From Gammaproteobacteria bacterium (lineage in GTDB: Bacteria > Pseudomonadota > Gammaproteobacteria > Pseudomonadales > Pseudomonadaceae), in contig JAMCWB010000051.1 in assembly GCA_023475025.1 (NCBI GenBank), positions 62,001 through 126,000 on the forward strand: a DNA stretch of 64,000 nt, given 5' to 3'. Both the position numbers and the translations under genes were made by a program. The first letter of the stretch is position 1, and each line of letters opens with the position of its first letter. The notes under the pieces were generated by a model. The model worked only from the letters and a program-made list of their open reading frames with translations. It ran no database searches and was not told the DNA's origin. This document shows, piece after piece, positions 1 through 64,000 of this stretch.

Positions 1-139
1 TGATGACCGTTCACTGTATGAGCTCGATCCACGGGTGATCTTTGATACTCCCGAAACAGGGTTCTACTACATCTGGTTGACCGACCTGAGCGGTGAGCGC
101 TCAGAGGCTGACATCAGCATCACTGAAATCATGCCTTGA
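1..139 (+). CDS. 3' end of an unidentified protein (partial)
   Basis: An open frame runs in from the left edge (codons from base 2) and stops at TGA 137-139, giving the last 45 residues of a protein. The tail alternates hydrophobic and aromatic residues (FYYIWLTDL, then ADISITEI), as in the final beta strands of PPC-type or other beta-sandwich domains. No catalytic motif is visible and the start lies outside the window, so no function is assigned. The LysE gene begins 25 bases downstream. Confidence 0.5.
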   Translation, partial: DDRSLYELDPRVIFDTPETGFYYIWLTDLSGERSEADISITEIMP

Positions 140-164
140 ATACAGGATCAAGAGAGCGCGGGTC

Positions 165-788
165 ATGAGTTTCAGTCTGTGGTTGACGCTGGTTGCCGTC
201 TGCGCCTTGGGCGCCATGTCACCCGGGCCAAGTCTGGCTCTGGTGTTGCGGCATACCTTGCAGGGCGGCCGACGCAGCGGTATTGCAGCAGCCCTGGCCC
301 ATGCGGCCAGCGTCGGGCTGTACGCCTTGCTTACGGTGCTTGGCCTCGGCGCCTTGCTGCTTGGGCAACCCTGGCTTTTCCAGACGGTCAGCCTGCTGGG
401 GGCAGGCTATCTGCTCTGGATCGGTTACCAGGCCCTGCAGGCGCAACCGGTCAGCATCGATGCGAGCGCACTGAAGACCAACATGCAGCGTGAGGCCATG
501 CGTGATGGTTTTCTGGTCGGGCTGGGCAACCCCAAGCTGATCCTGTTCTTTCTGGCCTTGTTCAGCCAGTTCGTCACCCCCGAACTGGGTTGGCGCGGTC
601 ATCTGCTGATTATCCTGACGGCCATGCTGATTGATGCCGGTTGGTACATGGTCGTCGCTGTGGTTTTTTCCCATGCCCGCTTCTTGCCCTGGCTAGAGCG
701 GCGCGGGCACTGGTTCACCCGCTTGACCGGCGTTCTGCTGCTGGCTCTGGCACTGCGCCTGATCGTGCAGGTCATGCTTGAATACTGA
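165..788 (+). CDS. LysE/RhtB-family amino-acid exporter
   Basis: A 207-residue inner-membrane protein with about six hydrophobic segments, the usual size of LysE/RhtB/YggA exporters, which extrude amino acids or related metabolites using the proton gradient. Family hallmarks are the SPGP motif at residues 19-22 and NPK at 122-124 followed by LILFF. The ATG at 165 is preferred over the in-frame ATG at 93, because the extra 24 residues would be polar and would overlap the preceding gene. The substrate cannot be read from sequence. Confidence 0.85.
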   Translation: MSFSLWLTLVAVCALGAMSPGPSLALVLRHTLQGGRRSGIAAALAHAASVGLYALLTVLGLGALLLGQPWLFQTVSLLGAGYLLWIGYQALQAQPVSIDASALKTNMQREAMRDGFLVGLGNPKLILFFLALFSQFVTPELGWRGHLLIILTAMLIDAGWYMVVAVVFSHARFLPWLERRGHWFTRLTGVLLLALALRLIVQVMLEY

Positions 789-796
789 AAGTTCCG

Positions 797-852
797 CTGA
801 CATCAAAACTTCATAATCCAGTAACCCTTCTGTCATCCGCGGTTTCCATACT
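797..852 (+). promoter_or_regulatory. Possible PhoB-box array upstream of the porin
   Basis: Heptamers spaced exactly 11 nt apart resemble the PhoB half-site CTGTCAT: CTGACAT (797), ACTTCAT (808), CAGTAAC (819), CTGTCAT (830, perfect). A weak -10 (CATACT, 847-852) lies 10 nt after the last unit, the geometry of PhoB-dependent promoters. Two of the four units are poor, so this is suggestive only. It gains weight from the better array in front of the next gene. Confidence 0.4.
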
Positions 853-918
853 CACCCTCAGTCGAATAACGACACGGCGCCGGCCAAGGCTGACGCTAAT
901 TCACACTGAAGGAGAGTT

Positions 919-2007
919 ATGATGAAGAAGAAGCTGCTTGCGGTTGTTATCGGGGCTACCGCTGCAATGCCACTGATGGCTACGGCTGATGTATCCATTT
1001 ATGGTCGCGTGCATATGTCCCTTGATCACCTGAGTGTTGACAAGCAGAACGTGACCCGGAATGTTAACGGAAGCAATGTTCTGTTTCCGAACGAGGGTCC
1101 AAACTACTCGGAAGTGAACGTTTCCAGCAACGTATCACGTCTGGGTTTCCGTGGCAGCCGTGAAGTAGGCAACATCACTGCCTTCTTCCAGATCGAACAG
1201 CAGATCGACTTCAACGAAGGCGAGTCCAGCTTCGCTGGCCGTGACACCTTTGCCGGCCTGCGTGGCGGTTTCGGTAGCATCCGCCTGGGTCAGTTCGATA
1301 CACCCTTTAAACAAGCCCGCGGCCCGGCCAACCTCTTTGGTGATCAGGTTGGTGATATGCGCAACCTGACCCGTGTCGGCAACGCCCGTTTCGATGAGCG
1401 TACGCCCAACACCTTCCACTACCAGACGCCCGGCATGAACGGCTTCAATGCCAACATCGCCTACTCGGTGCATGAAGGCAAAACCGCTGCTGACAGTCAG
1501 GACGGTGATGCATTGAGCCTGTCGCTGACCTACAAGCAAGGTCCCATGGACGCGGCCCTGGCCTATGAAAAGTTTGAAGAAGATACCGGTCGTGGTGAGC
1601 GTGATGGTGTGCGCTTTGCCATCGGTTACAACGTGACATCTGAGTTGAAACTGGTAGGTTTCTACCAGACTGTCGATTATGACGGTGGCACGCCTGCCCA
1701 AAATGACAACCTGTCATCTGACACCTGGGGCCTGGGCGCCGACTTCAAAGTGGCGCCGAGCACCTATATCCGCGGTATGTGGCTACAGCGTGATGCCGAT
1801 GCTTCTGACAGCCAGAGCGATCTGTACGCCCTGGGTCTCGAGCATCGCCTGGATAGCGCCCTGCGTGTCTATGCCAACTACGCCTGGGTCAAGAATGATG
1901 ACAATGTAGCGCTGACCCCTTGGTCTCAAGCGCGCACTGCCACTCCGTTGGGTGGCAATGGCGAAACGGCGCGCGGTTTCTCTACCGGTATCCGTTACGA
2001 CTTCTAA
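919..2007 (+). CDS. Gram-negative general porin
   Basis: A 362-residue outer-membrane porin. It starts with a signal peptide (MMKKKLL..., cleavage near residue 23) and continues directly into the first beta strand (VSIYGRVHMSL), then repeated amphipathic strands with glycine/aspartate turns. It ends in the terminal aromatic signature GIRYDF used for BAM-dependent insertion. Length and pattern fit the 16-strand trimeric porin family found in Burkholderia, Neisseria and Pseudomonas relatives. A strong ribosome site (AAGGAG) precedes the ATG. The gene is monocistronic with a terminator at 2059-2102; the upstream PhoB-like repeats suggest phosphate-responsive expression (inference). Confidence 0.9.
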   Translation: MMKKKLLAVVIGATAAMPLMATADVSIYGRVHMSLDHLSVDKQNVTRNVNGSNVLFPNEGPNYSEVNVSSNVSRLGFRGSREVGNITAFFQIEQQIDFNEGESSFAGRDTFAGLRGGFGSIRLGQFDTPFKQARGPANLFGDQVGDMRNLTRVGNARFDERTPNTFHYQTPGMNGFNANIAYSVHEGKTAADSQDGDALSLSLTYKQGPMDAALAYEKFEEDTGRGERDGVRFAIGYNVTSELKLVGFYQTVDYDGGTPAQNDNLSSDTWGLGADFKVAPSTYIRGMWLQRDADASDSQSDLYALGLEHRLDSALRVYANYAWVKNDDNVALTPWSQARTATPLGGNGETARGFSTGIRYDF

Positions 2008-2058
2008 GCTTTACCCCGTTTGACCCTCACGTGTGCTCCGTGTTGAGGGATTTGATAG

Positions 2059-2102
2059 CCGGGTTGGAGCAGTGCGCAAGCGCTGCAACAACCCGGTTTT
2101 TT
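2059..2102 (+). terminator. Rho-independent terminator of the porin gene
   Basis: The outer stem is CCGGGTT (2059-2065) with AACCCGG (2090-2096), continued by an inner GCAGTGC/GCGCTGC pairing with one wobble, then TTTTTT (2097-2102). It runs directly into the PhoB-like array of the next gene. Confidence 0.85.
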
Positions 2103-2168
2103 GTCATCTGACTGTCATCAAACAGCCTTAAGCTTGTCGTCAAGCGTTCATCTTGCTGGCCGCTTAAT
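2101..2168 (+). promoter_or_regulatory. PhoB-box array and -10 of the DUF2057 lipoprotein gene
   Basis: Five heptamers lie in perfect 11-nt phase: TTGTCAT (2101), CTGTCAT (2112), CAGCCTT (2123), TTGTCGT (2134), CGTTCAT (2145). The first pair, separated by CTGA, matches 13 of 14 positions of the tandem CTGTCAT Pho box. A -10-like CTTAAT (2163-2168) follows the last unit after 11 nt, as in Pho promoters where PhoB replaces the -35 contact. The lipoprotein start is 26 nt further on. Confidence 0.7.
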
Positions 2169-2194
2169 GCACCCACCTGGATTGAGGACTACTC

Positions 2195-2914
2195 ATGCGT
2201 GCCCTGTTCTGTATTTTTCTGGCTGTTTTCCTGACTGCCTGTGCCCAACAATCAAATGTTCGTCTCTACCCCGGTAACGAGCAGGCCAGCAACAATCTGC
2301 TGACCGTCAAAGTACCTCAGGATCTTGAGGTCACCAGCATCAACGGCCAGCGTGTGCCGGCTGCCAATCGTCTGATTGGTGGTGAGCAAGTACTGGAACT
2401 GCTGCCCGGTGACTATGAAATCAGCATAATGTACAAGCGCGTCTTTGATATTGGTGGCGGCATGAGTCACGAAGTGATTCGCTCACGCAATGCCGTTATC
2501 GCACTCAGCGGCACCCCCGGCGATGCCTGGAGTCTGCAGTATGCTGCCCCGGACTCACTGGAAAAGGCACGTGAGTTGCGTAACCAGTTTGCGGTAACAG
2601 CCGTCAATCAGCGCAGTGGTGAGCGCATTGCCAGTCGCCCGGGAGCACGCCCGACTTCTGCACTGGCACAACTGGTCGGTGTTGAAAGCTCAGCGGCGGA
2701 TAACGACAGCGTAGTACTGCCATTGCAGGCCAGCGCAAATGCTCCGGCGCCACGCCAGCCAAGCAGCTACACGCCTGCCACTCAGAACCCGCCGGCCAGC
2801 ACGAGCACCGCTACCACGCTGCCGGCGACAGATGCGACCCTGACTACCTTGCAGCAACTCTGGTTGCTGTTGACCCCGGAAAGCCGTCAGCAATTTCTGC
2901 AGTGGGTGCAGTAA
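2195..2914 (+). CDS. DUF2057 (YccT-like) lipoprotein
   Basis: A 239-residue protein with a lipoprotein signal: hydrophobic N terminus and lipobox LTAC with the modified cysteine at residue 16. Residues about 35-130 resemble DUF2057/YccT (LTVKVPQDLEV..., a GGEQVLELLPGDYEI block, then YKRVFD), a family of small beta-rich envelope proteins of unknown function. The C-terminal third is low-complexity Ala/Pro/Thr/Ser linker ending in a short Leu/Gln-rich helix (TTLQQLWLLLTPESR), seen in several Pseudomonas homologues from memory. It is preceded by a strong PhoB-like array, so a role under phosphate limitation is inferred. Confidence 0.75.
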   Translation: MRALFCIFLAVFLTACAQQSNVRLYPGNEQASNNLLTVKVPQDLEVTSINGQRVPAANRLIGGEQVLELLPGDYEISIMYKRVFDIGGGMSHEVIRSRNAVIALSGTPGDAWSLQYAAPDSLEKARELRNQFAVTAVNQRSGERIASRPGARPTSALAQLVGVESSAADNDSVVLPLQASANAPAPRQPSSYTPATQNPPASTSTATTLPATDATLTTLQQLWLLLTPESRQQFLQWVQ

Positions 2915-2934
2915 TCGCTGCAGCCATCAATAAA

Positions 2935-2967
2935 AGCGGTCATTTCGGCTAGCGTCGAATGACCGCT
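2935..2967. other. Hairpin between the lipoprotein and chemoreceptor genes
   Basis: Perfect 10-bp inverted repeat AGCGGTCATT (2935-2944) / AATGACCGCT (2958-2967). The T-rich tail is on the minus-strand side only, so for the upstream plus-strand gene it would be a weak or Rho-assisted terminator. Confidence 0.5.
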
Positions 2968-3040
2968 GTTGACAGCCAGACTGCCAGCGGAGCACGTGTA
3001 GGTACCCCCTAATTGCCGAGCAAACATCACCCATAGCAAC

Positions 3041-3067
3041 TAAACTCTGGACCATTGTTACCGATAC
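3041..3067 (+). promoter_or_regulatory. Sigma-28 (FliA)-type promoter of the chemoreceptor gene
   Basis: TAAA (3041-3044), a 15-nt spacer, then ACCGATAC (3060-3067). The FliA consensus is TAAA-N15-GCCGATAA, so the -10 matches 6 of 8. Chemoreceptor genes are commonly FliA-dependent, which supports the call. Confidence 0.55.
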
Positions 3068-3077
3068 AACCGGTAAC
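3057..3077. repeat. Inverted repeat overlapping the chemoreceptor -10 region
   Basis: GTTACCG (3057-3063), 7-nt spacer, CGGTAAC (3071-3077): a perfect 7-7-7 inverted repeat covering the putative sigma-28 -10 and start site. It could be an operator or a leader hairpin. Confidence 0.4.
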
Positions 3078-3103
3078 AGGCTCGGTTTAGCCGGGAGAGG
3101 GCA

Positions 3104-5128
3104 ATGCAACTTATCAATAACCTTTCAATGAAAGCCAAGTTGATCACCTTGGTGCTGCCTTCTTTGCTGGTGATGCTGTTTTTTGCCCTCAATCAAGTAC
3201 AACAAAGCCGAAGTCAGCTCGCGGGATTGCAGCAACTTCAAGCGCTGGCCGATCTGGCTGAACAGGCTGATCCGGTCATCGAAGCCTTGCAGGCCGAGCG
3301 CGGCAACAGCGCGCTTTATCTGGCTTCAGACAACAATACCAATGCAGCCGATCAAACCCGGCGTACCCTGGCAGTGGCCCGGCAACAAACCGACGCTGCC
3401 TTGCAGAGTTATCAAGCGGGGCTGCAGCGATTAACGGCATCGACCACATTCGATCAGGCAGTGACTGACAGCATTAATCAATTTGCCGGGGCAGTCGCTA
3501 ACTTGCAGCGCCTACGCAGCCAGATTGATCAGCGCAGCATTGCCGCCGATGATAGTTTTGCCAGCTTCAGTGGCTGGGTTAATCAGCTGATGGAGCGCGT
3601 GCCACTGCTGATGCGCCGCGCCAGCAACCCTGCCATTGCCAACCAGCTGAATGCTTACTTCATGCTGGCAGAAGCAGTGGAAATGGCCGGGCGTGAACGG
3701 GCTGGTGGAGCAGCCTTGCTGAGGCAGAACAACCATCAGCAGTCGGCGATTATTCCCCTGGCCGACTTGGCGGGACGACAAACCGCTTATTTGCATGGTG
3801 CCAGCAGCCAGTTACCGCGCAACGATGCCGCCAACCTGGCACTGGCTGCGCTGAGTGACGAGCAAGTCAACCGTCACTTTCTGAACCTGCGTAACACCTT
3901 GTTCAGTGGAGGAGGGCAGGCGCGCAGCCTGCAAGCCGATGACTGGTTCACCGCAGCCAGCCAGCGGATTGAACGGATCAACCGGATCCGCGCGCAACTC
4001 TTGCAACAGGTCAATACCATGAGTGCAGATGGCGTTGCCTCGGCACGCATGGCGCTGATCGTCACCTCACTGCTGACACTGGCAGCCCTGATAGTACTCT
4101 TTGTGCTGGCCGCGCTGGTCATCAAGGCGATCAACCAACAGGTACGACAATTGCTGGATGCAGTAAACCACGCCATGGAGCACAAGGACCTGAGCCAGCC
4201 TGTCGCGGTAACCAGCCGGGATGAAATCGGCACTATCGCCAAGGCGGTCAATGATCTGTTCTCGCGCTTCAGTGTCGCGCTCAAACGTATTGATCAGGCC
4301 AGCGTGCAACTGGCAACTGCGACCGAAGAAACCAGCGCCACTGCGGATCAGAACGCAACCCAGATCCGTCAACAACAGGCACAGATCGAACAAATCGCCG
4401 CCGCCTCGGAAGAGATGTCCTCAACGTCGGAAGAGATCTCCAAAAACACCCAGCAAGTAGCCGACGCCTCCAGTCGTTCCATGCAGCGCAGTCAGCAAGG
4501 CAGCGAGGTGTTGAAGACCAACGTTGATCAGATCCGCTCATTGGCTGATTCGGTGCAGGACGTTAACCAGGTGATTAACGAACTGGCGAGCAAGACGGCC
4601 AATATTCGCGAAATCGTTGATGTCATTCGCCAGGTGGCGGATCAGACCAACCTGCTCGCGCTCAATGCAGCAATCGAAGCGGCGCGCGCCGGTGAACATG
4701 GTCGTGGTTTTGCAGTCGTTGCCGACGAGGTACGCACTTTAGCCCAGCAGACCCATGAATCGACCACCAAGATCGAAGATATTGTGAATGATTTCCGTCA
4801 GGTAGCAGAAGCTGCTGGCCGTTCGATCAATACCAGCCATGACATTGCCGATCAGGCCTGCAGCAGCTCAGCCGAGATGGAGCAGAGTATTTCAGAAATA
4901 CTCTCGGACATTCACAGTATTTCCGACATGGCGACCCAGATTGCTGCCGCCTCTGAACAGCAGGTTGCAACGACGCGGGAATTGGCCAGCAACATGGAGT
5001 CAGTCAGCGAGTCAGCCATACTGACACTGACTGGTTCTCAGGAAATCAGCCAGGTGACTCAGGATCAGGCGCGCCTGGCGCGTGAACTGCAGGATCTGGC
5101 CAATGAGTTCAAGGTGGCAAATCAGTAA
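3104..5128 (+). CDS. Methyl-accepting chemotaxis protein with NIT sensor domain
   Basis: A 674-residue transmembrane chemoreceptor. The order is TM1 (about 13-30), a helical periplasmic sensor about 40-310 whose early part ([15 protein letters not shown]) resembles the nitrate/nitrite-sensing NIT domain, TM2 about 316-340, HAMP about 341-395, and the cytoplasmic signalling hairpin to the C terminus. The conserved tip ([19 protein letters not shown]) lies near residues 510-535, with coiled-coil methylation helices either side. It would control CheA/CheW from the membrane. The ligand is inferred to be nitrate/nitrite-like or unknown. The promoter looks sigma-28 dependent. Confidence 0.92.
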
Positions 5129-5252
5129 TCGGAAGCAGTCCGTAACGGCTGTGCTGAACGGTGTTAAACACCTGATGCTTCAATCAGTTAGCCATGACAC
5201 GCTGCTGGCAAGCTGCCACAATAGGCGTTTATGCAAATAAGTGGTCGAGCCC

Positions 5253-5894
5253 ATGCCGTATAACTTTTCTGTGACCAAAGCCGTTGATGAATGGCGCGCC
5301 CGACTGGAAAAATATTCACCTGAGCAGCAGCAACAATTGGTGTTGCTGGCTGAGAATAACAAGGTGTTGCTGGCAGATCATTTCTACCAGCAAATGCTGA
5401 ACGATCCTGAGGCCAACACCTACCTCAGCCATGACGAGGTCAAGAGCCGGCTCAGCCTGTCCATGCAGAACTGGATAGCGGGTCTGTTTGCCGCCACTGA
5501 CAGCAAAGAGCTTGAACGCCTGGCAGCGCAGCAGGTAAAAATCGGTGAAGTCCATGCGCGCATTTCTATTCCGGTACATCTGGTATTGCGCGGTGCCCGC
5601 GCGTTGAAAAATCAGCTGCATCTGATCCTGCAGCAAAGTGACCTGAGCACGGAGCAGGCAAACCAGTTGGATCGCCTTGCTGCAGACATCATTGATCTGG
5701 CCATGGAAGTCATGAGCTTCGCCTTTTCCAGTTCGCATGAGCGTAACTCACGGGCAGAGGAGGCCTACCGCCTGTTTGCGGTGTCACAGAACATTGCCAG
5801 TGAGAAAGACCGACAGCTGCTGCGCCGATCGGATGAAGCACTGTATGCCGCCAAACACAACGGCCGCAACCGGGTAGTGGTAGCTGGCGAGTGA
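5253..5894 (+). CDS. Globin-coupled sensor lacking its GGDEF core (internally deleted diguanylate cyclase)
   Basis: A 213-residue protein. Residues about 1-160 are a protoglobin domain like that of E. coli DosC, with the proximal haem histidine in the motif VHARI (H101) and the conserved IDLAMEVM helix. Residues about 165-190 match the start of the DosC middle domain (YRLF...EKDRQL). The sequence then jumps to RRSDEALYAAKHNGRNRV (about 191-208), the extreme C terminus of GGDEF domains. The GGDEF motif, nucleotide pocket and I-site are absent, so it cannot make c-di-GMP; the deletion keeps frame. An in-frame GTG at 5241 is an alternative start; neither has a clear ribosome site. It may be a haem/oxygen-binding relic or a stand-alone globin sensor. 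Confidence 0.8.
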   Translation: MPYNFSVTKAVDEWRARLEKYSPEQQQQLVLLAENNKVLLADHFYQQMLNDPEANTYLSHDEVKSRLSLSMQNWIAGLFAATDSKELERLAAQQVKIGEVHARISIPVHLVLRGARALKNQLHLILQQSDLSTEQANQLDRLAADIIDLAMEVMSFAFSSSHERNSRAEEAYRLFAVSQNIASEKDRQLLRRSDEALYAAKHNGRNRVVVAGE

Positions 5895-5968
5895 TCGGCT
5901 TTGCTGTTTTGTTACTGCAGGTTGTGGCCAGCTTGCCGCAGCCAGGCTGACGCTGGCATGCTTGCACC

Positions 5969-7120
5969 ATGAAAATACGCCAGCTGGACAGCCTTTCGCA
6001 GATAAGCCCCGACGCCTGGAACAGCCTGCTGGGTAGCAATTTCCCCTTTATGCAGCACGGTTTTTTATATGCACTGGAAAGCAGCGGCTCTGTCTGCAAA
6101 GCGACTGGCTGGCAGCCGGCACACTGCGTCGTCGAGTCAGCTAGCGGCGACTTGATGGCCGCCTTACCGCTGTATGCCAAGCAACACTCGTATGGCGAAT
6201 ACGTTTTTGACTGGCAATGGGCCGATGCCTGGGAGCGGACGGGGCGGCCGTATTACCCCAAGCTGCTATCGGCGGTGCCTTTCTCGCCAGTACAAGGCCC
6301 GCGCCTGTTGGGTAGTGATATCGCAGCGCAGCACTTGCTTCTCAATACCCTGGAGCAAACCCTGCAAGCCAACCAGGTATCCAGCCTGCACTTGCTGTTC
6401 AATCACGGGGCTGAAAATGACCAGCTTCAAGCCGCTGGCTGGCTGCAGCGGCTGGGCTGTCAGTTCCACTGGTTCAATCGCGGCTATGCGGAGTTTGACG
6501 ACTTTCTGGGCCAATGCACCTCACGCAAACGCAAGAACTTCCGTAAGGAACGCCAATCGGTAGCGGAGCAGGGTATTACCTTCTATTGGCGATCAGACGC
6601 CGAGCTTGAGCCGTTTCACTGGGAAACCTTCTATTCCTTTTATGCTGCCACCTATTACAAGCGCGGACAGCAGCCCTATCTGACGCCGGCTTTCTTTACC
6701 GAGCTGGCAGCCGCCATGCCGCGGCAGGTGCATTTGCTGTTTGCCTGTCACCAGGGCAGGGAAGTGGCCGGGGCATTATTTCTCAGCGACCCGGACACGC
6801 TTTATGGGCGGTACTGGGGTTGTCTGGAAGAGTACGATCGTCTGCATTTCGAAACCTGCTTCTATCAGGGCATGCAGCGCTGTATTGAATTGGGTCTGAA
6901 CCGGTTTGATGCAGGCGCCCAGGGCGAACATAAACTGATCCGCGGCTTTGAGCCGGTCATCACCCAGTCATGGCACAAGCTGCAGGCCGGACTGCATGAG
7001 GCGGTCGCTGATTTTCTACTGCGTGAACGTGCCGGGGTACAGCGCTACCAACAGGAAGCTCGGGAAGTACTGCCTTACCGCCAGGATGACAGTCAGAACA
7101 GCTCTTCAACCCGAGCGTAA
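5969..7120 (+). CDS. FemAB-like GNAT acyltransferase (DUF482 family)
   Basis: A 383-residue soluble protein of the FemAB-like/DUF482 family (PF04339), two fused GNAT-like folds. Visible family features are FMQHGFLYALE near residue 27, a GW...H strand, a YVFDWQWADAW segment near 80, the Lys/Arg-rich SRKRKNFRKER near 190, and RYWGCLEEYDRLHFE near 280. Relatives are annotated as N-acetyltransferases or peptidoglycan-bridge-like enzymes, but the substrate is unknown. Its 3' end overlaps the convergent anr gene by 28 bp. Confidence 0.8.
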   Translation: MKIRQLDSLSQISPDAWNSLLGSNFPFMQHGFLYALESSGSVCKATGWQPAHCVVESASGDLMAALPLYAKQHSYGEYVFDWQWADAWERTGRPYYPKLLSAVPFSPVQGPRLLGSDIAAQHLLLNTLEQTLQANQVSSLHLLFNHGAENDQLQAAGWLQRLGCQFHWFNRGYAEFDDFLGQCTSRKRKNFRKERQSVAEQGITFYWRSDAELEPFHWETFYSFYAATYYKRGQQPYLTPAFFTELAAAMPRQVHLLFACHQGREVAGALFLSDPDTLYGRYWGCLEEYDRLHFETCFYQGMQRCIELGLNRFDAGAQGEHKLIRGFEPVITQSWHKLQAGLHEAVADFLLRERAGVQRYQQEAREVLPYRQDDSQNSSSTRA

Positions 7121-7824
7121 AGCTCGCCGGGAGCGACCTTGAAGTCGATTTGCTTGCCGTCCACAGTAATCAGCTCAGCCTGTGCAAAGCGGGTGAGCAC
7201 CCGCGATACCGTTTCAACTGCCAGCCCCAAATAGTCGGCGATATCATGTCGCGACATGGCCAGGCGAAAGCTGCTGGCAGAATAACCGCGGTTACGATAG
7301 CGCGCCGACAGATCCAGCAAGAAGGTCGCCATGCGTTGTTCCGCGGTTTTCTTCGATAACAGCAGCATCATTTGCTGGGTATCACGAATCTCGCGACTCA
7401 TCAGGCGCAGAAAGTGGCGACGCAATATCGGCAAATGTGAGCTCAGGTTGTCCAGCCGTGCAAATGAGACTTCGCAGACAGCGCTGGTATCCAGCGCCAC
7501 AGTTGTCACCGGATAATCTTCGCCGTCCGACGCTGACAAACCCACCATCTCGCCCGGCAAATAGAACGAGGTTATCTGCTCCTGGCCTTTATCAGTAACC
7601 GCTACGCTTTTCAGGGAACCTGAACGCAAGGCAAACACTGACAGCGCCGGCTCTCCCTGGCGAAACAGGACATCACCAGGCTGCAAGGCACGACCACGCG
7701 TAATGATCTGATCAACCTGTATAAGTTCGTTATCGGTCAATTCCGTTGGTAAACAGAGTGAAACCAGAGAGCATTCGTTGCAGTGGGGCTCTGCCGCACG
7801 GCGAATGGGAATAGTGTTGGACAC
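7093..7824 (-). CDS. anr: Anr/Fnr-type oxygen-sensing transcription regulator
   Basis: A 243-residue CRP/FNR regulator that activates anaerobic genes when its oxygen-labile [4Fe-4S] cluster is intact. The cluster ligands are present: C15, C18 and C24 in the N-terminal motif plus C117. A cyclic-nucleotide-like beta roll spans about 35-140, the dimer helix about 140-165, and the helix-turn-helix about 190-213. The recognition helix ETVSRVL carries E204, S207 and R208, the residues that read TTGAT half-sites in FNR. In many pseudomonads anr neighbours hemN (from memory); here it is divergent from a pirin gene and convergent with the FemAB-like gene. Confidence 0.95.
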   Translation of the reverse strand: MSNTIPIRRAAEPHCNECSLVSLCLPTELTDNELIQVDQIITRGRALQPGDVLFRQGEPALSVFALRSGSLKSVAVTDKGQEQITSFYLPGEMVGLSASDGEDYPVTTVALDTSAVCEVSFARLDNLSSHLPILRRHFLRLMSREIRDTQQMMLLLSKKTAEQRMATFLLDLSARYRNRGYSASSFRLAMSRHDIADYLGLAVETVSRVLTRFAQAELITVDGKQIDFKVAPGELYARVEELF

Positions 7825-8039
7825 AGCGTGCTTCCTGTAACGCAGCCTTGAAGATGTGCTTCATGCTAGTGCATCAAGTCGATAATATCCACCATATACC
7901 CCTATAACTATTCATTCGACAGCCTTGCCATAGCGTCCATGACGGCGGCCATCTGAGGGGGTATAACAAGAATAGGCCTCGGTTGCCGATAGCACCCAGT
8001 ATCAGCATACTGAGTGAAACTGCCTGCAGGGTAATCGTG

Positions 8040-8954
8040 ATGAGTAATCTGTTGAACCACCCGGACCATGCCAGTACCGAACAGCAAGGTCGCTGCCCGG
8101 CTATCGAGATGGTGTTACAACCGCGTACCGCCGACCTGGGTGGCTTCAGTGTGCGCCGCGCATTGCCGACTGCGAAAAAACGCAGCCTTGGTCCCTGGGT
8201 ATTTTTCGATGAAATGGGGCCGGCTTGTTTTCCAGCTGGGCAGGGCGTGGATGTCCCCCCGCACCCGCATATTGGTCTGGCCACAGTGACCTACCTGTTT
8301 AGTGGTGAAATGTTGCATCGCGACTCACTGGGCAGCCATCAACGTATTTTTCCGGGGGATATCAACCTGATGGTCGCCGGGAGCGGCATTGTGCACTCAG
8401 AGCGCGAAACGGACGCTGTGCGACAGCGCGAGCATGCGCAGCATGGCTTGCAGCTCTGGCTGGCATTGCCTGCCGAACAAGAAAGCATGCCTCCGGCATT
8501 TCATCACATCGATGCAGCCAGCATCCCGTCAGCTGAGATCAATGGTGTCAGGGTACGCGTGCTGATGGGCGCGGCCTATGGCTTCAATTCGCCCGTGCCG
8601 GTATTTTCCCCGACACTCTATATCGAAGCATCCTTACAAGCCGGGCAACGTCTGGAATTACCCGAAGCCGACGAGCGCGGGCTATACGTGCTCAAGGGTT
8701 CAGTCAACCTGAACGGCAGTGTAGTGCAACAAGGCAGCATGGCTATTCTTGGCAACATGCAGCAGCTTGAGATTCAATCCAGGGAGAATACGCAGATCGT
8801 CATGATCGGTGGCGCATCGCTGGGCAAGCGTTTTATCGAATGGAACTTTGTTGCCAGCCGCAAGGAGCTGATCGAGCAAGCCAAGGCTGACTGGCAGGCT
8901 GGGCGTTTCCCGACAGTGCCCGGTGATGAGCATGAGTTTATTGCATACCCATAG
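8040..8954 (+). CDS. Pirin family protein
   Basis: A 304-residue bicupin. The N-terminal pirin cupin has the metal-binding residues H75 and H77 (in PHPHIG) and H119 and E121 (in GIVHSE), followed by a pirin C-terminal cupin (about 180-285). Bacterial pirins are iron-dependent; some act as quercetinases and others as regulators, so the role here is open. The ATG at 8040 is chosen over 8 kb upstream extensions beginning at 7983, which would add residues not found in pirins. It is divergent from anr with about 215 bp between the starts, so shared control is possible. Confidence 0.88.
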   Translation: MSNLLNHPDHASTEQQGRCPAIEMVLQPRTADLGGFSVRRALPTAKKRSLGPWVFFDEMGPACFPAGQGVDVPPHPHIGLATVTYLFSGEMLHRDSLGSHQRIFPGDINLMVAGSGIVHSERETDAVRQREHAQHGLQLWLALPAEQESMPPAFHHIDAASIPSAEINGVRVRVLMGAAYGFNSPVPVFSPTLYIEASLQAGQRLELPEADERGLYVLKGSVNLNGSVVQQGSMAILGNMQQLEIQSRENTQIVMIGGASLGKRFIEWNFVASRKELIEQAKADWQAGRFPTVPGDEHEFIAYP

Positions 8955-9015
8955 GCCAGGAGGCGGGTCAGAATCTTTGCACAAATAACGCAGCAATTAT
9001 CCTATTTAACATAAT

Positions 9016-9031
9016 ATACATTATACGAAGT
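9016..9031 (-). other. 16-nt match to part of loxP
   Basis: On the minus strand this AT-rich intergenic stretch reads ACTTCGTATAATGTAT, identical to 16 consecutive bases of the P1 loxP site (most of one arm plus six spacer bases). The second 13-bp arm is absent, so it is not a functional Cre site. It is probably coincidence in AT-rich DNA. Confidence 0.3.
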
Positions 9032-9112
9032 ATGATAGCAGCATAAGGCAGGCACAGACTCGGTAACTGACAGCAATACTCATCCAGCAAGCCATCAGCT
9101 ACCAGCTATCGG

Positions 9113-12100
9113 TTATTCGGTATCGCCAAAATCAATCCGGTAGAAAAAGTCCAGCGAGTTAGCCAGGCCACCGACTGCTTCCAGATACAGGCGTCGGGTC
9201 AGGTCATAACGCAAGGCTATCTGGTTGGCGGGTTCAAACACACCCACACCATAGCGCAGGCTTAGCCGCTCGGTCAGATAGCCTGCGGCAACCACTGTGG
9301 TTGTCAGGCCGCTGCCTTCAGTTTCCAGCTGGAAGTCTTCAATCCCCAGGCTGCCAGCAATATTTTGCGCCATCGGCGCGCTACCGGCCATGCCCAATGC
9401 CAGTGCGGCCTGACCGAGCATATTGTTGTCCCCGGTATTGTCGCCACCCAGCGGGCGCCCGAGTATCAGGTAAGACAGCGCTTGTTCCTGAGCCATCGCT
9501 GGCTCAGAGAATACTTCGGTCTGCGGCGCCTCGGCCCGGCCACTCAAGCGAAGCCCGGCGACCACGTCATTTACTTCACGGATGGCTTCAATATCCAGGA
9601 ACGGCTGAGAAATAGGCCCGGCGAATAGAATCTGGGCGCGGCGAAGACTCAGCCGTTGCCCGTAACCACGGTAACGGCCATCCAGTACGTTGAGGTCGCC
9701 GGTCGCATTGAGGTTTTCCTGCACTTGCAGCTGGCCACTCAGACGTCCGGTCAAACCGAAACCTTCAAAACGCAACTGATCACCGATCAACAGGCGAACT
9801 GTTGCGTTGATATCCAGCGGCAGCGGTCCCTCCTCCTCTTCCGCCTCATCAACCCCGACAACAACGATATCAGGCGATAAGCGCACGGCTTGTTCTGGCA
9901 GTTCGCGCACCACGATGTCGCCCTCCGGCACTGCAATCCTGCCGCTGATGTCCAGCCGGTTATCTGTCAATTCAACGCGCAAATCGGGGCTTACGCGCAA
10001 GTCCGCAAAGGGATCGACCACTACCGGCAGATGTTCACCACGCAGGGTCAGTAACAGGTCGAGCTCGGGAGCCCAGGTAACATGCCCGTTCAGGGCACCC
10101 TCGCCCCGACTGCCGCTACGCCAGCTACCATCAATATCAGCCCGTTGACCTGCCACCTGGATAGCCACAGTCAGGTCATCCATATTGATGGGCAGTTCGC
10201 GACCACTGACATGACCGTCTGCTAACAACAGGTCACCGTTGATGTCCGCTTCGGTCAAAGTCCCGGCCAACTGACCACTGCCGTTGAGTTCGCCACGCAG
10301 GCTTTCTACCTGGGGCAGGAACGGCCGCAGAATATCCAGTTTGATGCCGCTGACCTGATAACTGCCTGAGAGCGTTTGCGCCCCGGCCGGATCTGTGATC
10401 TCGGCATCGACCAGCAACTCGCCAATACCTTCGCTGAGAACACGTATGCGGGTTTCCGCACGACCGGCCAGCAGGTCACCTTTAAGGCTGATCTCGTCGT
10501 AGGCAAAATCCAGCGTCTGTTCCGGGTTTTGCAGGGTGATTACCCCGTTCTCACTACGAATATCGATCTGTGCTACCGGTGCTTGGCCGCTGCGCTGGGC
10601 AAAAGCAATATCCGCATTCAAGGTGGCGGCCCAGTCGATATCATCGGGCATCAGGTGTTGCAGCGATACCAGCGTAAAGTCACGCAAGGTCAAGGCAACA
10701 CGCTGTTCCGGCAACAAGGCCTGCTCGCCTTCAAAGCACAGCGCGGCGCCCTCTTGCCGCCAACAATGCTCACCGAGGGTAAGGCTACCGCTGTTCAGTT
10801 GATAAGCCAGTGCTGCCGTCTCCTGCAGTGACCAGACCATTTCATCGCTGGCTATTTCTCCACGGGCAATCTGGCCCTGCCAGGCCGTATCATCCAGTCC
10901 ACCGTTGAGCACCAGATCAACATCTGCCGGACCACGATCAATTGCCAGGCTGAGCTGGTGACTGGCTTTGTTACCTTGCAAGCCAAGCACCAGGTTACCG
11001 ATGCGGGTATCCGCCTGGCGCAGATGGTTGGCGCTCATATCCAGCTGCATCGGCAGCGCGTCACTCAGGGTAATCGAGGATGTCAACTCCGGGCGTACCA
11101 GATGAAAATCATCATAACCCAGGCGCCCTCCCCTTAACTCACTGTTGATGCTTACCGCATTGGCCGGGCCGGTGACGCTGACCTGGCCTGCCAGATCACC
11201 ACTCAGACCAGGCCACAGGGTATGCATATTGGGTAGTTCAATAGTCAGTGAAGCATTGACCTGATCACGCCAATAGCCCTCAGCAGCGATACGGTTATCT
11301 CCCTGCGCAATCAACAACTCAGGCAGCTCCCAGGCGTTATCACTATGGGACAAGCTGCCACGCAGGGTCAGTGGCTGTAAGCGCATTTCACCGTCCAGGT
11401 CCCAGCTGGCATCCAGTTGCAGGCGGCCATCAAGGCTACCCTGACTGGTGACCGGACCGCTCAGTTGGCCGGGAAGCTCGGCAACAAACACGCCCGGATC
11501 GATACCGTCGAGCAGCAAGTCAGCTTGCCAGCTGAGCTGTGGCTCAAGTTGCAGGTCTACTTCGCCCCTCGCCAGGCCGGCAGGGGTGGTGACCAGCAAG
11601 TCCCGAATGGCCGCCTGCTGAGGGCTGGCTGAAGCACGCAGGCTGAGGCTGATCGCCTGATTGGCCACACCGCGCAGATCAGCCGCCAGATTGCCCTGTA
11701 CGGCCATTCCTTCTACGTCAGCATTAATATCCAGCGCATGCAGACTGATATCACCCAGATCCTGCGGGTACAGTCGTTGCCAGGGAAAATCGCGCAGCTG
11801 CAGTTGCAGGCTGGCACGTGGCTCACTGCCGGACCAGTCAGCACTGCCGCGCAAGGTTAACTGGCGTTCGCGGTCTTCAGCGGCATACAGCAGCAGCTGC
11901 AGATCATCTGCCTGTTCCAGGGTGACGGCTGTCTGCCATTCAGCGCGAACCGCACTGCCCTCACCTTCGCCCGGGAAATCGGCATCACCATTGACGGCAA
12001 AGCCATCATCCAGGTTACCGGCAATCTGGACGCTCCACTGCTCCATGGTCAATGATGGCGGCAGCTCGCTGAGTGGCAGAAAACGGCCACCTTGCCAATT

Positions 12101-12853
12101 CAAGTCGAGGGGTGCGCTGGCTTCCAGCGGGGAGACCTGCCCCTGAAGCCTGCCTGCCACATAGCCCCGTGTGCGCACATCCACATCCAGCGTTGACAAG
12201 CTGCCATCCAGACGAATGCTGGCACTCAGGGGCTTGTTGTCAACCTGAGGCAACTGCACCTGGCTACGCAGCATCACGGGCCAGTCACCACTGGTTTGCA
12301 ACTCGGCATTCAATTGCCAGCTGATGTCGCCTGCAGAGCCGCTGAAGCTGTCAATCAGCACAACATCCTTACTGGCAGACACGGACAGCTGCACTTGCTG
12401 CAGTAGCGGGTCTTCACTATCCAGACGCAGGCTGGCCAACGAGATACGGTCAATCTGGACGCTGAGCGGCAAATCCACCGCAGGCAACTCAATACGTGCC
12501 GGCCGTGGCTCAGGATCAGTGTCGCCCGGTTCGATACTCAGGATGACATTACCGACTGCCAGCTCATCAATGCACAGGCGCAAGCCATAGAGGCAATTGG
12601 CGGACCAGGCAAACTGCAGGGTGTCGACCGCTGCTGTCAGCCCTTCATCTTCCCAACGGATCCCGGAAAACTGCCAGCCACGCCAGAACTGGCCGTTGAC
12701 CGTCTCGATCTGCAAGCGCGGCTCAACCCGCTGTGCTTGCTCGAACAGCCAGCGATTAACATGTTCGCTGGTCAACAATAGGGCTATCAGCAAGGGCAGG
12801 ATCGCCAGCAGAAAGGCGCCGCGAACCAGGGTCTTGAGCAGGAAAACGATCAC
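9113..12853 (-). CDS. tamB: TamB, translocation and assembly module inner-membrane subunit
   Basis: A 1246-residue AsmA-like bridge protein, close to the usual TamB length. It has an N-terminal membrane anchor (about residues 8-27), then a very long repetitive beta-rich periplasmic body typical of the beta-taco groove that spans the periplasm, and the conserved C-terminal TamB domain (formerly DUF490, about 900-1246) ending RIDFGDTE. With TamA it supports outer-membrane protein assembly and/or phospholipid transport to the outer membrane. The start overlaps the tamA stop by 4 bases, so the two are translationally coupled. Confidence 0.93.
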   Translation of the reverse strand: MIVFLLKTLVRGAFLLAILPLLIALLLTSEHVNRWLFEQAQRVEPRLQIETVNGQFWRGWQFSGIRWEDEGLTAAVDTLQFAWSANCLYGLRLCIDELAVGNVILSIEPGDTDPEPRPARIELPAVDLPLSVQIDRISLASLRLDSEDPLLQQVQLSVSASKDVVLIDSFSGSAGDISWQLNAELQTSGDWPVMLRSQVQLPQVDNKPLSASIRLDGSLSTLDVDVRTRGYVAGRLQGQVSPLEASAPLDLNWQGGRFLPLSELPPSLTMEQWSVQIAGNLDDGFAVNGDADFPGEGEGSAVRAEWQTAVTLEQADDLQLLLYAAEDRERQLTLRGSADWSGSEPRASLQLQLRDFPWQRLYPQDLGDISLHALDINADVEGMAVQGNLAADLRGVANQAISLSLRASASPQQAAIRDLLVTTPAGLARGEVDLQLEPQLSWQADLLLDGIDPGVFVAELPGQLSGPVTSQGSLDGRLQLDASWDLDGEMRLQPLTLRGSLSHSDNAWELPELLIAQGDNRIAAEGYWRDQVNASLTIELPNMHTLWPGLSGDLAGQVSVTGPANAVSINSELRGGRLGYDDFHLVRPELTSSITLSDALPMQLDMSANHLRQADTRIGNLVLGLQGNKASHQLSLAIDRGPADVDLVLNGGLDDTAWQGQIARGEIASDEMVWSLQETAALAYQLNSGSLTLGEHCWRQEGAALCFEGEQALLPEQRVALTLRDFTLVSLQHLMPDDIDWAATLNADIAFAQRSGQAPVAQIDIRSENGVITLQNPEQTLDFAYDEISLKGDLLAGRAETRIRVLSEGIGELLVDAEITDPAGAQTLSGSYQVSGIKLDILRPFLPQVESLRGELNGSGQLAGTLTEADINGDLLLADGHVSGRELPINMDDLTVAIQVAGQRADIDGSWRSGSRGEGALNGHVTWAPELDLLLTLRGEHLPVVVDPFADLRVSPDLRVELTDNRLDISGRIAVPEGDIVVRELPEQAVRLSPDIVVVGVDEAEEEEGPLPLDINATVRLLIGDQLRFEGFGLTGRLSGQLQVQENLNATGDLNVLDGRYRGYGQRLSLRRAQILFAGPISQPFLDIEAIREVNDVVAGLRLSGRAEAPQTEVFSEPAMAQEQALSYLILGRPLGGDNTGDNNMLGQAALALGMAGSAPMAQNIAGSLGIEDFQLETEGSGLTTTVVAAGYLTERLSLRYGVGVFEPANQIALRYDLTRRLYLEAVGGLANSLDFFYRIDFGDTE

Positions 12854-14556
12854 AAGTCTGGCCCCATGGAAAAGTGCAAACGAAAGCCTTCATCCGGGTC
12901 GCTCACCGAACGGGCGATATCAAAGCGAATAGGGCCGACCGGCGACACCCAGCGAACCCCAAAACCAACGCTGGTCTTCAATGGATCATCCCAGGTATCG
13001 ACCGCGTTACCATGATCGACAAAGGTTGCCGCGCGCCAGCCCTGGCGAAATTCATACTGGTATTCCAGTGTACTGGTCGCCAGGTAACGCGCACCTATGC
13101 GATCACCGCTGTCATCAACCGGTGACAGGTTGCGAAATGCATAACCCCGCACGCTCTGGTCGCCACCGGCAAAGAAACGCAGTGACGGCGGCACACCCGA
13201 GAAGGAATTGCTGCCAATGGCACCGACCTGCCCGCGTGCGAGGAAGCGGTGATTGTCGGCCAGGGTATACAGTCCCTTTACGGTCGAATTGACCCGCGCA
13301 AAGTCGATATCCGAAACCACCCCTTCCTTTGCGCCCTGCACATCAAACTGCACACTCCAGCCATGGGTAGGATCAATACCACCCGACGAGCGCACTCGCT
13401 GAAAGGACACGCTGGGAATCAGCAGCGTGCTGTTGCCGCGATCATTACCCACGGTAAATTTTTCCTGCTCCAGCCGCAGGCCGACAACGCGCTCCCAGCC
13501 ACTGTCCAGCCGGCGTTGCCATTGGGTGCCGAGTGTCAGGCTTTCACTGTCCACGCCATCAATTTCTTCGCGCTGATAGCCGGTTACAAAACGCAGATTG
13601 CTGCTGACCGGCGGTGTCAGTGGAATCTGGTAATAGCCACTCAATTGCTGCCTGGGCGCCGACACTTCCATCTCGGTGCCACGGGAGTGACCACGTGAGT
13701 TCAGCCAGTGCTGGGTCCAGGTCGCCCGCGCCCGCGGCCCGACGTCAGTGGAAAAGCCACCACCGAAGCCTAACGAATGGGGTTTGCGTGCGCGCACCTC
13801 GGCCTTGACCGGAATAACACCGTCTACTGCCTCACCACTGGGAGCCGATACTTGTACGCTGTCAAAATAACCGATCGACAACAGGTCCCGATTGAGACTG
13901 GCGATCAGGTCGGCATCATAAGGAATGTCAGCGTCGAAGGTGACCATGCGCTGCAGCAGATCTTCGTCAAAAGGCGACTCACTGAACACCACGTCACCCA
14001 GCCGATAACGCTCACCGGTGCGATACACCAGATCGAGGTCTGCCTGGTTGGCAATCGGGTTGACGCGCACGCGCTGCTGACTGAAGCGGCCAGAGAAGTA
14101 ACCGTAACGCAGGGCCTGGTTGTTGATCAGGGTTTTCAGGCTTTCATAATGACCGTGGTGGAGTTGCTCACCGGGTCGCAAACGCTCGCTGGAAGGCAAG
14201 TCGAACTCACGCGTGCCCTCACCCGGCCCGAGAATACGGATATTGACCCGGTTATAGCGCACCGGCTCGCCCAGTTGGACGTTCAGCACCAGAACAGGCG
14301 CCTCATCCGGGCCATCGACCTGGGGCCGAATACGCGTGTTGTAATAGCCCAGGGCCTGGGCAGCCTGCTCAGCCTGAGTGCTGCTATGTCGAGCCAGTCG
14401 CCACATCTCCCGACGCGACTCAGCCTGAAGCTCACCAATAAAAGCTTCTATATTGGCTTTGACTTCACTGTTGTCTGGCTCCACCCGCACATCCAGTTGC
14501 GCCCAGGCTGCACTGGCGAAGATCAACAGCAAACTGACAGTGACAGCACGGAACAT
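12850..14556 (-). CDS. tamA: TamA, Omp85-family outer-membrane assembly protein
   Basis: A 568-residue Omp85 protein. It has a signal peptide (MFRAVTVSLLLIFASAAWA, residues 1-19), POTRA domains about 20-255, and a 16-strand beta barrel with the family motifs GFSTDVGPRARATW and FFAGGDQSVRGY (the VRGY/F lid-lock motif), ending FSMGPDL. It partners with TamB at the outer membrane. The start at 14556 is selected because the signal peptide begins there; an in-frame extension to 14685 adds 43 residues with no signal character. It is divergent from xthA (149 bp between starts). Confidence 0.93.
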   Translation of the reverse strand: MFRAVTVSLLLIFASAAWAQLDVRVEPDNSEVKANIEAFIGELQAESRREMWRLARHSSTQAEQAAQALGYYNTRIRPQVDGPDEAPVLVLNVQLGEPVRYNRVNIRILGPGEGTREFDLPSSERLRPGEQLHHGHYESLKTLINNQALRYGYFSGRFSQQRVRVNPIANQADLDLVYRTGERYRLGDVVFSESPFDEDLLQRMVTFDADIPYDADLIASLNRDLLSIGYFDSVQVSAPSGEAVDGVIPVKAEVRARKPHSLGFGGGFSTDVGPRARATWTQHWLNSRGHSRGTEMEVSAPRQQLSGYYQIPLTPPVSSNLRFVTGYQREEIDGVDSESLTLGTQWQRRLDSGWERVVGLRLEQEKFTVGNDRGNSTLLIPSVSFQRVRSSGGIDPTHGWSVQFDVQGAKEGVVSDIDFARVNSTVKGLYTLADNHRFLARGQVGAIGSNSFSGVPPSLRFFAGGDQSVRGYAFRNLSPVDDSGDRIGARYLATSTLEYQYEFRQGWRAATFVDHGNAVDTWDDPLKTSVGFGVRWVSPVGPIRFDIARSVSDPDEGFRLHFSMGPDL

Positions 14557-14704
14557 GGAGAGGTCGGCCTTGGAACGGGTAATTACAGGGTAGAATGCTA
14601 ACATGCGTGCCGTAACCAGCTGGTGAAAATCTGCCTGAAAATCTTTGCAACACACTACAGGCTCTGGCATCAGCGGCTGAAACAAGTAATAAACAGGTCA
14701 ATAA

Positions 14705-15520
14705 ATGAAGTTAATATCTTTTAATATCAATGGAATACGAGCAAGACTTCACCAGCTTTCAGAGATAATTGATAGCCACCAGCCGGATGTTATCGGACTC
14801 CAGGAAACCAAGGTTGATGATCCTGCTTTCCCCTTGGCCGCCGTTGAAGCACTGGGCTATCAGGTGTATTACCACGGCCAGAAAGGCCATTACGGGGTTG
14901 CCCTGCTGACCAGGCACACGCCGCTATGGGTCAACAAGGGCCTGCCCACGGATGACCCCGAGACCCAAAAACGCCTGATCAGTGCCGCTATCCCCTGCGC
15001 CGACGGCGAGCCACTGATCGTTTTCAATGGCTACTTCCCCCAGGGAGAAAGCCGCGATCATCCGACCAAATTTCCCGCCAAGGCGCGCTTTTATAGCGAC
15101 TTGCAGGCTCACCTGGAACAGCATCATGCGCCGGAGCAGCGGCTGGTGGTCATGGGTGATATCAATATCTCGCCGCAAGATTGCGATATCGGCATTGGTG
15201 CCGACAATGCCAAACGCTGGCTGCGCACTGGCAAGTGCAGCTTTCTGCCAGAGGAGCGTGAGTGGCTGCAACGCCTGAAAGACTGGGGCCTGCATGACAC
15301 CTACCGGCGCCTGCACCCGGACGTGGATGACCGCTTCAGCTGGTTTGATTACCGCAGCAAGGGGTTTGCCGACACACCCAAACGCGGGCTGCGAATAGAC
15401 GTGGTATTGGCCAGCGACAACCTGGTTGAACACTGCGACGAAGCCGGCATCGACTACGACATCCGCGGCATGGAAAAACCGTCGGACCATGCGCCGGTGT
15501 GGGCAAGCTTCAAGTGCTGA
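14705..15520 (+). CDS. xthA: Exodeoxyribonuclease III
   Basis: A 271-residue EEP-family AP endonuclease and 3'-5' exonuclease acting in base-excision repair. Catalytic landmarks are LQETKV (metal ligand E34), [10 protein letters not shown] near residue 152 (Asp/Asn pair) and SDHAPVW (H262). Length equals E. coli XthA within a few residues. The start [15 protein letters not shown] is canonical. It faces the convergent clpA, with two palindromes between the stops. Confidence 0.95.
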
Positions 15521-15542
15521 AGACCTGATTAACAACCGTTAC

Positions 15543-15562
15543 GGTCACGGCATGCCGTGACC
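15543..15562. repeat. Perfect 20-bp palindrome (REP-like)
   Basis: GGTCACGGCA/TGCCGTGACC, a perfect palindrome followed by CCTACGCGAGGGG, between the convergent stops of xthA and clpA. With the related element at 15605 it looks like a REP/BIME-type extragenic unit that may also end transcription from both sides. Confidence 0.6.
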
Positions 15563-15604
15563 CTACGCGAGGGGACACTTCTGCGTATGCCCTACCCTTG
15601 CGCA

Positions 15605-15625
15605 GGGACACAGCATGCTGTGCCC
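15605..15625. repeat. Second REP-like palindrome
   Basis: Core CACAGCATGCTGTG (15609-15622) is a perfect 14-bp palindrome flanked by GGGA/CCC. It shares the central GGCATGCC/AGCATGCT layout and the neighbouring CTAC...CGCAGGG words with the element 60 bp upstream. Confidence 0.55.
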
Positions 15626-15636
15626 GCATCACCGCT

Positions 15637-17907
15637 CTAGGCCATTTCGGCTTCCGGCACATCCAGTACCAGTTCACCATCACGCAGGCTGACATGCACA
15701 GTACCGCCCTGCTCCGCCAACTCACCGAACAGAATCTGCTCAGCCAGCGGCCGCTTGATCTTGTCCTGAATCAGGCGGGCCATCGGACGAGCTCCCATCT
15801 GCGGGTCATAACCATGCTCGGCCAGCCAGTCACGCGCTGACTCATCCACATCCAGCAGCACATGCTTGTCTTCCAGCTGCGCCTGCAGTTCGGTGAGGAA
15901 CTTGTCGACCACGAACTTGATGCTGTCGTGATTCAGACGACCAAAGGGAATAATCGCATCCAGGCGGTTGCGGAATTCCGGCGTGAAAGTCTTCTTGATC
16001 ACTTCCATGCCGTCCGTGGTGTGATCCTGCTGAGTAAAGCCGATGGATGCACGGCTCATGGTTTCTGCCCCGGCGTTGGTGGTCATCACCAGTACCACAT
16101 TGCGGAAGTCAGCCTTGCGGCCATTGTTATCGGTCAGGGTACCGTGGTCCATCACCTGCAACAGCAGATTGAAGACTTCCGGGTGCGCCTTCTCGATCTC
16201 ATCCAACAGCAGAACACAGTGCGGGCTCTTGGTGATCGCTTCGGTCAGCAGGCCACCCTGGTCAAAACCGACATACCCCGGAGGTGCGCCAATCAGCCGC
16301 GATACGGTATGCCGCTCCATATACTCGGACATATCAAAACGCACCAGCTCGATACCCAGGCTCTTGGCGAGCTGCCGGGTAACTTCGGTCTTGCCGACCC
16401 CGGTCGGGCCGGAAAACAGGAAGGAACCGACCGGCTTGTCGCTGGACTTGAGACCCGCGCGGGACAGCTTGATTGCCGTCGACAGTGCGCCAATGGCTTC
16501 ATCCTGGCCGAAAACAACCAACTTGAGATCACGATCGAGGTTTTTCAGCAGTTCCTTGTCGCTGGAGCTGACATGCTTGGGTGGAATACGCGCAATCTTG
16601 GCAACAATAGCTTCCACTTCGGCGACATCAATCCGCTCGGCACGCTCTTCGATCGGTTTCAGGCGCTGGTAGGCACCCGCTTCATCAATCACATCAATGG
16701 CCTTGTCAGGCATATGCCGGTCGTTGATGTAACGGGCCGCGAGTTCAGCGGCAACACGCAAGGCCTCATCGGTATAACCGATACCATGGTGCTCCTCAAA
16801 GCGACTCTTGAGCCCCTTGAGGATCTGGATGGTGTCGGTCACCGAGGGTTCGATGATATCGACCTTCTGGAAACGCCGGGCCAGGGCACGGTCCTTCTCG
16901 AAAATGCCACGAAATTCCTGGAAAGTGGTCGAGCCGATGCAACGAATTTCACCGGACGAGAGCAAAGGTTTGAGCAAGTTGGAGGCATCCATGACACCAC
17001 CAGACGCAGCCCCCGCACCAATAATGGTGTGGATTTCGTCGATAAACAGAATCGCTTGCGGCTTTTTACGCAGGGCTTTGAGCAGCGCCTTGAAGCGCTT
17101 CTCGAAATCACCGCGGTATTTGGTTCCTGCCAGCAAAGCACCCAGATCCAATGAATAGACCACCGCTTCGGTGAGAATATCAGGCACTTCACCGTCCACG
17201 ATGCGCTTGGCCAGGCCTTCAGCAATCGCGGTTTTACCCACACCAGCCTCACCCACCAACAGAGGGTTATTCTTGCGCCGGCGCATCAGGATCTGCGCCA
17301 CCCGCTCGACTTCACTGGCACGACCAACCAGCGGATCAATGCGCCCCTGGCGCGCCTGCTCGTTGAGATTGCTGGCATAGGCATCCAGTGGATTGGTTGA
17401 TGTAGCACCGCTCTCGGCTTCATCATCCATGCTTTCCTGTTCGCCGGGTGCCGCCTGGTCACTGTCTTCGGCTACCTTGGAAATACCATGGGAAATAAAG
17501 TTGACCACATCGATGCGGGCAATCTGTTGCTGCTTGAGCAGAAATACCGCCTGGCTTTCCTGCTCACTGAAAATGGCGACCAGGACATTGGCCCCACTGA
17601 CTTCACCTTTACCCGAGCTCTGCACATGGAAAACCGCACGTTGCAATACGCGCTGAAAACCCAACGTCGGCTGGGTTTCACGCTCACTGTCATGGCGCGG
17701 GATCAGAGGGGTGGTTGAATCAATAAATTCGGTCAATTCGCGCCGCAGGCGTTCAAGGTCAGCGCCGCAAGCCCGCAAGACGGCCAGGGCTGAATGGTTA
17801 TCAAGTAGAGCCAGCAGCAAGTGCTCGACTGTCATAAATTCGTGGCGTTTGTTTCGAGCATCCTTGAATGCCAGATTCAGGGTGATCTCCAGATCTCTGT
17901 TGAGCAT
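15637..17907 (-). CDS. clpA: ATP-dependent Clp protease ATP-binding subunit ClpA
   Basis: A 756-residue Hsp100/AAA+ unfoldase that feeds substrates to ClpP. It has an N-terminal Clp_N double repeat (about 1-145), AAA+ D1 with Walker A GEAGVGKT near residue 215, AAA+ D2 with Walker A GPTGVGKT near 497, Walker B motifs LFIDEIHT and LLLDEIEK, and the ClpP-docking loop region. The linker around 150-170 is acidic. It lies 38 bp downstream of clpS on the same strand, the conserved clpS-clpA arrangement for N-degron protein turnover. Confidence 0.97.
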
Positions 17908-17945
17908 GATGCCACCTCACTCTAGTGCGATCTAATCGCTTAACG

Positions 17946-18308
17946 TTACGCTTCCCGCTGAATTTCACAGATCAGCGGATGCTGGCACTCCCTGGCATAG
18001 TCATTGACTTGCGCCGCCTTGCTTTCTGCAATGTCCCGACTGTAAGTGCCACACACCGCCTTACCCTCAGTATGGACCTTGAGCATGATTTGTGTAGCCG
18101 ATTCGCGTGTGTGATAGAAAAAATGTTCCAGCACCTCAACGACAAAGTCCATCGGTGTGTAGTCGTCATTCATCATGACCACCTGGTAGCGCGATGGGGG
18201 TTGCAACTCCGGCTTGCTGGTCTCGACAGCCAGGCCATGATCGTCAGCGTAGTCCGGCTCGTCCGGCCCGCAATGAATAACGGGTTGATGGTGGTTGAAT
18301 AAAGGCAT
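17946..18308 (-). CDS. clpS: ATP-dependent Clp protease adaptor ClpS
   Basis: A 120-residue N-recognin that delivers N-degron substrates to ClpA. The conserved pocket residues are visible: N47-D48-D49 in MNDDYTPM and H79 in [11 protein letters not shown], plus the C-terminal [10 protein letters not shown]. The N terminus is a flexible extension as expected. I prefer the ATG at 18308; an in-frame GTG at 18350 would add 14 residues but lacks a ribosome site of its own. About 290 bp separate it from the divergent cspD and should hold both promoters. Confidence 0.93.
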
Positions 18309-18601
18309 GGATTCCGTTGTCTCGGGTCGGCAAATCGCCTGCTCCTCCACACATTAGACATAAAAGTGTGGACTGGTTCACAGCTTGCCAGAGGCAGGCT
18401 TGACTTACCGAGGTTCAGTGTTAAAAAGTGTAAATGAGTGCGACTCAAGGGTCATCTTGTGTCCATGGACAGCCATCAAGACTGTTCCTGCCACAAGCAA
18501 TGGTCCGATTATCTCACAGGACGTGCGTAAATTTTGCAGTTTTGCGCTCAGTTGATTCAAGCAGTCTCCTGCGCAGCACAGGGCAAACAGAGGGAAGCAG
18601 T

Positions 18602-18865
18602 ATGAAAAATGGTAAAGTCAAATGGTTCAACAACGCCAAAGGCTACGGCTTTATCGTAGCTGACGGGCAAGATGAAGATCTCTTTGCGCATTACTCAGCC
18701 ATTCAAATGGACGGTTACAAAACGCTCAAGGCTGGACAGCCGGTCGCTTTCGAGATTATCCAGGGGCCCAAAGGGCTGCACGCGGTCAACATCCAGAACC
18801 AGCAGGCTGGCATCGCTGCCGAAGCAACTGCCGCAAGGCCTGAACTGGTCAGCAATTACGGCTGA
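18602..18865 (+). CDS. cspD: Cold-shock-domain protein CspD
   Basis: An 87-residue single cold-shock domain. RNP1 is KGYGFI near residue 14 and the RNP2 region reads [10 protein letters not shown], the version typical of Pseudomonas CspD rather than CspA (DIFVHFSAI). A non-conserved C-terminal tail of about 20 residues follows. CspD binds single-stranded DNA/RNA and inhibits replication in stationary phase in E. coli. The ATG at 18602 has a good ribosome site (AGGGAAG). The neighbourhood (clpS-clpA divergent, icd convergent) is the conserved pseudomonad context. Confidence 0.93.
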
Positions 18866-18895
18866 TCAATGCGCCGATGCCCTTCGGGCACAGAC

Positions 18896-18924
18896 AAAAA
18901 AGCCGGCTTCAAGCCGGCTTTTTT
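18896..18924. terminator. Bidirectional terminator between cspD and icd
   Basis: AAAAAAGCCGGC (18896-18907), loop TTCAA, GCCGGCTTTTTT (18913-18924). T-tracts on both strands make it a terminator for cspD (plus) and icd (minus). Confidence 0.95.
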
Positions 18925-18939
18925 GCGAGACAGGTCGCC

Positions 18940-20196
18940 TTACATGCTGGCGATAATGTCCTGACCGAACTCAGAGCACTTACGCAGGGTGGCACCCTCC
19001 ATCAGGCGCTCGAAGTCATAGGTCACTGTCTTGTTGGCAATCGCGCCGTTGACACCCTTGATGATCAGGTCGGCCGCTTCTACCCAGCCCATATGACGCA
19101 GCATCATTTCCGCTGACAGGATCACCGAACCCGGGTTGACCTTGTCCTGACCGGCATACTTGGGTGCAGTACCGTGAGTAGCCTCGAACATGGCAACGTT
19201 GTCAGACAGGTTGGCACCAGGGGCAATACCGATACCACCAACTTCAGCAGCCAGGGCGTCAGACAGGTAGTCACCGTTCAGGTTCAGGGTGGCAATGACG
19301 TCATACTCAGCCGGACGCAGCAGAATCTGTTGCAGCATGGCGTCAGCAATCACGTCCTTGACCACGATGTTCTTGCCGGTCTTCGGGTTCTTGAACTGCA
19401 TCCAGGGACCACCATCCAGCAGCTCGGCACCGAATTCGTCACGGGCAATTTCGTAGCCCCAGTCCTTGAAGGCACCTTCGGTGAACTTCATGATGTTGCC
19501 CTTGTGTACCAGGGTCACTGACTCACGATCGTTGTCCACCGCATACTGCATTGCCTGGCGCACCAGACGCTTGGTACCTTCCTCGGAAACCGGCTTGATA
19601 CCGATACCGCACATATCCGTGAAGCGAATCTTGGTAGCGCCCATTTCTTCGGTCAGGAACTTGATGATCTTTTCCGCTTCCGGGGTACCGGCTTTGAATT
19701 CAATACCCGCATAGATGTCTTCGGAGTTTTCACGGAAGATCACCATATCGACATCACCTGGCTTCTTCACCGGGCTGGGTACGCCTTCAAACCAGCGAAC
19801 CGGGCGCTGGCAGACATAGAGATCCAGCTGCTGGCGCAGGGCAACGTTCAGCGAACGGATACCGCCGCCAACTGGCGTGGTCAGAGGACCCTTGATGGAG
19901 ACGACGTAATCCTTGACGGCATGCAGGGTTTCTTCTGGCAGCCAGGTGTCCTGATCGTAAACCTGAGTGGCTTTTTCACCGGCATAGACTTCCATCCAGG
20001 AGATTTTGCGCTTGCCGGCATAGGCTTTCTCAACAGCCGCGTCGACCACGTCGATCATGACCGGAGAAATATCGACACCGATACCGTCACCTTCGATAAA
20101 AGGAATGATCGGATTATCGGGTACGTTGAGAGACATATCGGCGTTGACGGTAATTTTGTCGCCGCTGGCCGGCACCTGGATCTTTTGGTATCCCAT
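18940..20196 (-). CDS. icd: NADP-dependent isocitrate dehydrogenase
   Basis: A 418-residue TCA-cycle enzyme converting isocitrate to 2-oxoglutarate with NADPH production. Landmarks are [10 protein letters not shown] near residue 31, the substrate/phosphorylation loop [10 protein letters not shown] (the serine modified by AceK in E. coli), [11 protein letters not shown] near 153, and the dimer segment GTAPKYAG near the end. Length matches the bacterial homodimeric Icd (416-418). It is monocistronic, with a terminator shared with cspD and an operator-rich leader upstream. Confidence 0.97.
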
Positions 20197-20566
20197 GTTT
20201 GACTCCGTTGTTGTGTCGTTGTCACTAAATGCCGGATGGATAATCCGGCATCCTGTTAAAGCTGGGTTATATGCTGGCGCACATTGTTGTAGTTTTCCTA
20301 CAAAAAGTCACGCATTTTTCGCAAAAATGGCAGCCCGAAGGAAATTTCCTGCAACATTTATCCTCATCAACTCATGCTGAACGCAAGCCGCAGTGTTATA
20401 TGTAGTGCCACTACATTTTTACTACAGGCCGAAAACCTGTTGATTCGCACAAGCCTAGTCACTTTTCCACGCATTGCCAGTACAGCCAATAAAAGCAGAT
20501 TGCCGCATCAGTATTCACCCTAACAGGGTAAATACGCTACCCTAGCGGGTCACTCGGGAGCCTGAC
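20197..20566. promoter_or_regulatory. Divergent icd/nudJ regulatory region
   Basis: These 370 bp hold no gene. They contain a hairpin GCCGGAT/ATCCGGC (20231-20249) in the icd leader, an inverted repeat TTGTAG-N5-CTACAA (20287-20303), a near-perfect palindrome TGTAGTG-C-CACTACA (20401-20415) followed by TTTTT and another ACTACA (20421-20426). The repeated TGTAG/CTACA words look like operators of an RpiR-family (HexR/RccR-type) carbon-metabolism regulator; this is from memory of those consensus sites. Confidence 0.5.
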
Positions 20567-21001
20567 ATGGGATTCAATCCACACCTTACTGTTGCCACTA
20601 TTGTCGAGCAAAACGGCCACTTTCTCATGGTCGAGGAAATGCAGGGCCAGCAAAGGGTTATAAACCAACCTGCCGGGCATCTGGAAGCCGACGAAAGTCT
20701 CATCGAAGCCGCCGTGCGCGAAACACTGGAAGAAACCGGCTGGACAGTCCGCCCTACCGGCGTCACAGGCATTTATCTGTTCAAGGCTGCTAACGGTGAA
20801 ACCTACCAACGCGTCTGCTTTGTTGCCGAAGCGCTCGAACATGATCCGCTTCGCGAGCTTGATGACGGCATCATCTGTGCCAGCTGGTTAAGCCTGGAAC
20901 AACTGGAAAACCGGCGCAATGAATTGCGCAGCTACCTGGTGCTCGACTGCCTGCACGATTATCACCATAAACCGCATTACCCACTGGAAGTGATTCGCTG
21001 A
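20567..21001 (+). CDS. nudJ: Nudix hydrolase NudJ
   Basis: A 144-residue Nudix phosphohydrolase. The Nudix box spans G37-W59 (G-HLEAD-E...RETLEETGW) with all metal-binding glutamates present. NudJ acts on nucleoside tri- and diphosphates and on the thiamine precursor HMP-PP in E. coli. The order nudJ-mnmA-hflD-purB is conserved in gammaproteobacteria. The stop is one base before the mnmA start, so the genes form an operon. Confidence 0.92.
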
Positions 21002-21002
21002 T

Positions 21003-22130
21003 ATGAAGCCCTTGCCCGCAACTCCCGCTGAAACCCGTGTAATCGTTGGCATGTCCGGCGGCGTTGACTCGTCCGTGTCAGCGGCTCTGCTGCTGGAACA
21101 GGGATATCAGGTCGAAGGTCTGTTCATGAAGAACTGGGATGAGGACGACGGCACCGAGTACTGCACGGCCAAGGATGATCTGGCCGATGCCCAGGCAGTC
21201 GCCGACCGGCTGGGCATCAAGCTGCATACCGCTAACTTTGCTGCCGAGTACTGGGATAACGTGTTCGAACATTTTCTGCACGAATACCAGGCCGGACGCA
21301 CACCCAACCCCGACATCCTGTGTAACCGCGAAATCAAGTTCAAGGCTTTCCTGGAGTATGCCCTGGCCCTGGGTGGCGACCAGATTGCCACCGGGCACTA
21401 TTGTCGCCGTGCTGATCGTGACGGCCAGACCCTGTTGCTGCGCGGTATCGACAACAACAAGGATCAAAGCTACTTCCTGCACGCCGTGGGCGGTGAGCAG
21501 ATCGCACGCACCCTGTTTCCGGTTGGCGAGCTGGAAAAGCCCGAGGTGCGCCGAATTGCGGAGAAATACCAGCTGGCCACTGCGCGCAAGAAAGACTCGA
21601 CCGGTATCTGTTTTATCGGCGAGCGCCGTTTCAGTGATTTTCTCAAGCAGTACCTGCCAGCCCAACCCGGTGATATAGAAACGACTGATGGCGAGGTTAT
21701 CGGCCGCCATCATGGCCTGATGTATCACACCATTGGCCAACGTCAGGGGCTGGGTATCGGCGGCCTGGCTGGCGCCAGTGATGACCCCTGGTACGTGCTG
21801 CGCAAGGACCTGACCCGCAACGTACTCATAGTCGGCCAGGGCAACAACCATCCCTGGCTGTTCTCTGCCGCTCTGACCAGCAGCGATATTTACTGGGTCA
21901 ATCCGATTGAGCTTGGCCAGCCCCGTCGGCTGACGGCCAAGGTGCGTTATCGCCAACCGGATCAGTCCTGCCTGCTGGAGAAAACCGGTAGCGGTTATCG
22001 CGTCACCTTTGATGACCCGCAACGCGCTGTTACGCCAGGTCAGTCGGTCGTCTTCTATGATGGCGACACCTGCCTGGGTGGCGGTGTGATCGAAACTGCC
22101 GAACCCGCCTTTGCCGAGGATGCCGCATGA
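21003..22130 (+). CDS. mnmA: tRNA-specific 2-thiouridylase MnmA
   Basis: A 375-residue enzyme that thiolates U34 of tRNA-Lys, -Glu and -Gln. It has an N-terminal PP-loop ATPase motif GMSGGVDSS (about 16-24), the catalytic cysteines C107 (in [10 protein letters not shown]) and C203 (in [11 protein letters not shown]), and C-terminal beta-barrel domains. Sulfur comes from the TusABCDE relay. It overlaps the hflD start by four bases (ATGA). Confidence 0.97.
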
Positions 22131-22747
22131 CGCGCTATGAAGAACAGGTTGTCGCCCTCGCAGCCGTATTCGAATGTTCACTCTTGGTTGACCAGCTTGC
22201 CCGCACCGGCACCCTGAATGATGGCCCGGCCAGCTGCATGGTGCGCAGCATTCTCAATCGCAACCCTGAAACAGTGCTGGACACCTACGGTGGCAGTGCA
22301 CAATACATCCGCCAGGGCCTGGACGGGCTTGAGGCCATGCTCGCCCGCGATAGCGCAGCGCTGCACCGCAATGCCCTGCGCTACACCATGAACCTGCTGA
22401 TACTGGAACGCCAGATGGCCAAGCGCGACGGCATGCTACAGGTGCTCGGACAGCGCCTGGAGCAGATCGACAACCAGGTCGAGCATTTTGGCGCCAATCA
22501 CGACAATGTCTGGGCCGGTCTTGGCAGCCTGTACCAGGACACGCTCAGCACACTGCGTATGCGTATCCAGGTCCAGGGCGATATGCGCCACCTGCAACAA
22601 GCTGATACCGCCAACCGTATTCGCGGCCTGCTGCTGGCCGGTATTCGCGCTGCCCGCCTCTGGCGGCAACTTGGCGGTCACCGCTGGCACCTGCTGATCT
22701 ACCGCAAGCGACTGCTGGATGCGGTCCGCTCAGTCAAGCATGTCTGA
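22127..22747 (+). CDS. hflD: High frequency lysogenization protein HflD
   Basis: A 206-residue all-helical protein of the HflD/YcfC family ([19 protein letters not shown] at the N terminus, [17 protein letters not shown] near 85). It is peripheral at the inner membrane; in E. coli it binds lambda CII and links to the purB/mnmA locus, with an unclear housekeeping role. It is coupled to mnmA by a 4-bp overlap and ends 5 bp before the DMT transporter. Confidence 0.92.
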
Positions 22748-22752
22748 CCGGC

Positions 22753-23634
22753 ATGGTTGAAATCACCCGGCTGGATCAACCGCGCCAGGGAGCACTCTTG
22801 CTCGGCATCTCTGCGCTGCTGTTTGCCATCATGGGGGTAATGATCCGTGAAGTCTCAACGGGTGTGAACAACGAAACCGTTGTGTTCTTCCGCAATTTTG
22901 TCGGCATATTCTTTTTTCTACCGCTGTTTCTACTCAAGGGGCTGGCGCCGTTCAAAACCCAGCGTATCGGCAGCCACTTCATGCGCACCTTCTATGGCCT
23001 GGCTGCCATGTACTGTTTCTTTTATGCCATCGCTCACCTGCCCCTGGCCGATGCCATGATGTTTACTTATGCCGCTCCCGTTTTTACTCCGCTGCTGGCC
23101 TGGTGGTGGCTGCGTGAATCGCTGACGCCACGCATCATGTTCACCGTACTGATCGGTTTTGCCGGCGTGTTGCTGGTGGCCAAGCCCAGCGGTGCCATTT
23201 TCGAGGTCAAGGCGCTGGCCGGTGTTGCGGCCAGCTTGCTGGCTGCCTGCGCTTTCGTCTCCATTCGCGCCATGAGCAACACCGAGCCGGCGATTCGCAT
23301 GGTGTTCTACTTCACCACTTTCTCGACCCTGATCTCGGCTATTCCCATGCTCTGGGCCTGGCAACCCCTGGACCAGCGCCAGTTGATCCTGCTGATCAGT
23401 ATTGGCCTGCTGGCCACCACCAGTCAGTTTGTCATGTCCAAGGCCTACACACTGGCACCACCCGGCAAGATCGGGCCGCTGAGCTATCTGGCCATCGTCT
23501 TCTCCGGCATTTTCGCCTGGTATCTCTGGGGCGAAGTGCCTGGCCTGGCATCGTTCATCGGCGCTGCGCTGATTTTCGGTGCAACCATGCTCAGCATACT
23601 CATGCCCGGCAAGACTCCCGCCCCCCGGCCGTAA
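22753..23634 (+). CDS. DMT-superfamily (EamA) transporter
   Basis: A 293-residue inner-membrane protein with about ten hydrophobic segments forming two EamA repeats. Landmarks are the N-terminal LLGISALLFAIMGV, FRNFVGIFFFLP near 45, and GPLSYLAIVFSGIFAWYLWGE near 240. EamA proteins export or import metabolites; the substrate is unknown. It sits 5 bp behind hflD, between hflD and purB, which are directly adjacent in E. coli. Confidence 0.85.
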   Translation: MVEITRLDQPRQGALLLGISALLFAIMGVMIREVSTGVNNETVVFFRNFVGIFFFLPLFLLKGLAPFKTQRIGSHFMRTFYGLAAMYCFFYAIAHLPLADAMMFTYAAPVFTPLLAWWWLRESLTPRIMFTVLIGFAGVLLVAKPSGAIFEVKALAGVAASLLAACAFVSIRAMSNTEPAIRMVFYFTTFSTLISAIPMLWAWQPLDQRQLILLISIGLLATTSQFVMSKAYTLAPPGKIGPLSYLAIVFSGIFAWYLWGEVPGLASFIGAALIFGATMLSILMPGKTPAPRP

Positions 23635-23717
23635 GCGCTGACTGATGGCGCCGGCTGGTGTATCATGCGCCTCTTTTCAGCCAGGCCGTTCGCAGACATT
23701 CAACGGGTGGCATCTGA

Positions 23718-25106
<1,389 letters not shown>

Positions 25107-25166
25107 CGACAGTTCATTGCCCGGCAGCCATGCCGGGCAATGCCTGCTCGCCTGACACTTTCCTCT

Positions 25167-25928
25167 ATGCCTGACAATCCGCTGCGCGAAATCTACCGCG
25201 ATGAATGGCTGCTGGCTGTGCACAAACCCGCCGGCTTACTGCTGCATCGCAGTCCGATCGATCGTCATGAAACCGAGTTTGCCTTGCAATACGCGCGCGC
25301 ACTCAATGGCGGTGAGCACGTCTATCCGGTACACCGGCTGGATCGCCCCACCTCCGGCCTGCTGCTGTTCGCCCGCGACCCGCACACCGCCAGCCTGCTC
25401 GGCAAGAGCCTGATGGCCGGTCACTTCAGCAAGGGTTACCTGGCCCTGGTCCGCGGCTGGGTAGCCGCCAGTGGTGAAATTGATCACCCCTTGCGTGATC
25501 ACAGCATCGACCGCCGGGACAAAACAACCGAACAGGTGCTACGGCAAGCCCTGACCCGCTACCGCTGCCTGGCGCAAACAGAGATCCCGCTCGCGATTGA
25601 AAACTTTCCCAGTAGCCGTTACAGCCTGCTGGAACTGAATCCGGTGACCGGCCGCAAGCACCAGCTACGCCGCCATATGCAGCACATCAGCCACCCTATC
25701 ATTGGCGACACCAACTACGGGCGCACCAGGCATAACCACTACTTCGCCCAACGCTTCGGCTCCAGCCGCCTGATGCTCGCCGCTACCAGCCTGCGCCTTC
25801 CCCACCCGATCAGCGGACAGGATCTGGTACTACAGGCAGCGCCCGACGAAGATTTTATTGTACGACTGGGTATTTTTGACTCACAGGATCTGGCCTTGTC
25901 AGGCCAGCAAGGCATCGTCGGGAATTAA
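25167..25928 (+). CDS. truC: tRNA pseudouridine(65) synthase TruC
   Basis: A 253-residue RluA-family pseudouridine synthase. The catalytic motif HRLDRPTSG (H56-G64, D59 catalytic) and the TGRKHQLRRHMQHISHPIIGDT block fit TruC, which modifies U65 of some tRNAs. No S4 domain is present, as expected. ATG 25167 matches the E. coli start best; the in-frame ATG at 25140 is possible. The stop overlaps the convergent stop of the next gene through a shared TTAA. Confidence 0.88.
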   Translation: MPDNPLREIYRDEWLLAVHKPAGLLLHRSPIDRHETEFALQYARALNGGEHVYPVHRLDRPTSGLLLFARDPHTASLLGKSLMAGHFSKGYLALVRGWVAASGEIDHPLRDHSIDRRDKTTEQVLRQALTRYRCLAQTEIPLAIENFPSSRYSLLELNPVTGRKHQLRRHMQHISHPIIGDTNYGRTRHNHYFAQRFGSSRLMLAATSLRLPHPISGQDLVLQAAPDEDFIVRLGIFDSQDLALSGQQGIVGN

Positions 25929-26257
25929 GTTATCAGCGCAAAGCTTGCCACAAGCAACGCTATGCCCGCGCCACCAAGAGAGATACCCAACCATATCTTG
26001 AGTAATCTTGCTTGTCGGCGGGACTCGATAGCTGCCGCTTCGAGCCCCTGTATAGTCTTTTGCAGATTGTCAGCTAACAGGTGAATAGATTCAGCATTCT
26101 GAGTAGCGGCCGCCTGCAGCTCTTCAATCTGTTGGGCTACAACCGGGTCAGTTTTGGCCGCATCCGGCTTTGCTGTAAAGGCAGGAATGGCAGCCGTCGC
26201 GACCTGGGCAATATAGGGCGCGACGACCTTGATGATAGGCAGAAACTGAAAGGCCAT
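25925..26257 (-). CDS. Small coiled-coil membrane protein, unknown function
   Basis: A 110-residue protein with no family I recognise. The N terminus (3-27) is moderately hydrophobic and Ala-rich. Residues about 38-84 form a Gln/Glu/Ala-rich helix likely to be a coiled coil. A single transmembrane segment follows (87-108, Gly/Ala-rich), leaving essentially no cytoplasmic tail. It is a stand-alone gene 3 bp downstream of acuI on the same strand, so probably cotranscribed. Compositional logic supports a real gene rather than a shadow frame. Confidence 0.7.
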   Translation of the reverse strand: MAFQFLPIIKVVAPYIAQVATAAIPAFTAKPDAAKTDPVVAQQIEELQAAATQNAESIHLLADNLQKTIQGLEAAAIESRRQARLLKIWLGISLGGAGIALLVASFALIT

Positions 26258-26260
26258 GGG

Positions 26261-27247
26261 TTAGCCCAGGTTAACCACAATACGTCCGACCATCTTGCCG
26301 GCGAGAATTTTCTCGATTTCCGTGGGCAGCTCATCCAGGCTGATCTCGTGCTCCAGATTATGCAGATCAGTCTTCCATTGCACGGACAGCAAGTCCCACA
26401 TGGAAGCCTTGACCACCAGTGGTTGTTCGACCGAATCGACACCCAGCAGATTGACGTTGCGCAGGATGAAGGGGAATACACTGGCGCTGAACTGGCCACC
26501 GGCGGTCAAGCCACAGCAAGCGACGCTGCCACCGTACTGCAAGCCCTTGATCACATTGAACAGGATATCGCCACCCACGGTATCCACCGCGCCAGCCCAC
26601 TGTTCCTTGAGCAACATCTTATCCTTGCCACTTTCGAGCACACTGCGATCCACAATCTGAGTAGCACCCAGCTTGCGCAAAAAGTCAGCCTGCAAGGCTT
26701 TGCCAGTAGAGGCCGCCACGTCATAACCCTTGGCGCTCAACATGGCGACAGCAATACTGCCCACACCGCCAGTCGCACCGGTAACCAGTACCGGCCCTTG
26801 CCCGGGCGCCAGGCCAGCGTGCTCCAGCTTGTCGATACACAGAGCGGCGGTCAGGCCTGCTGTACCCAGCACCATGCTGTCACGCAGGCTCAGGCCTTGT
26901 GGGCGGCGTAACACCCAGTCTGCCGGCACACGAATATACTGCCCGAAACCGCCACTGGTATTCATGCCCAGGTCATAACCGGTCACAATCACTTCGTCGC
27001 CAACAGCGAAATCGCTGACTGAACTGGCTTCAACCATGCCAGCAGCATCAATCCCGGGGGTATGCGGAAAGTTACGGGTAACGCCCTTGTTGCCACTGGC
27101 AGACAACGCATCCTTGTAATTCAGCGAAGAATACTTGACCCGGATCAGCACCTCACCCGGCGGCAAGTCATCAATTTTCCGCGTAGTGACCGCAGCCTGA
27201 TAGTGACCATCGGTTTCGCTGACCAGCAACGCCTTGAATTCAGACAT
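26261..27247 (-). CDS. acuI: AcuI/YhdH-type acryloyl-CoA reductase (quinone oxidoreductase family)
   Basis: A 328-residue zinc-independent MDR dehydrogenase/reductase. It has the N-terminal GroES-like fold (SSLNYKDALSASG near residue 40, conserved in YhdH/AcuI), the NADPH-binding loop TGATGGVGSIAV near 155, and the C-terminal VDSVEQP...WDLL block of the YhdH family. AcuI detoxifies acryloyl-CoA to propionyl-CoA. I assign it from family resemblance; a generic quinone oxidoreductase role is the alternative. It is followed closely by the small membrane protein. Confidence 0.83.
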   Translation of the reverse strand: MSEFKALLVSETDGHYQAAVTTRKIDDLPPGEVLIRVKYSSLNYKDALSASGNKGVTRNFPHTPGIDAAGMVEASSVSDFAVGDEVIVTGYDLGMNTSGGFGQYIRVPADWVLRRPQGLSLRDSMVLGTAGLTAALCIDKLEHAGLAPGQGPVLVTGATGGVGSIAVAMLSAKGYDVAASTGKALQADFLRKLGATQIVDRSVLESGKDKMLLKEQWAGAVDTVGGDILFNVIKGLQYGGSVACCGLTAGGQFSASVFPFILRNVNLLGVDSVEQPLVVKASMWDLLSVQWKTDLHNLEHEISLDELPTEIEKILAGKMVGRIVVNLG

Positions 27248-27256
27248 ATGACTCTC

Positions 27257-28276
27257 CTACCAAAAACGCTGATTGTGAAAGCGTGACGCCCAGGCCAGCA
27301 GCACGCGGTCGATCACCGATGCGGAACCGCCAGCAAGCTTGTCCTGCAACTTCTTGCGCTGAACATAACGCAGTTCAAAAACATCCGCCTGACGGACACG
27401 TTCAGTCAGGTACTGATCACTGGTCTTCAATTCGTCGGCCAGTTTCTGCTCGAGGGCATCAGCACCAAACCAGACTTCGCCGGTAGCCACCTGATCAATA
27501 TCCAGTGCCGGGCGATAGTCACTGACAAAGCGCTTGAACAGGCGGTGAATGGTTTCCAGGTCCTGCTTGAACTTGTCTCGTCCTTGCTCGGTATTTTCAC
27601 CGAACAGGGTCAGGGTTCGTTTGTACTCACCTGCGGTAAGCATTTCGTAATCGATATCGTGCTTCTTCAGCAAGCGATTGAAGTTGGGCAACTGGGCAAC
27701 CACACCAATGGACCCGAGCATGGCGAAGGGTGCCGCCATAATGCGGTTGCCGATACAGGCCATCATGTAACCGCCACTGGCTGCCACCTTGTCAATACAG
27801 ATGGTCAGCGGAATACCGGCATCGCGCACCCGCACCAACTGGGATGCCGCCAGACCGTAAGCGTGGACCATACCGCCGGCACTTTCCAGCCGCACGACGA
27901 CTTCATCACTGGGCCTGGCCAGTTCCAGTACAGCCGTTACTTCATGGCGTAGATGCTCAAGTGCACCAGCCTTGATATCGCCATGGAAGGTCAGGACAAA
28001 AACGCGTGGCGCCTCATTACCACCCTTGGCGCGGTTTTTTTCCTGTAACTTGCGCGCCTTTTGCATGGCCTTGAACGCCTGCTTATCGAGCACCTCAGCG
28101 CCGAGTGTTTCCGTCATATTGGCCAGACGGTCATTCAACCGGTGAACCTGCAAGGTACCGTCATTGGCCCGCTGCCGCTCCTTGACCGATGCCAGCAAGG
28201 CAACAATCAGAAAAACCACAACCAGCACTGTGGCTGCCTTGGCCATAAATAGCGTGTAATCACCCAACCATTCCAC
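27257..28276 (-). CDS. sohB: SohB-type signal peptide peptidase-like protease
   Basis: A 339-residue S49 serine protease. One N-terminal transmembrane helix (about 10-30) anchors it, then comes a cytoplasm-remote catalytic domain. The nucleophile S167 lies in KVAASGGYMMAC and the general base K219 in AGEYKRTLT, the Ser-Lys dyad of the SppA/SohB family. It is likely a periplasmic inner-membrane protease for signal-peptide or misfolded fragments. It ends 9 bp before acuI, so they may be cotranscribed. Confidence 0.93.
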   Translation of the reverse strand: MEWLGDYTLFMAKAATVLVVVFLIVALLASVKERQRANDGTLQVHRLNDRLANMTETLGAEVLDKQAFKAMQKARKLQEKNRAKGGNEAPRVFVLTFHGDIKAGALEHLRHEVTAVLELARPSDEVVVRLESAGGMVHAYGLAASQLVRVRDAGIPLTICIDKVAASGGYMMACIGNRIMAAPFAMLGSIGVVAQLPNFNRLLKKHDIDYEMLTAGEYKRTLTLFGENTEQGRDKFKQDLETIHRLFKRFVSDYRPALDIDQVATGEVWFGADALEQKLADELKTSDQYLTERVRQADVFELRYVQRKKLQDKLAGGSASVIDRVLLAWASRFHNQRFW

Positions 28277-28380
28277 CCGGTATCTCCTTATCTAGACAAT
28301 CAGATAAGCATACAGGAACAGTCGGCGCAGGTGACAAGCACCGGCACGCGAGAAAATTCAAACGATCGTATGAATTTATG

Positions 28381-28409
28381 TTGACAGCAGCCAGCGAGGC
28401 TCCTAATCT
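28381..28409 (+). promoter_or_regulatory. Sigma-70 promoter of the SCP2 gene
   Basis: TTGACA (28381-28386, perfect), 17-bp spacer, TAATCT (28404-28409). The transcript would begin near 28416, about 38 nt before the start codon. Confidence 0.8.
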
Positions 28410-28410
28410 C

Positions 28411-28430
28411 GGCTGTGTGTTTACACAGCC
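28411..28430 (+). other. Stem-loop at the 5' end of the SCP2 mRNA
   Basis: GGCTGTGT-GTTT-ACACAGCC, a perfect 8-bp stem at the predicted transcription start, possibly a 5' stabilising hairpin. The ribosome site AAGGA follows before the ATG. Confidence 0.55.
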
Positions 28431-28453
28431 CACAAGATAAGGAAGGACTGCTC

Positions 28454-28771
28454 ATGACTACTGTTGCCGATATCGTCAGCAAGATGGACACCCGCTTCAA
28501 CGCCGCCGCCGCACAAGGCCTGGACATCGTTTTCCAGTTCAACGTCGAAGATGACGACAACTTCAATGTAGCCGTCAAGGATGGCGCTTGTGACGTCAAT
28601 ACCGGTGAGGCCGCCAACCCGACCGTTACCCTGATCATGGATAGCGCCACTCTGGTTGGCATCATGACCGGTGAAACAGACGGCATGCAGGCATTCATGT
28701 CTGGCAAGCTGCGCGCCGAAGGCGACATCATGCAGGCCATGAAGCTGGGTGAACTCTTCCCCGCTGGCTGA
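28454..28771 (+). CDS. SCP2 sterol-binding-domain protein
   Basis: A 105-residue single SCP2 domain (small lipid-binding fold). Typical features are IVFQFNVEDDDNFNVAVKDG at the start and the closing helix SGKLRAEGDIMQAMKLGELFP, where GKLRVxGDxxxAMKL is the family signature. Such proteins bind acyl chains or acyl-CoA in beta-oxidation or ubiquinone-linked contexts; the ligand here is unknown. It is monocistronic, with a near-consensus promoter and strong terminator, suggesting high expression. A lipid-metabolism pair follows downstream. Confidence 0.88.
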   Translation: MTTVADIVSKMDTRFNAAAAQGLDIVFQFNVEDDDNFNVAVKDGACDVNTGEAANPTVTLIMDSATLVGIMTGETDGMQAFMSGKLRAEGDIMQAMKLGELFPAG

Positions 28772-28778
28772 TCTGCCG

Positions 28779-28808
28779 GGCGCCGGGCCACTCCCCGGCG
28801 CCTTTTTT
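28779..28808 (+). terminator. Rho-independent terminator of the SCP2 gene
   Basis: GGCGCCGGG (28779-28787), loop CCACTC, CCCGGCGCC (28794-28802), then TTTTTT. Confidence 0.93.
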
Positions 28809-28926
28809 ACCGCTATCTCGCGCTAGCTGCCGCGCTCTACCTCGCCTGCCTTGCCCTTCCCGTTGTTCTCTGCCACCGTATCAACCCAGCCAATCCAGCA
28901 ACAACACGCTGACTGATAACAGCTTT

Positions 28927-28940
28927 CAAACGCCCGTTTG
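28927..28940. promoter_or_regulatory. PsrA-like operator
   Basis: CAAAC-GCCC-GTTTG, within the longer palindrome TCAAACG-CC-CGTTTGA (28926-28941). It matches the PsrA consensus (G/C)AAAC-N2-4-GTTT(G/C) as I recall it. It lies 3 bp upstream of the -35 of the phosphotransferase-SDR operon. Confidence 0.6.
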
Positions 28941-28943
28941 ATC

Positions 28944-28972
28944 TTGTTACAAAGCCCGAGCTGGATTAGATT
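28944..28972 (+). promoter_or_regulatory. Candidate sigma-70 promoter of the phosphotransferase-SDR operon
   Basis: TTGTTA (28944-28949), 17-bp spacer, TAGATT (28967-28972). The operator just upstream could block polymerase binding. Confidence 0.5.
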
Positions 28973-29008
28973 AGCCGACTATTCCGACAACGACCCCAAA
29001 GGACAGCC

Positions 29009-30076
29009 ATGACTCTGACAGACCAGGCGAGCCAGATTCGCGCCGGCGAAGAGCTGGATGCAGACGCTGTAGACCGCTACCTGAAAAGCCAGATTGAGGG
29101 CCTGCAAGGCACTCCGCAGATCCGCCAGTTTCCCGGTGGCGCTTCCAACCTGACCTACCTGGTTGCCTACCCAGAGCAGGAATTTGTACTGCGCCGCCCA
29201 CCGTTCGGCGTCAAGGCCAAGTCAGCCCATGACATGGGTCGCGAGTACCGCATTATCAACCAATTGAACGATGGCTTTCCCTATTGCCCGAAAGCCTATG
29301 CCCACTGTACCGACGAGTCTGTGCTGGGCTGTGAGTTCTACGTCATGGAGCGGGTCAACGGCGTGATTCTGCGTGCCGACCTGCCCGCAGAGCTGGGTCT
29401 GGATGCAGACAGCACCCGCGAACTGTGCAAAAGCTTTATCGACAAATTTGTCGATTTGCACAACGTTGATTACCAGGCCTGCGGTCTCGGCGACCTGGGT
29501 AAGCCGGAAGGCTATGTTGAGCGCCAGATTGAGGGCTGGATCAGCCGTTACAACAAGGCGATCACCCCCGACGCACCAAAGTGGGAGTCGGTCATGGCCT
29601 GGTTGCGCGCAAAAATGCCGCCAGACCATCACAAGCCCGGGCTGGTGCACAACGACTATCGTTTCGACAATGTGATCCTTGATCCGGACAACCCGATGCA
29701 GATCATCGGTGTGCTTGACTGGGAAATGACCACTATTGGTGACCCGCTTATGGATCTGGGCAACACGCTCGCCTACTGGATTCAGGCGGATGATCCGGCA
29801 CCGGTCCAGGCCATGCGCCGCCAGCCCAGTCACGCGCCGGGCATGCTCACTCGAGAGGAATTTGCTGACTACTACGCCGAACGGGCAGGTATCGAGATCA
29901 ATAATCTGGATTACTACTACACCTACGGCCTGTTCCGCCTGGCCGGCATCGTGCAGCAGATCTACTATCGCTATTACCATGGCCAGACCCAGGACCAGCG
30001 CTTTGCTGCCTTTATCGGCATGAACAAGCTGCTGGAGCAAATGAGCCTGCAGGTTATTGATCAATCAACGCTGTAA
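29009..30076 (+). CDS. Aminoglycoside-phosphotransferase-fold kinase, ACAD10/11-associated type
   Basis: A 355-residue APH/choline-kinase-fold protein. It has an N-terminal LTYLV...EFVLRRPPFG nucleotide loop region, the Brenner catalytic motif HNDYRFDN (H214-N221) and the DFG-equivalent LDWE (D237). The sequence resembles bacterial homologues of the kinase domain of ACAD10/ACAD11, which in mammals phosphorylates 4-hydroxyacyl-CoA for catabolism. A role in hydroxy-fatty-acid degradation is therefore inferred, supported by the adjacent SDR gene and the PsrA-like box. Antibiotic resistance is not implied. Confidence 0.85.
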   Translation: MTLTDQASQIRAGEELDADAVDRYLKSQIEGLQGTPQIRQFPGGASNLTYLVAYPEQEFVLRRPPFGVKAKSAHDMGREYRIINQLNDGFPYCPKAYAHCTDESVLGCEFYVMERVNGVILRADLPAELGLDADSTRELCKSFIDKFVDLHNVDYQACGLGDLGKPEGYVERQIEGWISRYNKAITPDAPKWESVMAWLRAKMPPDHHKPGLVHNDYRFDNVILDPDNPMQIIGVLDWEMTTIGDPLMDLGNTLAYWIQADDPAPVQAMRRQPSHAPGMLTREEFADYYAERAGIEINNLDYYYTYGLFRLAGIVQQIYYRYYHGQTQDQRFAAFIGMNKLLEQMSLQVIDQSTL

Positions 30077-30101
30077 TTCACCCGGAACAAGGATTTACCC
30101 C

Positions 30102-30869
30102 ATGCAAAAGACCCAACTGTTTGACCTCGACGGCAAGGTAGCCCTGGTAACTGGCGCCAGCCGTGGTATCGGCGAAGCCATCGCCAAGCTGCTGGCCCAA
30201 CAAGGCGCCCACGTGATCGTATCCAGCCGCAAGGTTGAAGACTGCCAGAAAGTGGCTGATGCCATTGTTGCCGCCGGCGGCAAGGCCAGTGCCATGGGTT
30301 GCCACATTGGTGAGATGGAGCAGATCACCACCACCGTTGCAGCCATTCGTGAGCAGTTCGGCAAGCTGGACATCCTGGTCAACAACGCTGCTGCCAATCC
30401 TTACTTCGGCAACGTTCTGGATACTGACCTCGGTGCCTTCCAGAAGACTGTAGACGTAAACGTGCGCGGCTACTTCTTCATGTCCATTGAAGCTGGCAAG
30501 TTGATGCGCGAGAACAAGAGTGGCGTGATTCTCAATGTTGCTTCAGTCAATGGCCGTGTACCCGGTGACATGCAGGGCATCTACTCGATGACCAAAGCCT
30601 CGGTGATCAACATGACCCAGGTATTTGCCCGCGAGTGCGCTCAGTTTGGTATTCGTTGCAACGCCTTGTTGCCCGGCCTGACTGACACCAAGTTTGCCTC
30701 AGCACTGACCAGCAACGATGCCATCATGAAACAGGCCCTGCAGCGCATCCCCTTGCGCCGTGCAGCTGATCCGACCGAGATGGCCGGCACTGTGCTGTAT
30801 CTGGTCAGCGATGCCTCCAGCTACACCACTGGCACCACCGTTACCGTCGACGGCGGCATGCTCGCCTGA
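30102..30869 (+). CDS. SDR-family oxidoreductase
   Basis: A 255-residue classical short-chain dehydrogenase. It has the cofactor motif TGASRGIG (17-24), NNAA (94-97) and the catalytic triad S148, Y161, K165 (YSMTK), and closes with TTVTVDGG. Likely an NAD(P)-dependent 3-hydroxyacyl-type or general alcohol dehydrogenase. A good ribosome site (AAGGA) precedes ATG 30102, 25 bp after the kinase stop. The pair looks like one operon with a hairpin after it. SDR substrates cannot be predicted from sequence. Confidence 0.88.
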   Translation: MQKTQLFDLDGKVALVTGASRGIGEAIAKLLAQQGAHVIVSSRKVEDCQKVADAIVAAGGKASAMGCHIGEMEQITTTVAAIREQFGKLDILVNNAAANPYFGNVLDTDLGAFQKTVDVNVRGYFFMSIEAGKLMRENKSGVILNVASVNGRVPGDMQGIYSMTKASVINMTQVFARECAQFGIRCNALLPGLTDTKFASALTSNDAIMKQALQRIPLRRAADPTEMAGTVLYLVSDASSYTTGTTVTVDGGMLA

Positions 30870-30878
30870 TCACTGATT

Positions 30879-30904
30879 ATTGGCCGGCTGAACAGCCGGC
30901 CAAT
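30879..30904. terminator. Hairpin between convergent SDR and membrane-protein genes
   Basis: ATTGGCCGGCTG (30879-30890), loop AA, CAGCCGGCCAAT (30893-30904): a perfect 12-bp stem between convergent stops. There is no clear T-tract, so the termination role is likely but unproven. Confidence 0.6.
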
Positions 30905-30927
30905 ACCTCCTTGCAGCACTCCACGCT

Positions 30928-31575
30928 TTACGGCTGAGCTTTCAATGCATCCATCGCCTGGGCATTCAAGGGCACGGGGGTCAAACCTGTGGGTCCCGCT
31001 TCGATAGCAAAACGTGCACCATCGGCCAATGGCATGAAATTGATACTGAAGGCATCCGCCATCAGCCAGCTGTTTCCGCTCGCCCCATCCAGCCAATGCC
31101 ACAGATCGCGCCAGGCCGGTGTGTCGTGCAGTTCAACCTGGGTAGCTCCCGCGCGCTGACGCTCCAGCAGCAGAAAACGCCCACTGAGGCGATATGGCCG
31201 ATATCCATCCTGCAGACCAACCACATGGGCCAGACCCTGCCAGCGCAGCACCTGTAAATCCAGTCGCCAGAGATCACCTTGTAGCGGATACACGCTGGTC
31301 TGACCAGCATGTTGCAGGCGCAGGTCATACCCATTGCCGGTAGCACGCACTTCCACGGTAAACAGACGGCCTTCCAATGGTAAGGTCTGATAGCGCGACA
31401 GGTCCCAGGCCACCAGACCCAGCAACAGGGTGCAGGCAAGCAACAGGGTGATCAGTTGACCTCGCAGCCAGGGCAGTAGCCAGGTCAACTGCCAGCCCAG
31501 GCGCACAACTACGATAACCAGAATAACGGCCAGCAGCAGCAATAACCCAGCCATACCTGCAAAGTGAAGAGACAT
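30928..31575 (-). CDS. Membrane protein of unknown function downstream of nudC
   Basis: A 215-residue protein with two N-terminal transmembrane helices (about 5-27 and 34-52) and a soluble domain of about 160 residues, probably periplasmic, rich in short beta segments (LEGRLFTVEVRATG, YRLSGRFLLLE). Homologues next to nudC in pseudomonads are, from memory, uncharacterised and sometimes mislabelled multidrug transporters; nothing here supports transport. ATG 31575 is chosen because upstream codons overlap nudC and look non-coding in this frame. It starts 13 bp after the nudC stop. Confidence 0.72.
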   Translation of the reverse strand: MSLHFAGMAGLLLLLAVILVIVVVRLGWQLTWLLPWLRGQLITLLLACTLLLGLVAWDLSRYQTLPLEGRLFTVEVRATGNGYDLRLQHAGQTSVYPLQGDLWRLDLQVLRWQGLAHVVGLQDGYRPYRLSGRFLLLERQRAGATQVELHDTPAWRDLWHWLDGASGNSWLMADAFSINFMPLADGARFAIEAGPTGLTPVPLNAQAMDALKAQP

Positions 31576-31588
31576 GAAGCGCTCCGAG

Positions 31589-32419
31589 TCAGACCGGCGG
31601 TGGTGGCTCTGGCTGACCGTGCAGGCGGGCCAGATGGCAATCAATGAGCCAGCGCGAAATGGTACCCCGAGGCGGAATCTGGGGCAGCTGGTCGACGGGC
31701 CACCAATGCGCCTCTTCAATTTCTCCCGGCTGTGACACTATCTCGCCACTCTTGTATCGGGCATGAAAACCGAGCATCAATGAATTAGGAAACGGCCAGT
31801 TCTGACTGCCCAGGTACTCGATGTCAGACACTTCCAGGCCGACCTCTTCCATGACTTCACGGTGCAGACATTCTTCAACCGACTCACTGGGCTCAATAAA
31901 ACCCGCCAGCGTACTGAAAAACCCGGGAGGGAAACGCGGTGAGCGGGCCAGCAGAACCTCATCACCACGGGTAATCAGTACAATGATACAAGGTGCCAGC
32001 TTGGGGTATTGGGTCTGTGCACAGGGCTCACAATGCATCGCACGATCATTGCTGTGCGGCTGCATGCGGGTGCCACAACGCCCACAGAACTGATGGGTTT
32101 CGTACCAGCCATCCAGCTGCTGAGCCAGGCCCAGCACACGAAACATGACGTCCTCAACCTGACCGATCAAGCCACGCAAACCGTGCCAGCTCAATCCCGG
32201 GAAGTCATCCGGAGCTTCCAGACGCCAGACCTCACAGGGTTGCCCGTCGACATAACCAATAAAGAGTGTGTGCCGGACCTGACCGATAAACCGGGCAGTA
32301 TCCGGATCGAGCAGAAAGCTGCCCTGATAGAGTGCAAACTGTTGCTGACTGATGACCAGGCATCGCGTGGCTGGCTGTGGACTGATAAAGCTGCTCGCCG
32401 GGGTAAAGCGTGCCAGCAT
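31589..32419 (-). CDS. nudC: NADH pyrophosphatase / RNA NAD-decapping enzyme NudC
   Basis: A 276-residue Nudix enzyme. The zinc-ribbon cysteines are C112, C115, C130 and C133, the Nudix box is G173-L195 (GFIEPSES...REVMEEVGL), and the family motif after it reads SQNWPFPNS (consensus SQPWPFPxS). NudC hydrolyses NADH and removes NAD caps from RNA. It starts 2 bp after the stop of the ChpA-N-like gene, so it is in the same transcript. Confidence 0.95.
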   Translation of the reverse strand: MLARFTPASSFISPQPATRCLVISQQQFALYQGSFLLDPDTARFIGQVRHTLFIGYVDGQPCEVWRLEAPDDFPGLSWHGLRGLIGQVEDVMFRVLGLAQQLDGWYETHQFCGRCGTRMQPHSNDRAMHCEPCAQTQYPKLAPCIIVLITRGDEVLLARSPRFPPGFFSTLAGFIEPSESVEECLHREVMEEVGLEVSDIEYLGSQNWPFPNSLMLGFHARYKSGEIVSQPGEIEEAHWWPVDQLPQIPPRGTISRWLIDCHLARLHGQPEPPPPV

Positions 32420-32421
32420 GA

Positions 32422-34089
32422 CTACTCCTCGGTGATCGGATAACCCAGTTGCGCCAGGCCATCAGCGGCCATGGCCAATACATCCGCAGCGGTAGCTGAC
32501 GAGTGCTGTGCGGATTCAAGATAAAACTCAATACTGGTCAGCGCGTCAGCCAACACATCCAGCTGCTGGGCATCGGGTACCTGTTTCTGCTCGAGCATCT
32601 TCTGTTGGATATAGTTACTGGCTTGCTGGATGATACCCGCAGCCCTGGTCATACCAAGGAAAACCAGGCCACCGCGCACAGTTTCCAGCGAACCCGGCAC
32701 ATTCATCAGGTGCATACTGTCATTGCCCGATTCAAGGTAGGCGGTCACGGCGCGCTTGGCTAACGCCAGGCCGGCCTGGGACTCTTCATAGAGGACAATA
32801 CGGGCTTCCTTGAGCTCGACCGGCTCCTGACTGTCGTCAGTCTCGGTATGGGGGGTTGCGTAACCCTGACTCTTGTCCATCGAATCAACACTGGTCTCGG
32901 CCTGCAGAACAGCGTCAGCCACCTGATCGAGCCCCTGTGGTACGTTTTCCGAGGACCACAATGCAACTTGATCGGCCGCGGCACGCAAGCCGTCGGACTC
33001 GCGCGGCATCTGCAGCATGTCGAAGGTCTTGCCGAGACGCGTCAAGGCATTGCGCAAGGTTTCCTGGGATTGATCGATATCTCCGGCAGCATTGCGCGCC
33101 AGCAGATCCAGCAAGTCCTTTACCGCCGTCATTTCTTCGCGCAGCGCATCGGCCAGCGAACGCATGACCTCGACACCTGGCCCGCGCAAGCGCTCAAACG
33201 CGTCCTGCAGTTGTGTATCGTTAAAACCTGGGTCGGGCAGACTATAGGCCGAGCGCACCGCATCCACCGCATCACTTCCGGCTTCGGCCACAGCTGTCAG
33301 AAACAACAGATGTCGCATCAGCCCTGGATCAATATCAGCAGCCGCGTCAGCAGATTTCAGAAAAGGCTTGATTTGACGGTCAATGCGGGCAAACAAACGC
33401 TTGCGCTCAGGTGTCAACACCAGAAGTGATTGCTCCGCTGCATCCAGGGCCGCATCCGTAACCCAGCACAGGTTCGCTGCCGTCTGCGGTAGTGCGTCCA
33501 TCCAGCGCTGTAACGCGCGTCGCATCAAGGGCGCTGCCGCACGGGCATTGTCATCACGCAACAGGGTCAGGAGTCCGACCTGATACATTTGTCGCAGACG
33601 CGCCATGCTGCGGGCGTCCAGGCTCACTTCCTTGCCCTGCCAGGGTTTGCGCCCCAGATATTGGGCGTTCAGCGCATAGAAGCAGTCCTCCCCCAGAGGC
33701 GCAAGACCACCCCGCAACTGGCGCAACCGATTGCTCACCGGCAACAGCAGCTCCGGCATTTCATACCCGTTGCTGCGGGTAAACTCGAGGAAGCGCTCCA
33801 GCTCGAACAGGCTGTCACAGAGCACTGAAAGGGCATCGTTGTGCTGCTCGGCATCGTGTTCAGGTATGTCCGTTGCCAGTGCAATCATCTCATCCAGCAG
33901 CAAGCCGGCACCACGCAACTCAATCAGCGTCAGGGTACCGCGCAGTTGCTGCAAACCTTCAATTGCCTGTTGCAGCAGGCCGCCGTTATGACGATCCTCC
34001 AGGAACCGCTGCAGTAAATCCTCCACCTCGGACAAACTGCTGGAAAGCTCCTGCAGAACCAGGTCCAGTGATGTCGCGCCGGTCAACAT
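32422..34089 (-). CDS. Stand-alone protein resembling the N-terminal region of ChpA/PilL
   Basis: A 555-residue, mostly helical soluble protein. Several blocks resemble the N-terminal (non-kinase) part of ChpA, the CheA-like kinase of twitching motility: LRGTLTLIELRGAGLLLDEM near residue 47, and the C-terminal run LETVRGGLVFLGMTRAAGII ... LDVLADALTSIEFYLE. No CheA kinase, CheW or receiver domain follows. Where ChpA has a histidine in the first Hpt-like helix (VHQVQGTL, from memory) this protein has glutamine (LQQLRGTL), and no HxxKG Hpt motif is seen. GGAGG eight bases upstream supports ATG 34089 over the ATG at 34137. Function unknown. Confidence 0.75.
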   Translation of the reverse strand: MLTGATSLDLVLQELSSSLSEVEDLLQRFLEDRHNGGLLQQAIEGLQQLRGTLTLIELRGAGLLLDEMIALATDIPEHDAEQHNDALSVLCDSLFELERFLEFTRSNGYEMPELLLPVSNRLRQLRGGLAPLGEDCFYALNAQYLGRKPWQGKEVSLDARSMARLRQMYQVGLLTLLRDDNARAAAPLMRRALQRWMDALPQTAANLCWVTDAALDAAEQSLLVLTPERKRLFARIDRQIKPFLKSADAAADIDPGLMRHLLFLTAVAEAGSDAVDAVRSAYSLPDPGFNDTQLQDAFERLRGPGVEVMRSLADALREEMTAVKDLLDLLARNAAGDIDQSQETLRNALTRLGKTFDMLQMPRESDGLRAAADQVALWSSENVPQGLDQVADAVLQAETSVDSMDKSQGYATPHTETDDSQEPVELKEARIVLYEESQAGLALAKRAVTAYLESGNDSMHLMNVPGSLETVRGGLVFLGMTRAAGIIQQASNYIQQKMLEQKQVPDAQQLDVLADALTSIEFYLESAQHSSATAADVLAMAADGLAQLGYPITEE

Positions 34090-34126
34090 GATGTTCGCCT
34101 CCGCCTTCCCTGTAACCGACTCGACA

Positions 34127-34939
34127 TCAGTCGGCAAAATCCGCTTTTTTCCTGGACATGTGTGCCGTCATGGCAATCTTCATGTCTTCCGACTGCAGCA
34201 TGGCTGCATTCCAGGTAGCGATATAGTTCAAACCATCTTCCACACTGTGATCACGACTATAGCGGATCATTTCCTTGGTACCGCGAATCGCCAGTGGTGA
34301 TTTACCGGCTATCTCATCGGCAATTGCCGTTACCCCGGCCATCAAGGCATCAACACCGGCAAAGCAACGATTGACCAGGCCCAGCGCCGCAGCCTCTTCA
34401 CCAGTGAAGTTGCGCCCAGTGTAAGCCAGCTCCCGCATCATGCCATCACCGATCAAATGCGGCAAACGCTGCAAGGTACCCACATCCGCGGCCATACCCA
34501 TATCGATTTCCTTGATCGAGAAGCTGGCATCAGTCGTGGAATAACGCATATCGCAGGCGCTGATCAGATCAATCGCACCACCAATACAGTAGCCCTGGAT
34601 AGCTGCAATCACCGGCTTGCGGCAATTATCCACGGCATTGAAGGCCGCTTGCAGCTTGAGCACATTGCGCCGGATACGCTCGGCATTACGGCCAATATCC
34701 TGACTCATTTCACCCGCTGCGGTGGCCAGCAGGGCCAGATCAATACCTGCAGAGAAATGCTTGCCGGCACCCGTAATGATGACAACGCGAGCCTCATCGG
34801 TAGCATCAATCCAGTCGAACGCGGCGACCATCTCTTCCCAGAATGCAGCATTCATCGCGTTCAGTTTTTCTGGCCGGTTGATCTGGACGTGCGCAACCTT
34901 GTTGCTCAGTTCAACCTTGAGGCTTTGATAGTCGGGCAT
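34127..34939 (-). CDS. Crotonase family, probable delta(3,5)-delta(2,4)-dienoyl-CoA isomerase
   Basis: A 270-residue enoyl-CoA hydratase/isomerase. It has an oxyanion-hole segment HFSAGIDL (61-68) and IQGYCIGGAIDLISACD (114-130). All three acidic residues of rat ECH1 align: D124, E144 and D152 (in KEIDMGMAADVGTLQ). That combination marks the dienoyl-CoA isomerase used for odd-position double bonds in beta-oxidation, more than a plain hydratase. It heads a minus-strand cluster with the ChpA-N-like protein, nudC and a membrane protein. Confidence 0.9.
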   Translation of the reverse strand: MPDYQSLKVELSNKVAHVQINRPEKLNAMNAAFWEEMVAAFDWIDATDEARVVIITGAGKHFSAGIDLALLATAAGEMSQDIGRNAERIRRNVLKLQAAFNAVDNCRKPVIAAIQGYCIGGAIDLISACDMRYSTTDASFSIKEIDMGMAADVGTLQRLPHLIGDGMMRELAYTGRNFTGEEAAALGLVNRCFAGVDALMAGVTAIADEIAGKSPLAIRGTKEMIRYSRDHSVEDGLNYIATWNAAMLQSEDMKIAMTAHMSRKKADFAD

Positions 34940-34978
34940 ACAACAACTCCTGATCAGTTATGCTACGGGCTTATGACA

Positions 34979-35004
34979 GTGACTATATCAAGACTCGTAG
35001 TCAC
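34979..35004. repeat. Inverted repeat between the crotonase promoter and dnaQ stop
   Basis: GTGACTA (34979-34985), 12-nt spacer, TAGTCAC (34998-35004). Either a weak dnaQ terminator stem or an operator for the crotonase gene. Confidence 0.4.
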
Positions 35005-35028
35005 CGGCATCACTGCTTGATACCTTGC

Positions 35029-35754
35029 TCACGCTTCAGCGGGCTTGCCTTGCCACAGGTTGAAGCCGGCAGCCTTATCGACGGCTGCCAGTCGTTCGGC
35101 GTGCTGTTCCAGTTCGTTGGCACTGGCTGGCAGCACCTTCAATTGCTGGCTGAGTTCGGCACTCACTGCCCTTCTGCGGGTAACGCCCCCTTCCGAGTCG
35201 GCATCCTGGCCATGACCGGCCAGCGACAGGGCGGTCTGTCCGCCCGTCATGGTCAGATAGACGTCAGCCAGAATTTCGGCATCGAGCAAGGCGCCGTGCA
35301 AGTCGCGCTGCGAGTTGTCGATACCGTAGCGTTTGCACAGGGCATCCAGACTGTTGCGCTGGCCGGGGTGCTTTTCCCGTGCCATTTTCAGCGTATCCAG
35401 TACCGAGCAGTGATCGTTCACTACTCCATGACCGGCTTTCAGCCGCTGCAATTCAGCATCAATAAAGCCAACGTCAAAGGCCGCGTTATGAATGACCAGG
35501 CGCGCACCCTCGATAAAGCGCATAAAGTCATCGACGATGTCGGCAAACAGTGGCTTGTCGGCAAGAAAGTCATTGCTGATGCCGTGTACCGCAAAGGCGC
35601 CCTCTTCCACTTCTCGCTGCGGATTGATGTAGACATGGTAGTGTCGACCGGTCAGGCGTCGACCGATCACCTCGACGCAGCCGATTTCAATAATGCGATG
35701 CCCGTCACGCAGTTCAATACCGGTAGTTTCAGTATCCAGTACCACTTCACGCAT
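35029..35754 (-). CDS. dnaQ: DNA polymerase III epsilon subunit
   Basis: A 241-residue 3'-5' proofreading exonuclease of the replicase core. The DEDD motifs are present: D7 and E9 (VLDTETTG), HNAAFDVGF near residue 98, and [12 protein letters not shown] near 160. The C-terminal tail needed for contact with the polymerase alpha subunit is retained. It overlaps rnhA by 8 bp, the conserved rnhA-dnaQ pair. Confidence 0.96.
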
Positions 35755-36208
35755 GCGTCTTGCCTCCTTCAGCCAATACCTGCTCTACCCCGAGGTTGGC
35801 CAGCTCATCCGCCAGCTCGTTTCCCGGGTGGCCGCTATGGCCCTTGACCCATTGCCACTCAATCTGGTGCTGCTGTACCAGTGCATCCAGCTCACGCCAC
35901 AGGTCAGCATTCTTGACCGGTTGCTTGCTGGCTGTTTTCCAACCACGTTTCTTCCAGTTCGGCATCCATTCACGGATGCCTTTCATGACATATTCGGAAT
36001 CGGTAACCAGAAGCACGCTGGCGGGTTTTTTCAGCGCTGCCAGGGCCTGAATGGCAGCGGTCAGTTCCATGCGATTATTGGTGGTACCCAACTCGCCACC
36101 AAAGAGTTTTTTCTCATGCGGGCCGAGGCGCAAGACGGCCCCCCAGCCACCCGGACCGGGATTGCCCTTGCAGGCCCCGTCGGTAAAAATCTCGATTTTT
36201 TGCGTCAT
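35747..36208 (-). CDS. rnhA: Ribonuclease HI
   Basis: A 153-residue enzyme that cleaves RNA in RNA-DNA hybrids. Active-site residues align with E. coli: D10, E48, D70 and D134, plus H124. The basic protrusion [11 protein letters not shown] is present. Its start codon overlaps the upstream methyltransferase stop by one base (TAATG), so translation is coupled. Confidence 0.97.
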
Positions 36209-36966
36209 TACTGATTCCGTTTGTGTGCCTTGCGATTACCTGCCACCAGCGGTGGCAAGGTCAATGCCGGAAACACTGAAGTGCGTTGTTGGCGCGGCGT
36301 CATACCGAACATTTGTCGCCGTGCCTGAATAAAATAAAAGCCTGCGCCGGGTAAATGGTACCTGCTACCAACTCCTTCCATCCATGTCAGATGTTCAAGC
36401 CCGCGCGCAGAGGCCAGCGGTGGACGATAACACCCGCCCTGGCGTTTCTCTACCGCAAAACCGAGCAGCTCCAGCCAGTCGACCAGACGCGCCGGGCTGA
36501 CAAAGCCAGCCTCACTGAACCACTCACGGCCAAGCAGATGATTCATGCCCCACAGGCTCCAGGGGTTAAAACCAAAGATCAGCAAATGACCGCCAGCACG
36601 CACGGTCTGACTGGCTTCGCGCAGCACAGTGCGCGGACTGAGACAGAAGTCCAGGCCGTGATGGAGGAGCACGGCATCCAGACTGTGCGGGGCAAAGGGC
36701 CAATAACTTTCATCGACGGGCAAGGCCTCGCCATCGGCTTGCAGATCAATACGCCAATGATGGCGCAGGGACTGGTGGTTATCGGTCAAGGGCTGCGTTG
36801 CCAGGCCATAGGTCACCAGATGCTGACCAAAACAGCGTGCCATGGCTTTCTCCAGCGTCGCCCGCTCAGCTGCCAACAACATTTCGCCCGACGGCGACTG
36901 TAACCACTCCCGGGCAATGCCCAGCAAGCTGATCAGGTCGGACTGGCTGATGGATGAAGCGGCCAT
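36208..36966 (-). CDS. Class I SAM-dependent methyltransferase
   Basis: A 252-residue Rossmann-fold methyltransferase of the type found next to rnhA and gloB in gammaproteobacteria. Visible are a [13 protein letters not shown] strand (motif IV region) and [26 protein letters not shown] (motif V/VI). The early glycine-rich motif I is poorly conserved. The substrate is unknown. GGAG precedes ATG 36966; longer upstream extensions in this frame cross the divergent gloB promoter and are not used. Confidence 0.82.
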
Positions 36967-37086
36967 GCATGATCTCCGGGGTTGGCCTTGGACCGGCTTG
37001 ACCCTAAGATACTCTAAATGACCCACATCCGGACAGTGATGGCCCTGCCTGCTGGCCGGCCATCCTATCGCCATGAGGCTGACAGC

Positions 37087-37863
37087 ATGCTCGAATTTAT
37101 TCCCCTGCGCGCATTCAGTGATAACTACATCTGGTTGCTGGTTGACCAGCAAAACCATCGTGCAGCCGTGGTTGACCCCGGCGACGCCAAGCCTGTGGTC
37201 ACCTGGCTGGGGCGTCACCCGGAATTCACCCTGACGCATATTCTCATTACCCACCACCACCCCGACCATGTCGGCGGACTGGCGACGCTGAAAGCGGCTA
37301 CCCAATGCAAGGTAGTGGGGCCGGCCAATGAAGAGATTGCCGGTGTCGACCAGCACCTTGCCGACGGGGATCGCATCAAGGTGCTCGGCTATGAACTGGA
37401 TGTGCTTGAGGTGCCAGGACATACCCTCGGTCACATAGCCTTCTACTGTGCTGCCGAGGACCCTTTTGTACTCTCAGGTGACACCTTGTTTGCCGGTGGT
37501 TGCGGCCGCTTGTTCGAGGGCACGCCTGAACAGATGCATCAATCCCTGCAACGCCTGGCTGCCTTGCCGGAAAAAACCCGAGTCTTCTGCGCACACGAAT
37601 ACACCCTGGCCAACCTGCGCTTTGCACTGGCTGTAGAGCCGGACAATGCGGATATCCAGGTGCGCCTTCAGGTGGTCGAAGAAATGCGCGCCGACGGCCG
37701 TATCACCTTGCCGAGCAGTATCAGTCTGGAAAAACAGACCAACCCCTTCATGCGCAGCAATGAATCAGCGGTTCAGCGCGCTGCCAGCGAGCGCCTCGGT
37801 GAGTCTGTTTCAGACGGTGCAGAGACACTGGCGGTCATTCGTCAATGGAAAGACAGTTTCTGA
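37087..37863 (+). CDS. gloB: Hydroxyacylglutathione hydrolase (glyoxalase II)
   Basis: A 258-residue metallo-beta-lactamase-fold thioesterase that finishes methylglyoxal detoxification by cleaving S-D-lactoylglutathione. The metal motif THHHPDH is at 55-61, with further ligands in GHTLGHIAF and HEYTLANLRF and the GloB C-terminal domain ending near AVIRQW. ATG 37087 matches the family N terminus (MLEFIPLRAFSDNYIW); an ATG at 37018 would add 23 unrelated residues. Confidence 0.96.
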   Translation: MLEFIPLRAFSDNYIWLLVDQQNHRAAVVDPGDAKPVVTWLGRHPEFTLTHILITHHHPDHVGGLATLKAATQCKVVGPANEEIAGVDQHLADGDRIKVLGYELDVLEVPGHTLGHIAFYCAAEDPFVLSGDTLFAGGCGRLFEGTPEQMHQSLQRLAALPEKTRVFCAHEYTLANLRFALAVEPDNADIQVRLQVVEEMRADGRITLPSSISLEKQTNPFMRSNESAVQRAASERLGESVSDGAETLAVIRQWKDSF

Positions 37864-37869
37864 TTGTAC

Positions 37870-37889
37870 GCCCGGGTTGACCCCCGGGC
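37870..37889 (+). terminator. Weak hairpin after gloB
   Basis: GCCCGGG (37870-37876), 6-nt loop, CCCGGGC (37883-37889), no T-tract. At best a Rho-assisted or partial terminator. Confidence 0.35.
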
Positions 37890-37929
37890 AGCATCTGCCT
37901 AGGATACGTCGCATTTTACGGACAATTAC

Positions 37930-39291
37930 ATGGCAAACACTCCCTACTTCGCCAAGGCTTGCTGGCGACTCGGCGCCCCTCTGGGCCTGCTACTTCTCCT
38001 CGCTGGCTGCCAATCCACCGGCAGCCTGCCTACCGAACCCGTTACTCCTGTTGCTGCCCGCGAACTGCCTGCCGTGCCAGTTGGTGTTACACCCTCGAAA
38101 AAGCCGGTAGCGCAACATGAACTGAGCGTAGCGGACGACACCCTCTGGTCACGCATTCGCAGTGGTTACCAGCTTCAGGATCAGCAACAAGGCCAGGCGC
38201 GAATTGATCAGCAACTGGCCTTCTATGAGCGCCATCCACGCTACTTTGAACAGACAGCGCCGCGTGCTGAGCGTTACCTGCATTATGTCGTGGAACAACT
38301 GGCCGAGCGCCAGATGCCCAAAGAGCTTGCCCTGCTGCCCTTTATTGAAAGTGCCTACAACCCGCAGGCCAACTCCCACGCCCAGGCGGCAGGCCTCTGG
38401 CAGTTCATCCCCTCGACAGGGCGCCATTTCGAGCTGCATCAGAACTGGTGGTACGACGGTCGCCGCGACATCACAGCATCCACCCAGGCCGCCCTGGACT
38501 ATTTGACCCAGCTGAACCAACGCTTTGACGGTGACTGGCTACTGGCGCTGGCTGCCTACAATTGCGGTGGCGGCTGTGTCAGTCGTGCGATAACCCGCAA
38601 TGAGCGCCAGGGCCTGCCAACCGACTACTGGAGCCTGCGCCTGCCCCGGGAAACCATGCAGTATGTGCCCAAGTTGCTGGCAATGGCTCAAGTCATCGAG
38701 CAGCCGGAACAGTACGGCACGCCGTTACCCGAACTCCCTGATGCGCCCTACTTTGCCGCCATTGATCTCGATCGCCAACTGGACCTGAACAAGGCCGCAG
38801 AGCTGGCTGATATTTCCGCCAGTGAACTGCGCCAACTGAACCCGGCCTATCACCAGCGCATTACCGCGCCACGTCGCGAATATCAATTACTGGTACCGGT
38901 CGACAAGGCCGAGCAGTTCAGCGCGGCACTGCAATCCCTGCCGGAATCAGCCTGGGTCGATTATCAGCCCTATCAGGTTCGCCGTGGCGACAACCTCTCG
39001 CTCATTGCCCAACGCCATAGCGTGACGGTAAACGCCATTCGCGATGTCAATAACCTGCGTGGCAACATGATACGCGCCGGGCAAACCCTGATGTTGCCCA
39101 AACCGGCAGAAACCGTGGTGGCCAGTAACCGGAGCACGAGTCGCGACCAGACCACCTACACGGTCAAGCCCGGAGATTCGCTGTACAGCATTGCCCGGCG
39201 TTTCGATATCCAGGTCGACAACATTCGCAGCTGGAATACGTTGGGGCGTCACTTGCAACCCGGCGAGCAGTTGACCCTGTACCTGCCCTGA
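37930..39291 (+). CDS. mltD: MltD-type membrane-bound lytic murein transglycosylase
   Basis: A 453-residue lipoprotein (lipobox LLAGC, C27) with an SLT domain and LysM repeats. The catalytic glutamate is E140 in LLPFIESAYNPQA, followed by AAGLWQFIPSTG and the LALAAYNCG motif. Two LysM domains lie at about 341-385 (YQVRRGDNLSLIAQRH) and 405-450 (YTVKPGDSLYSIARRF). It cleaves the glycan strand of peptidoglycan to 1,6-anhydro products. It precedes yejA, as in pseudomonads. Confidence 0.95.
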   Translation: MANTPYFAKACWRLGAPLGLLLLLAGCQSTGSLPTEPVTPVAARELPAVPVGVTPSKKPVAQHELSVADDTLWSRIRSGYQLQDQQQGQARIDQQLAFYERHPRYFEQTAPRAERYLHYVVEQLAERQMPKELALLPFIESAYNPQANSHAQAAGLWQFIPSTGRHFELHQNWWYDGRRDITASTQAALDYLTQLNQRFDGDWLLALAAYNCGGGCVSRAITRNERQGLPTDYWSLRLPRETMQYVPKLLAMAQVIEQPEQYGTPLPELPDAPYFAAIDLDRQLDLNKAAELADISASELRQLNPAYHQRITAPRREYQLLVPVDKAEQFSAALQSLPESAWVDYQPYQVRRGDNLSLIAQRHSVTVNAIRDVNNLRGNMIRAGQTLMLPKPAETVVASNRSTSRDQTTYTVKPGDSLYSIARRFDIQVDNIRSWNTLGRHLQPGEQLTLYLP

Positions 39292-39397
39292 GGCAGCAGC
39301 AGATCCCTTGTGCGGGGCTTTCACAAAACTCCGCACAGTGTTAGCTTTCTGCCTGCGGGGGGGGATTGGCTGGTTTCATCGAATAACAAGGGTTGGC

Positions 39398-41230
39398 ATG
39401 CTGAAGCGATTGGCCACGGGCCTGTTATTACTGTTGATCGGGGGGGCGACACTGGCACAGCCGGGTAAGCACGCACTGACCCTCTATGGCGAGCCGCCAA
39501 GATACCCTGCGGACTTCAGCCACTTTGACTTCGTCAATCCGGATGCACCCAAGGGCGGTACCCTGCGTTTGTCCGGTTTCGGCAGTTTTGATTCCCTCAA
39601 CAACTTCATCAGTCGCGGCACCGCTGCCGAACGTCTCGGGCTTATCTACGACTCCCTGACCTTTCACGCCCTGGACGAACCCTTTACCGAGTACGGCCTG
39701 ATTGCCGAACGCATCGAACGCGCCGACGACAATACCTGGGTCCGCTTTTACTTGCGTGACAATGCCCGCTTCCATGACGGCGAATCCATCACGGCAGAGG
39801 ATGTGGTGTTTACCTTCAACACCCTGGTTGAAGATGGCGCCCCTTTCTACCGGGCCTATTACGGCGACGTGAAAGAGGTGGTCGCCGATGATCGTCTGAC
39901 CGTTACCTTCCATTTCCATCACGGCCGCAACCGCGAACTGCCGCTGGTGCTCGGACAATTACCCGTGCTTCCGGCCCATTACTGGGCCGAGCATGACTTC
40001 ACCCGCACCACCCTGACCCCTCCGCTGGGCAGCGGCCCGTACCGCATCACCCGAGTCAATGCCGGCCGCAGCATCACCTTTGAGCGCGACCCGGACTACT
40101 GGGCAAAAGACCTGGCGGTCAACCGAGGCATGTACAACTTTGACCGTATTGTCGTCGAGTACTACCGCGATACCGGTGTTGCCCTGGAAGCCTTCAAGGC
40201 TGGCCAGTTCGACTTCAACCAGGAAGTCAGTGCGCGCAACTGGGCAACCGGCTACAACAGCCCTCCCCTGCGTGACGGCCGCATCATTCAGGAGGAAATC
40301 CTCAATAACAATACTCAGGGCATGCAAGGTTTTGTGTTCAACTTGCGGCGTCCCTACTTTCAGGATCGCCGGGTACGCAAGGCCATCAGCCTGCTGTTCG
40401 ACTTCGAGTGGTCCAACGGCAGCCTCTTTCATAATGCCTATACTCGCAGTGACAGCTACTTTTCCAACTCGGAACTGGCCGCTAGCGGCGAGCCGGATGC
40501 TGATGAACTGGCTTTGCTCGAACCCTGGCGCGGGCACCTGCCCGATAGCGTTTTCGGCCCTGCCTGGATACCACCACGCAATGACGGCAGCGGCATGATC
40601 CGCCCACGCATGCGCGAGGCCTATCAGCTGCTGCTGGATGCCGGCTGGCGCATCGAAAATGATCGCATGGTCAGCCCTGAGGGCGAGCCGCTGCGCTTTG
40701 AGTTCCTGCTGGTACAGGCTGATTTCGAACGTATTCTCTTGCCCTACAAGCGCAACCTGGCCAGCCTGGGTATCGACATGAATCTGCGTCGGGTGGATGT
40801 TTCCCAGTACATCAACCGACTGCGCTCGCGGGACTTTGATATGGTCGTGACCAGTTATGGCCAATCCAATTCCCCCGGTAACGAACAGCGTGAATACTGG
40901 CACTCGTCCAGCGCCGACAACCCCGGAAGCCGTAACCTGATGGGGCTGAACGACCCGGCGATTGATGCCCTGGTCGAAGGCCTGATCGAGTCTGACTCGC
41001 GTCAGGAGTTGATTACCCATGCGCGCGCATTGGACCGGGTACTTCGCGACGGGCATTACATCGTGCCCAACTTCCATACCCGCTATTATCGGGTGGCCTA
41101 CTGGAACAAGTTTGCCCATCCGCCCGAGCCGCCGCGCTACGACCTGGGACTCTATACCTGGTGGATAGACCCGGCCAAAGAGGCGGCCCTGGCAGGCCGC
41201 GAACTGCTTATCGACGTCGAGGAAGACTGA
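39398..41230 (+). CDS. yejA: Peptide ABC transporter substrate-binding protein (YejA-like)
   Basis: A 610-residue family-5 extracellular solute-binding protein. It has a signal peptide (MLKRLATGLLLLLIGG, cleavage near residue 21), then the SBP5 pattern (DFVNPDAPKGGTLRLSG, NTWVRFYLRDNARFHDGE, GSGPYRI) and a C-terminal domain. YejA-type binders deliver oligopeptides, including microcin C-like compounds in E. coli; P. aeruginosa NppABCD at the same locus imports peptidyl-nucleosides, as I recall. I recall two binder genes there and see only one here. ATG 39398 begins at the signal peptide. It is four bases before yejB. Confidence 0.92.
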   Translation: MLKRLATGLLLLLIGGATLAQPGKHALTLYGEPPRYPADFSHFDFVNPDAPKGGTLRLSGFGSFDSLNNFISRGTAAERLGLIYDSLTFHALDEPFTEYGLIAERIERADDNTWVRFYLRDNARFHDGESITAEDVVFTFNTLVEDGAPFYRAYYGDVKEVVADDRLTVTFHFHHGRNRELPLVLGQLPVLPAHYWAEHDFTRTTLTPPLGSGPYRITRVNAGRSITFERDPDYWAKDLAVNRGMYNFDRIVVEYYRDTGVALEAFKAGQFDFNQEVSARNWATGYNSPPLRDGRIIQEEILNNNTQGMQGFVFNLRRPYFQDRRVRKAISLLFDFEWSNGSLFHNAYTRSDSYFSNSELAASGEPDADELALLEPWRGHLPDSVFGPAWIPPRNDGSGMIRPRMREAYQLLLDAGWRIENDRMVSPEGEPLRFEFLLVQADFERILLPYKRNLASLGIDMNLRRVDVSQYINRLRSRDFDMVVTSYGQSNSPGNEQREYWHSSSADNPGSRNLMGLNDPAIDALVEGLIESDSRQELITHARALDRVLRDGHYIVPNFHTRYYRVAYWNKFAHPPEPPRYDLGLYTWWIDPAKEAALAGRELLIDVEED

Positions 41231-41233
41231 GCC

Positions 41234-42307
41234 ATGCTGGCCTATATCATTCGCCGTCTGCTACTGATCATCCCAACTATTTTCGGCATCCTGCTGATCA
41301 ACTTCCTGATTATCCAGGCGGCTCCCGGCGGCCCGGTCGAGCAGATGATCGCTCAGCTAGAAGGCTTTGAAGGGGGTACCAGCCGGATTTCTGGCAGCGC
41401 CGCTGGCGATGCCGCTACCGGCAGCAATTATCGCGGCGCCCAGGGCCTGGACCCGGATATCATCGCCGAAATCGAGCGCATGTATGGTTTTGACAAGCCC
41501 GCTCACGAGCGCTTCTGGCTAATGATCAAGGGCTACCTGACCTTTGATTTTGGTGACAGCTTTTTCCGCGATACGCCGGTCATCGACCTGATCATCGAGA
41601 AAATGCCGGTCTCCATATCCCTGGGTTTATGGACCACTCTGATTACCTACCTGATCTCGATTCCGCTGGGTATCCGCAAGGCAGTGCGCCACGGTAGCCC
41701 CTTTGATGTCTGGACCAGTTCACTGATCATTGTCGGCTATGCCATCCCCGGCTTCCTGCTCGCCATACTGCTGATCGTGCTGTTTGCCGGTGGCAGCTAT
41801 TTTGACTGGTTCCCGTTGCGCGGGCTGACCTCGAATAACTGGGAGGAGCTAAGCACCTGGGGCAAGATCAAGGATTATGCCTGGCACCTGGTCCTGCCTA
41901 TCACCGCCATGGTCATCGGCAGCTTTGCCACCCTGACCATGCTGACCAAGAACTGCTTTCTGGATGAAATCGGCAAGCAGTACGTGGTGACCGCGCGCGC
42001 CAAAGGGCTGTCTGAAGGCCGCGTACTTTATGGTCATGTGTTCCGCAACGCCATGCTGCTGATCATTGCTGGCTTTCCGGCAGCCCTGATCAGCGTGTTC
42101 TTTACCGGCGCCCTGTTGATCGAGGTGATTTTCTCCCTCGACGGGTTGGGCCTGCTTGGCTTTGAGGCCGCTATCAACCGCGACTATCCGGTGATGTTCG
42201 GCACCCTGTACATCTTCACCCTGCTCGGCCTGGTGGTGAAGCTGATCGGGGATATCACCTACACCCTGGTCGATCCCCGCATCGACTTTGCCAGCCGGGA
42301 GGGTTAA
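41234..42307 (+). CDS. yejB: Peptide ABC transporter permease YejB, copy 1
   Basis: A 357-residue inner-membrane permease of the DppB/OppB class with about six transmembrane helices. The N-terminal helix ([20 protein letters not shown]) carries the OppB-like RRLL signature. A periplasmic loop of about 70 residues follows, then the EAA-type coupling motif ([20 protein letters not shown]). It forms a heterodimer channel with YejE. The ribosome site (GAGGAAG) is within the end of yejA. This is the copy in native position after yejA. Confidence 0.93.
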
Positions 42308-42311
42308 GCGC

Positions 42312-43340
42312 ATGGCAAGACTCTCGCCGTTGAACCAACGCCGCTTTGCCCGCTTCAAGGCCAACCGCCGCGGCTGGTGGTCACTGCATATTTTCATGGT
42401 GCTCTTTGTGCTCAGCCTGGGTGCAGAGCTGATTGCCAATGACAAGCCACTGGTCATGAGCTACGAAAGCTCGCTGTATTTCCCGGTGTTCAAGCGCTAT
42501 GCCGAAACCGAGTTTGGTGGTGAGTTCCCCATCCAGGCCAATTACCGCGACCCCTACATCCAGCAGCTGATTATCGAGCAAGGCAATGGCTGGATGCTTT
42601 GGCCGCCGATCCCCTATCGTTACGACACCATCAATTACGAACTGGAAGTCCCCGCCCCGGCACCGCCCTCCGCCGAGAACTGGCTGGGTACCGATGACCA
42701 GGCCCGCGACGTCATGGCCCGGGTGATCTACGGCTTTCGCGTCTCGGTACTCTTTGCCCTGACGCTGACCATCCTGAGTTCGATCATCGGCGTAGTCGCC
42801 GGTGCTGTGCAGGGTTTTTACGGTGGCAAGATTGACCTCTTCGGCCAGCGCTTTATCGAAATCTGGTCCGGCCTGCCGGTGCTCTATCTGCTGATCATCA
42901 TGGCCAGTTTTGTCGAGCCCAGCTTCTGGTGGCTGCTTGGTATCATGCTGCTGTTTTCCTGGATGGCACTGGTTGACGTGGTGCGCGCCGAATTCCTCCG
43001 TGGCCGCAACCTGGAATATGTGCGCGCCGCTAGGGCCATGGGGGCCAGTAACACCGTGATCATGTTCCGGCATATCCTGCCCAATGCCATGGTTGCCACC
43101 CTGACCTTTTTTCCCTTCATCCTGACAGGTGGCGTGATCACCCTGACCTCATTGGATTTTCTCGGCTTTGGCTTGCCGCCCGGTGCGCCTTCGCTGGGTG
43201 AGCTGATTGCCCAGGGTAAAGCCAACCTTCAATCGCCCTGGCTGGGAATTACCGCTTTTGTCGTGCTGTCATTGATGCTGACCCTGCTGGTATTTATCGG
43301 TGAAGCCCTGCGCGATGCCTTCGATCCGAGGAAAGCATGA
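42312..43340 (+). CDS. yejE: Peptide ABC transporter permease YejE, copy 1
   Basis: A 342-residue DppC/OppC-class permease. It has an N-terminal helix (about 20-40), a long periplasmic segment typical of YejE (YFPVFKRYAETEFGGEF), then five helices with the EAA loop (RAARAMGASNTVIMFRHI). A strong GGGAGGG ribosome site precedes ATG 42312. Its stop overlaps the ATG of a truncated yejF by four bases, just as the second copy overlaps the full yejF. Confidence 0.93.
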   Translation: MARLSPLNQRRFARFKANRRGWWSLHIFMVLFVLSLGAELIANDKPLVMSYESSLYFPVFKRYAETEFGGEFPIQANYRDPYIQQLIIEQGNGWMLWPPIPYRYDTINYELEVPAPAPPSAENWLGTDDQARDVMARVIYGFRVSVLFALTLTILSSIIGVVAGAVQGFYGGKIDLFGQRFIEIWSGLPVLYLLIIMASFVEPSFWWLLGIMLLFSWMALVDVVRAEFLRGRNLEYVRAARAMGASNTVIMFRHILPNAMVATLTFFPFILTGGVITLTSLDFLGFGLPPGAPSLGELIAQGKANLQSPWLGITAFVVLSLMLTLLVFIGEALRDAFDPRKA

Positions 43341-43435
43341 GCACAACGCCCCTGATCCGCATCGAGAACCTCAGCGTTATTTTTACCGGCGAGAGTGAGC
43401 CATGCTGGCCTATATCATTCGCCGTCTGCTACTGA
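43337..43435 (+). pseudogene. Truncated yejF 5' fragment at the duplication junction
   Basis: The first 59 bases of yejF are present here exactly, then the frame crosses the junction into the start of the second yejB and stops after 32 residues (MSTTPLIRIENLSVIFTG then a novel tail). It retains the ribosome context and ATG of yejF, so a useless 32-residue peptide could be made. It overlaps the second yejB start, which could affect translation of that copy. Confidence 0.9.
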
Positions 43436-44475
43436 TCATCCCAACTATTTTCGGCATCCTGCTGATCAACTTCCTGATTATCCAGGCGGCTCCCGGCGGC
43501 CCGGTCGAGCAGATGATCGCTCAGCTAGAAGGCTTTGAAGGGGGTACCAGCCGGATTTCTGGCAGCGCCGCTGGCGATGCCGCTACCGGCAGCAATTATC
43601 GCGGCGCCCAGGGCCTGGACCCGGATATCATCGCCGAAATCGAGCGCATGTATGGTTTTGACAAGCCCGCTCACGAGCGCTTCTGGCTAATGATCAAGGG
43701 CTACCTGACCTTTGATTTTGGTGACAGCTTTTTCCGCGATACGCCGGTCATCGACCTGATCATCGAGAAAATGCCGGTCTCCATATCCCTGGGTTTATGG
43801 ACCACTCTGATTACCTACCTGATCTCGATTCCGCTGGGTATCCGCAAGGCAGTGCGCCACGGTAGCCCCTTTGATGTCTGGACCAGTTCACTGATCATTG
43901 TCGGCTATGCCATCCCCGGCTTCCTGCTCGCCATACTGCTGATCGTGCTGTTTGCCGGTGGCAGCTATTTTGACTGGTTCCCGTTGCGCGGGCTGACCTC
44001 GAATAACTGGGAGGAGCTAAGCACCTGGGGCAAGATCAAGGATTATGCCTGGCACCTGGTCCTGCCTATCACCGCCATGGTCATCGGCAGCTTTGCCACC
44101 CTGACCATGCTGACCAAGAACTGCTTTCTGGATGAAATCGGCAAGCAGTACGTGGTGACCGCGCGCGCCAAAGGGCTGTCTGAAGGCCGCGTACTTTATG
44201 GTCATGTGTTCCGCAACGCCATGCTGCTGATCATTGCTGGCTTTCCGGCAGCCCTGATCAGCGTGTTCTTTACCGGCGCCCTGTTGATCGAGGTGATTTT
44301 CTCCCTCGACGGGTTGGGCCTGCTTGGCTTTGAGGCCGCTATCAACCGCGACTATCCGGTGATGTTCGGCACCCTGTACATCTTCACCCTGCTCGGCCTG
44401 GTGGTGAAGCTGATCGGGGATATCACCTACACCCTGGTCGATCCCCGCATCGACTTTGCCAGCCGGGAGGGTTAA
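43402..44475 (+). CDS. yejB: Peptide ABC transporter permease YejB, copy 2
   Basis: A second 357-residue YejB, identical in protein and, where compared, in DNA to the copy at 41234. Its upstream context differs: the start codon is inside the truncated yejF fragment, and the ribosome site is GAGAG of yejF rather than GAGGAAG of yejA. If both copies are expressed, permease dosage relative to the single yejA and yejF would be doubled, with mixed heterodimers being identical. Confidence 0.93.
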
Positions 44476-44479
44476 GCGC

Positions 44480-45504
44480 ATGGCAAGACTCTCGCCGTTG
44501 AACCAACGCCGCTTTGCCCGCTTCAAGGCCAACCGCCGCGGCTGGTGGTCACTGCATATTTTCATGGTGCTCTTTGTGCTCAGCCTGGGTGCAGAGCTGA
44601 TTGCCAATGACAAGCCACTGGTCATGAGCTACGAAAGCTCGCTGTATTTCCCGGTGTTCAAGCGCTATGCCGAAACCGAGTTTGGTGGTGAGTTCCCCAT
44701 CCAGGCCAATTACCGCGACCCCTACATCCAGCAGCTGATTATCGAGCAAGGCAATGGCTGGATGCTTTGGCCGCCGATCCCCTATCGTTACGACACCATC
44801 AATTACGAACTGGAAGTCCCCGCCCCGGCACCGCCCTCCGCCGAGAACTGGCTGGGTACCGATGACCAGGCCCGCGACGTCATGGCCCGGGTGATCTACG
44901 GCTTTCGCGTCTCGGTACTCTTTGCCCTGACGCTGACCATCCTGAGTTCGATCATCGGCGTAGTCGCCGGTGCTGTGCAGGGTTTTTACGGTGGCAAGAT
45001 TGACCTCTTCGGCCAGCGCTTTATCGAAATCTGGTCCGGCCTGCCGGTGCTCTATCTGCTGATCATCATGGCCAGTTTTGTCGAGCCCAGCTTCTGGTGG
45101 CTGCTTGGTATCATGCTGCTGTTTTCCTGGATGGCACTGGTTGACGTGGTGCGCGCCGAATTCCTCCGTGGCCGCAACCTGGAATATGTGCGCGCCGCTA
45201 GGGCCATGGGGGCCAGTAACACCGTGATCATGTTCCGGCATATCCTGCCCAATGCCATGGTTGCCACCCTGACCTTTTTTCCCTTCATCCTGACAGGTGG
45301 CGTGATCACCCTGACCTCATTGGATTTTCTCGGCTTTGGCTTGCCGCCCGGTGCGCCTTCGCTGGGTGAGCTGATTGCCCAGGGTAAAGCCAACCTTCAA
45401 TCGCCCTGGCTGGGAATTACCGCTTTTGTCGTGCTGTCATTGATGCTGACCCTGCTGGTATTTATCGGTGAAGCCCTGCGCGATGCCTTCGATCCGAGGA
45501 AAGC

Positions 45505-45508
<4 letters not shown>
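44480..45508 (+). CDS. yejE: Peptide ABC transporter permease YejE, copy 2
   Basis: A second, identical 342-residue YejE. Its last four bases overlap the ATG of the full-length yejF (ATGA), the native coupling of the operon. Together with the yejB copy before it, it makes the gene order A-B-E-F'-B-E-F. Confidence 0.93.
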
Positions 45509-47169
<1,661 letters not shown>

Positions 47170-47172
47170 ATC

Positions 47173-47967
47173 ATGGGATTTCTCAGCGGAAAACGTGTAC
47201 TTATCGTTGGCGTTGCCAGCAAGCTGTCTATTGCCTCGGGCATTGCCGCCGCCATGCACCGGGAAGGTGCGGAGCTGGCCTTCACCTACCAGAATGACAA
47301 GCTCAAAGGCCGGGTCGAAGGCTTTGCTGAAAGCTGGGGCTCCAGCGCCAACCTCTGCTTCCCTTGCGATGTCGCCGATGACGCACAGATCGAACAGGTT
47401 TTCAGCGAGCTTGGCAAGAAATGGGATGGTCTGGACTGCATTGTGCACTCGGTCGGCTTTGCACCCGGCGACCAATTGGAAGGCGACTTTACCGAAGTCA
47501 CCACCCGTGATGGTTTCCGTATTGCCCATGATATCAGCGCTTACAGCCTGGTCGCCCTGGCCAAGGCCGGTCGTCCGATGATGCAGGGGCGCAATGGCAG
47601 CATCCTTACCCTGTCCTACCTCGGCGCCGAGCGCACCATGCCCAACTACAACGTCATGGGTATGGCCAAGGCCAGCCTGGAAGCCGGTGTACGCTACCTT
47701 GCCGGCAGCCTCGGGCCAGAAGGCACTCGCGTCAATGCCGTTTCTGCTGGCCCGATCCGTACCCTGGCCGCCTCCGGCATCAAGAGCTTCCGCAAGATGC
47801 TGGCCTATAACGAAAAGCAGACGCCACTGCGCCGCAACGTCACCATCGAAGAAGTCGGCAATGCCGGTGCCTTCCTTTGCTCGGACATGGCCTCGGGTAT
47901 TTCCGGTGAAATTCTCTATGTCGATGGCGGCTTCAATACCACCGCCATGGGTAATATAGAAGACTGA
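47173..47967 (+). CDS. fabI: Enoyl-[acyl-carrier-protein] reductase FabI
   Basis: A 264-residue SDR-type NADH-dependent enoyl-ACP reductase, the last step of each fatty-acid elongation cycle and the target of triclosan. Active-site residues are Y149, Y159 and K166 (equivalent to E. coli Y146, Y156, K163), with a [13 protein letters not shown] cofactor loop near residue 13. It directly follows yejF, the pseudomonad order. Confidence 0.96.
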
Positions 47968-47977
47968 CAGCCTCACG

Positions 47978-48008
47978 CCCTGATCTGGCAATACGATGCA
48001 GATCAGGG
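47978..48008 (+). terminator. Hairpin downstream of fabI
   Basis: CCCTGATCTG (47978-47987), 11-nt loop, CAGATCAGGG (47999-48008), 10 bp after the fabI stop. No strong T-tract follows (CCTTGCTACG). Confidence 0.6.
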
Positions 48009-48066
48009 CCTTGCTACGTGCCCCGGGAAACAGCAAGGCGAGCCAGGTTGTACGCAATCCACCCCA

Positions 48067-48178
48067 CATGGATCGCCACGCCCCATGGCCTCGTGATGAC
48101 GCCGGGGCAAGGTGCACGTTGAGCCACCCTCCCTCACACCACTGTCATTGCGAGCCGCGCAGCGGCGTGGCAATCCAT
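48067..48178. repeat. 112-bp composite inverted repeat (MITE/REP-like)
   Basis: Terminal inverted repeats are ATGGATCGCCACG (48067-48079) and CGTGGCAATCCAT (48166-48178), one mismatch. Each end continues into a hairpin-forming arm: the right one reads TCATTGCGAGCCGCGCAGCG, and the left is a degenerate reverse-complement copy. The right arm resembles the widespread TCATTGCGAG...GTGGCAATCC intergenic repeat. No coding capacity; it lies between fabI and rnk. Confidence 0.65.
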
Positions 48179-48194
48179 TGGGCGCTCAAACCGC

Positions 48195-48602
48195 TCAGAG
48201 GTGGAAATCACCATTGGCTTCCGGCTGGTAAAGGATGTCGATGATCTTCAACTTCAAGGCACGCCCGCTCGGACCGACCCAGTCGATACTCTGGCCCTTG
48301 CGCAGGCCCAGCAGCGCAATACCTACCGGCGCCAATACGGAAATACAGCCAGGCACGCCTCCGCGCTCCGGGTAGACAAGCGTCAGCACAAACTCTCGGC
48401 CGCTGGCTTCATCGATAAAGCGCACGGTCGAGTTCATGGTCACCACATCCGCGGCTACCTGATCGTGACTGACCACGTCAGCACGCAGAATCTCATCCTC
48501 CAGCGCTTCCAGCAGGTCAATCGGCCCATCCAGACTGGCGAGGATCTTGTCCAGGCGCTGAATATCCAGACGGGTCATCATAATGGTAGGCGACTTGTTC
48601 AT
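48195..48602 (-). CDS. rnk: Rnk, GreA/GreB-like nucleoside diphosphate kinase regulator
   Basis: A 135-residue protein. An N-terminal short helical region (MTRLDIQRLDKILASL) is followed by a GreA/GreB C-terminal FKBP-like domain (MNSTVRFIDEASGREFVLTLVYPE, PVGIALLGLRKGQSIDW). Rnk binds RNA polymerase near the secondary channel without the Gre coiled-coil activity and influences nucleoside diphosphate kinase levels. It is minus strand, just beyond the repeat element. Confidence 0.92.
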   Translation of the reverse strand: MNKSPTIMMTRLDIQRLDKILASLDGPIDLLEALEDEILRADVVSHDQVAADVVTMNSTVRFIDEASGREFVLTLVYPERGGVPGCISVLAPVGIALLGLRKGQSIDWVGPSGRALKLKIIDILYQPEANGDFHL

Positions 48603-48656
48603 GGCGAACGCACAACTCCTTGCATATCAGGAAAGTAAAAAATAAATAAGGGAAAC

Positions 48657-48689
48657 AACAGAAAACGGCAGCCAGAAAAGGCTGCCGTT
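48657..48689 (-). terminator. Terminator of the YkuD_2 L,D-transpeptidase gene
   Basis: Stem AACGGCAGCC (48664-48673) / GGCTGCCGTT (48680-48689), loop AGAAAA. On the minus strand the stem is followed by TTTTCTGTTG. It is placed 48 bp after the minus-strand stop at 48737. Confidence 0.85.
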
Positions 48690-48736
48690 ACAAAGACACT
48701 AACACAAGCGGGGTTTAATGCAAGCCGACCAAGGTC

Positions 48737-49447
48737 TCAGCGTTGCAACATGGCAACACGCTCGCCAGCTTCGGGGCCATCACAGTTCAGGTAGAGCGAG
48801 GTATCCAGCCACTCCTGATCTGGATAGTAAGCAAACATGTACTGGCCATCTTTCAGGCTATCAACCACTAGCTCGGCCACTTCCGGACGCACTGCAGGAC
48901 AGCCCTGGCTACGCCCGATGCGGCCCTGACGGGTCACCCATTCCGGATCAACATAGTCAGCGGCGTGAATCACGATGGCGCGTTGCCGGGCAAGGTCATT
49001 GACGCCCGGCTCCAGGCCATCCATACGCAGCGAATAACCGTGGCGGCCGAAATAGCTTTCCTGGGTACGGAACAGGCCGATACTCGACTGAAAGCTGCCG
49101 TAAATATTGGAAAAGTTCTCAGCGTAGTTGTCGCCTGTGTTCTGCCCGTGCGCCACCAGCTCATGCAACAGCAAGGATTTTTCCTTGATATCGAACAGCC
49201 AGAGGCGAGGCTCTGCAGATGGCAAGGAGAAATCGATGACTGCCAGTCGGTCAGCGGCGTCGCCGCCATGGCGCACTGCACATTGCATGGCGCTGAGCGC
49301 CTTACCGAGAACCGCTTGATTAAGGTCTGGGGCTTTCGCCGCCAGGGTGTTGAATAACGGGTGTTGTTCCCGTTCTGCCTGTGCTGGCAAAGCCAGCAAA
49401 CCACAAAAAGCCATCAGCAGCCCGATGGCTACGCGTTTATGCGCCAT
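48737..49447 (-). CDS. Murein L,D-transpeptidase catalytic domain protein (YkuD_2 family)
   Basis: A 237-residue secreted protein with a signal peptide (MAHKRVAIGLLMAFCGLLALPAQA, cut near residue 24). The catalytic segment has H161 (VIHAADYV) and C183 in GRSQGCPAV, the HxxxxxxxSxGC-type arrangement of YkuD_2 (PF13645). It likely acts on peptidoglycan stem peptides or lipoprotein linkage in the periplasm. GGAAGGGGAAAAA before ATG 49447 fixes the start; ATGs at 49462 and 49483 are in frame. It is divergent from a second L,D-transpeptidase. Confidence 0.85.
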   Translation of the reverse strand: MAHKRVAIGLLMAFCGLLALPAQAEREQHPLFNTLAAKAPDLNQAVLGKALSAMQCAVRHGGDAADRLAVIDFSLPSAEPRLWLFDIKEKSLLLHELVAHGQNTGDNYAENFSNIYGSFQSSIGLFRTQESYFGRHGYSLRMDGLEPGVNDLARQRAIVIHAADYVDPEWVTRQGRIGRSQGCPAVRPEVAELVVDSLKDGQYMFAYYPDQEWLDTSLYLNCDGPEAGERVAMLQR

Positions 49448-49602
49448 TTTTTCCCCTTCCATCCACAGGATGGAACACTCCAAGGTCTATACTGTTATCA
49501 GTGAACGTCAACTACCGGCGCAAGGAAATACCGGCATGCGTTTCACGAAATAGTGTGAAAACACTGTTGTTGTCGATTGAATTGACTCAGAAAGGATACC
49601 TT

Positions 49603-51174
49603 TTGTTCATTAAATGTACACAACAGTTCGTCGCCTTCTCGCTCAGCGCCTTGTTAGCCAGCAGCGTAATCGCCGATGACCTGCCTCTGCTCATTGCGGC
49701 AGAACTGGATGCCGAATTAGCCCCTTTGTGTCCGACGGACACCGACAGCAATACCGCAGCCTTACAGCAGCTCTACGCCCAGTTTGACTATCAGCCGCTG
49801 TGGCAAAACCATGATCGCCGCTCTGCCCTGGTACAAGCGCTGTACGGATTAATTGATGATGGGCTTGATCCTGTCCGCTACCTCCCGGCTAATGGCAATG
49901 CCGACAGCAATGGCGACAGTCTCTATCGCCGGCTGTGCGACGAAATGCTGGCCAGCAGCCGTTATTTGCTGGCGCTGGAACATTTACTGCACGGCAGCCT
50001 GCCTGCCGCCGTGCAGGAGTCTTACTGGCAGCATGAACCTGAAGCAGGCCCCGACTTTGCCGACTGGCTGCGAGAGCAGCGCCAGCTGCTGGCCCAGCCG
50101 TTGTCTGCAGTTGAGCAGGCCCGCCCCAAACAGCATCAGTATCATGCGCTGCGTGCAGCCTTGCGCCAATTGCGCGATCACACCAGTGACTGGGACAGCC
50201 TGGACACCGGACCATTCCTGCGCCCCGGGCAAAGCAGTGAGCGCATCCCGCCGCTGCGTCAGCGGCTGGCGCAACTGGAGCTGGTTACTGCTGCAGAAGA
50301 CCCGGAGCGACCTGAGCATTATGACTCCACTCTGGAAACCGCTGTACGTAGCCTGCAGAGCCGCTATGGCTTGCAAGTCGACGGCATTGTCGGGCCGGCG
50401 ACCATCGAAGCACTCAATACCTCCCGCCAACAGCGATTGCAGCAAGTGCGCATCAATCTGGAACGCCAGCGCTGGCTGGAACACTTCTACCAGCCAGACC
50501 AGCTGGTAGTGAACATTGCCGGTGGCGATATCCGTCTGTACAAGGACGCTGAGCGCACCTGGCACGCCCGCGCACAAACCGGTCGCCTGGCACGGCGTAC
50601 ACCCTTGCTGGTCTCGACCCTGAACCGGGTTACCCTGAACCCGAGCTGGACCATACCGCCGACTATTCTGCGCGAAGACAAGTTACCCAACATCCGCCAG
50701 GATCTGGACTTTCTGCAACGGGAAAACCTGCGTGTGCTCGATTTTCAGGGCCGTCAGCTGGACCCAGCAGAGGTAGACTGGCAACGCCCTCAGGGCATCA
50801 TGCTGCGTCAGGACCCGGGACCGACCAATCCACTGGGGCGCATGGCATTTCGCTTCCCCAACCCCTTCCATGTCTATCTGCACGACACGCCCAGCCAGCA
50901 TATTTTCCAGCTGGCCAATCGCAGCGTAAGCTCCGGTTGTGTTCGCGTGCAGCGAGCTGATGAGCTGGCCGAAGCGGTGTTTGCCAACCTGCCGGCTGAA
51001 CGCCAGGCGCAGATTGAACGTCAGCTAGCCAGTCGACGCAGTGGGGAAATCAACCTGCCGACCGGCATTCACCTGATCCTCGCCTATTGGACGGTCGAGG
51101 TAGAAGACGGGCAACTACGCTTTCTACCCGACCCCTACAACCTGGACCAGGCCCTGCTTAATGCGCTGAACTGA
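49603..51174 (+). CDS. L,D-transpeptidase of the YcbB/LdtD family (TTG start)
   Basis: A 523-residue exported enzyme. After a signal peptide (residues 1-23, ending SSVIADD) comes an LdtD-type scaffold with a peptidoglycan-binding helix bundle (AVRSLQSRYGLQVDGIVGP near 250) and the YkuD domain with H427 (YLHDTPS) and C446 (SVSSGCVRV). It makes 3-3 crosslinks. The chosen TTG at 49603 lies 6 bp after AAAGGA and begins the signal peptide; no ATG fits. The end overlaps the convergent RND gene by 17 bp. Confidence 0.88.
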   Translation: MFIKCTQQFVAFSLSALLASSVIADDLPLLIAAELDAELAPLCPTDTDSNTAALQQLYAQFDYQPLWQNHDRRSALVQALYGLIDDGLDPVRYLPANGNADSNGDSLYRRLCDEMLASSRYLLALEHLLHGSLPAAVQESYWQHEPEAGPDFADWLREQRQLLAQPLSAVEQARPKQHQYHALRAALRQLRDHTSDWDSLDTGPFLRPGQSSERIPPLRQRLAQLELVTAAEDPERPEHYDSTLETAVRSLQSRYGLQVDGIVGPATIEALNTSRQQRLQQVRINLERQRWLEHFYQPDQLVVNIAGGDIRLYKDAERTWHARAQTGRLARRTPLLVSTLNRVTLNPSWTIPPTILREDKLPNIRQDLDFLQRENLRVLDFQGRQLDPAEVDWQRPQGIMLRQDPGPTNPLGRMAFRFPNPFHVYLHDTPSQHIFQLANRSVSSGCVRVQRADELAEAVFANLPAERQAQIERQLASRRSGEINLPTGIHLILAYWTVEVEDGQLRFLPDPYNLDQALLNALN

Positions 51175-54100
51175 CAGGCTTGACGCGGAACCAGAGCGCG
51201 TACAAGCCGGGCAAAAACAGCAGTGTGATAAGGGTGCCCACCAGGGTACCGCCAATCAGCACATAGGCCATCGGCCCCCAGAAGGCATCAAAGGTCAGCG
51301 GCACAAAGGCCAATGCCGCTGCCAGTGCAGTCAAGAGCACCGGTCGGGTACGCTGTACGGTCGCCTCGACCAGCGCGACATAGCGATCCATGCCGGCTTC
51401 CAGGTTGTCATCAATCTGCTTGGTCAGAATCAGCGTATTGCGCATCAGGATACCCGCCAGTCCGGTCAGACCCAGCAAAGCGACAAAGCCAAAGGGCTGA
51501 TTGCCCACCAGCAGCGCCAGGGTTGCCCCGATCACGCCCAAAGGCGCCGTGGCCAACACCATCAGAGTGCCGGAGAAGGTGCGCATCTGCAGCATGATCA
51601 CCACCAGCATCAAGGCCAGCATGATGGGCTGCACCTTGGCAATGGACGCTTGGCCCTTGGCCGACTCTTCGACAGCGCCACCAATATCCACCCGGTAACC
51701 GGCTGGTAACTCAGCGCGAAAATCCGCCATCTGTTGCCACAGGCTCATGGTCACATCCGGTGGCTGCGCCCCCTGAATATCTGCCTGTACGGTGATATAG
51801 GATTCACGGTTGTAGCGCTTGAGCACCGGGTCTTCACTGGCGACTTCAATCAGCCCGGCCTGGGACAGGGTAATGCTGCGGCCATCGGCGGTTCGCAGCG
51901 GCAAGTCGGCAAAGCTGCCCAGCTCGGTGTCGGCACCGCGCACACGCAACTGCACACTGCGGATGTCCTGGCGCAGCTCGGTTACCGGAACACCGCCCCA
52001 CTGCAGCTGCAGCTGATTGGACAGATCACGCGGCGTCAGGCCGATGGCACGCAAGCGCTCGGGATCCAGGCGCAACCGCACAACCGGAACACGGTCGCCC
52101 CAATCCAGGTGCGGCTCGACAATATTCGGGTGACCACTGATCAGGTTACGTAAACGGCTGGCCTGCTCGCGAAGCACGTCAGGATCATCGCCGACCACAC
52201 GAAATTCCACCGGAAAGACCACCGGCGGCCCGAACAGCAAACGATGCACGCGCACGCGTGCCTCAGAGTATTCACCAGCACTGATTGCCGCCCGCAAATC
52301 CGCCATGATCCGGTTACGCCCGTGTTCGTCTTCAGCGATGGCCACTACCTTGGCAAAATTGCTACTGGGCTGCTCCGGGTTCAGCGAGATAAAGAAACGC
52401 GGCGCACCGGCGCCCACATAGCTGGACAAGGACACCACATCCGCATGCTCGCGCAACTGCGCTTCGATACGCCGGGTCAGTGCGTCCGTTGCCGCGATAC
52501 TGCTGCCCTCCGGCAGGTGGATGTCGACCAAGACTTCCGGGCGATCCGAGGAAGGGAAGAACTGCTTCTGCACCAGGGTCTGCATACCGATGATCGACAG
52601 CACAAAGAGCGCCACCGTCGCCAACACCACGCTCTTGCGGAACTGCACACAGCGCTGGATCAAGCGGCGGAAGCGCTGGTAATTGGCCGTCTGATACTGG
52701 GTACCATGGCTCTGCGTACGCTGCTCCTTGGGGATGTCCTTGAGCAAGAGCACACCCAAATAGGGCGTAAACACCACCGCCACCAGCCAGGAAGCGAGCA
52801 AGGCAAAGGCCAGCACCCAGAAGATATTACCGGTATATTCACCCACCCCGGAGCGGGCAAAGCCAATCGGCACAAAACCGATGACCGTCACCAGGGTCCC
52901 GGACAGCATAGGCGCAGCCGTTACTGTCCAGGCATGGGCAGCTGCCTTGACCCGGTCCCAGCCCTCCTCCATTTTCACCAGCATCATCTCGATGGCGATA
53001 ATGGCGTCATCCACCAGCAATCCCAGGGCAATAATCAGCGCACCCAGGGTGATGCGGTCAAAGTTCATTCCGCGCATCAACATCAGCAAGAAGGTCAGAC
53101 ACAGGGTCAGGGGTACCGCGATACCCACGATCAAGCCAGGGCGAAAACCGATACTGGCGAAACTGACCAGCATGACCACCAGGACCGCCAGCAGAAACTT
53201 GTACTGGAACAACTCAACCGCCCGGGTAATGGCTTCGCGTTGATTGGTCACCTGCCGCAGCTCCATGCCCAGCGGCAGATTGGCACTCAATTTTTCATGC
53301 AAATCAGCCAGCTCGGCACCGACATCCAGGCCATTGCGACCACGCTCCAACACCACACCAATCATGACCGCTTCATCGGCGAAAGCACGGATCAGGTAGT
53401 TCGGTGGATCTTCATAGCCACGTTGTATGTCAGCGATATCGCCCAGACGAATCAGCCGCTCACCGATGCGCAGCGGCACATTGGCGATCGCATCCAGGTC
53501 AGCCAGGTCGGCATCAACCCGCCAGTACAGCCGTGGGCCGCTGGTCTCGACCAGGCCGGCTGGCAGCAAACGGTTATAGGCATCCAGCGCATCGGCAATC
53601 TGGTCCGGGCTTATGCCCAACTGAGCAACCTGCTGCGGGTCCACATCAACAAACACCCGTTCAGGCCGCTCGCCTAGTACCTGGACCTTTTGTACTCCGT
53701 CAACCCGGCTGAAACGGTCGCGTAACTGCTCTGCTTCACGCACCAGCTCGCGTGGCGGCAGGCCCGGGGCCGTCAGCGCATAGAGTGAAAAGTACACATC
53801 AGCAAAGTCATCATTGACGAAGGGGCCCTGCACCCCCGGCGGCAGCAGGGGTTCAGCATCCTGCATGCGCTTGCGCACCTGGTAGAAGAGTTCAGGCAAA
53901 TGATCCGAGGGAGTAAAATCCTCGAAGGTCACTTTCATATCTACCCGACCGGGACGGGATGTGGTTTCTATCTTGTCGAAATAACGTACTTCCTGCAGTC
54001 GCTTTTCCAGCGGATCGGCAACCTGCTGCTCCATTTGCGCAGCGGTCGCGCCCGGCCAGACGGCACTGACCATGACCACCCGCACGGAAAAGTTGGGATC

Positions 54101-54229
54101 TTCCGCGCGACCCAGGGCAAAAAAAGCATAAATACCGACGATCGCCGTCAACAATAGGAAAAACAGGGTCAGTGAACGTTCGCGTACCGCATGCGCAGAC
54201 AGATTGAAACGCAAGGGGTCCAGACTCAT
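51158..54229 (-). CDS. RND efflux transporter permease (TriC-like)
   Basis: A 1023-residue HAE1-type RND pump of 12 transmembrane helices. It shows the proton-relay DD pair in TM4 (GLLVDDAIIAIEMM) and the TM10 segment TVQRTRPVLLT. The start (FNLSAHAVRERSLTLFFLLL) and AEDPNF...WPGATAAQMEQQV are closest, from memory, to TriC of P. aeruginosa, a triclosan/detergent pump. No outer-membrane channel gene accompanies it. The ATG overlaps the adaptor stop by 4 bp, so they are co-translated. Confidence 0.92.
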   Translation of the reverse strand: MSLDPLRFNLSAHAVRERSLTLFFLLLTAIVGIYAFFALGRAEDPNFSVRVVMVSAVWPGATAAQMEQQVADPLEKRLQEVRYFDKIETTSRPGRVDMKVTFEDFTPSDHLPELFYQVRKRMQDAEPLLPPGVQGPFVNDDFADVYFSLYALTAPGLPPRELVREAEQLRDRFSRVDGVQKVQVLGERPERVFVDVDPQQVAQLGISPDQIADALDAYNRLLPAGLVETSGPRLYWRVDADLADLDAIANVPLRIGERLIRLGDIADIQRGYEDPPNYLIRAFADEAVMIGVVLERGRNGLDVGAELADLHEKLSANLPLGMELRQVTNQREAITRAVELFQYKFLLAVLVVMLVSFASIGFRPGLIVGIAVPLTLCLTFLLMLMRGMNFDRITLGALIIALGLLVDDAIIAIEMMLVKMEEGWDRVKAAAHAWTVTAAPMLSGTLVTVIGFVPIGFARSGVGEYTGNIFWVLAFALLASWLVAVVFTPYLGVLLLKDIPKEQRTQSHGTQYQTANYQRFRRLIQRCVQFRKSVVLATVALFVLSIIGMQTLVQKQFFPSSDRPEVLVDIHLPEGSSIAATDALTRRIEAQLREHADVVSLSSYVGAGAPRFFISLNPEQPSSNFAKVVAIAEDEHGRNRIMADLRAAISAGEYSEARVRVHRLLFGPPVVFPVEFRVVGDDPDVLREQASRLRNLISGHPNIVEPHLDWGDRVPVVRLRLDPERLRAIGLTPRDLSNQLQLQWGGVPVTELRQDIRSVQLRVRGADTELGSFADLPLRTADGRSITLSQAGLIEVASEDPVLKRYNRESYITVQADIQGAQPPDVTMSLWQQMADFRAELPAGYRVDIGGAVEESAKGQASIAKVQPIMLALMLVVIMLQMRTFSGTLMVLATAPLGVIGATLALLVGNQPFGFVALLGLTGLAGILMRNTLILTKQIDDNLEAGMDRYVALVEATVQRTRPVLLTALAAALAFVPLTFDAFWGPMAYVLIGGTLVGTLITLLFLPGLYALWFRVKPVSSAH

Positions 54230-55284
54230 GGCAGCACCTCAACCGCCTGCCCGGCCTCGAGCAAATGCACCCCGAGCGCCACAACGGGTGTTCCGGTGGT
54301 CAAGGCACTGCGCACCCAGGCCTGTTCCTTGCGCGTGCTGACCAACTCGACCGTAACAAACTCAACCTGGCCATCACGCACCTGCCATACACCGGTGCCC
54401 TGGCCCTTGTCGATCAGCGCGCTGAGCGGCAGTTGTTGCAGGCCATCACTGTCATCGCCATTGCCATGCAGTTGCAGGGTTACGCTGCTACCCAGAGGCC
54501 AATTCTGCGGATCATCATCGATGGCAAAACGCGCACGCCAGCTGCGCGTCATCGGGTCAGCCGCGCCTGCCACTTCGCGCAGGCTGGCCGGTGCCCGTTG
54601 CTGACCACCAAAAAGTACCACTTCTCCCTGTTCCGGCAGGCCTCGCCGACGTCGCTCGGGCACAAAGACTTCAATCTCGTGCTCACCCTCGGAGGCCAGT
54701 ACGGCTACCGCCTGCCCCGGCGCCACCACCTGCCCCACTTCACCACTGACCTCAATCAGCACACCAGACGCGGGCGCGCGCAGTTCAACATATTCCAGTG
54801 CCGTCTGCGCCTGGGCCAGTTGTGCCTGGGCACTGCGTACACTTTCCTGCGCCGCTTCAGCTGCGGTAACCGCATCATCGTAATTCTGCACCGGTACCAG
54901 ATCACGCTCACGCAGGCTCAACAAGCGCTGACGACTGGACTCTGCATTCTCCGCCTGCAAGCGGGCAGCAGCCAGAGCAGCGCGGGCCGAGGCCAACTGT
55001 TGACTGACATCGCGCGGATCAAGGGTCAACAACACCTGATCAGCCTCTACCCGCTGGCCAGCCTGCACCTGACGCGCGTTGATCTCTCCAGCCAGTCGAA
55101 AGCCCAGCTCCACCTGGTGCCGCGCCTGCACACTGCCGCTCAGCGTCCACTCCGGCGGACTGGCCGGCTGCACGGCAACAACCCGGACTTTTACCGGATT
55201 ATCATCACGGGATTGCGGGGCTGAATCGTTGCCGCAGCCCACCAGCAGGGCCGCAGCGAGCAAAGAGAGAAGTACAGGACGCAT
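54226..55284 (-). CDS. RND efflux periplasmic adaptor (membrane fusion) lipoprotein
   Basis: A 352-residue membrane-fusion protein. The lipobox LVGC has C17, anchoring it to the inner membrane. It has lipoyl half-motifs (HQVELGFRLAGEINARQVQAG and the matching LRAPASGVLIEV), an alpha-helical hairpin between them, and a beta-barrel/MP domain. It is the first gene of the minus-strand operon with the RND permease. A TetR gene is transcribed divergently 103 bp away. Confidence 0.93.
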   Translation of the reverse strand: MRPVLLSLLAAALLVGCGNDSAPQSRDDNPVKVRVVAVQPASPPEWTLSGSVQARHQVELGFRLAGEINARQVQAGQRVEADQVLLTLDPRDVSQQLASARAALAAARLQAENAESSRQRLLSLRERDLVPVQNYDDAVTAAEAAQESVRSAQAQLAQAQTALEYVELRAPASGVLIEVSGEVGQVVAPGQAVAVLASEGEHEIEVFVPERRRRGLPEQGEVVLFGGQQRAPASLREVAGAADPMTRSWRARFAIDDDPQNWPLGSSVTLQLHGNGDDSDGLQQLPLSALIDKGQGTGVWQVRDGQVEFVTVELVSTRKEQAWVRSALTTGTPVVALGVHLLEAGQAVEVLP

Positions 55285-55387
55285 TTTTTGTTAACCTTGT
55301 ATTAGCAGTGCTGCAATAATTACAGAACGGTAACGTACAGTAAATACTTTTTCGGCGCATTATGCGTGCCTTGAATGGAGTGAAATA

Positions 55388-56023
55388 ATGCACAACCCCG
55401 GCAGCTCACCACGCCCAGGACGGCCAGTCGATCCGGATAAGATCGAACGCATTCTGGACCATGCGCTGCAAAGTATTGCCGAGGGCGACCTGCAGTTCGG
55501 GATGGAGTCAGTAGCACGCCGTGCCGGCGTGGCCAAAAGCACACTTTACCGCCATTTTGACAATGCCGAGGGCTTGCTCAAAGCGGTACTCGAACGACAG
55601 CACCGAGCCTTGGTCGGCCATGGTCCTGAACCCTTTTCATCACTGGAAGGGTTGCGCGAGCAACTCTTGCGTCTGGGTCACCAGTTACTGGCATTTCTTG
55701 CCAGCGAGGAAGGGGTAAAAATTCTGCGTGCGGTCATCGCCCATGGCGCCCGCCATGGCGCGCATGGTGCATTGATCTATCAGGATGGGCCTATTGCCTT
55801 TGTGCGGCGCGCTGAAGAGTGCCTGCGTCATGCCGTGAAACAGGGGCAAATCCAGGTTGACGATCCGGCCATGGCGGCCGAGCAACTGATCGGTATGTGG
55901 AAGGGCAGCATGTTTACCGGGCTGCTGATGAACGGCCGTCCCTTGCCGGATCAGGCCGAGTGCAAACAACGTATCGAATCTGCTGTTGACCTGTTCTTGC
56001 GGGCGACCAGTAGCGCGAACTGA
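55388..56023 (+). CDS. TetR/AcrR-family regulator, likely of the RND operon
   Basis: A 211-residue TetR-type protein. The N-terminal helix-turn-helix is at about 25-60 (MESVARRAGVAKSTLYRHFDNAEGLLKAVL), with a helical ligand-binding domain after it. A Pro/Arg-rich N-terminal leader (PGSSPRPGRPVDPD) is common in TetR_N proteins. It is divergent from the adaptor-pump operon, the usual layout for local repression. The 103-bp intergenic region contains an imperfect palindrome around GCAGTGCTGC (55306-55314 centre) as operator candidate. Confidence 0.9.
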   Translation: MHNPGSSPRPGRPVDPDKIERILDHALQSIAEGDLQFGMESVARRAGVAKSTLYRHFDNAEGLLKAVLERQHRALVGHGPEPFSSLEGLREQLLRLGHQLLAFLASEEGVKILRAVIAHGARHGAHGALIYQDGPIAFVRRAEECLRHAVKQGQIQVDDPAMAAEQLIGMWKGSMFTGLLMNGRPLPDQAECKQRIESAVDLFLRATSSAN

Positions 56024-56080
56024 TCGCCGCACGGTGCACGCAGAGTAAGGCCCCGCTGACCAGAGCCAACAGGGCCAAGG

Positions 56081-56278
56081 CTACAAGTTATCACTGAAAT
56101 CACGCAATTCTTGCTGTGCCTTTTCCTTGGTCCAACCGTACTTTTCTTGCAACTTGCCGGCCAGGTGTTCTGAATGGCCATCAATGGTATCCAGATCATC
56201 ATCGGTCAGGTTACCCCAACGCTCCTTGACGCGGCCACGGACCTGCTTCCACTTACCTTTGAAAATATCGCTGTTCAT
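56081..56278 (-). CDS. CsbD-family stress protein
   Basis: A 65-residue small acidic/basic helical protein of the CsbD family (general stress protein; function unknown). The conserved FKGKWKQVRGRVKERWGNLTDDDL and the LAGKLQEKYGW block are visible. AGGAGG is separated by 6 nt from the ATG at 56278; the ATG two codons earlier (56284) abuts AGGAGG and cannot be used efficiently. It is 66 bp downstream of the BON gene on the same strand. Confidence 0.88.
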   Translation of the reverse strand: MNSDIFKGKWKQVRGRVKERWGNLTDDDLDTIDGHSEHLAGKLQEKYGWTKEKAQQELRDFSDNL

Positions 56279-56344
56279 GGTCATCCTCCTCTGCAGTCTG
56301 AATGCAGCCGGGCCTTGCAGCCCGGCCGATCAGCAAACCACTGA

Positions 56345-56704
56345 TTACTCGTGTGAGTTCAGACCATCAGCTGCCACTGCTTCAACGCCTTCAATATCTT
56401 CTGCAATCTTGATCGCCAGTTCACGCTGGGCATCGGTGTCAACGTCACCGCTCAGGGTCACTACACCTTCATTGGTTTCAACGCCAATATCCAGTGCAGA
56501 CAACTCGCTTTCAGCCACGAAGCTGGCGCGTACCTTGCTGGTAATCCAGGTGTCGGAGGTCGCTTGACCAGCTGTTTCCATTGCGCTGCTGGCATCATCG
56601 CGGGCGTCATCGACGTCATAGGCAAATGCGGCTGACGACATACCCAGTCCCATTACGGCTGCGGTCAGTGAAGCAATAGCAAATTGTTTGGTTGAGTGTT
56701 TCAT
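56345..56704 (-). CDS. BON-domain periplasmic protein (OsmY-like)
   Basis: A 119-residue exported protein. The signal peptide is residues 1-28 (ending SSAAFA), followed by a short acidic stretch and one BON domain about 50-115 (WITSKVRASFVAESELSALDIGVETNEGVVTLSG...). BON domains bind phospholipid surfaces; relatives are osmotic-stress induced. A sigma-54-like element and a TATACA -10-like box lie upstream. It probably forms a stress unit with csbD. Confidence 0.88.
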   Translation of the reverse strand: MKHSTKQFAIASLTAAVMGLGMSSAAFAYDVDDARDDASSAMETAGQATSDTWITSKVRASFVAESELSALDIGVETNEGVVTLSGDVDTDAQRELAIKIAEDIEGVEAVAADGLNSHE

Positions 56705-57024
56705 GGATCAATCTCCTTTTCTTCCAGGTAATCTGCAACCAGGTTGCTGCAGGTTCATATGTATACTTGCAGCCTGCGTGCCAACTTTTAATGGCGTACA
56801 TTTTTCTTAAAAATCAACTAGTTATTATTTATCCCATCAGCACAGACCTTGCAATTCACCGCATCGAAGGAAATGTCATCATGCAATCTGCAAGGTTTCC
56901 CGGATCTTTTTCGCGTGGCATGAACTAGCACAGCCATTGACAGCAGAGTCTTAGCTGGTGAAAGTTTCATCCGCATTGCCAATCCAGGCTTTGCACAAGT
57001 GACACAGGCCCGGAGAACGCTGTC
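56705..57024. promoter_or_regulatory. Intergenic region upstream of the BON gene and the hydrolase gene
   Basis: About 320 AT-rich bp with no convincing gene. It holds GCAACC-A-GGTTGC, a 13-nt palindrome in the BON leader, the sigma-54-like site at 56768-56783, and a TATACA box. A 15-residue ATG-led frame near 56881 has a GGAA upstream but no other support. The hydrolase side has no strong promoter that I can see; its leader has CCCGGAGAACGCTGTC before ATG 57025. Confidence 0.5.
56768..56783 (-). promoter_or_regulatory. Sigma-54-type promoter candidate upstream of the BON gene
   Basis: On the minus strand: TGGCACG-CAGG-CTGCA. The -24 element is perfect (TGGCACG), the -12 is CTGCA against TTGCA, and the GG-N10-GC spacing is exact. 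A TATACA sequence just downstream could be a competing sigma-70/S -10. Confidence 0.45.
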
Positions 57025-57915
57025 ATGATCACCGAACACCCGATACAGTCTGAGCAGGTGCAACTGCTGGCTGCTGATGGCTACCCGCTGAGTGCCACGC
57101 TTTACCACAGCCCAGCAGCCAAAGCACACTTGCTCGTGGCCGCCGCAACCGGCACGCCGCGGGGTTTTTACCGCCGTTTTGCCGAACATGCGGCAGCCCA
57201 GGGCTTCAGTACCCTGACCCTGGACTACCGGGGAATTGGCGAGTCACGCCCGGACGACTTGCGCACGCTGGACATGCACTTTATGGACTGGGCCACCAAG
57301 GATCTGGCGGCGGCAACCGACTTCCTGCACACCCCGGAGCGGCCACTCTTTATGGTCGGGCACTCCTATGGTGGCCATGTGCTCGGGCTGATACCGGACA
57401 ACCACCGTATCGCCGGTCTGTACACCTTCGGCACGGGTGCCGGCTGGCATGGCTGGATGCCTGGACTGGAACGCTACCGTGTGGCCTTGTTATGGAAAGT
57501 GATTGCCCCTCTGATAACCCGGCGCAAGGGCTACCTGGCCTGGAAACGTCTGGGCATGGGCGAAGATCTGCCCATGGGCGCCTATACCTACTGGAAACGC
57601 TGGTGCAGCTACCCACGTTATTTTTTCGATGATCCCGAACTGCCCCACCTGGCTGAGCAATTTGCCCAGGTACGCACCCCGATTACCGCCGCCTGCAGTC
57701 TGGATGACCTCTGGGCACCACCGAAGTCCCGGGATGTGTTCATGGCTGGCTACAGTAACGCACCTTATCAGGCACGCACCATTGACTCACAGGCTGAAGG
57801 TCTGGGTGCCATCGGACATATGGGCTACTTCCGCAGTCATGCCCAGCCACTCTGGGATGAAGCGCTCAGTTGGTTTGAGCAACTGGCAAGCCAGAACAGG
57901 TCAGGCAGCGCCTGA
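57025..57915 (+). CDS. Alpha/beta-fold hydrolase
   Basis: A 296-residue alpha/beta hydrolase. It has a TGTPRGFYRRFAEHAAAQGF oxyanion region near 42, the nucleophile elbow GHSYGG (S114), an acid in the DDLWAPP loop near 234, and a histidine in GHMGYFRSH near 262. No signal peptide, so cytoplasmic. Substrate unknown (esterase, lipase or acyltransferase-like). It faces the broken PAS gene convergently, with 17 bp between the stops. Confidence 0.8.
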   Translation: MITEHPIQSEQVQLLAADGYPLSATLYHSPAAKAHLLVAAATGTPRGFYRRFAEHAAAQGFSTLTLDYRGIGESRPDDLRTLDMHFMDWATKDLAAATDFLHTPERPLFMVGHSYGGHVLGLIPDNHRIAGLYTFGTGAGWHGWMPGLERYRVALLWKVIAPLITRRKGYLAWKRLGMGEDLPMGAYTYWKRWCSYPRYFFDDPELPHLAEQFAQVRTPITAACSLDDLWAPPKSRDVFMAGYSNAPYQARTIDSQAEGLGAIGHMGYFRSHAQPLWDEALSWFEQLASQNRSGSA

Positions 57916-57932
57916 CTGCTGCTCATCAGCCC

Positions 57933-58893
57933 CTAGCCGTCGATTTTGGCCAGCGAGGCAGCCAGCGCTTCGACCCGCTGATTGGTTTCACCGACCAGGG
58001 TAGCAATGCCCTGCAGCATGGGGCCCGGTTTCTTGCCCCGTGCTTCTTCCAGACCATAGCCAGCGAGCTTTTCGAAACCGGCATTGAGGTACTCAATCTT
58101 GCCATTAGCATCGGTTATGACAATACCGCTGTTGGCATGATCAGCCACCAGTGACAGCATTTCCATCTTTTCCCGCTTTTCGACTTCCTCGGTCACATCC
58201 TTGAAAAACGCCGTATAAGTGATCCGGCCGTCAAACTCGATCTTGCTGATTGCGGCTTGCCCCCAAAGGCTGGTGCCATCCTTGCGAGGTACCGGAATCT
58301 CCCGATAGCTGCCAACAATGCGGTTTTCGCCAGTCTTGCGATTTCGGTCGACAAAGCCATCGTGTTGGCTCTGAATTGACTGTGGAACCAGCATTTTCAC
58401 ATTTTACCCAGCACTTCAGAGCGGCTATAACCCCACATCTTTTCTGCCGCCCGATTGAAAAAAGTGACTATGTTGTTTTCATCAATGGAAACAACCACAT
58501 CCATTGCCTGCTCCAGCGTCTGGTTGGCCAGCTCACGGGCAGAACGTTCTCGGGTCACGTCGCGGACAAATACGGTGTGCTGAAAACCGCGCCCACTTTT
58601 ACCCGGGATATGACCAGTTCGACCCAGAACATCTTGCCATCAGCCTTGCTGACCTGAACCTCGACCGGCGCCCCCTGATTACTGTCAGCGGCGTTGAGGT
58701 GCGCTTGTGCAAAGAGCTTGCGCAATGGCTGACCAATAACACTGGCTTTGCTGTAGCCCCAGAGCTGCTCTGCAGCCTGGTTGAAGAAGGTCACGACCTG
58801 GTGCTCGTTGGCACATAAAATGGCTTGCGGTGCATTCTCCAGCGCAAGAGTGTGTGGTGACTTGAGAAACAAGCGAGAGAGAAAACCAGGCAT
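57933..58893 (-). pseudogene. Broken multi-PAS sensor gene with two frameshifts and no output domain
   Basis: Reading from ATG 58893 (AGGA upstream), a first PAS domain (NAPQAILCANEHQVVTFF) breaks at a T4/A4 run (58597-58600). One extra A there would restore SRVKSGRGFQHTV. The second frame carries the next PAS (VVSIDENNIVTFFNRAAEKMWGYSRSEVLG) and breaks at an identical GGGTAAAA context (58402-58405), where one extra A restores GKNVKMLVPQS. A third PAS (NSGIVITDANGKIEYLN) follows, then after MLQG the sequence ends in IATLVGETNQRVEALAASL, which resembles the tail of a chemoreceptor-like output. The output module itself is missing. Confidence 0.8.
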
Positions 58894-59087
58894 TGAGACA
58901 TTCCTGAGGGAGGGAAACTCGGGTCAGCAATCAAAAAATGGCACTTAGATTGCGAAATAGAAAGCACGCCACGATAGCTCTTTTTCGACCCGACAATCCA
59001 AACCTTTAACGCTTTTTCCCGGGTTTTCGTAACTGGCTTATTAAAGCCGCAATGCAGGCGGTAAGCCCGTAGCTCACCAGATCGCGA

Positions 59088-59183
59088 CTAACCCGCGAAC
59101 AGCACCAACCCGATACCCAATGTCGTCACCACCAAGGCAATGGCCACAGTAGTGCCCGCGTGTTTTGCCAACAGATGCAACAT
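59088..59183 (-). CDS. Small 31-residue membrane protein behind the flavin reductase gene
   Basis: ATG 59183 is preceded by GGAGG with a 4-6 base gap, a strong ribosome site. The 31-residue product (MLHLLAKHAGTTV... ending LVLFAG) is one transmembrane helix with a short basic N terminus. It begins 20 bp after the reductase stop on the same strand, so the genes are likely cotranscribed. Small single-span proteins often modulate a neighbouring membrane enzyme; that role is inferred. No homologue is known to me. Confidence 0.6.
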   Translation of the reverse strand: MLHLLAKHAGTTVAIALVVTTLGIGLVLFAG

Positions 59184-59203
59184 GCTGCCTCCGGGAATCC
59201 AGG

Positions 59204-60523
59204 TTAAACGAGGTTGAAGCGCTCGGAATTGATCTGGTCGATAGGTACGCGGCGGTCGCGCAGCACCGTTTCCACCGCATCCATCAGTGGCGGTGGGCCG
59301 CAGACGTAGTAATCGGTAGTATCACTGACCTTGTCCAGGTACTTGTCCAACAGATCGCCGTCAATCATGCCCTCCTCCCCGTTCCAGTCTTCGGGGGCGT
59401 TCTCCAGCACATGAACCACCTTGAGGTTGAGCTGTTCAGTCAGTGACTGCAACTCATCCCGGAACAATACCGAGTCACGATCTTTATTCGCATAGAGCAG
59501 CAAAAATTGCTTGTCGCTTTTCTCGGCGGCGCAACTGCGCAGCATGCTGATAATGGGCGTAATGCCGACACCACCCGCGACGATAACCGCGTCCCGGTGA
59601 CTGGCCGGGTTCATGGTGAACACGCCGTAGGGTCCTTCTACCCAGGCACGGGTTCCGGTTTTCACCTCGCTGAGCGATTGGGTGAAATCGCCAGCATGCT
59701 TGGCGGTAAATTCCAGATGTGCAGCGTTGTGGGCATCCGAGTGAATCGAGAAAGGATGCTGCTGCAGGGAAAATGGCGAGTCGCCCAGGGTGACCCAGGC
59801 GTATTGGCCGGGAGCAAAGCGGATTCCCGCATGCTTGTCGGCTTCCAGCACCAGACGGGTGGCATCACCATCGATTGCTTCGGCTTCAGTGACCAGCCAG
59901 GGCCTGCCTTTCAGGCGCCACGGACGCAGCAAACGCGAATCGATCAGTAACAGGAGTGCTGCGGCTATCGCGATGGTCAATGCAATCCTGACTGGCCAGC
60001 CGGCCGTGTAGTGACTGACCATGAGAGCGTGACCGAGACCGGCACTGACGACAAACAGTGACAACAGGCCGTGCAGTGCTCGCCACCACTCGTGTTGCAA
60101 CTTGAGCGTTACCCGCCAGAGGGATGTGACAATCAGCAAGGTGGTCGCGACCAGCACTGCGCTGAGGGTCAAGGCGCGCAGCAGCTCATCGCCCGGATGC
60201 AGATAATGCAGGAAGTCGGGCTCGGCAATCAGCAAGGTAAGCGGGTGGGCCAGTACCAGCAGCCAGGCAAAGATGCCCATTTGCCGGTGAAACTGCAGCA
60301 GATTGTCCTGCCCTACACCTCTGGCAAACCAGGGATGCCGGCCAGAGATCACCAACTGCATCGCCAGTACCCCAAGACCCAGCAAACCGAGCATAACCCC
60401 GAGTTCAATGCTGAATGACCGAGCCGAGGGTCGGTCAAATGCCAGGGCCAACCCCATGGGCAACAGGGTCAGGAAAAAATACACCGCTATCCAGCCGGCC
60501 AATGCGCGATATCGAATTCTCAT
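59204..60523 (-). CDS. Membrane flavin/ferric-reductase-like oxidoreductase
   Basis: A 439-residue protein. The N-terminal half has about six transmembrane helices with haem-ligand-like histidines (FHRQMG, LAHPLTLL, ALHGLLSL), a ferric-reductase-like domain. The C-terminal half is a ferredoxin-NADP-reductase module: FAD motif HPFSIHS near 255, NAD-binding GGVGITPIISMLRS near 315, and CGPPPLMDAVE near 415. It would move electrons from NAD(P)H through FAD to haem and on to a periplasmic acceptor. ATG 60523 is used; a TTG three codons upstream is possible. Confidence 0.85.
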   Translation of the reverse strand: MRIRYRALAGWIAVYFFLTLLPMGLALAFDRPSARSFSIELGVMLGLLGLGVLAMQLVISGRHPWFARGVGQDNLLQFHRQMGIFAWLLVLAHPLTLLIAEPDFLHYLHPGDELLRALTLSAVLVATTLLIVTSLWRVTLKLQHEWWRALHGLLSLFVVSAGLGHALMVSHYTAGWPVRIALTIAIAAALLLLIDSRLLRPWRLKGRPWLVTEAEAIDGDATRLVLEADKHAGIRFAPGQYAWVTLGDSPFSLQQHPFSIHSDAHNAAHLEFTAKHAGDFTQSLSEVKTGTRAWVEGPYGVFTMNPASHRDAVIVAGGVGITPIISMLRSCAAEKSDKQFLLLYANKDRDSVLFRDELQSLTEQLNLKVVHVLENAPEDWNGEEGMIDGDLLDKYLDKVSDTTDYYVCGPPPLMDAVETVLRDRRVPIDQINSERFNLV

Positions 60524-60665
60524 AGTACTCAAGCCTAATTGTCAGCGCGATTGAGGGCAAACCCATTGGCTGAATAACCGCTTGAGCAGGCCGAGTGCTC
60601 AGTTTTAGACTGGCTGATGAGTATTATGTTGCAAGACCGTGTGACTTTGACTGGAATCGATAAAA

Positions 60666-61112
60666 ATGTACCCATTCCATAACATCAACGCCAGAAAACT
60701 CACAGGCACAGCGAGCGTTCTAGTGTTGCTTGCCAGCTTGCTGATATCACTTACCCTGTCTGCAGATACCGACAAGACACTCGCTAACCCAGCTGCCATT
60801 GGCTGGTTGACGCTGGTTGATGACGGTGATTACCCAACAGCCTGGGAAACCTCTGGCGACCTGATGCGCGAGTCACTTTCTGCCGATGAGCTGGGTGCTG
60901 CCATCAGGCTGGCCCGTGGCCAGTTCGGGGCCGTGATCGAGCGTGACCAGGTGGCTGCCGAACCCTTTACCGACTTGCCCGATGCGCCGCCGGGCGATTA
61001 TCTGGTATTCAGTTTCCTGACGTCTTTTGCGCAGCAGGCGCTGGCCAATGAAACCCTGACATTGCAACGTCAGGGATCAGACTGGTTGGTTGTTGGTTAT
61101 TACATTCGCTGA
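60666..61112 (+). CDS. DUF4019-like exported protein
   Basis: A 148-residue protein with an N-terminal hydrophobic segment (TASVLVLLASLLISLTLSA, 14-32) acting as signal peptide or anchor. The rest resembles DUF4019: AAIGWLTLVDDGDYPTAWE, LSADELGAAIRLARGQFG, then a closing GSDWLVVGYYI. The AW(x)xS...W.V.GY pattern is the family trademark. Function unknown; probably periplasmic. It stands alone, 142 bp from the divergent reductase gene. Confidence 0.75.
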   Translation: MYPFHNINARKLTGTASVLVLLASLLISLTLSADTDKTLANPAAIGWLTLVDDGDYPTAWETSGDLMRESLSADELGAAIRLARGQFGAVIERDQVAAEPFTDLPDAPPGDYLVFSFLTSFAQQALANETLTLQRQGSDWLVVGYYIR

Positions 61113-61195
61113 CCAGCACGCGGGCACTGCTCTACAGGCATAAAGCGGGTAGACTTGTCTCTTTACTGATTACTGGATCCGGTCAGGACAGCCCC

Positions 61196-61780
61196 ATGTC
61201 AGCAGCACCCCGCCACCGTCAGAATATCATCCAGGCTGCCGCCAAACTCTTTCGCCAACAGGGTTATGCCAAGACCGGTTTGAAAGACATTCTGGCTGAA
61301 AGCAAAGCCCCCAAGGGATCGCTCTATCACTACTTTCCCCGGGGCAAAGAGCAACTGGGCGAAGAAGCCATGCGCTTTGCTGCTGGCCAAGCCCTTGCCA
61401 CGCTGGAGCAATTGGCCGAAACCCATACCAGTGCAGCGGATCTTTTGGTCGCTTTTTCCGCGCGACTGGTTGGCTGGCTCGAAGCATCCGATTTTCAGGA
61501 TGGTTGCCCGATGGCAACCACCATTCTGGAAACCGTGCCGCAATCTGCGCCCATGCGTGAAGCAGCGAATAGCGGCCTGAGTGCCTGGCAAGCTGTTTTT
61601 CAGCGCCTGTTGCTGGCTGAAGGCGTAGCAGCAACGTCTGCAGCACGGCTATCCAGCCTGACCATCGCCGTCCTGGAAGGCGCACTGATTCAGGCGCGTG
61701 TCGAAATGAGTTCTCGCCCCCTGACCGATGCGGTCACCGAAGTAGCCCAATGGATGCGCCTGGCATCTCACCCGGACTGA
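61196..61780 (+). CDS. TetR-family regulator (LmrA/YxaF-like)
   Basis: A 194-residue TetR protein with an HTH at about 9-50 (IIQAAAKLFRQQGYAKTGLKDILAESKAPKGSLYHYF) and the YxaF/LmrA C-terminal pattern (DGCPMATTILE). An operator-like palindrome overlaps the promoter of the thioesterase pair just downstream, so it probably represses those genes. It starts 83 bp after the DUF4019 gene; autoregulation cannot be judged. Confidence 0.87.
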   Translation: MSAAPRHRQNIIQAAAKLFRQQGYAKTGLKDILAESKAPKGSLYHYFPRGKEQLGEEAMRFAAGQALATLEQLAETHTSAADLLVAFSARLVGWLEASDFQDGCPMATTILETVPQSAPMREAANSGLSAWQAVFQRLLLAEGVAATSAARLSSLTIAVLEGALIQARVEMSSRPLTDAVTEVAQWMRLASHPD

Positions 61781-61833
61781 TATCTGCCTGATTTATTGAT
61801 CGTCATACACCTACTGCATGGCCAAGAATTATA

Positions 61834-61862
61834 TTGACCGGTCTACATGATATTGTTGTTAT
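61834..61862 (+). promoter_or_regulatory. Promoter with overlapping TetR operator before the thioesterase pair
   Basis: TTGACC (61834-61839), 17-bp spacer, TGTTAT (61857-61862, 4 of 6). The palindrome GACCGGTC (61836-61843) sits across the -35, flanked by AT-rich DNA, like LmrA/YxaF-type operators containing TAGACC. Confidence 0.5.
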
Positions 61863-61893
61863 AAGGGCTCACGATCAATGGAGCGAACACGCC

Positions 61894-62334
61894 ATGTCAG
61901 ACGTCAGCGCAATTCCCGAGGGATTCACCCGGCACACCCGAACCAGCGGATTGACCCAGCCCTGGGAGCCCATCTACGCGGCTCAGGAAAATGCCACTTT
62001 CAGCCTGGGCCTGTATGCAGCGAAGGCGCATGTCAACAGCCGCGGCCTGGTCCACGGCGGCATGTTGTGCGCCCTGGCAGATAACGCCATGGGGCTGAGT
62101 TGCGCCCAGCAACTGGATGGCCGTACCGGACTACTGACCATCAGTATCAACATGGATTATCTCGGCAGCGGTCAGCTGGGCGACTGGATAGAAATCCGCG
62201 CCCAGCCCAGCAAATTGGGTAAATCGATTTGCTTCGCCCAAGCCCAGGTGTTTGCCAACAACCAACTCTGCGCAACCGCCCGCGCTGTCTTCAAACCGGT
62301 AGCCATGCCCACAGAAAAGGAGCAAACAACATGA
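61894..62334 (+). CDS. PaaI-family hotdog thioesterase 1
   Basis: A 146-residue hotdog-fold protein. The family helix motif is VNSRGLVHGGMLCALADNAMG (HGG near residue 55), with the typical TISINMDYLG strand next. Likely hydrolyses an acyl- or phenylacetyl-CoA-like thioester; the substrate is unknown. ATG 61894 has GGAG upstream; an earlier ATG at 61834 falls in the promoter. Its stop overlaps the next start by four bases (ATGA). Confidence 0.87.
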   Translation: MSDVSAIPEGFTRHTRTSGLTQPWEPIYAAQENATFSLGLYAAKAHVNSRGLVHGGMLCALADNAMGLSCAQQLDGRTGLLTISINMDYLGSGQLGDWIEIRAQPSKLGKSICFAQAQVFANNQLCATARAVFKPVAMPTEKEQTT

Positions 62335-62744
62335 ACCATTCGGACCTGCAAGAACGCATCCAGGCCGTATCCAGAATGGCCGCCTTCAATAACTGGCTGG
62401 GTCTGGTGATTGACGAAGTAAGCCCCGGTAACGTTCAACTCTCTTTGCCGTGGCGGGAAGACTTTGGTCAATATGCCGGCTTTATGCACGCCGGGATTCA
62501 AGGCGCTCTGATTGATACGGCCTGTGGTTTTGCCGCAGCGACCATGGCCGGGAAAGTATTGGCGTCACAATACACGGTGCGCTGTTTGCGCCCGGCCATT
62601 GGTGAGCATTTCCGTGTACTAGCCACGGTAGTGAAGCCCGGCCGGCAACAAGTGTTTGCCTCGGCCGAGTTGTTTGCTACCAGGGACGGAGTAGAAAAAC
62701 GGGTTGCAACCGGCGACGTACTCCTGGTTCCCCAACCTGACTAG
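62331..62744 (+). CDS. PaaI-family hotdog thioesterase 2
   Basis: A 137-residue second hotdog protein, translationally coupled to the first. Its helix reads YAGFMHAGIQGALIDTACGFAA, where HAG replaces HGG, then SQYTVRCLRPAIG and the C-terminal VATGDVLLVP. It differs enough from its neighbour to suggest a heteromer or different substrate. AAGGAG upstream lies inside the end of the first gene. Confidence 0.87.
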   Translation: MNHSDLQERIQAVSRMAAFNNWLGLVIDEVSPGNVQLSLPWREDFGQYAGFMHAGIQGALIDTACGFAAATMAGKVLASQYTVRCLRPAIGEHFRVLATVVKPGRQQVFASAELFATRDGVEKRVATGDVLLVPQPD

Positions 62745-62991
62745 ACCATTGGCAGCTAGTCATGCCACTGCTCTATACCTGCATGTTTGCCGGGTTCCTG
62801 ATTCTTGTGGGCTTTACACGCTGGGGCAAAGCGGACAATTGAGGCGCCTTGAATATTTATTGCCAAGCCACTACAGCAGCCCGGTAGCCTGCTAGAATTC
62901 GCCAGTACAGTGCTGTTTGGAATATGCCAATCCTGCTTTACAGCCTGCAAACCTCTCTTCCCCCCTGATACAGGATCTGGAAACACTTATC

Positions 62992-63951
62992 ATGCTTAAC
63001 CTGTTGTTTGTGGCTATCGGTGTACTCTTGCTGACGACAGGCGGTGAGGCGTTGATCAGAGGCTCCCTGGCAGCGGCACAACGGATGGGCGTGTCGCCGC
63101 TACTCAGCGGCTTGCTCATTGTCGGCTTCGGAACGTCAGCCCCCGAACTGGTTGTGTCGGTGGATGCCGCGTTGAATAACCAGCCCGATATTGCCCTGGG
63201 TAACGTAGTCGGTAGCAACATCAGCAATATTTTGCTGATCCTCGGGCTTTGTGCTGTGATCACCCCGCTGGCCGTCAGACCACTCGTACTGCGTCGGGAT
63301 GCCGTGACCGTTGTAGCCGCCAGCATCCTGTTTCTTGTTCTGGTGGGTGGTAATGCACTGGCACGGTTCGATGCAGGCATATTGATTGCCGCACTGGCCG
63401 CTTACCTGATCTGGGCATACCGGACCGAGCGCTTCGGTGCCGCGCCCTCTGCTGAGCTGCACACGGCCGAGAGCCAGGAAGTTACCGCACTGCCCCGCAC
63501 CGCGCTATGGATCACCCTGGCCATTTTTCTGGGCCTGCTACTTCTGGTGACTGGCTCACAGGTTCTTTTGCGGGGCGCTGTCGGCATTGCTGAATCATTC
63601 GGGGTCTCTGAGGCCGTAATTGGTCTTACCCTGGTCGCCGTGGGCACCTCCCTTCCGGAGCTTTCCATCTCGGTTATTGCCGCCTTTCGGCGACATGCGG
63701 ATGTTGCCATTGGCAATATTCTGGGTAGCAATATCTTCAACCTGCTGGGGATACTCGGCATCTCTGCCCTGTTGCAACCGCTCCCGGTGCATGCCCGTAT
63801 TCTGCAATTTGATCAGTGGGTAATGCTCGGCACATCACTGGTGTTGCTGCTGTTCCTGTACACCGGCAAGCGCCTGAGCCGGCTTGAGGGTGGCGCCCTC
63901 TTGATCGGTTATGGCGCCTATGTGACTCTGAGTTTTACCGCTTTCAGCTGA
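62992..63951 (+). CDS. Calcium/sodium antiporter (CaCA family, YrbG-like)
   Basis: A 319-residue protein of two inverted repeats of five helices. Each repeat has the alpha motif: GFGTSAPELVVS with GNVVGSNISNILLILG, and AVGTSLPELSIS with GNILGSNIFNLLGILG. It exchanges Ca2+ for Na+ (or H+) across the inner membrane. ATG 62992 starts at the first helix (MLNLLFVAIGVLLLTTGG); an earlier ATG at 62917 would add a polar tail. It is 15 bp before the next gene start. Confidence 0.92.
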   Translation: MLNLLFVAIGVLLLTTGGEALIRGSLAAAQRMGVSPLLSGLLIVGFGTSAPELVVSVDAALNNQPDIALGNVVGSNISNILLILGLCAVITPLAVRPLVLRRDAVTVVAASILFLVLVGGNALARFDAGILIAALAAYLIWAYRTERFGAAPSAELHTAESQEVTALPRTALWITLAIFLGLLLLVTGSQVLLRGAVGIAESFGVSEAVIGLTLVAVGTSLPELSISVIAAFRRHADVAIGNILGSNIFNLLGILGISALLQPLPVHARILQFDQWVMLGTSLVLLLFLYTGKRLSRLEGGALLIGYGAYVTLSFTAFS

Positions 63952-63966
63952 GAACAGGAGCAAGGA

Positions 63967-64000
63967 ATGACCACCTATCTCTGGCTCGCCTACGCCCATG
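63967..64000 (+). CDS. Start of an unidentified gene (partial)
   Basis: ATG 63967 is preceded by AGGAGCAAGGA, a strong ribosome site, and reads MTTYLWLAYAH before the window ends. It is 15 bp after the antiporter stop, so probably in the same operon. Too short to identify. Confidence 0.55.
   Translation, partial: MTTYLWLAYAH

Follow-up and report, generated by a model that had tools for sequence, protein, structure and literature searches.

What remains of an oxygen-sensing diguanylate cyclase when its gene still encodes the whole sensor and only the very end of the enzyme? A short gene in the window, the 64,000-nucleotide stretch of DNA analysed here (G000:C59:62001-126000), raises this question. 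A sequence-only reading of the same DNA had proposed either a decayed diguanylate cyclase (DGC) or a stand-alone oxygen/haem sensor. We retain this pair of alternatives, and the conservation of the globin and of the enzyme's tail leans towards the recent loss of a cyclase. With a probability of roughly 0.6, we regard the gene as a young, cyclase-dead and output-less remnant of a DosC-type gene, left after one in-frame deletion on a small islet. The genome, 3.10 Mb in size, is inferred to belong to the genus Halopseudomonas. The gene and its parts are the following.

5253..5894, plus strand: truncated DosC-type globin-coupled sensor gene, 213 aa (217 aa from the alternative start, GTG at 5241)
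5253..5738, plus strand: sensor globin domain, residues about 1-162, with F44, Y45, S70, M71 and H101 (codon 5553-5555) present
5739..5816, plus strand: linker helix, residues 163-188, up to the Q188 codon (alignment and predicted structure)
5814..5817, plus strand: deletion junction CAG/C, with 243-248 codons gone relative to 13 intact relatives
5817..5894, plus strand: C-terminal remnant of the GGDEF domain, residues 189-213, plus the stop codon (Pfam and alignment)

The frame runs from the ATG at 5253 to a stop codon at 5892-5894 and has no internal stop. Its GC content at codon positions 1 to 3 (0.64/0.36/0.63) is typical of a coding frame, and its GC3 resembles that of most neighbours. 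Scans for promoters and terminators gave results near chance level and were left out of the argument. Pfam finds Protoglobin at residues 37-162 (E 5.2e-10, above the cut-off), no match at E up to 1 to DosC_2nd (PF21118), the middle domain with a conserved His-Lys pair, and a GGDEF match that covers only positions 135-161 of the 161 in the profile (E 0.012, below the cut-off). A complete GGDEF domain with its GG[DE]EF motif is absent, and the sensor-type globin is the sole folded domain according to Pfam, the predicted fold and Foldseek. When the 13 full-length proteins of the genus are aligned with it, residues 1-188 correspond to the globin and the linker helix, and residues 189-213 to the final 24-27 residues of these proteins. 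Hence, the in-frame fusion of a globin to a GGDEF tail, proposed from the letters alone, is borne out. Lacking the cyclase active site, the protein is not expected to synthesise c-di-GMP.

The same 13 proteins define the missing part. The truncated protein is collinear with them up to Q188 and resumes at a Leu/Met-Leu/Met-Arg-Arg stretch near the end of the GGDEF domain. The sequence-only reading had described a cyclase core cleanly removed in frame and had suggested an alignment with full-length DosC-like proteins of related genomes; the single gap in this alignment gives good support to one in-frame deletion. The loss includes the active site, as proposed, and is somewhat larger than the initial estimate of about 230 residues, since 243-248 codons (729-744 bp) are missing. 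Taking the intact protein of H. pertucinogena as a reference (475-aa frame; DosC_2nd at 198-306, GGDEF at 314-469, GGEEF at 391), the missing residues are 203-450; they include 104 of the 109 residues of DosC_2nd and 137 of the 156 residues of GGDEF (about 88%). The claim that the first helix of the middle domain was kept needs to be restated, because the linker helix makes up most of what was kept. The crystal construct of the DosC middle domain aligns to 124 residues (192-315) of an intact relative, and only 192-202 precede the deletion, leaving 11 middle-domain residues.

The join falls between codons 188 and 189, where CAG (5814-5816) is followed by CTG (5817). The glutamine codon at the 5' breakpoint is CAG in 10 of the 13 intact genes, that at the 3' breakpoint in 7 of them, and CAA in the others. 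With CAG this common at either breakpoint, a microhomology of CAG or CAGC can explain the join, and the homology at the breakpoints, judged from the relatives, was CAG or CAGC at most. Recombination between short repeats in the CTGCTGCGC stretch had been suggested instead, and this part of the earlier proposal is contradicted by the relatives. On the 5' side of the 13 intact genes, codons for Arg, Ala/Gly and Ala stand between the glutamine codon and CTG-CTN or CTG-TTY; the exact CTGCTG occurs on the 5' side in 2 of these genes and on the 3' side in 4. An exchange between CTGCTG repeats would have retained the Arg, Ala/Gly and Ala codons, and we rejected it because the three are absent from the window gene.

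These observations also bear on whether the truncation is real. The species could have a full-length gene, the contig representing a deletion variant in the population or a misjoin, and the assembly is indeed a draft of 71 contigs with an estimated completeness of 91.4%. However, the two sides of the junction share only 3-4 bases, as judged from intact relatives, which is too little for a repeat-driven misjoin; the reading frame is preserved, and the gene is near position 67 kb of a 182-kb contig. Nor does the assembled part of the genome contain a second DosC core. We therefore consider such an artefact improbable. The search for this core, which also led us to reject a split gene with its missing part elsewhere in the assembled 91% of the genome, used the missing stretch of an intact relative. 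It matched the remnant itself and GGDEF proteins of at most 41% identity. Two of the latter (L045 and L049) also overlap the middle domain in its second half, whose first 51 residues are reached by none of them.

The genome has 45 other GGDEF matches and three other protoglobin proteins, encoded in long frames with GGDEF, such that the loss of the DosC cyclase could be tolerated. Two adjoining protoglobin-GGDEF proteins are encoded on one strand at G000:C53:45450-49227 (L026, L202); Pfam adds PAS and EAL domains to the second, and by eye the end of the first resembles EAL.

We looked for the short form in three collections, each with one genome per species. Among the 36 other genomes of the genus, 13 have dosC (accepted at E 1e-8 or better), always full length in open frames of 461-499 aa, and of the 58 protoglobin matches obtained across all 37 genomes of the genus, only the window's lies in an open frame shorter than 320 aa. 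In a scan of GTDB genomes, restricted to the best 80 of 87 loci, from named records, the matched open frame has the GG[DE]EF motif at 78 of the 80. The exceptions are L106, which runs off its contig, and L108, which ends early; L101 has its N-terminal part in another frame, which leaves 77 whole genes among these best 80 of 87. Finally, in a sample of 390 genomes of the order, including the window's own, 8 other genomes match a globin-plus-linker profile at E 1e-12 or better. In one of them (G073) the gene is split; the frames in the remaining seven measure 452-520 aa, and one of these (L148, 452 aa) lacks the GG[DE]EF motif. Hence, no second genome with the short form was found among the 36 genus genomes, the 390-genome order sample or the best 80 of 87 loci, and these surveys gave no sign of a short form conserved in the genus or order. 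Among the titles and opening lines of abstracts, we also found no publication that describes this gene or a naturally occurring DosC devoid of its cyclase.

Some of these loci deserve a mention of their own. The DosC gene of Marinobacterium sediminicola (L101, G073:C1:558397-559988) appears to be split into open frames of 89 and 412 aa. That of Comamonas jiangduensis (L108, near 5001-5438) has a frame of 196 aa without a GGDEF motif, where a frameshift is probable. Besides the window's, the only above-cut-off protoglobins of the order sample in frames shorter than 250 aa belong to the genus g41, and they score 72-94 bits on the profile versus 41 for the window protein; a further ten matches in short frames are weaker and miss the cut-off. 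Five g41 genomes have three stand-alone protoglobin-like frames (192-243 aa) each, in tandem on one strand and about 0.7-0.8 kb apart: G073:C1:3251034-3252954 (M. sediminicola), G234:C27:35160-37098, G274:C2:9898-11808, G314:C4:73732-75632 and G401:C19:9710-11657.

The sensor itself seems to be in good order. F44-Y45, S70-M71 and H101 align with F42-Y43, A68-M69 and H98 of EcDosC, so that the residues of the haem pocket, including the proximal His and the distal Phe-Tyr, are all present; the earlier assignment of H101 holds, as it aligns with the proximal histidine of DosC (residue numbers and roles after the excerpt of PMC5549716). An AlphaFold2 model, made with a 38-row alignment of the window and locus proteins, has eight helices, a mean pLDDT of 93.8 and a pTM of 0.80. 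Its best Foldseek matches are the crystal structures of the globin domains of BpeGReg and EcDosC (TM 0.91-0.94, normalised by target). In crystals, sensor globin domains form dimers (PMC7033309, in excerpt). We infer from the sequence and the model that the truncated protein can still fold and bind haem, and that it probably dimerises.

Could this protein then be a functional stand-alone sensor, a short haem/O2 regulator kept by selection and acting in trans on a c-di-GMP enzyme or a chemoreceptor? Its fold is confidently predicted, the last helix (133-202) crosses the join uninterrupted in the model, and the 45 other GGDEF matches of the genome are possible partners. The excerpts of the literature offer precedents: single-domain sensor globins are a known class (PMC1457004), and in a related protein the globin domain on its own, studied by cross-linking and titration, stimulated the cognate DGC domain in trans, without O2 control (PMC7033309). 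In BpeGReg, constructs with the globin and the middle domain and no DGC inhibited motility in S. typhimurium, an effect that the authors ascribed to contact with other c-di-GMP proteins (PMC5549716). Yet the globin alone (BpeGReg155) bound haem and gave no in vivo response in the same excerpt, and the middle domain is gone here, which suggests that the short protein would be without output. By a rough moment calculation, the hydrophobic face of the last helix also differs in direction by about 90-100 degrees between the two sides of the join, so that the fusion is unlike an in-register coiled coil and has no sign of a tuned one. Together with the lack of a second genome with the short form in the genus, the order and the best 80 of 87 loci, and of the pairing with the chemoreceptor gene in the compared loci (see below), this makes a stand-alone sensor unlikely, even if worth keeping in mind. 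A role of the short globin in trans is possible but unsupported, and its more specific form, in which an enzyme on a two-gene islet has turned into a regulatory subunit of the adjacent chemoreceptor or of another GGDEF protein, seems to us improbable.

We then asked how old the remnant might be. Before the counts, we dropped L101, L106 and L108 (broken or cut frames) and L148 (452 aa, no GG[DE]EF), as well as 15 rows whose last 200 residues were identical to those of another row, which brought the set from 97 rows to 82. At the 28 globin and linker columns conserved in at least 90% of the 82 sequences, the window protein has no departures, as one would expect of a sensor under selection; since the median is also 0 (maximum 5), this indicates normality rather than special constraint. 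In the tree, it stands beside the H. pertucinogena-type DosC clade, with a weak support of 0.46. Its root-to-tip distance (1.16, median 1.32, midpoint root) suggests that the globin is not evolving fast. Its terminal branch (0.52, median 0.16) is long because close relatives are unsampled.

Over 21 columns, the tail is 57-91% identical to that of the 20 relatives nearest in globin identity, which is above the mean of intact pairs at equal globin divergence for 16 of them and below it for 4 (L062, L113, L068 and L078). Over all 81 relatives, comparisons that are not independent, the similarity is above this mean for 54 and equal or below for 27. A tail long free of constraint should fall below the mean, and one that is mostly above it fits a recent deletion. 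Hence, the deletion looks recent, the tail being about as conserved as in intact enzymes. As the lineage is long and unsampled, the age has to be read from these 21 residues only, and they fit a recent deletion without proving selection afterwards. Selection on a stand-alone globin would equally yield an open frame with no visible decay, which is here seen in a single genome.

The genomic context adds a second element, which the earlier reading of the gene did not include.

3104..5128, plus strand: methyl-accepting chemotaxis protein with NIT, HAMP and MCP signalling domains, 674 aa (Pfam)
2915..5906, no strand: islet of about 3 kb with the chemoreceptor gene and the truncated dosC, missing in five of six relatives; ends approximate

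The NIT-type chemoreceptor gene lies upstream of the truncated dosC on the same strand, and the two genes are unrelated. They are flanked by a lipoprotein-like and a FemAB-like gene, which are adjacent in five of six relatives (G015, G044, G048, G042 and G018), with about 100-230 bp between them versus 3,054 bp in the window. The sixth (G012) showed no lipoprotein gene on the stretch examined. From 5907 on, the sequence again resembles that of G048, and a blastn comparison of 2915-5905 with the stretches of the six relatives gave only chance-level matches. The empty site in the five relatives identifies the gene pair as an islet, which, by this comparison, was most simply gained in the window's lineage. 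We found no convincing flanking repeats at its ends. A stretch of 15 bases upstream of the truncated dosC (5200-5214) is one base off a stretch just upstream of the FemAB-like gene in G044, which is possibly a shared promoter element or chance.

The nearest relatives of the chemoreceptor, in the genus g24 (taken as Marinobacter) and in G011, are 48-54% identical, and neither islet gene has a relative above 58% identity in the searches made. A plasmid source was rejected, as the 84 matching records of the plasmid collection are all below 60% identity (top-ranked row, Halomonas, 43.8%). So was a recurrent chemoreceptor-globin pair: 22 other chemoreceptor loci (L187-L200 and L225-L232), compared with flanks of at most about 1.5 kb, are all without a DosC-like neighbour. 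We also compared 65 DosC-bearing loci, a set that has some genomes twice and does not include L108-L139, with ten window genes. Only weak chemoreceptor matches appeared, in L079 and L106, and the loci of the same genus have none of the other nine window genes nearby. DosC loci of the genus form groups, each with its own shared neighbours. Outside the genus, L065:5001-7931 (Marinobacter sp. 2_MG-2023) has a full-length dosC convergent with a FemAB-like gene 50% identical to the window's. It lacks the chemoreceptor, and the orientation differs, as the truncated dosC and the FemAB-like gene of the window are on one strand. This pairing fits poorly and may be chance or a hint of the islet's origin.

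The deletion could also have occurred elsewhere, the lineage having acquired as a unit a globin-chemoreceptor cassette that was already short and possibly functional. The absence of the islet from the matching site in five of six relatives would agree with this, and together with the lack of any relative above 58% identity it suggests an unsampled donor. However, the other compared loci lack such a cassette, and the tail is still much like that of an active enzyme, so that the short form should not be very old unless its tail is constrained. We regard this scenario as very improbable.

The reading we prefer is a deletion in place. A gene for a DosC-type oxygen-sensing diguanylate cyclase would have sat with a chemoreceptor gene on the islet, and a single in-frame event, perhaps at a microhomology of 3-4 bases, would have deleted about 0.73-0.74 kb, with the middle domain and nearly all of the GGDEF domain. 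The product is predicted to adopt a sensor-globin fold, in which the last helix continues across the join into what was the terminal helix of the GGDEF domain. It would bind haem and probably dimerise and, devoid of transmitter and cyclase, would make no c-di-GMP. The remnant is most likely too young to have decayed. What is new relative to the sequence-only reading is the islet of 3 kb with its chemoreceptor, the intact haem pocket and the conserved tail that looks to point to a recent deletion. The description that suits it best is a DosC gene, recently truncated and part of an accessory islet. As a remnant, it would offer a clean snapshot of the loss of an accessory c-di-GMP enzyme whose sensor has survived. 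A working short form would be a natural case of the sensor half of DosC regulating without its own cyclase, as hinted by engineered truncations. In both cases, the lesson for annotation is that a protoglobin match followed by a weak GGDEF tail is not to be called a diguanylate cyclase.

Compared with known systems, the protein is closest to the DosC, AvGReg and BpeGReg cyclases (Protoglobin - DosC_2nd - GGDEF). It is 43-58% identical to 37 intact homologues over the aligned residues and keeps the distal F-Y and S-M residues and the proximal histidine. Unlike them, it lacks most of the middle domain and of the GGDEF domain, and has presumably lost c-di-GMP synthesis. It shares with stand-alone sensor globins and protoglobins (excerpts of PMC1457004 and PMC4648194) a sensor-type globin without an output domain. 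In contrast to these, it groups among the full-length DosC cyclases, retains a GGDEF tail and would be the product of a deletion, outside the known short clades. The engineered BpeGReg155, BpeGReg266 and BpeGReg296, all three of which bound haem (PMC5549716, in excerpt), likewise have no DGC domain. BpeGReg266 and BpeGReg296 have the middle domain, BpeGReg155 lacks it, and the window form keeps the globin and the linker helix without this domain.
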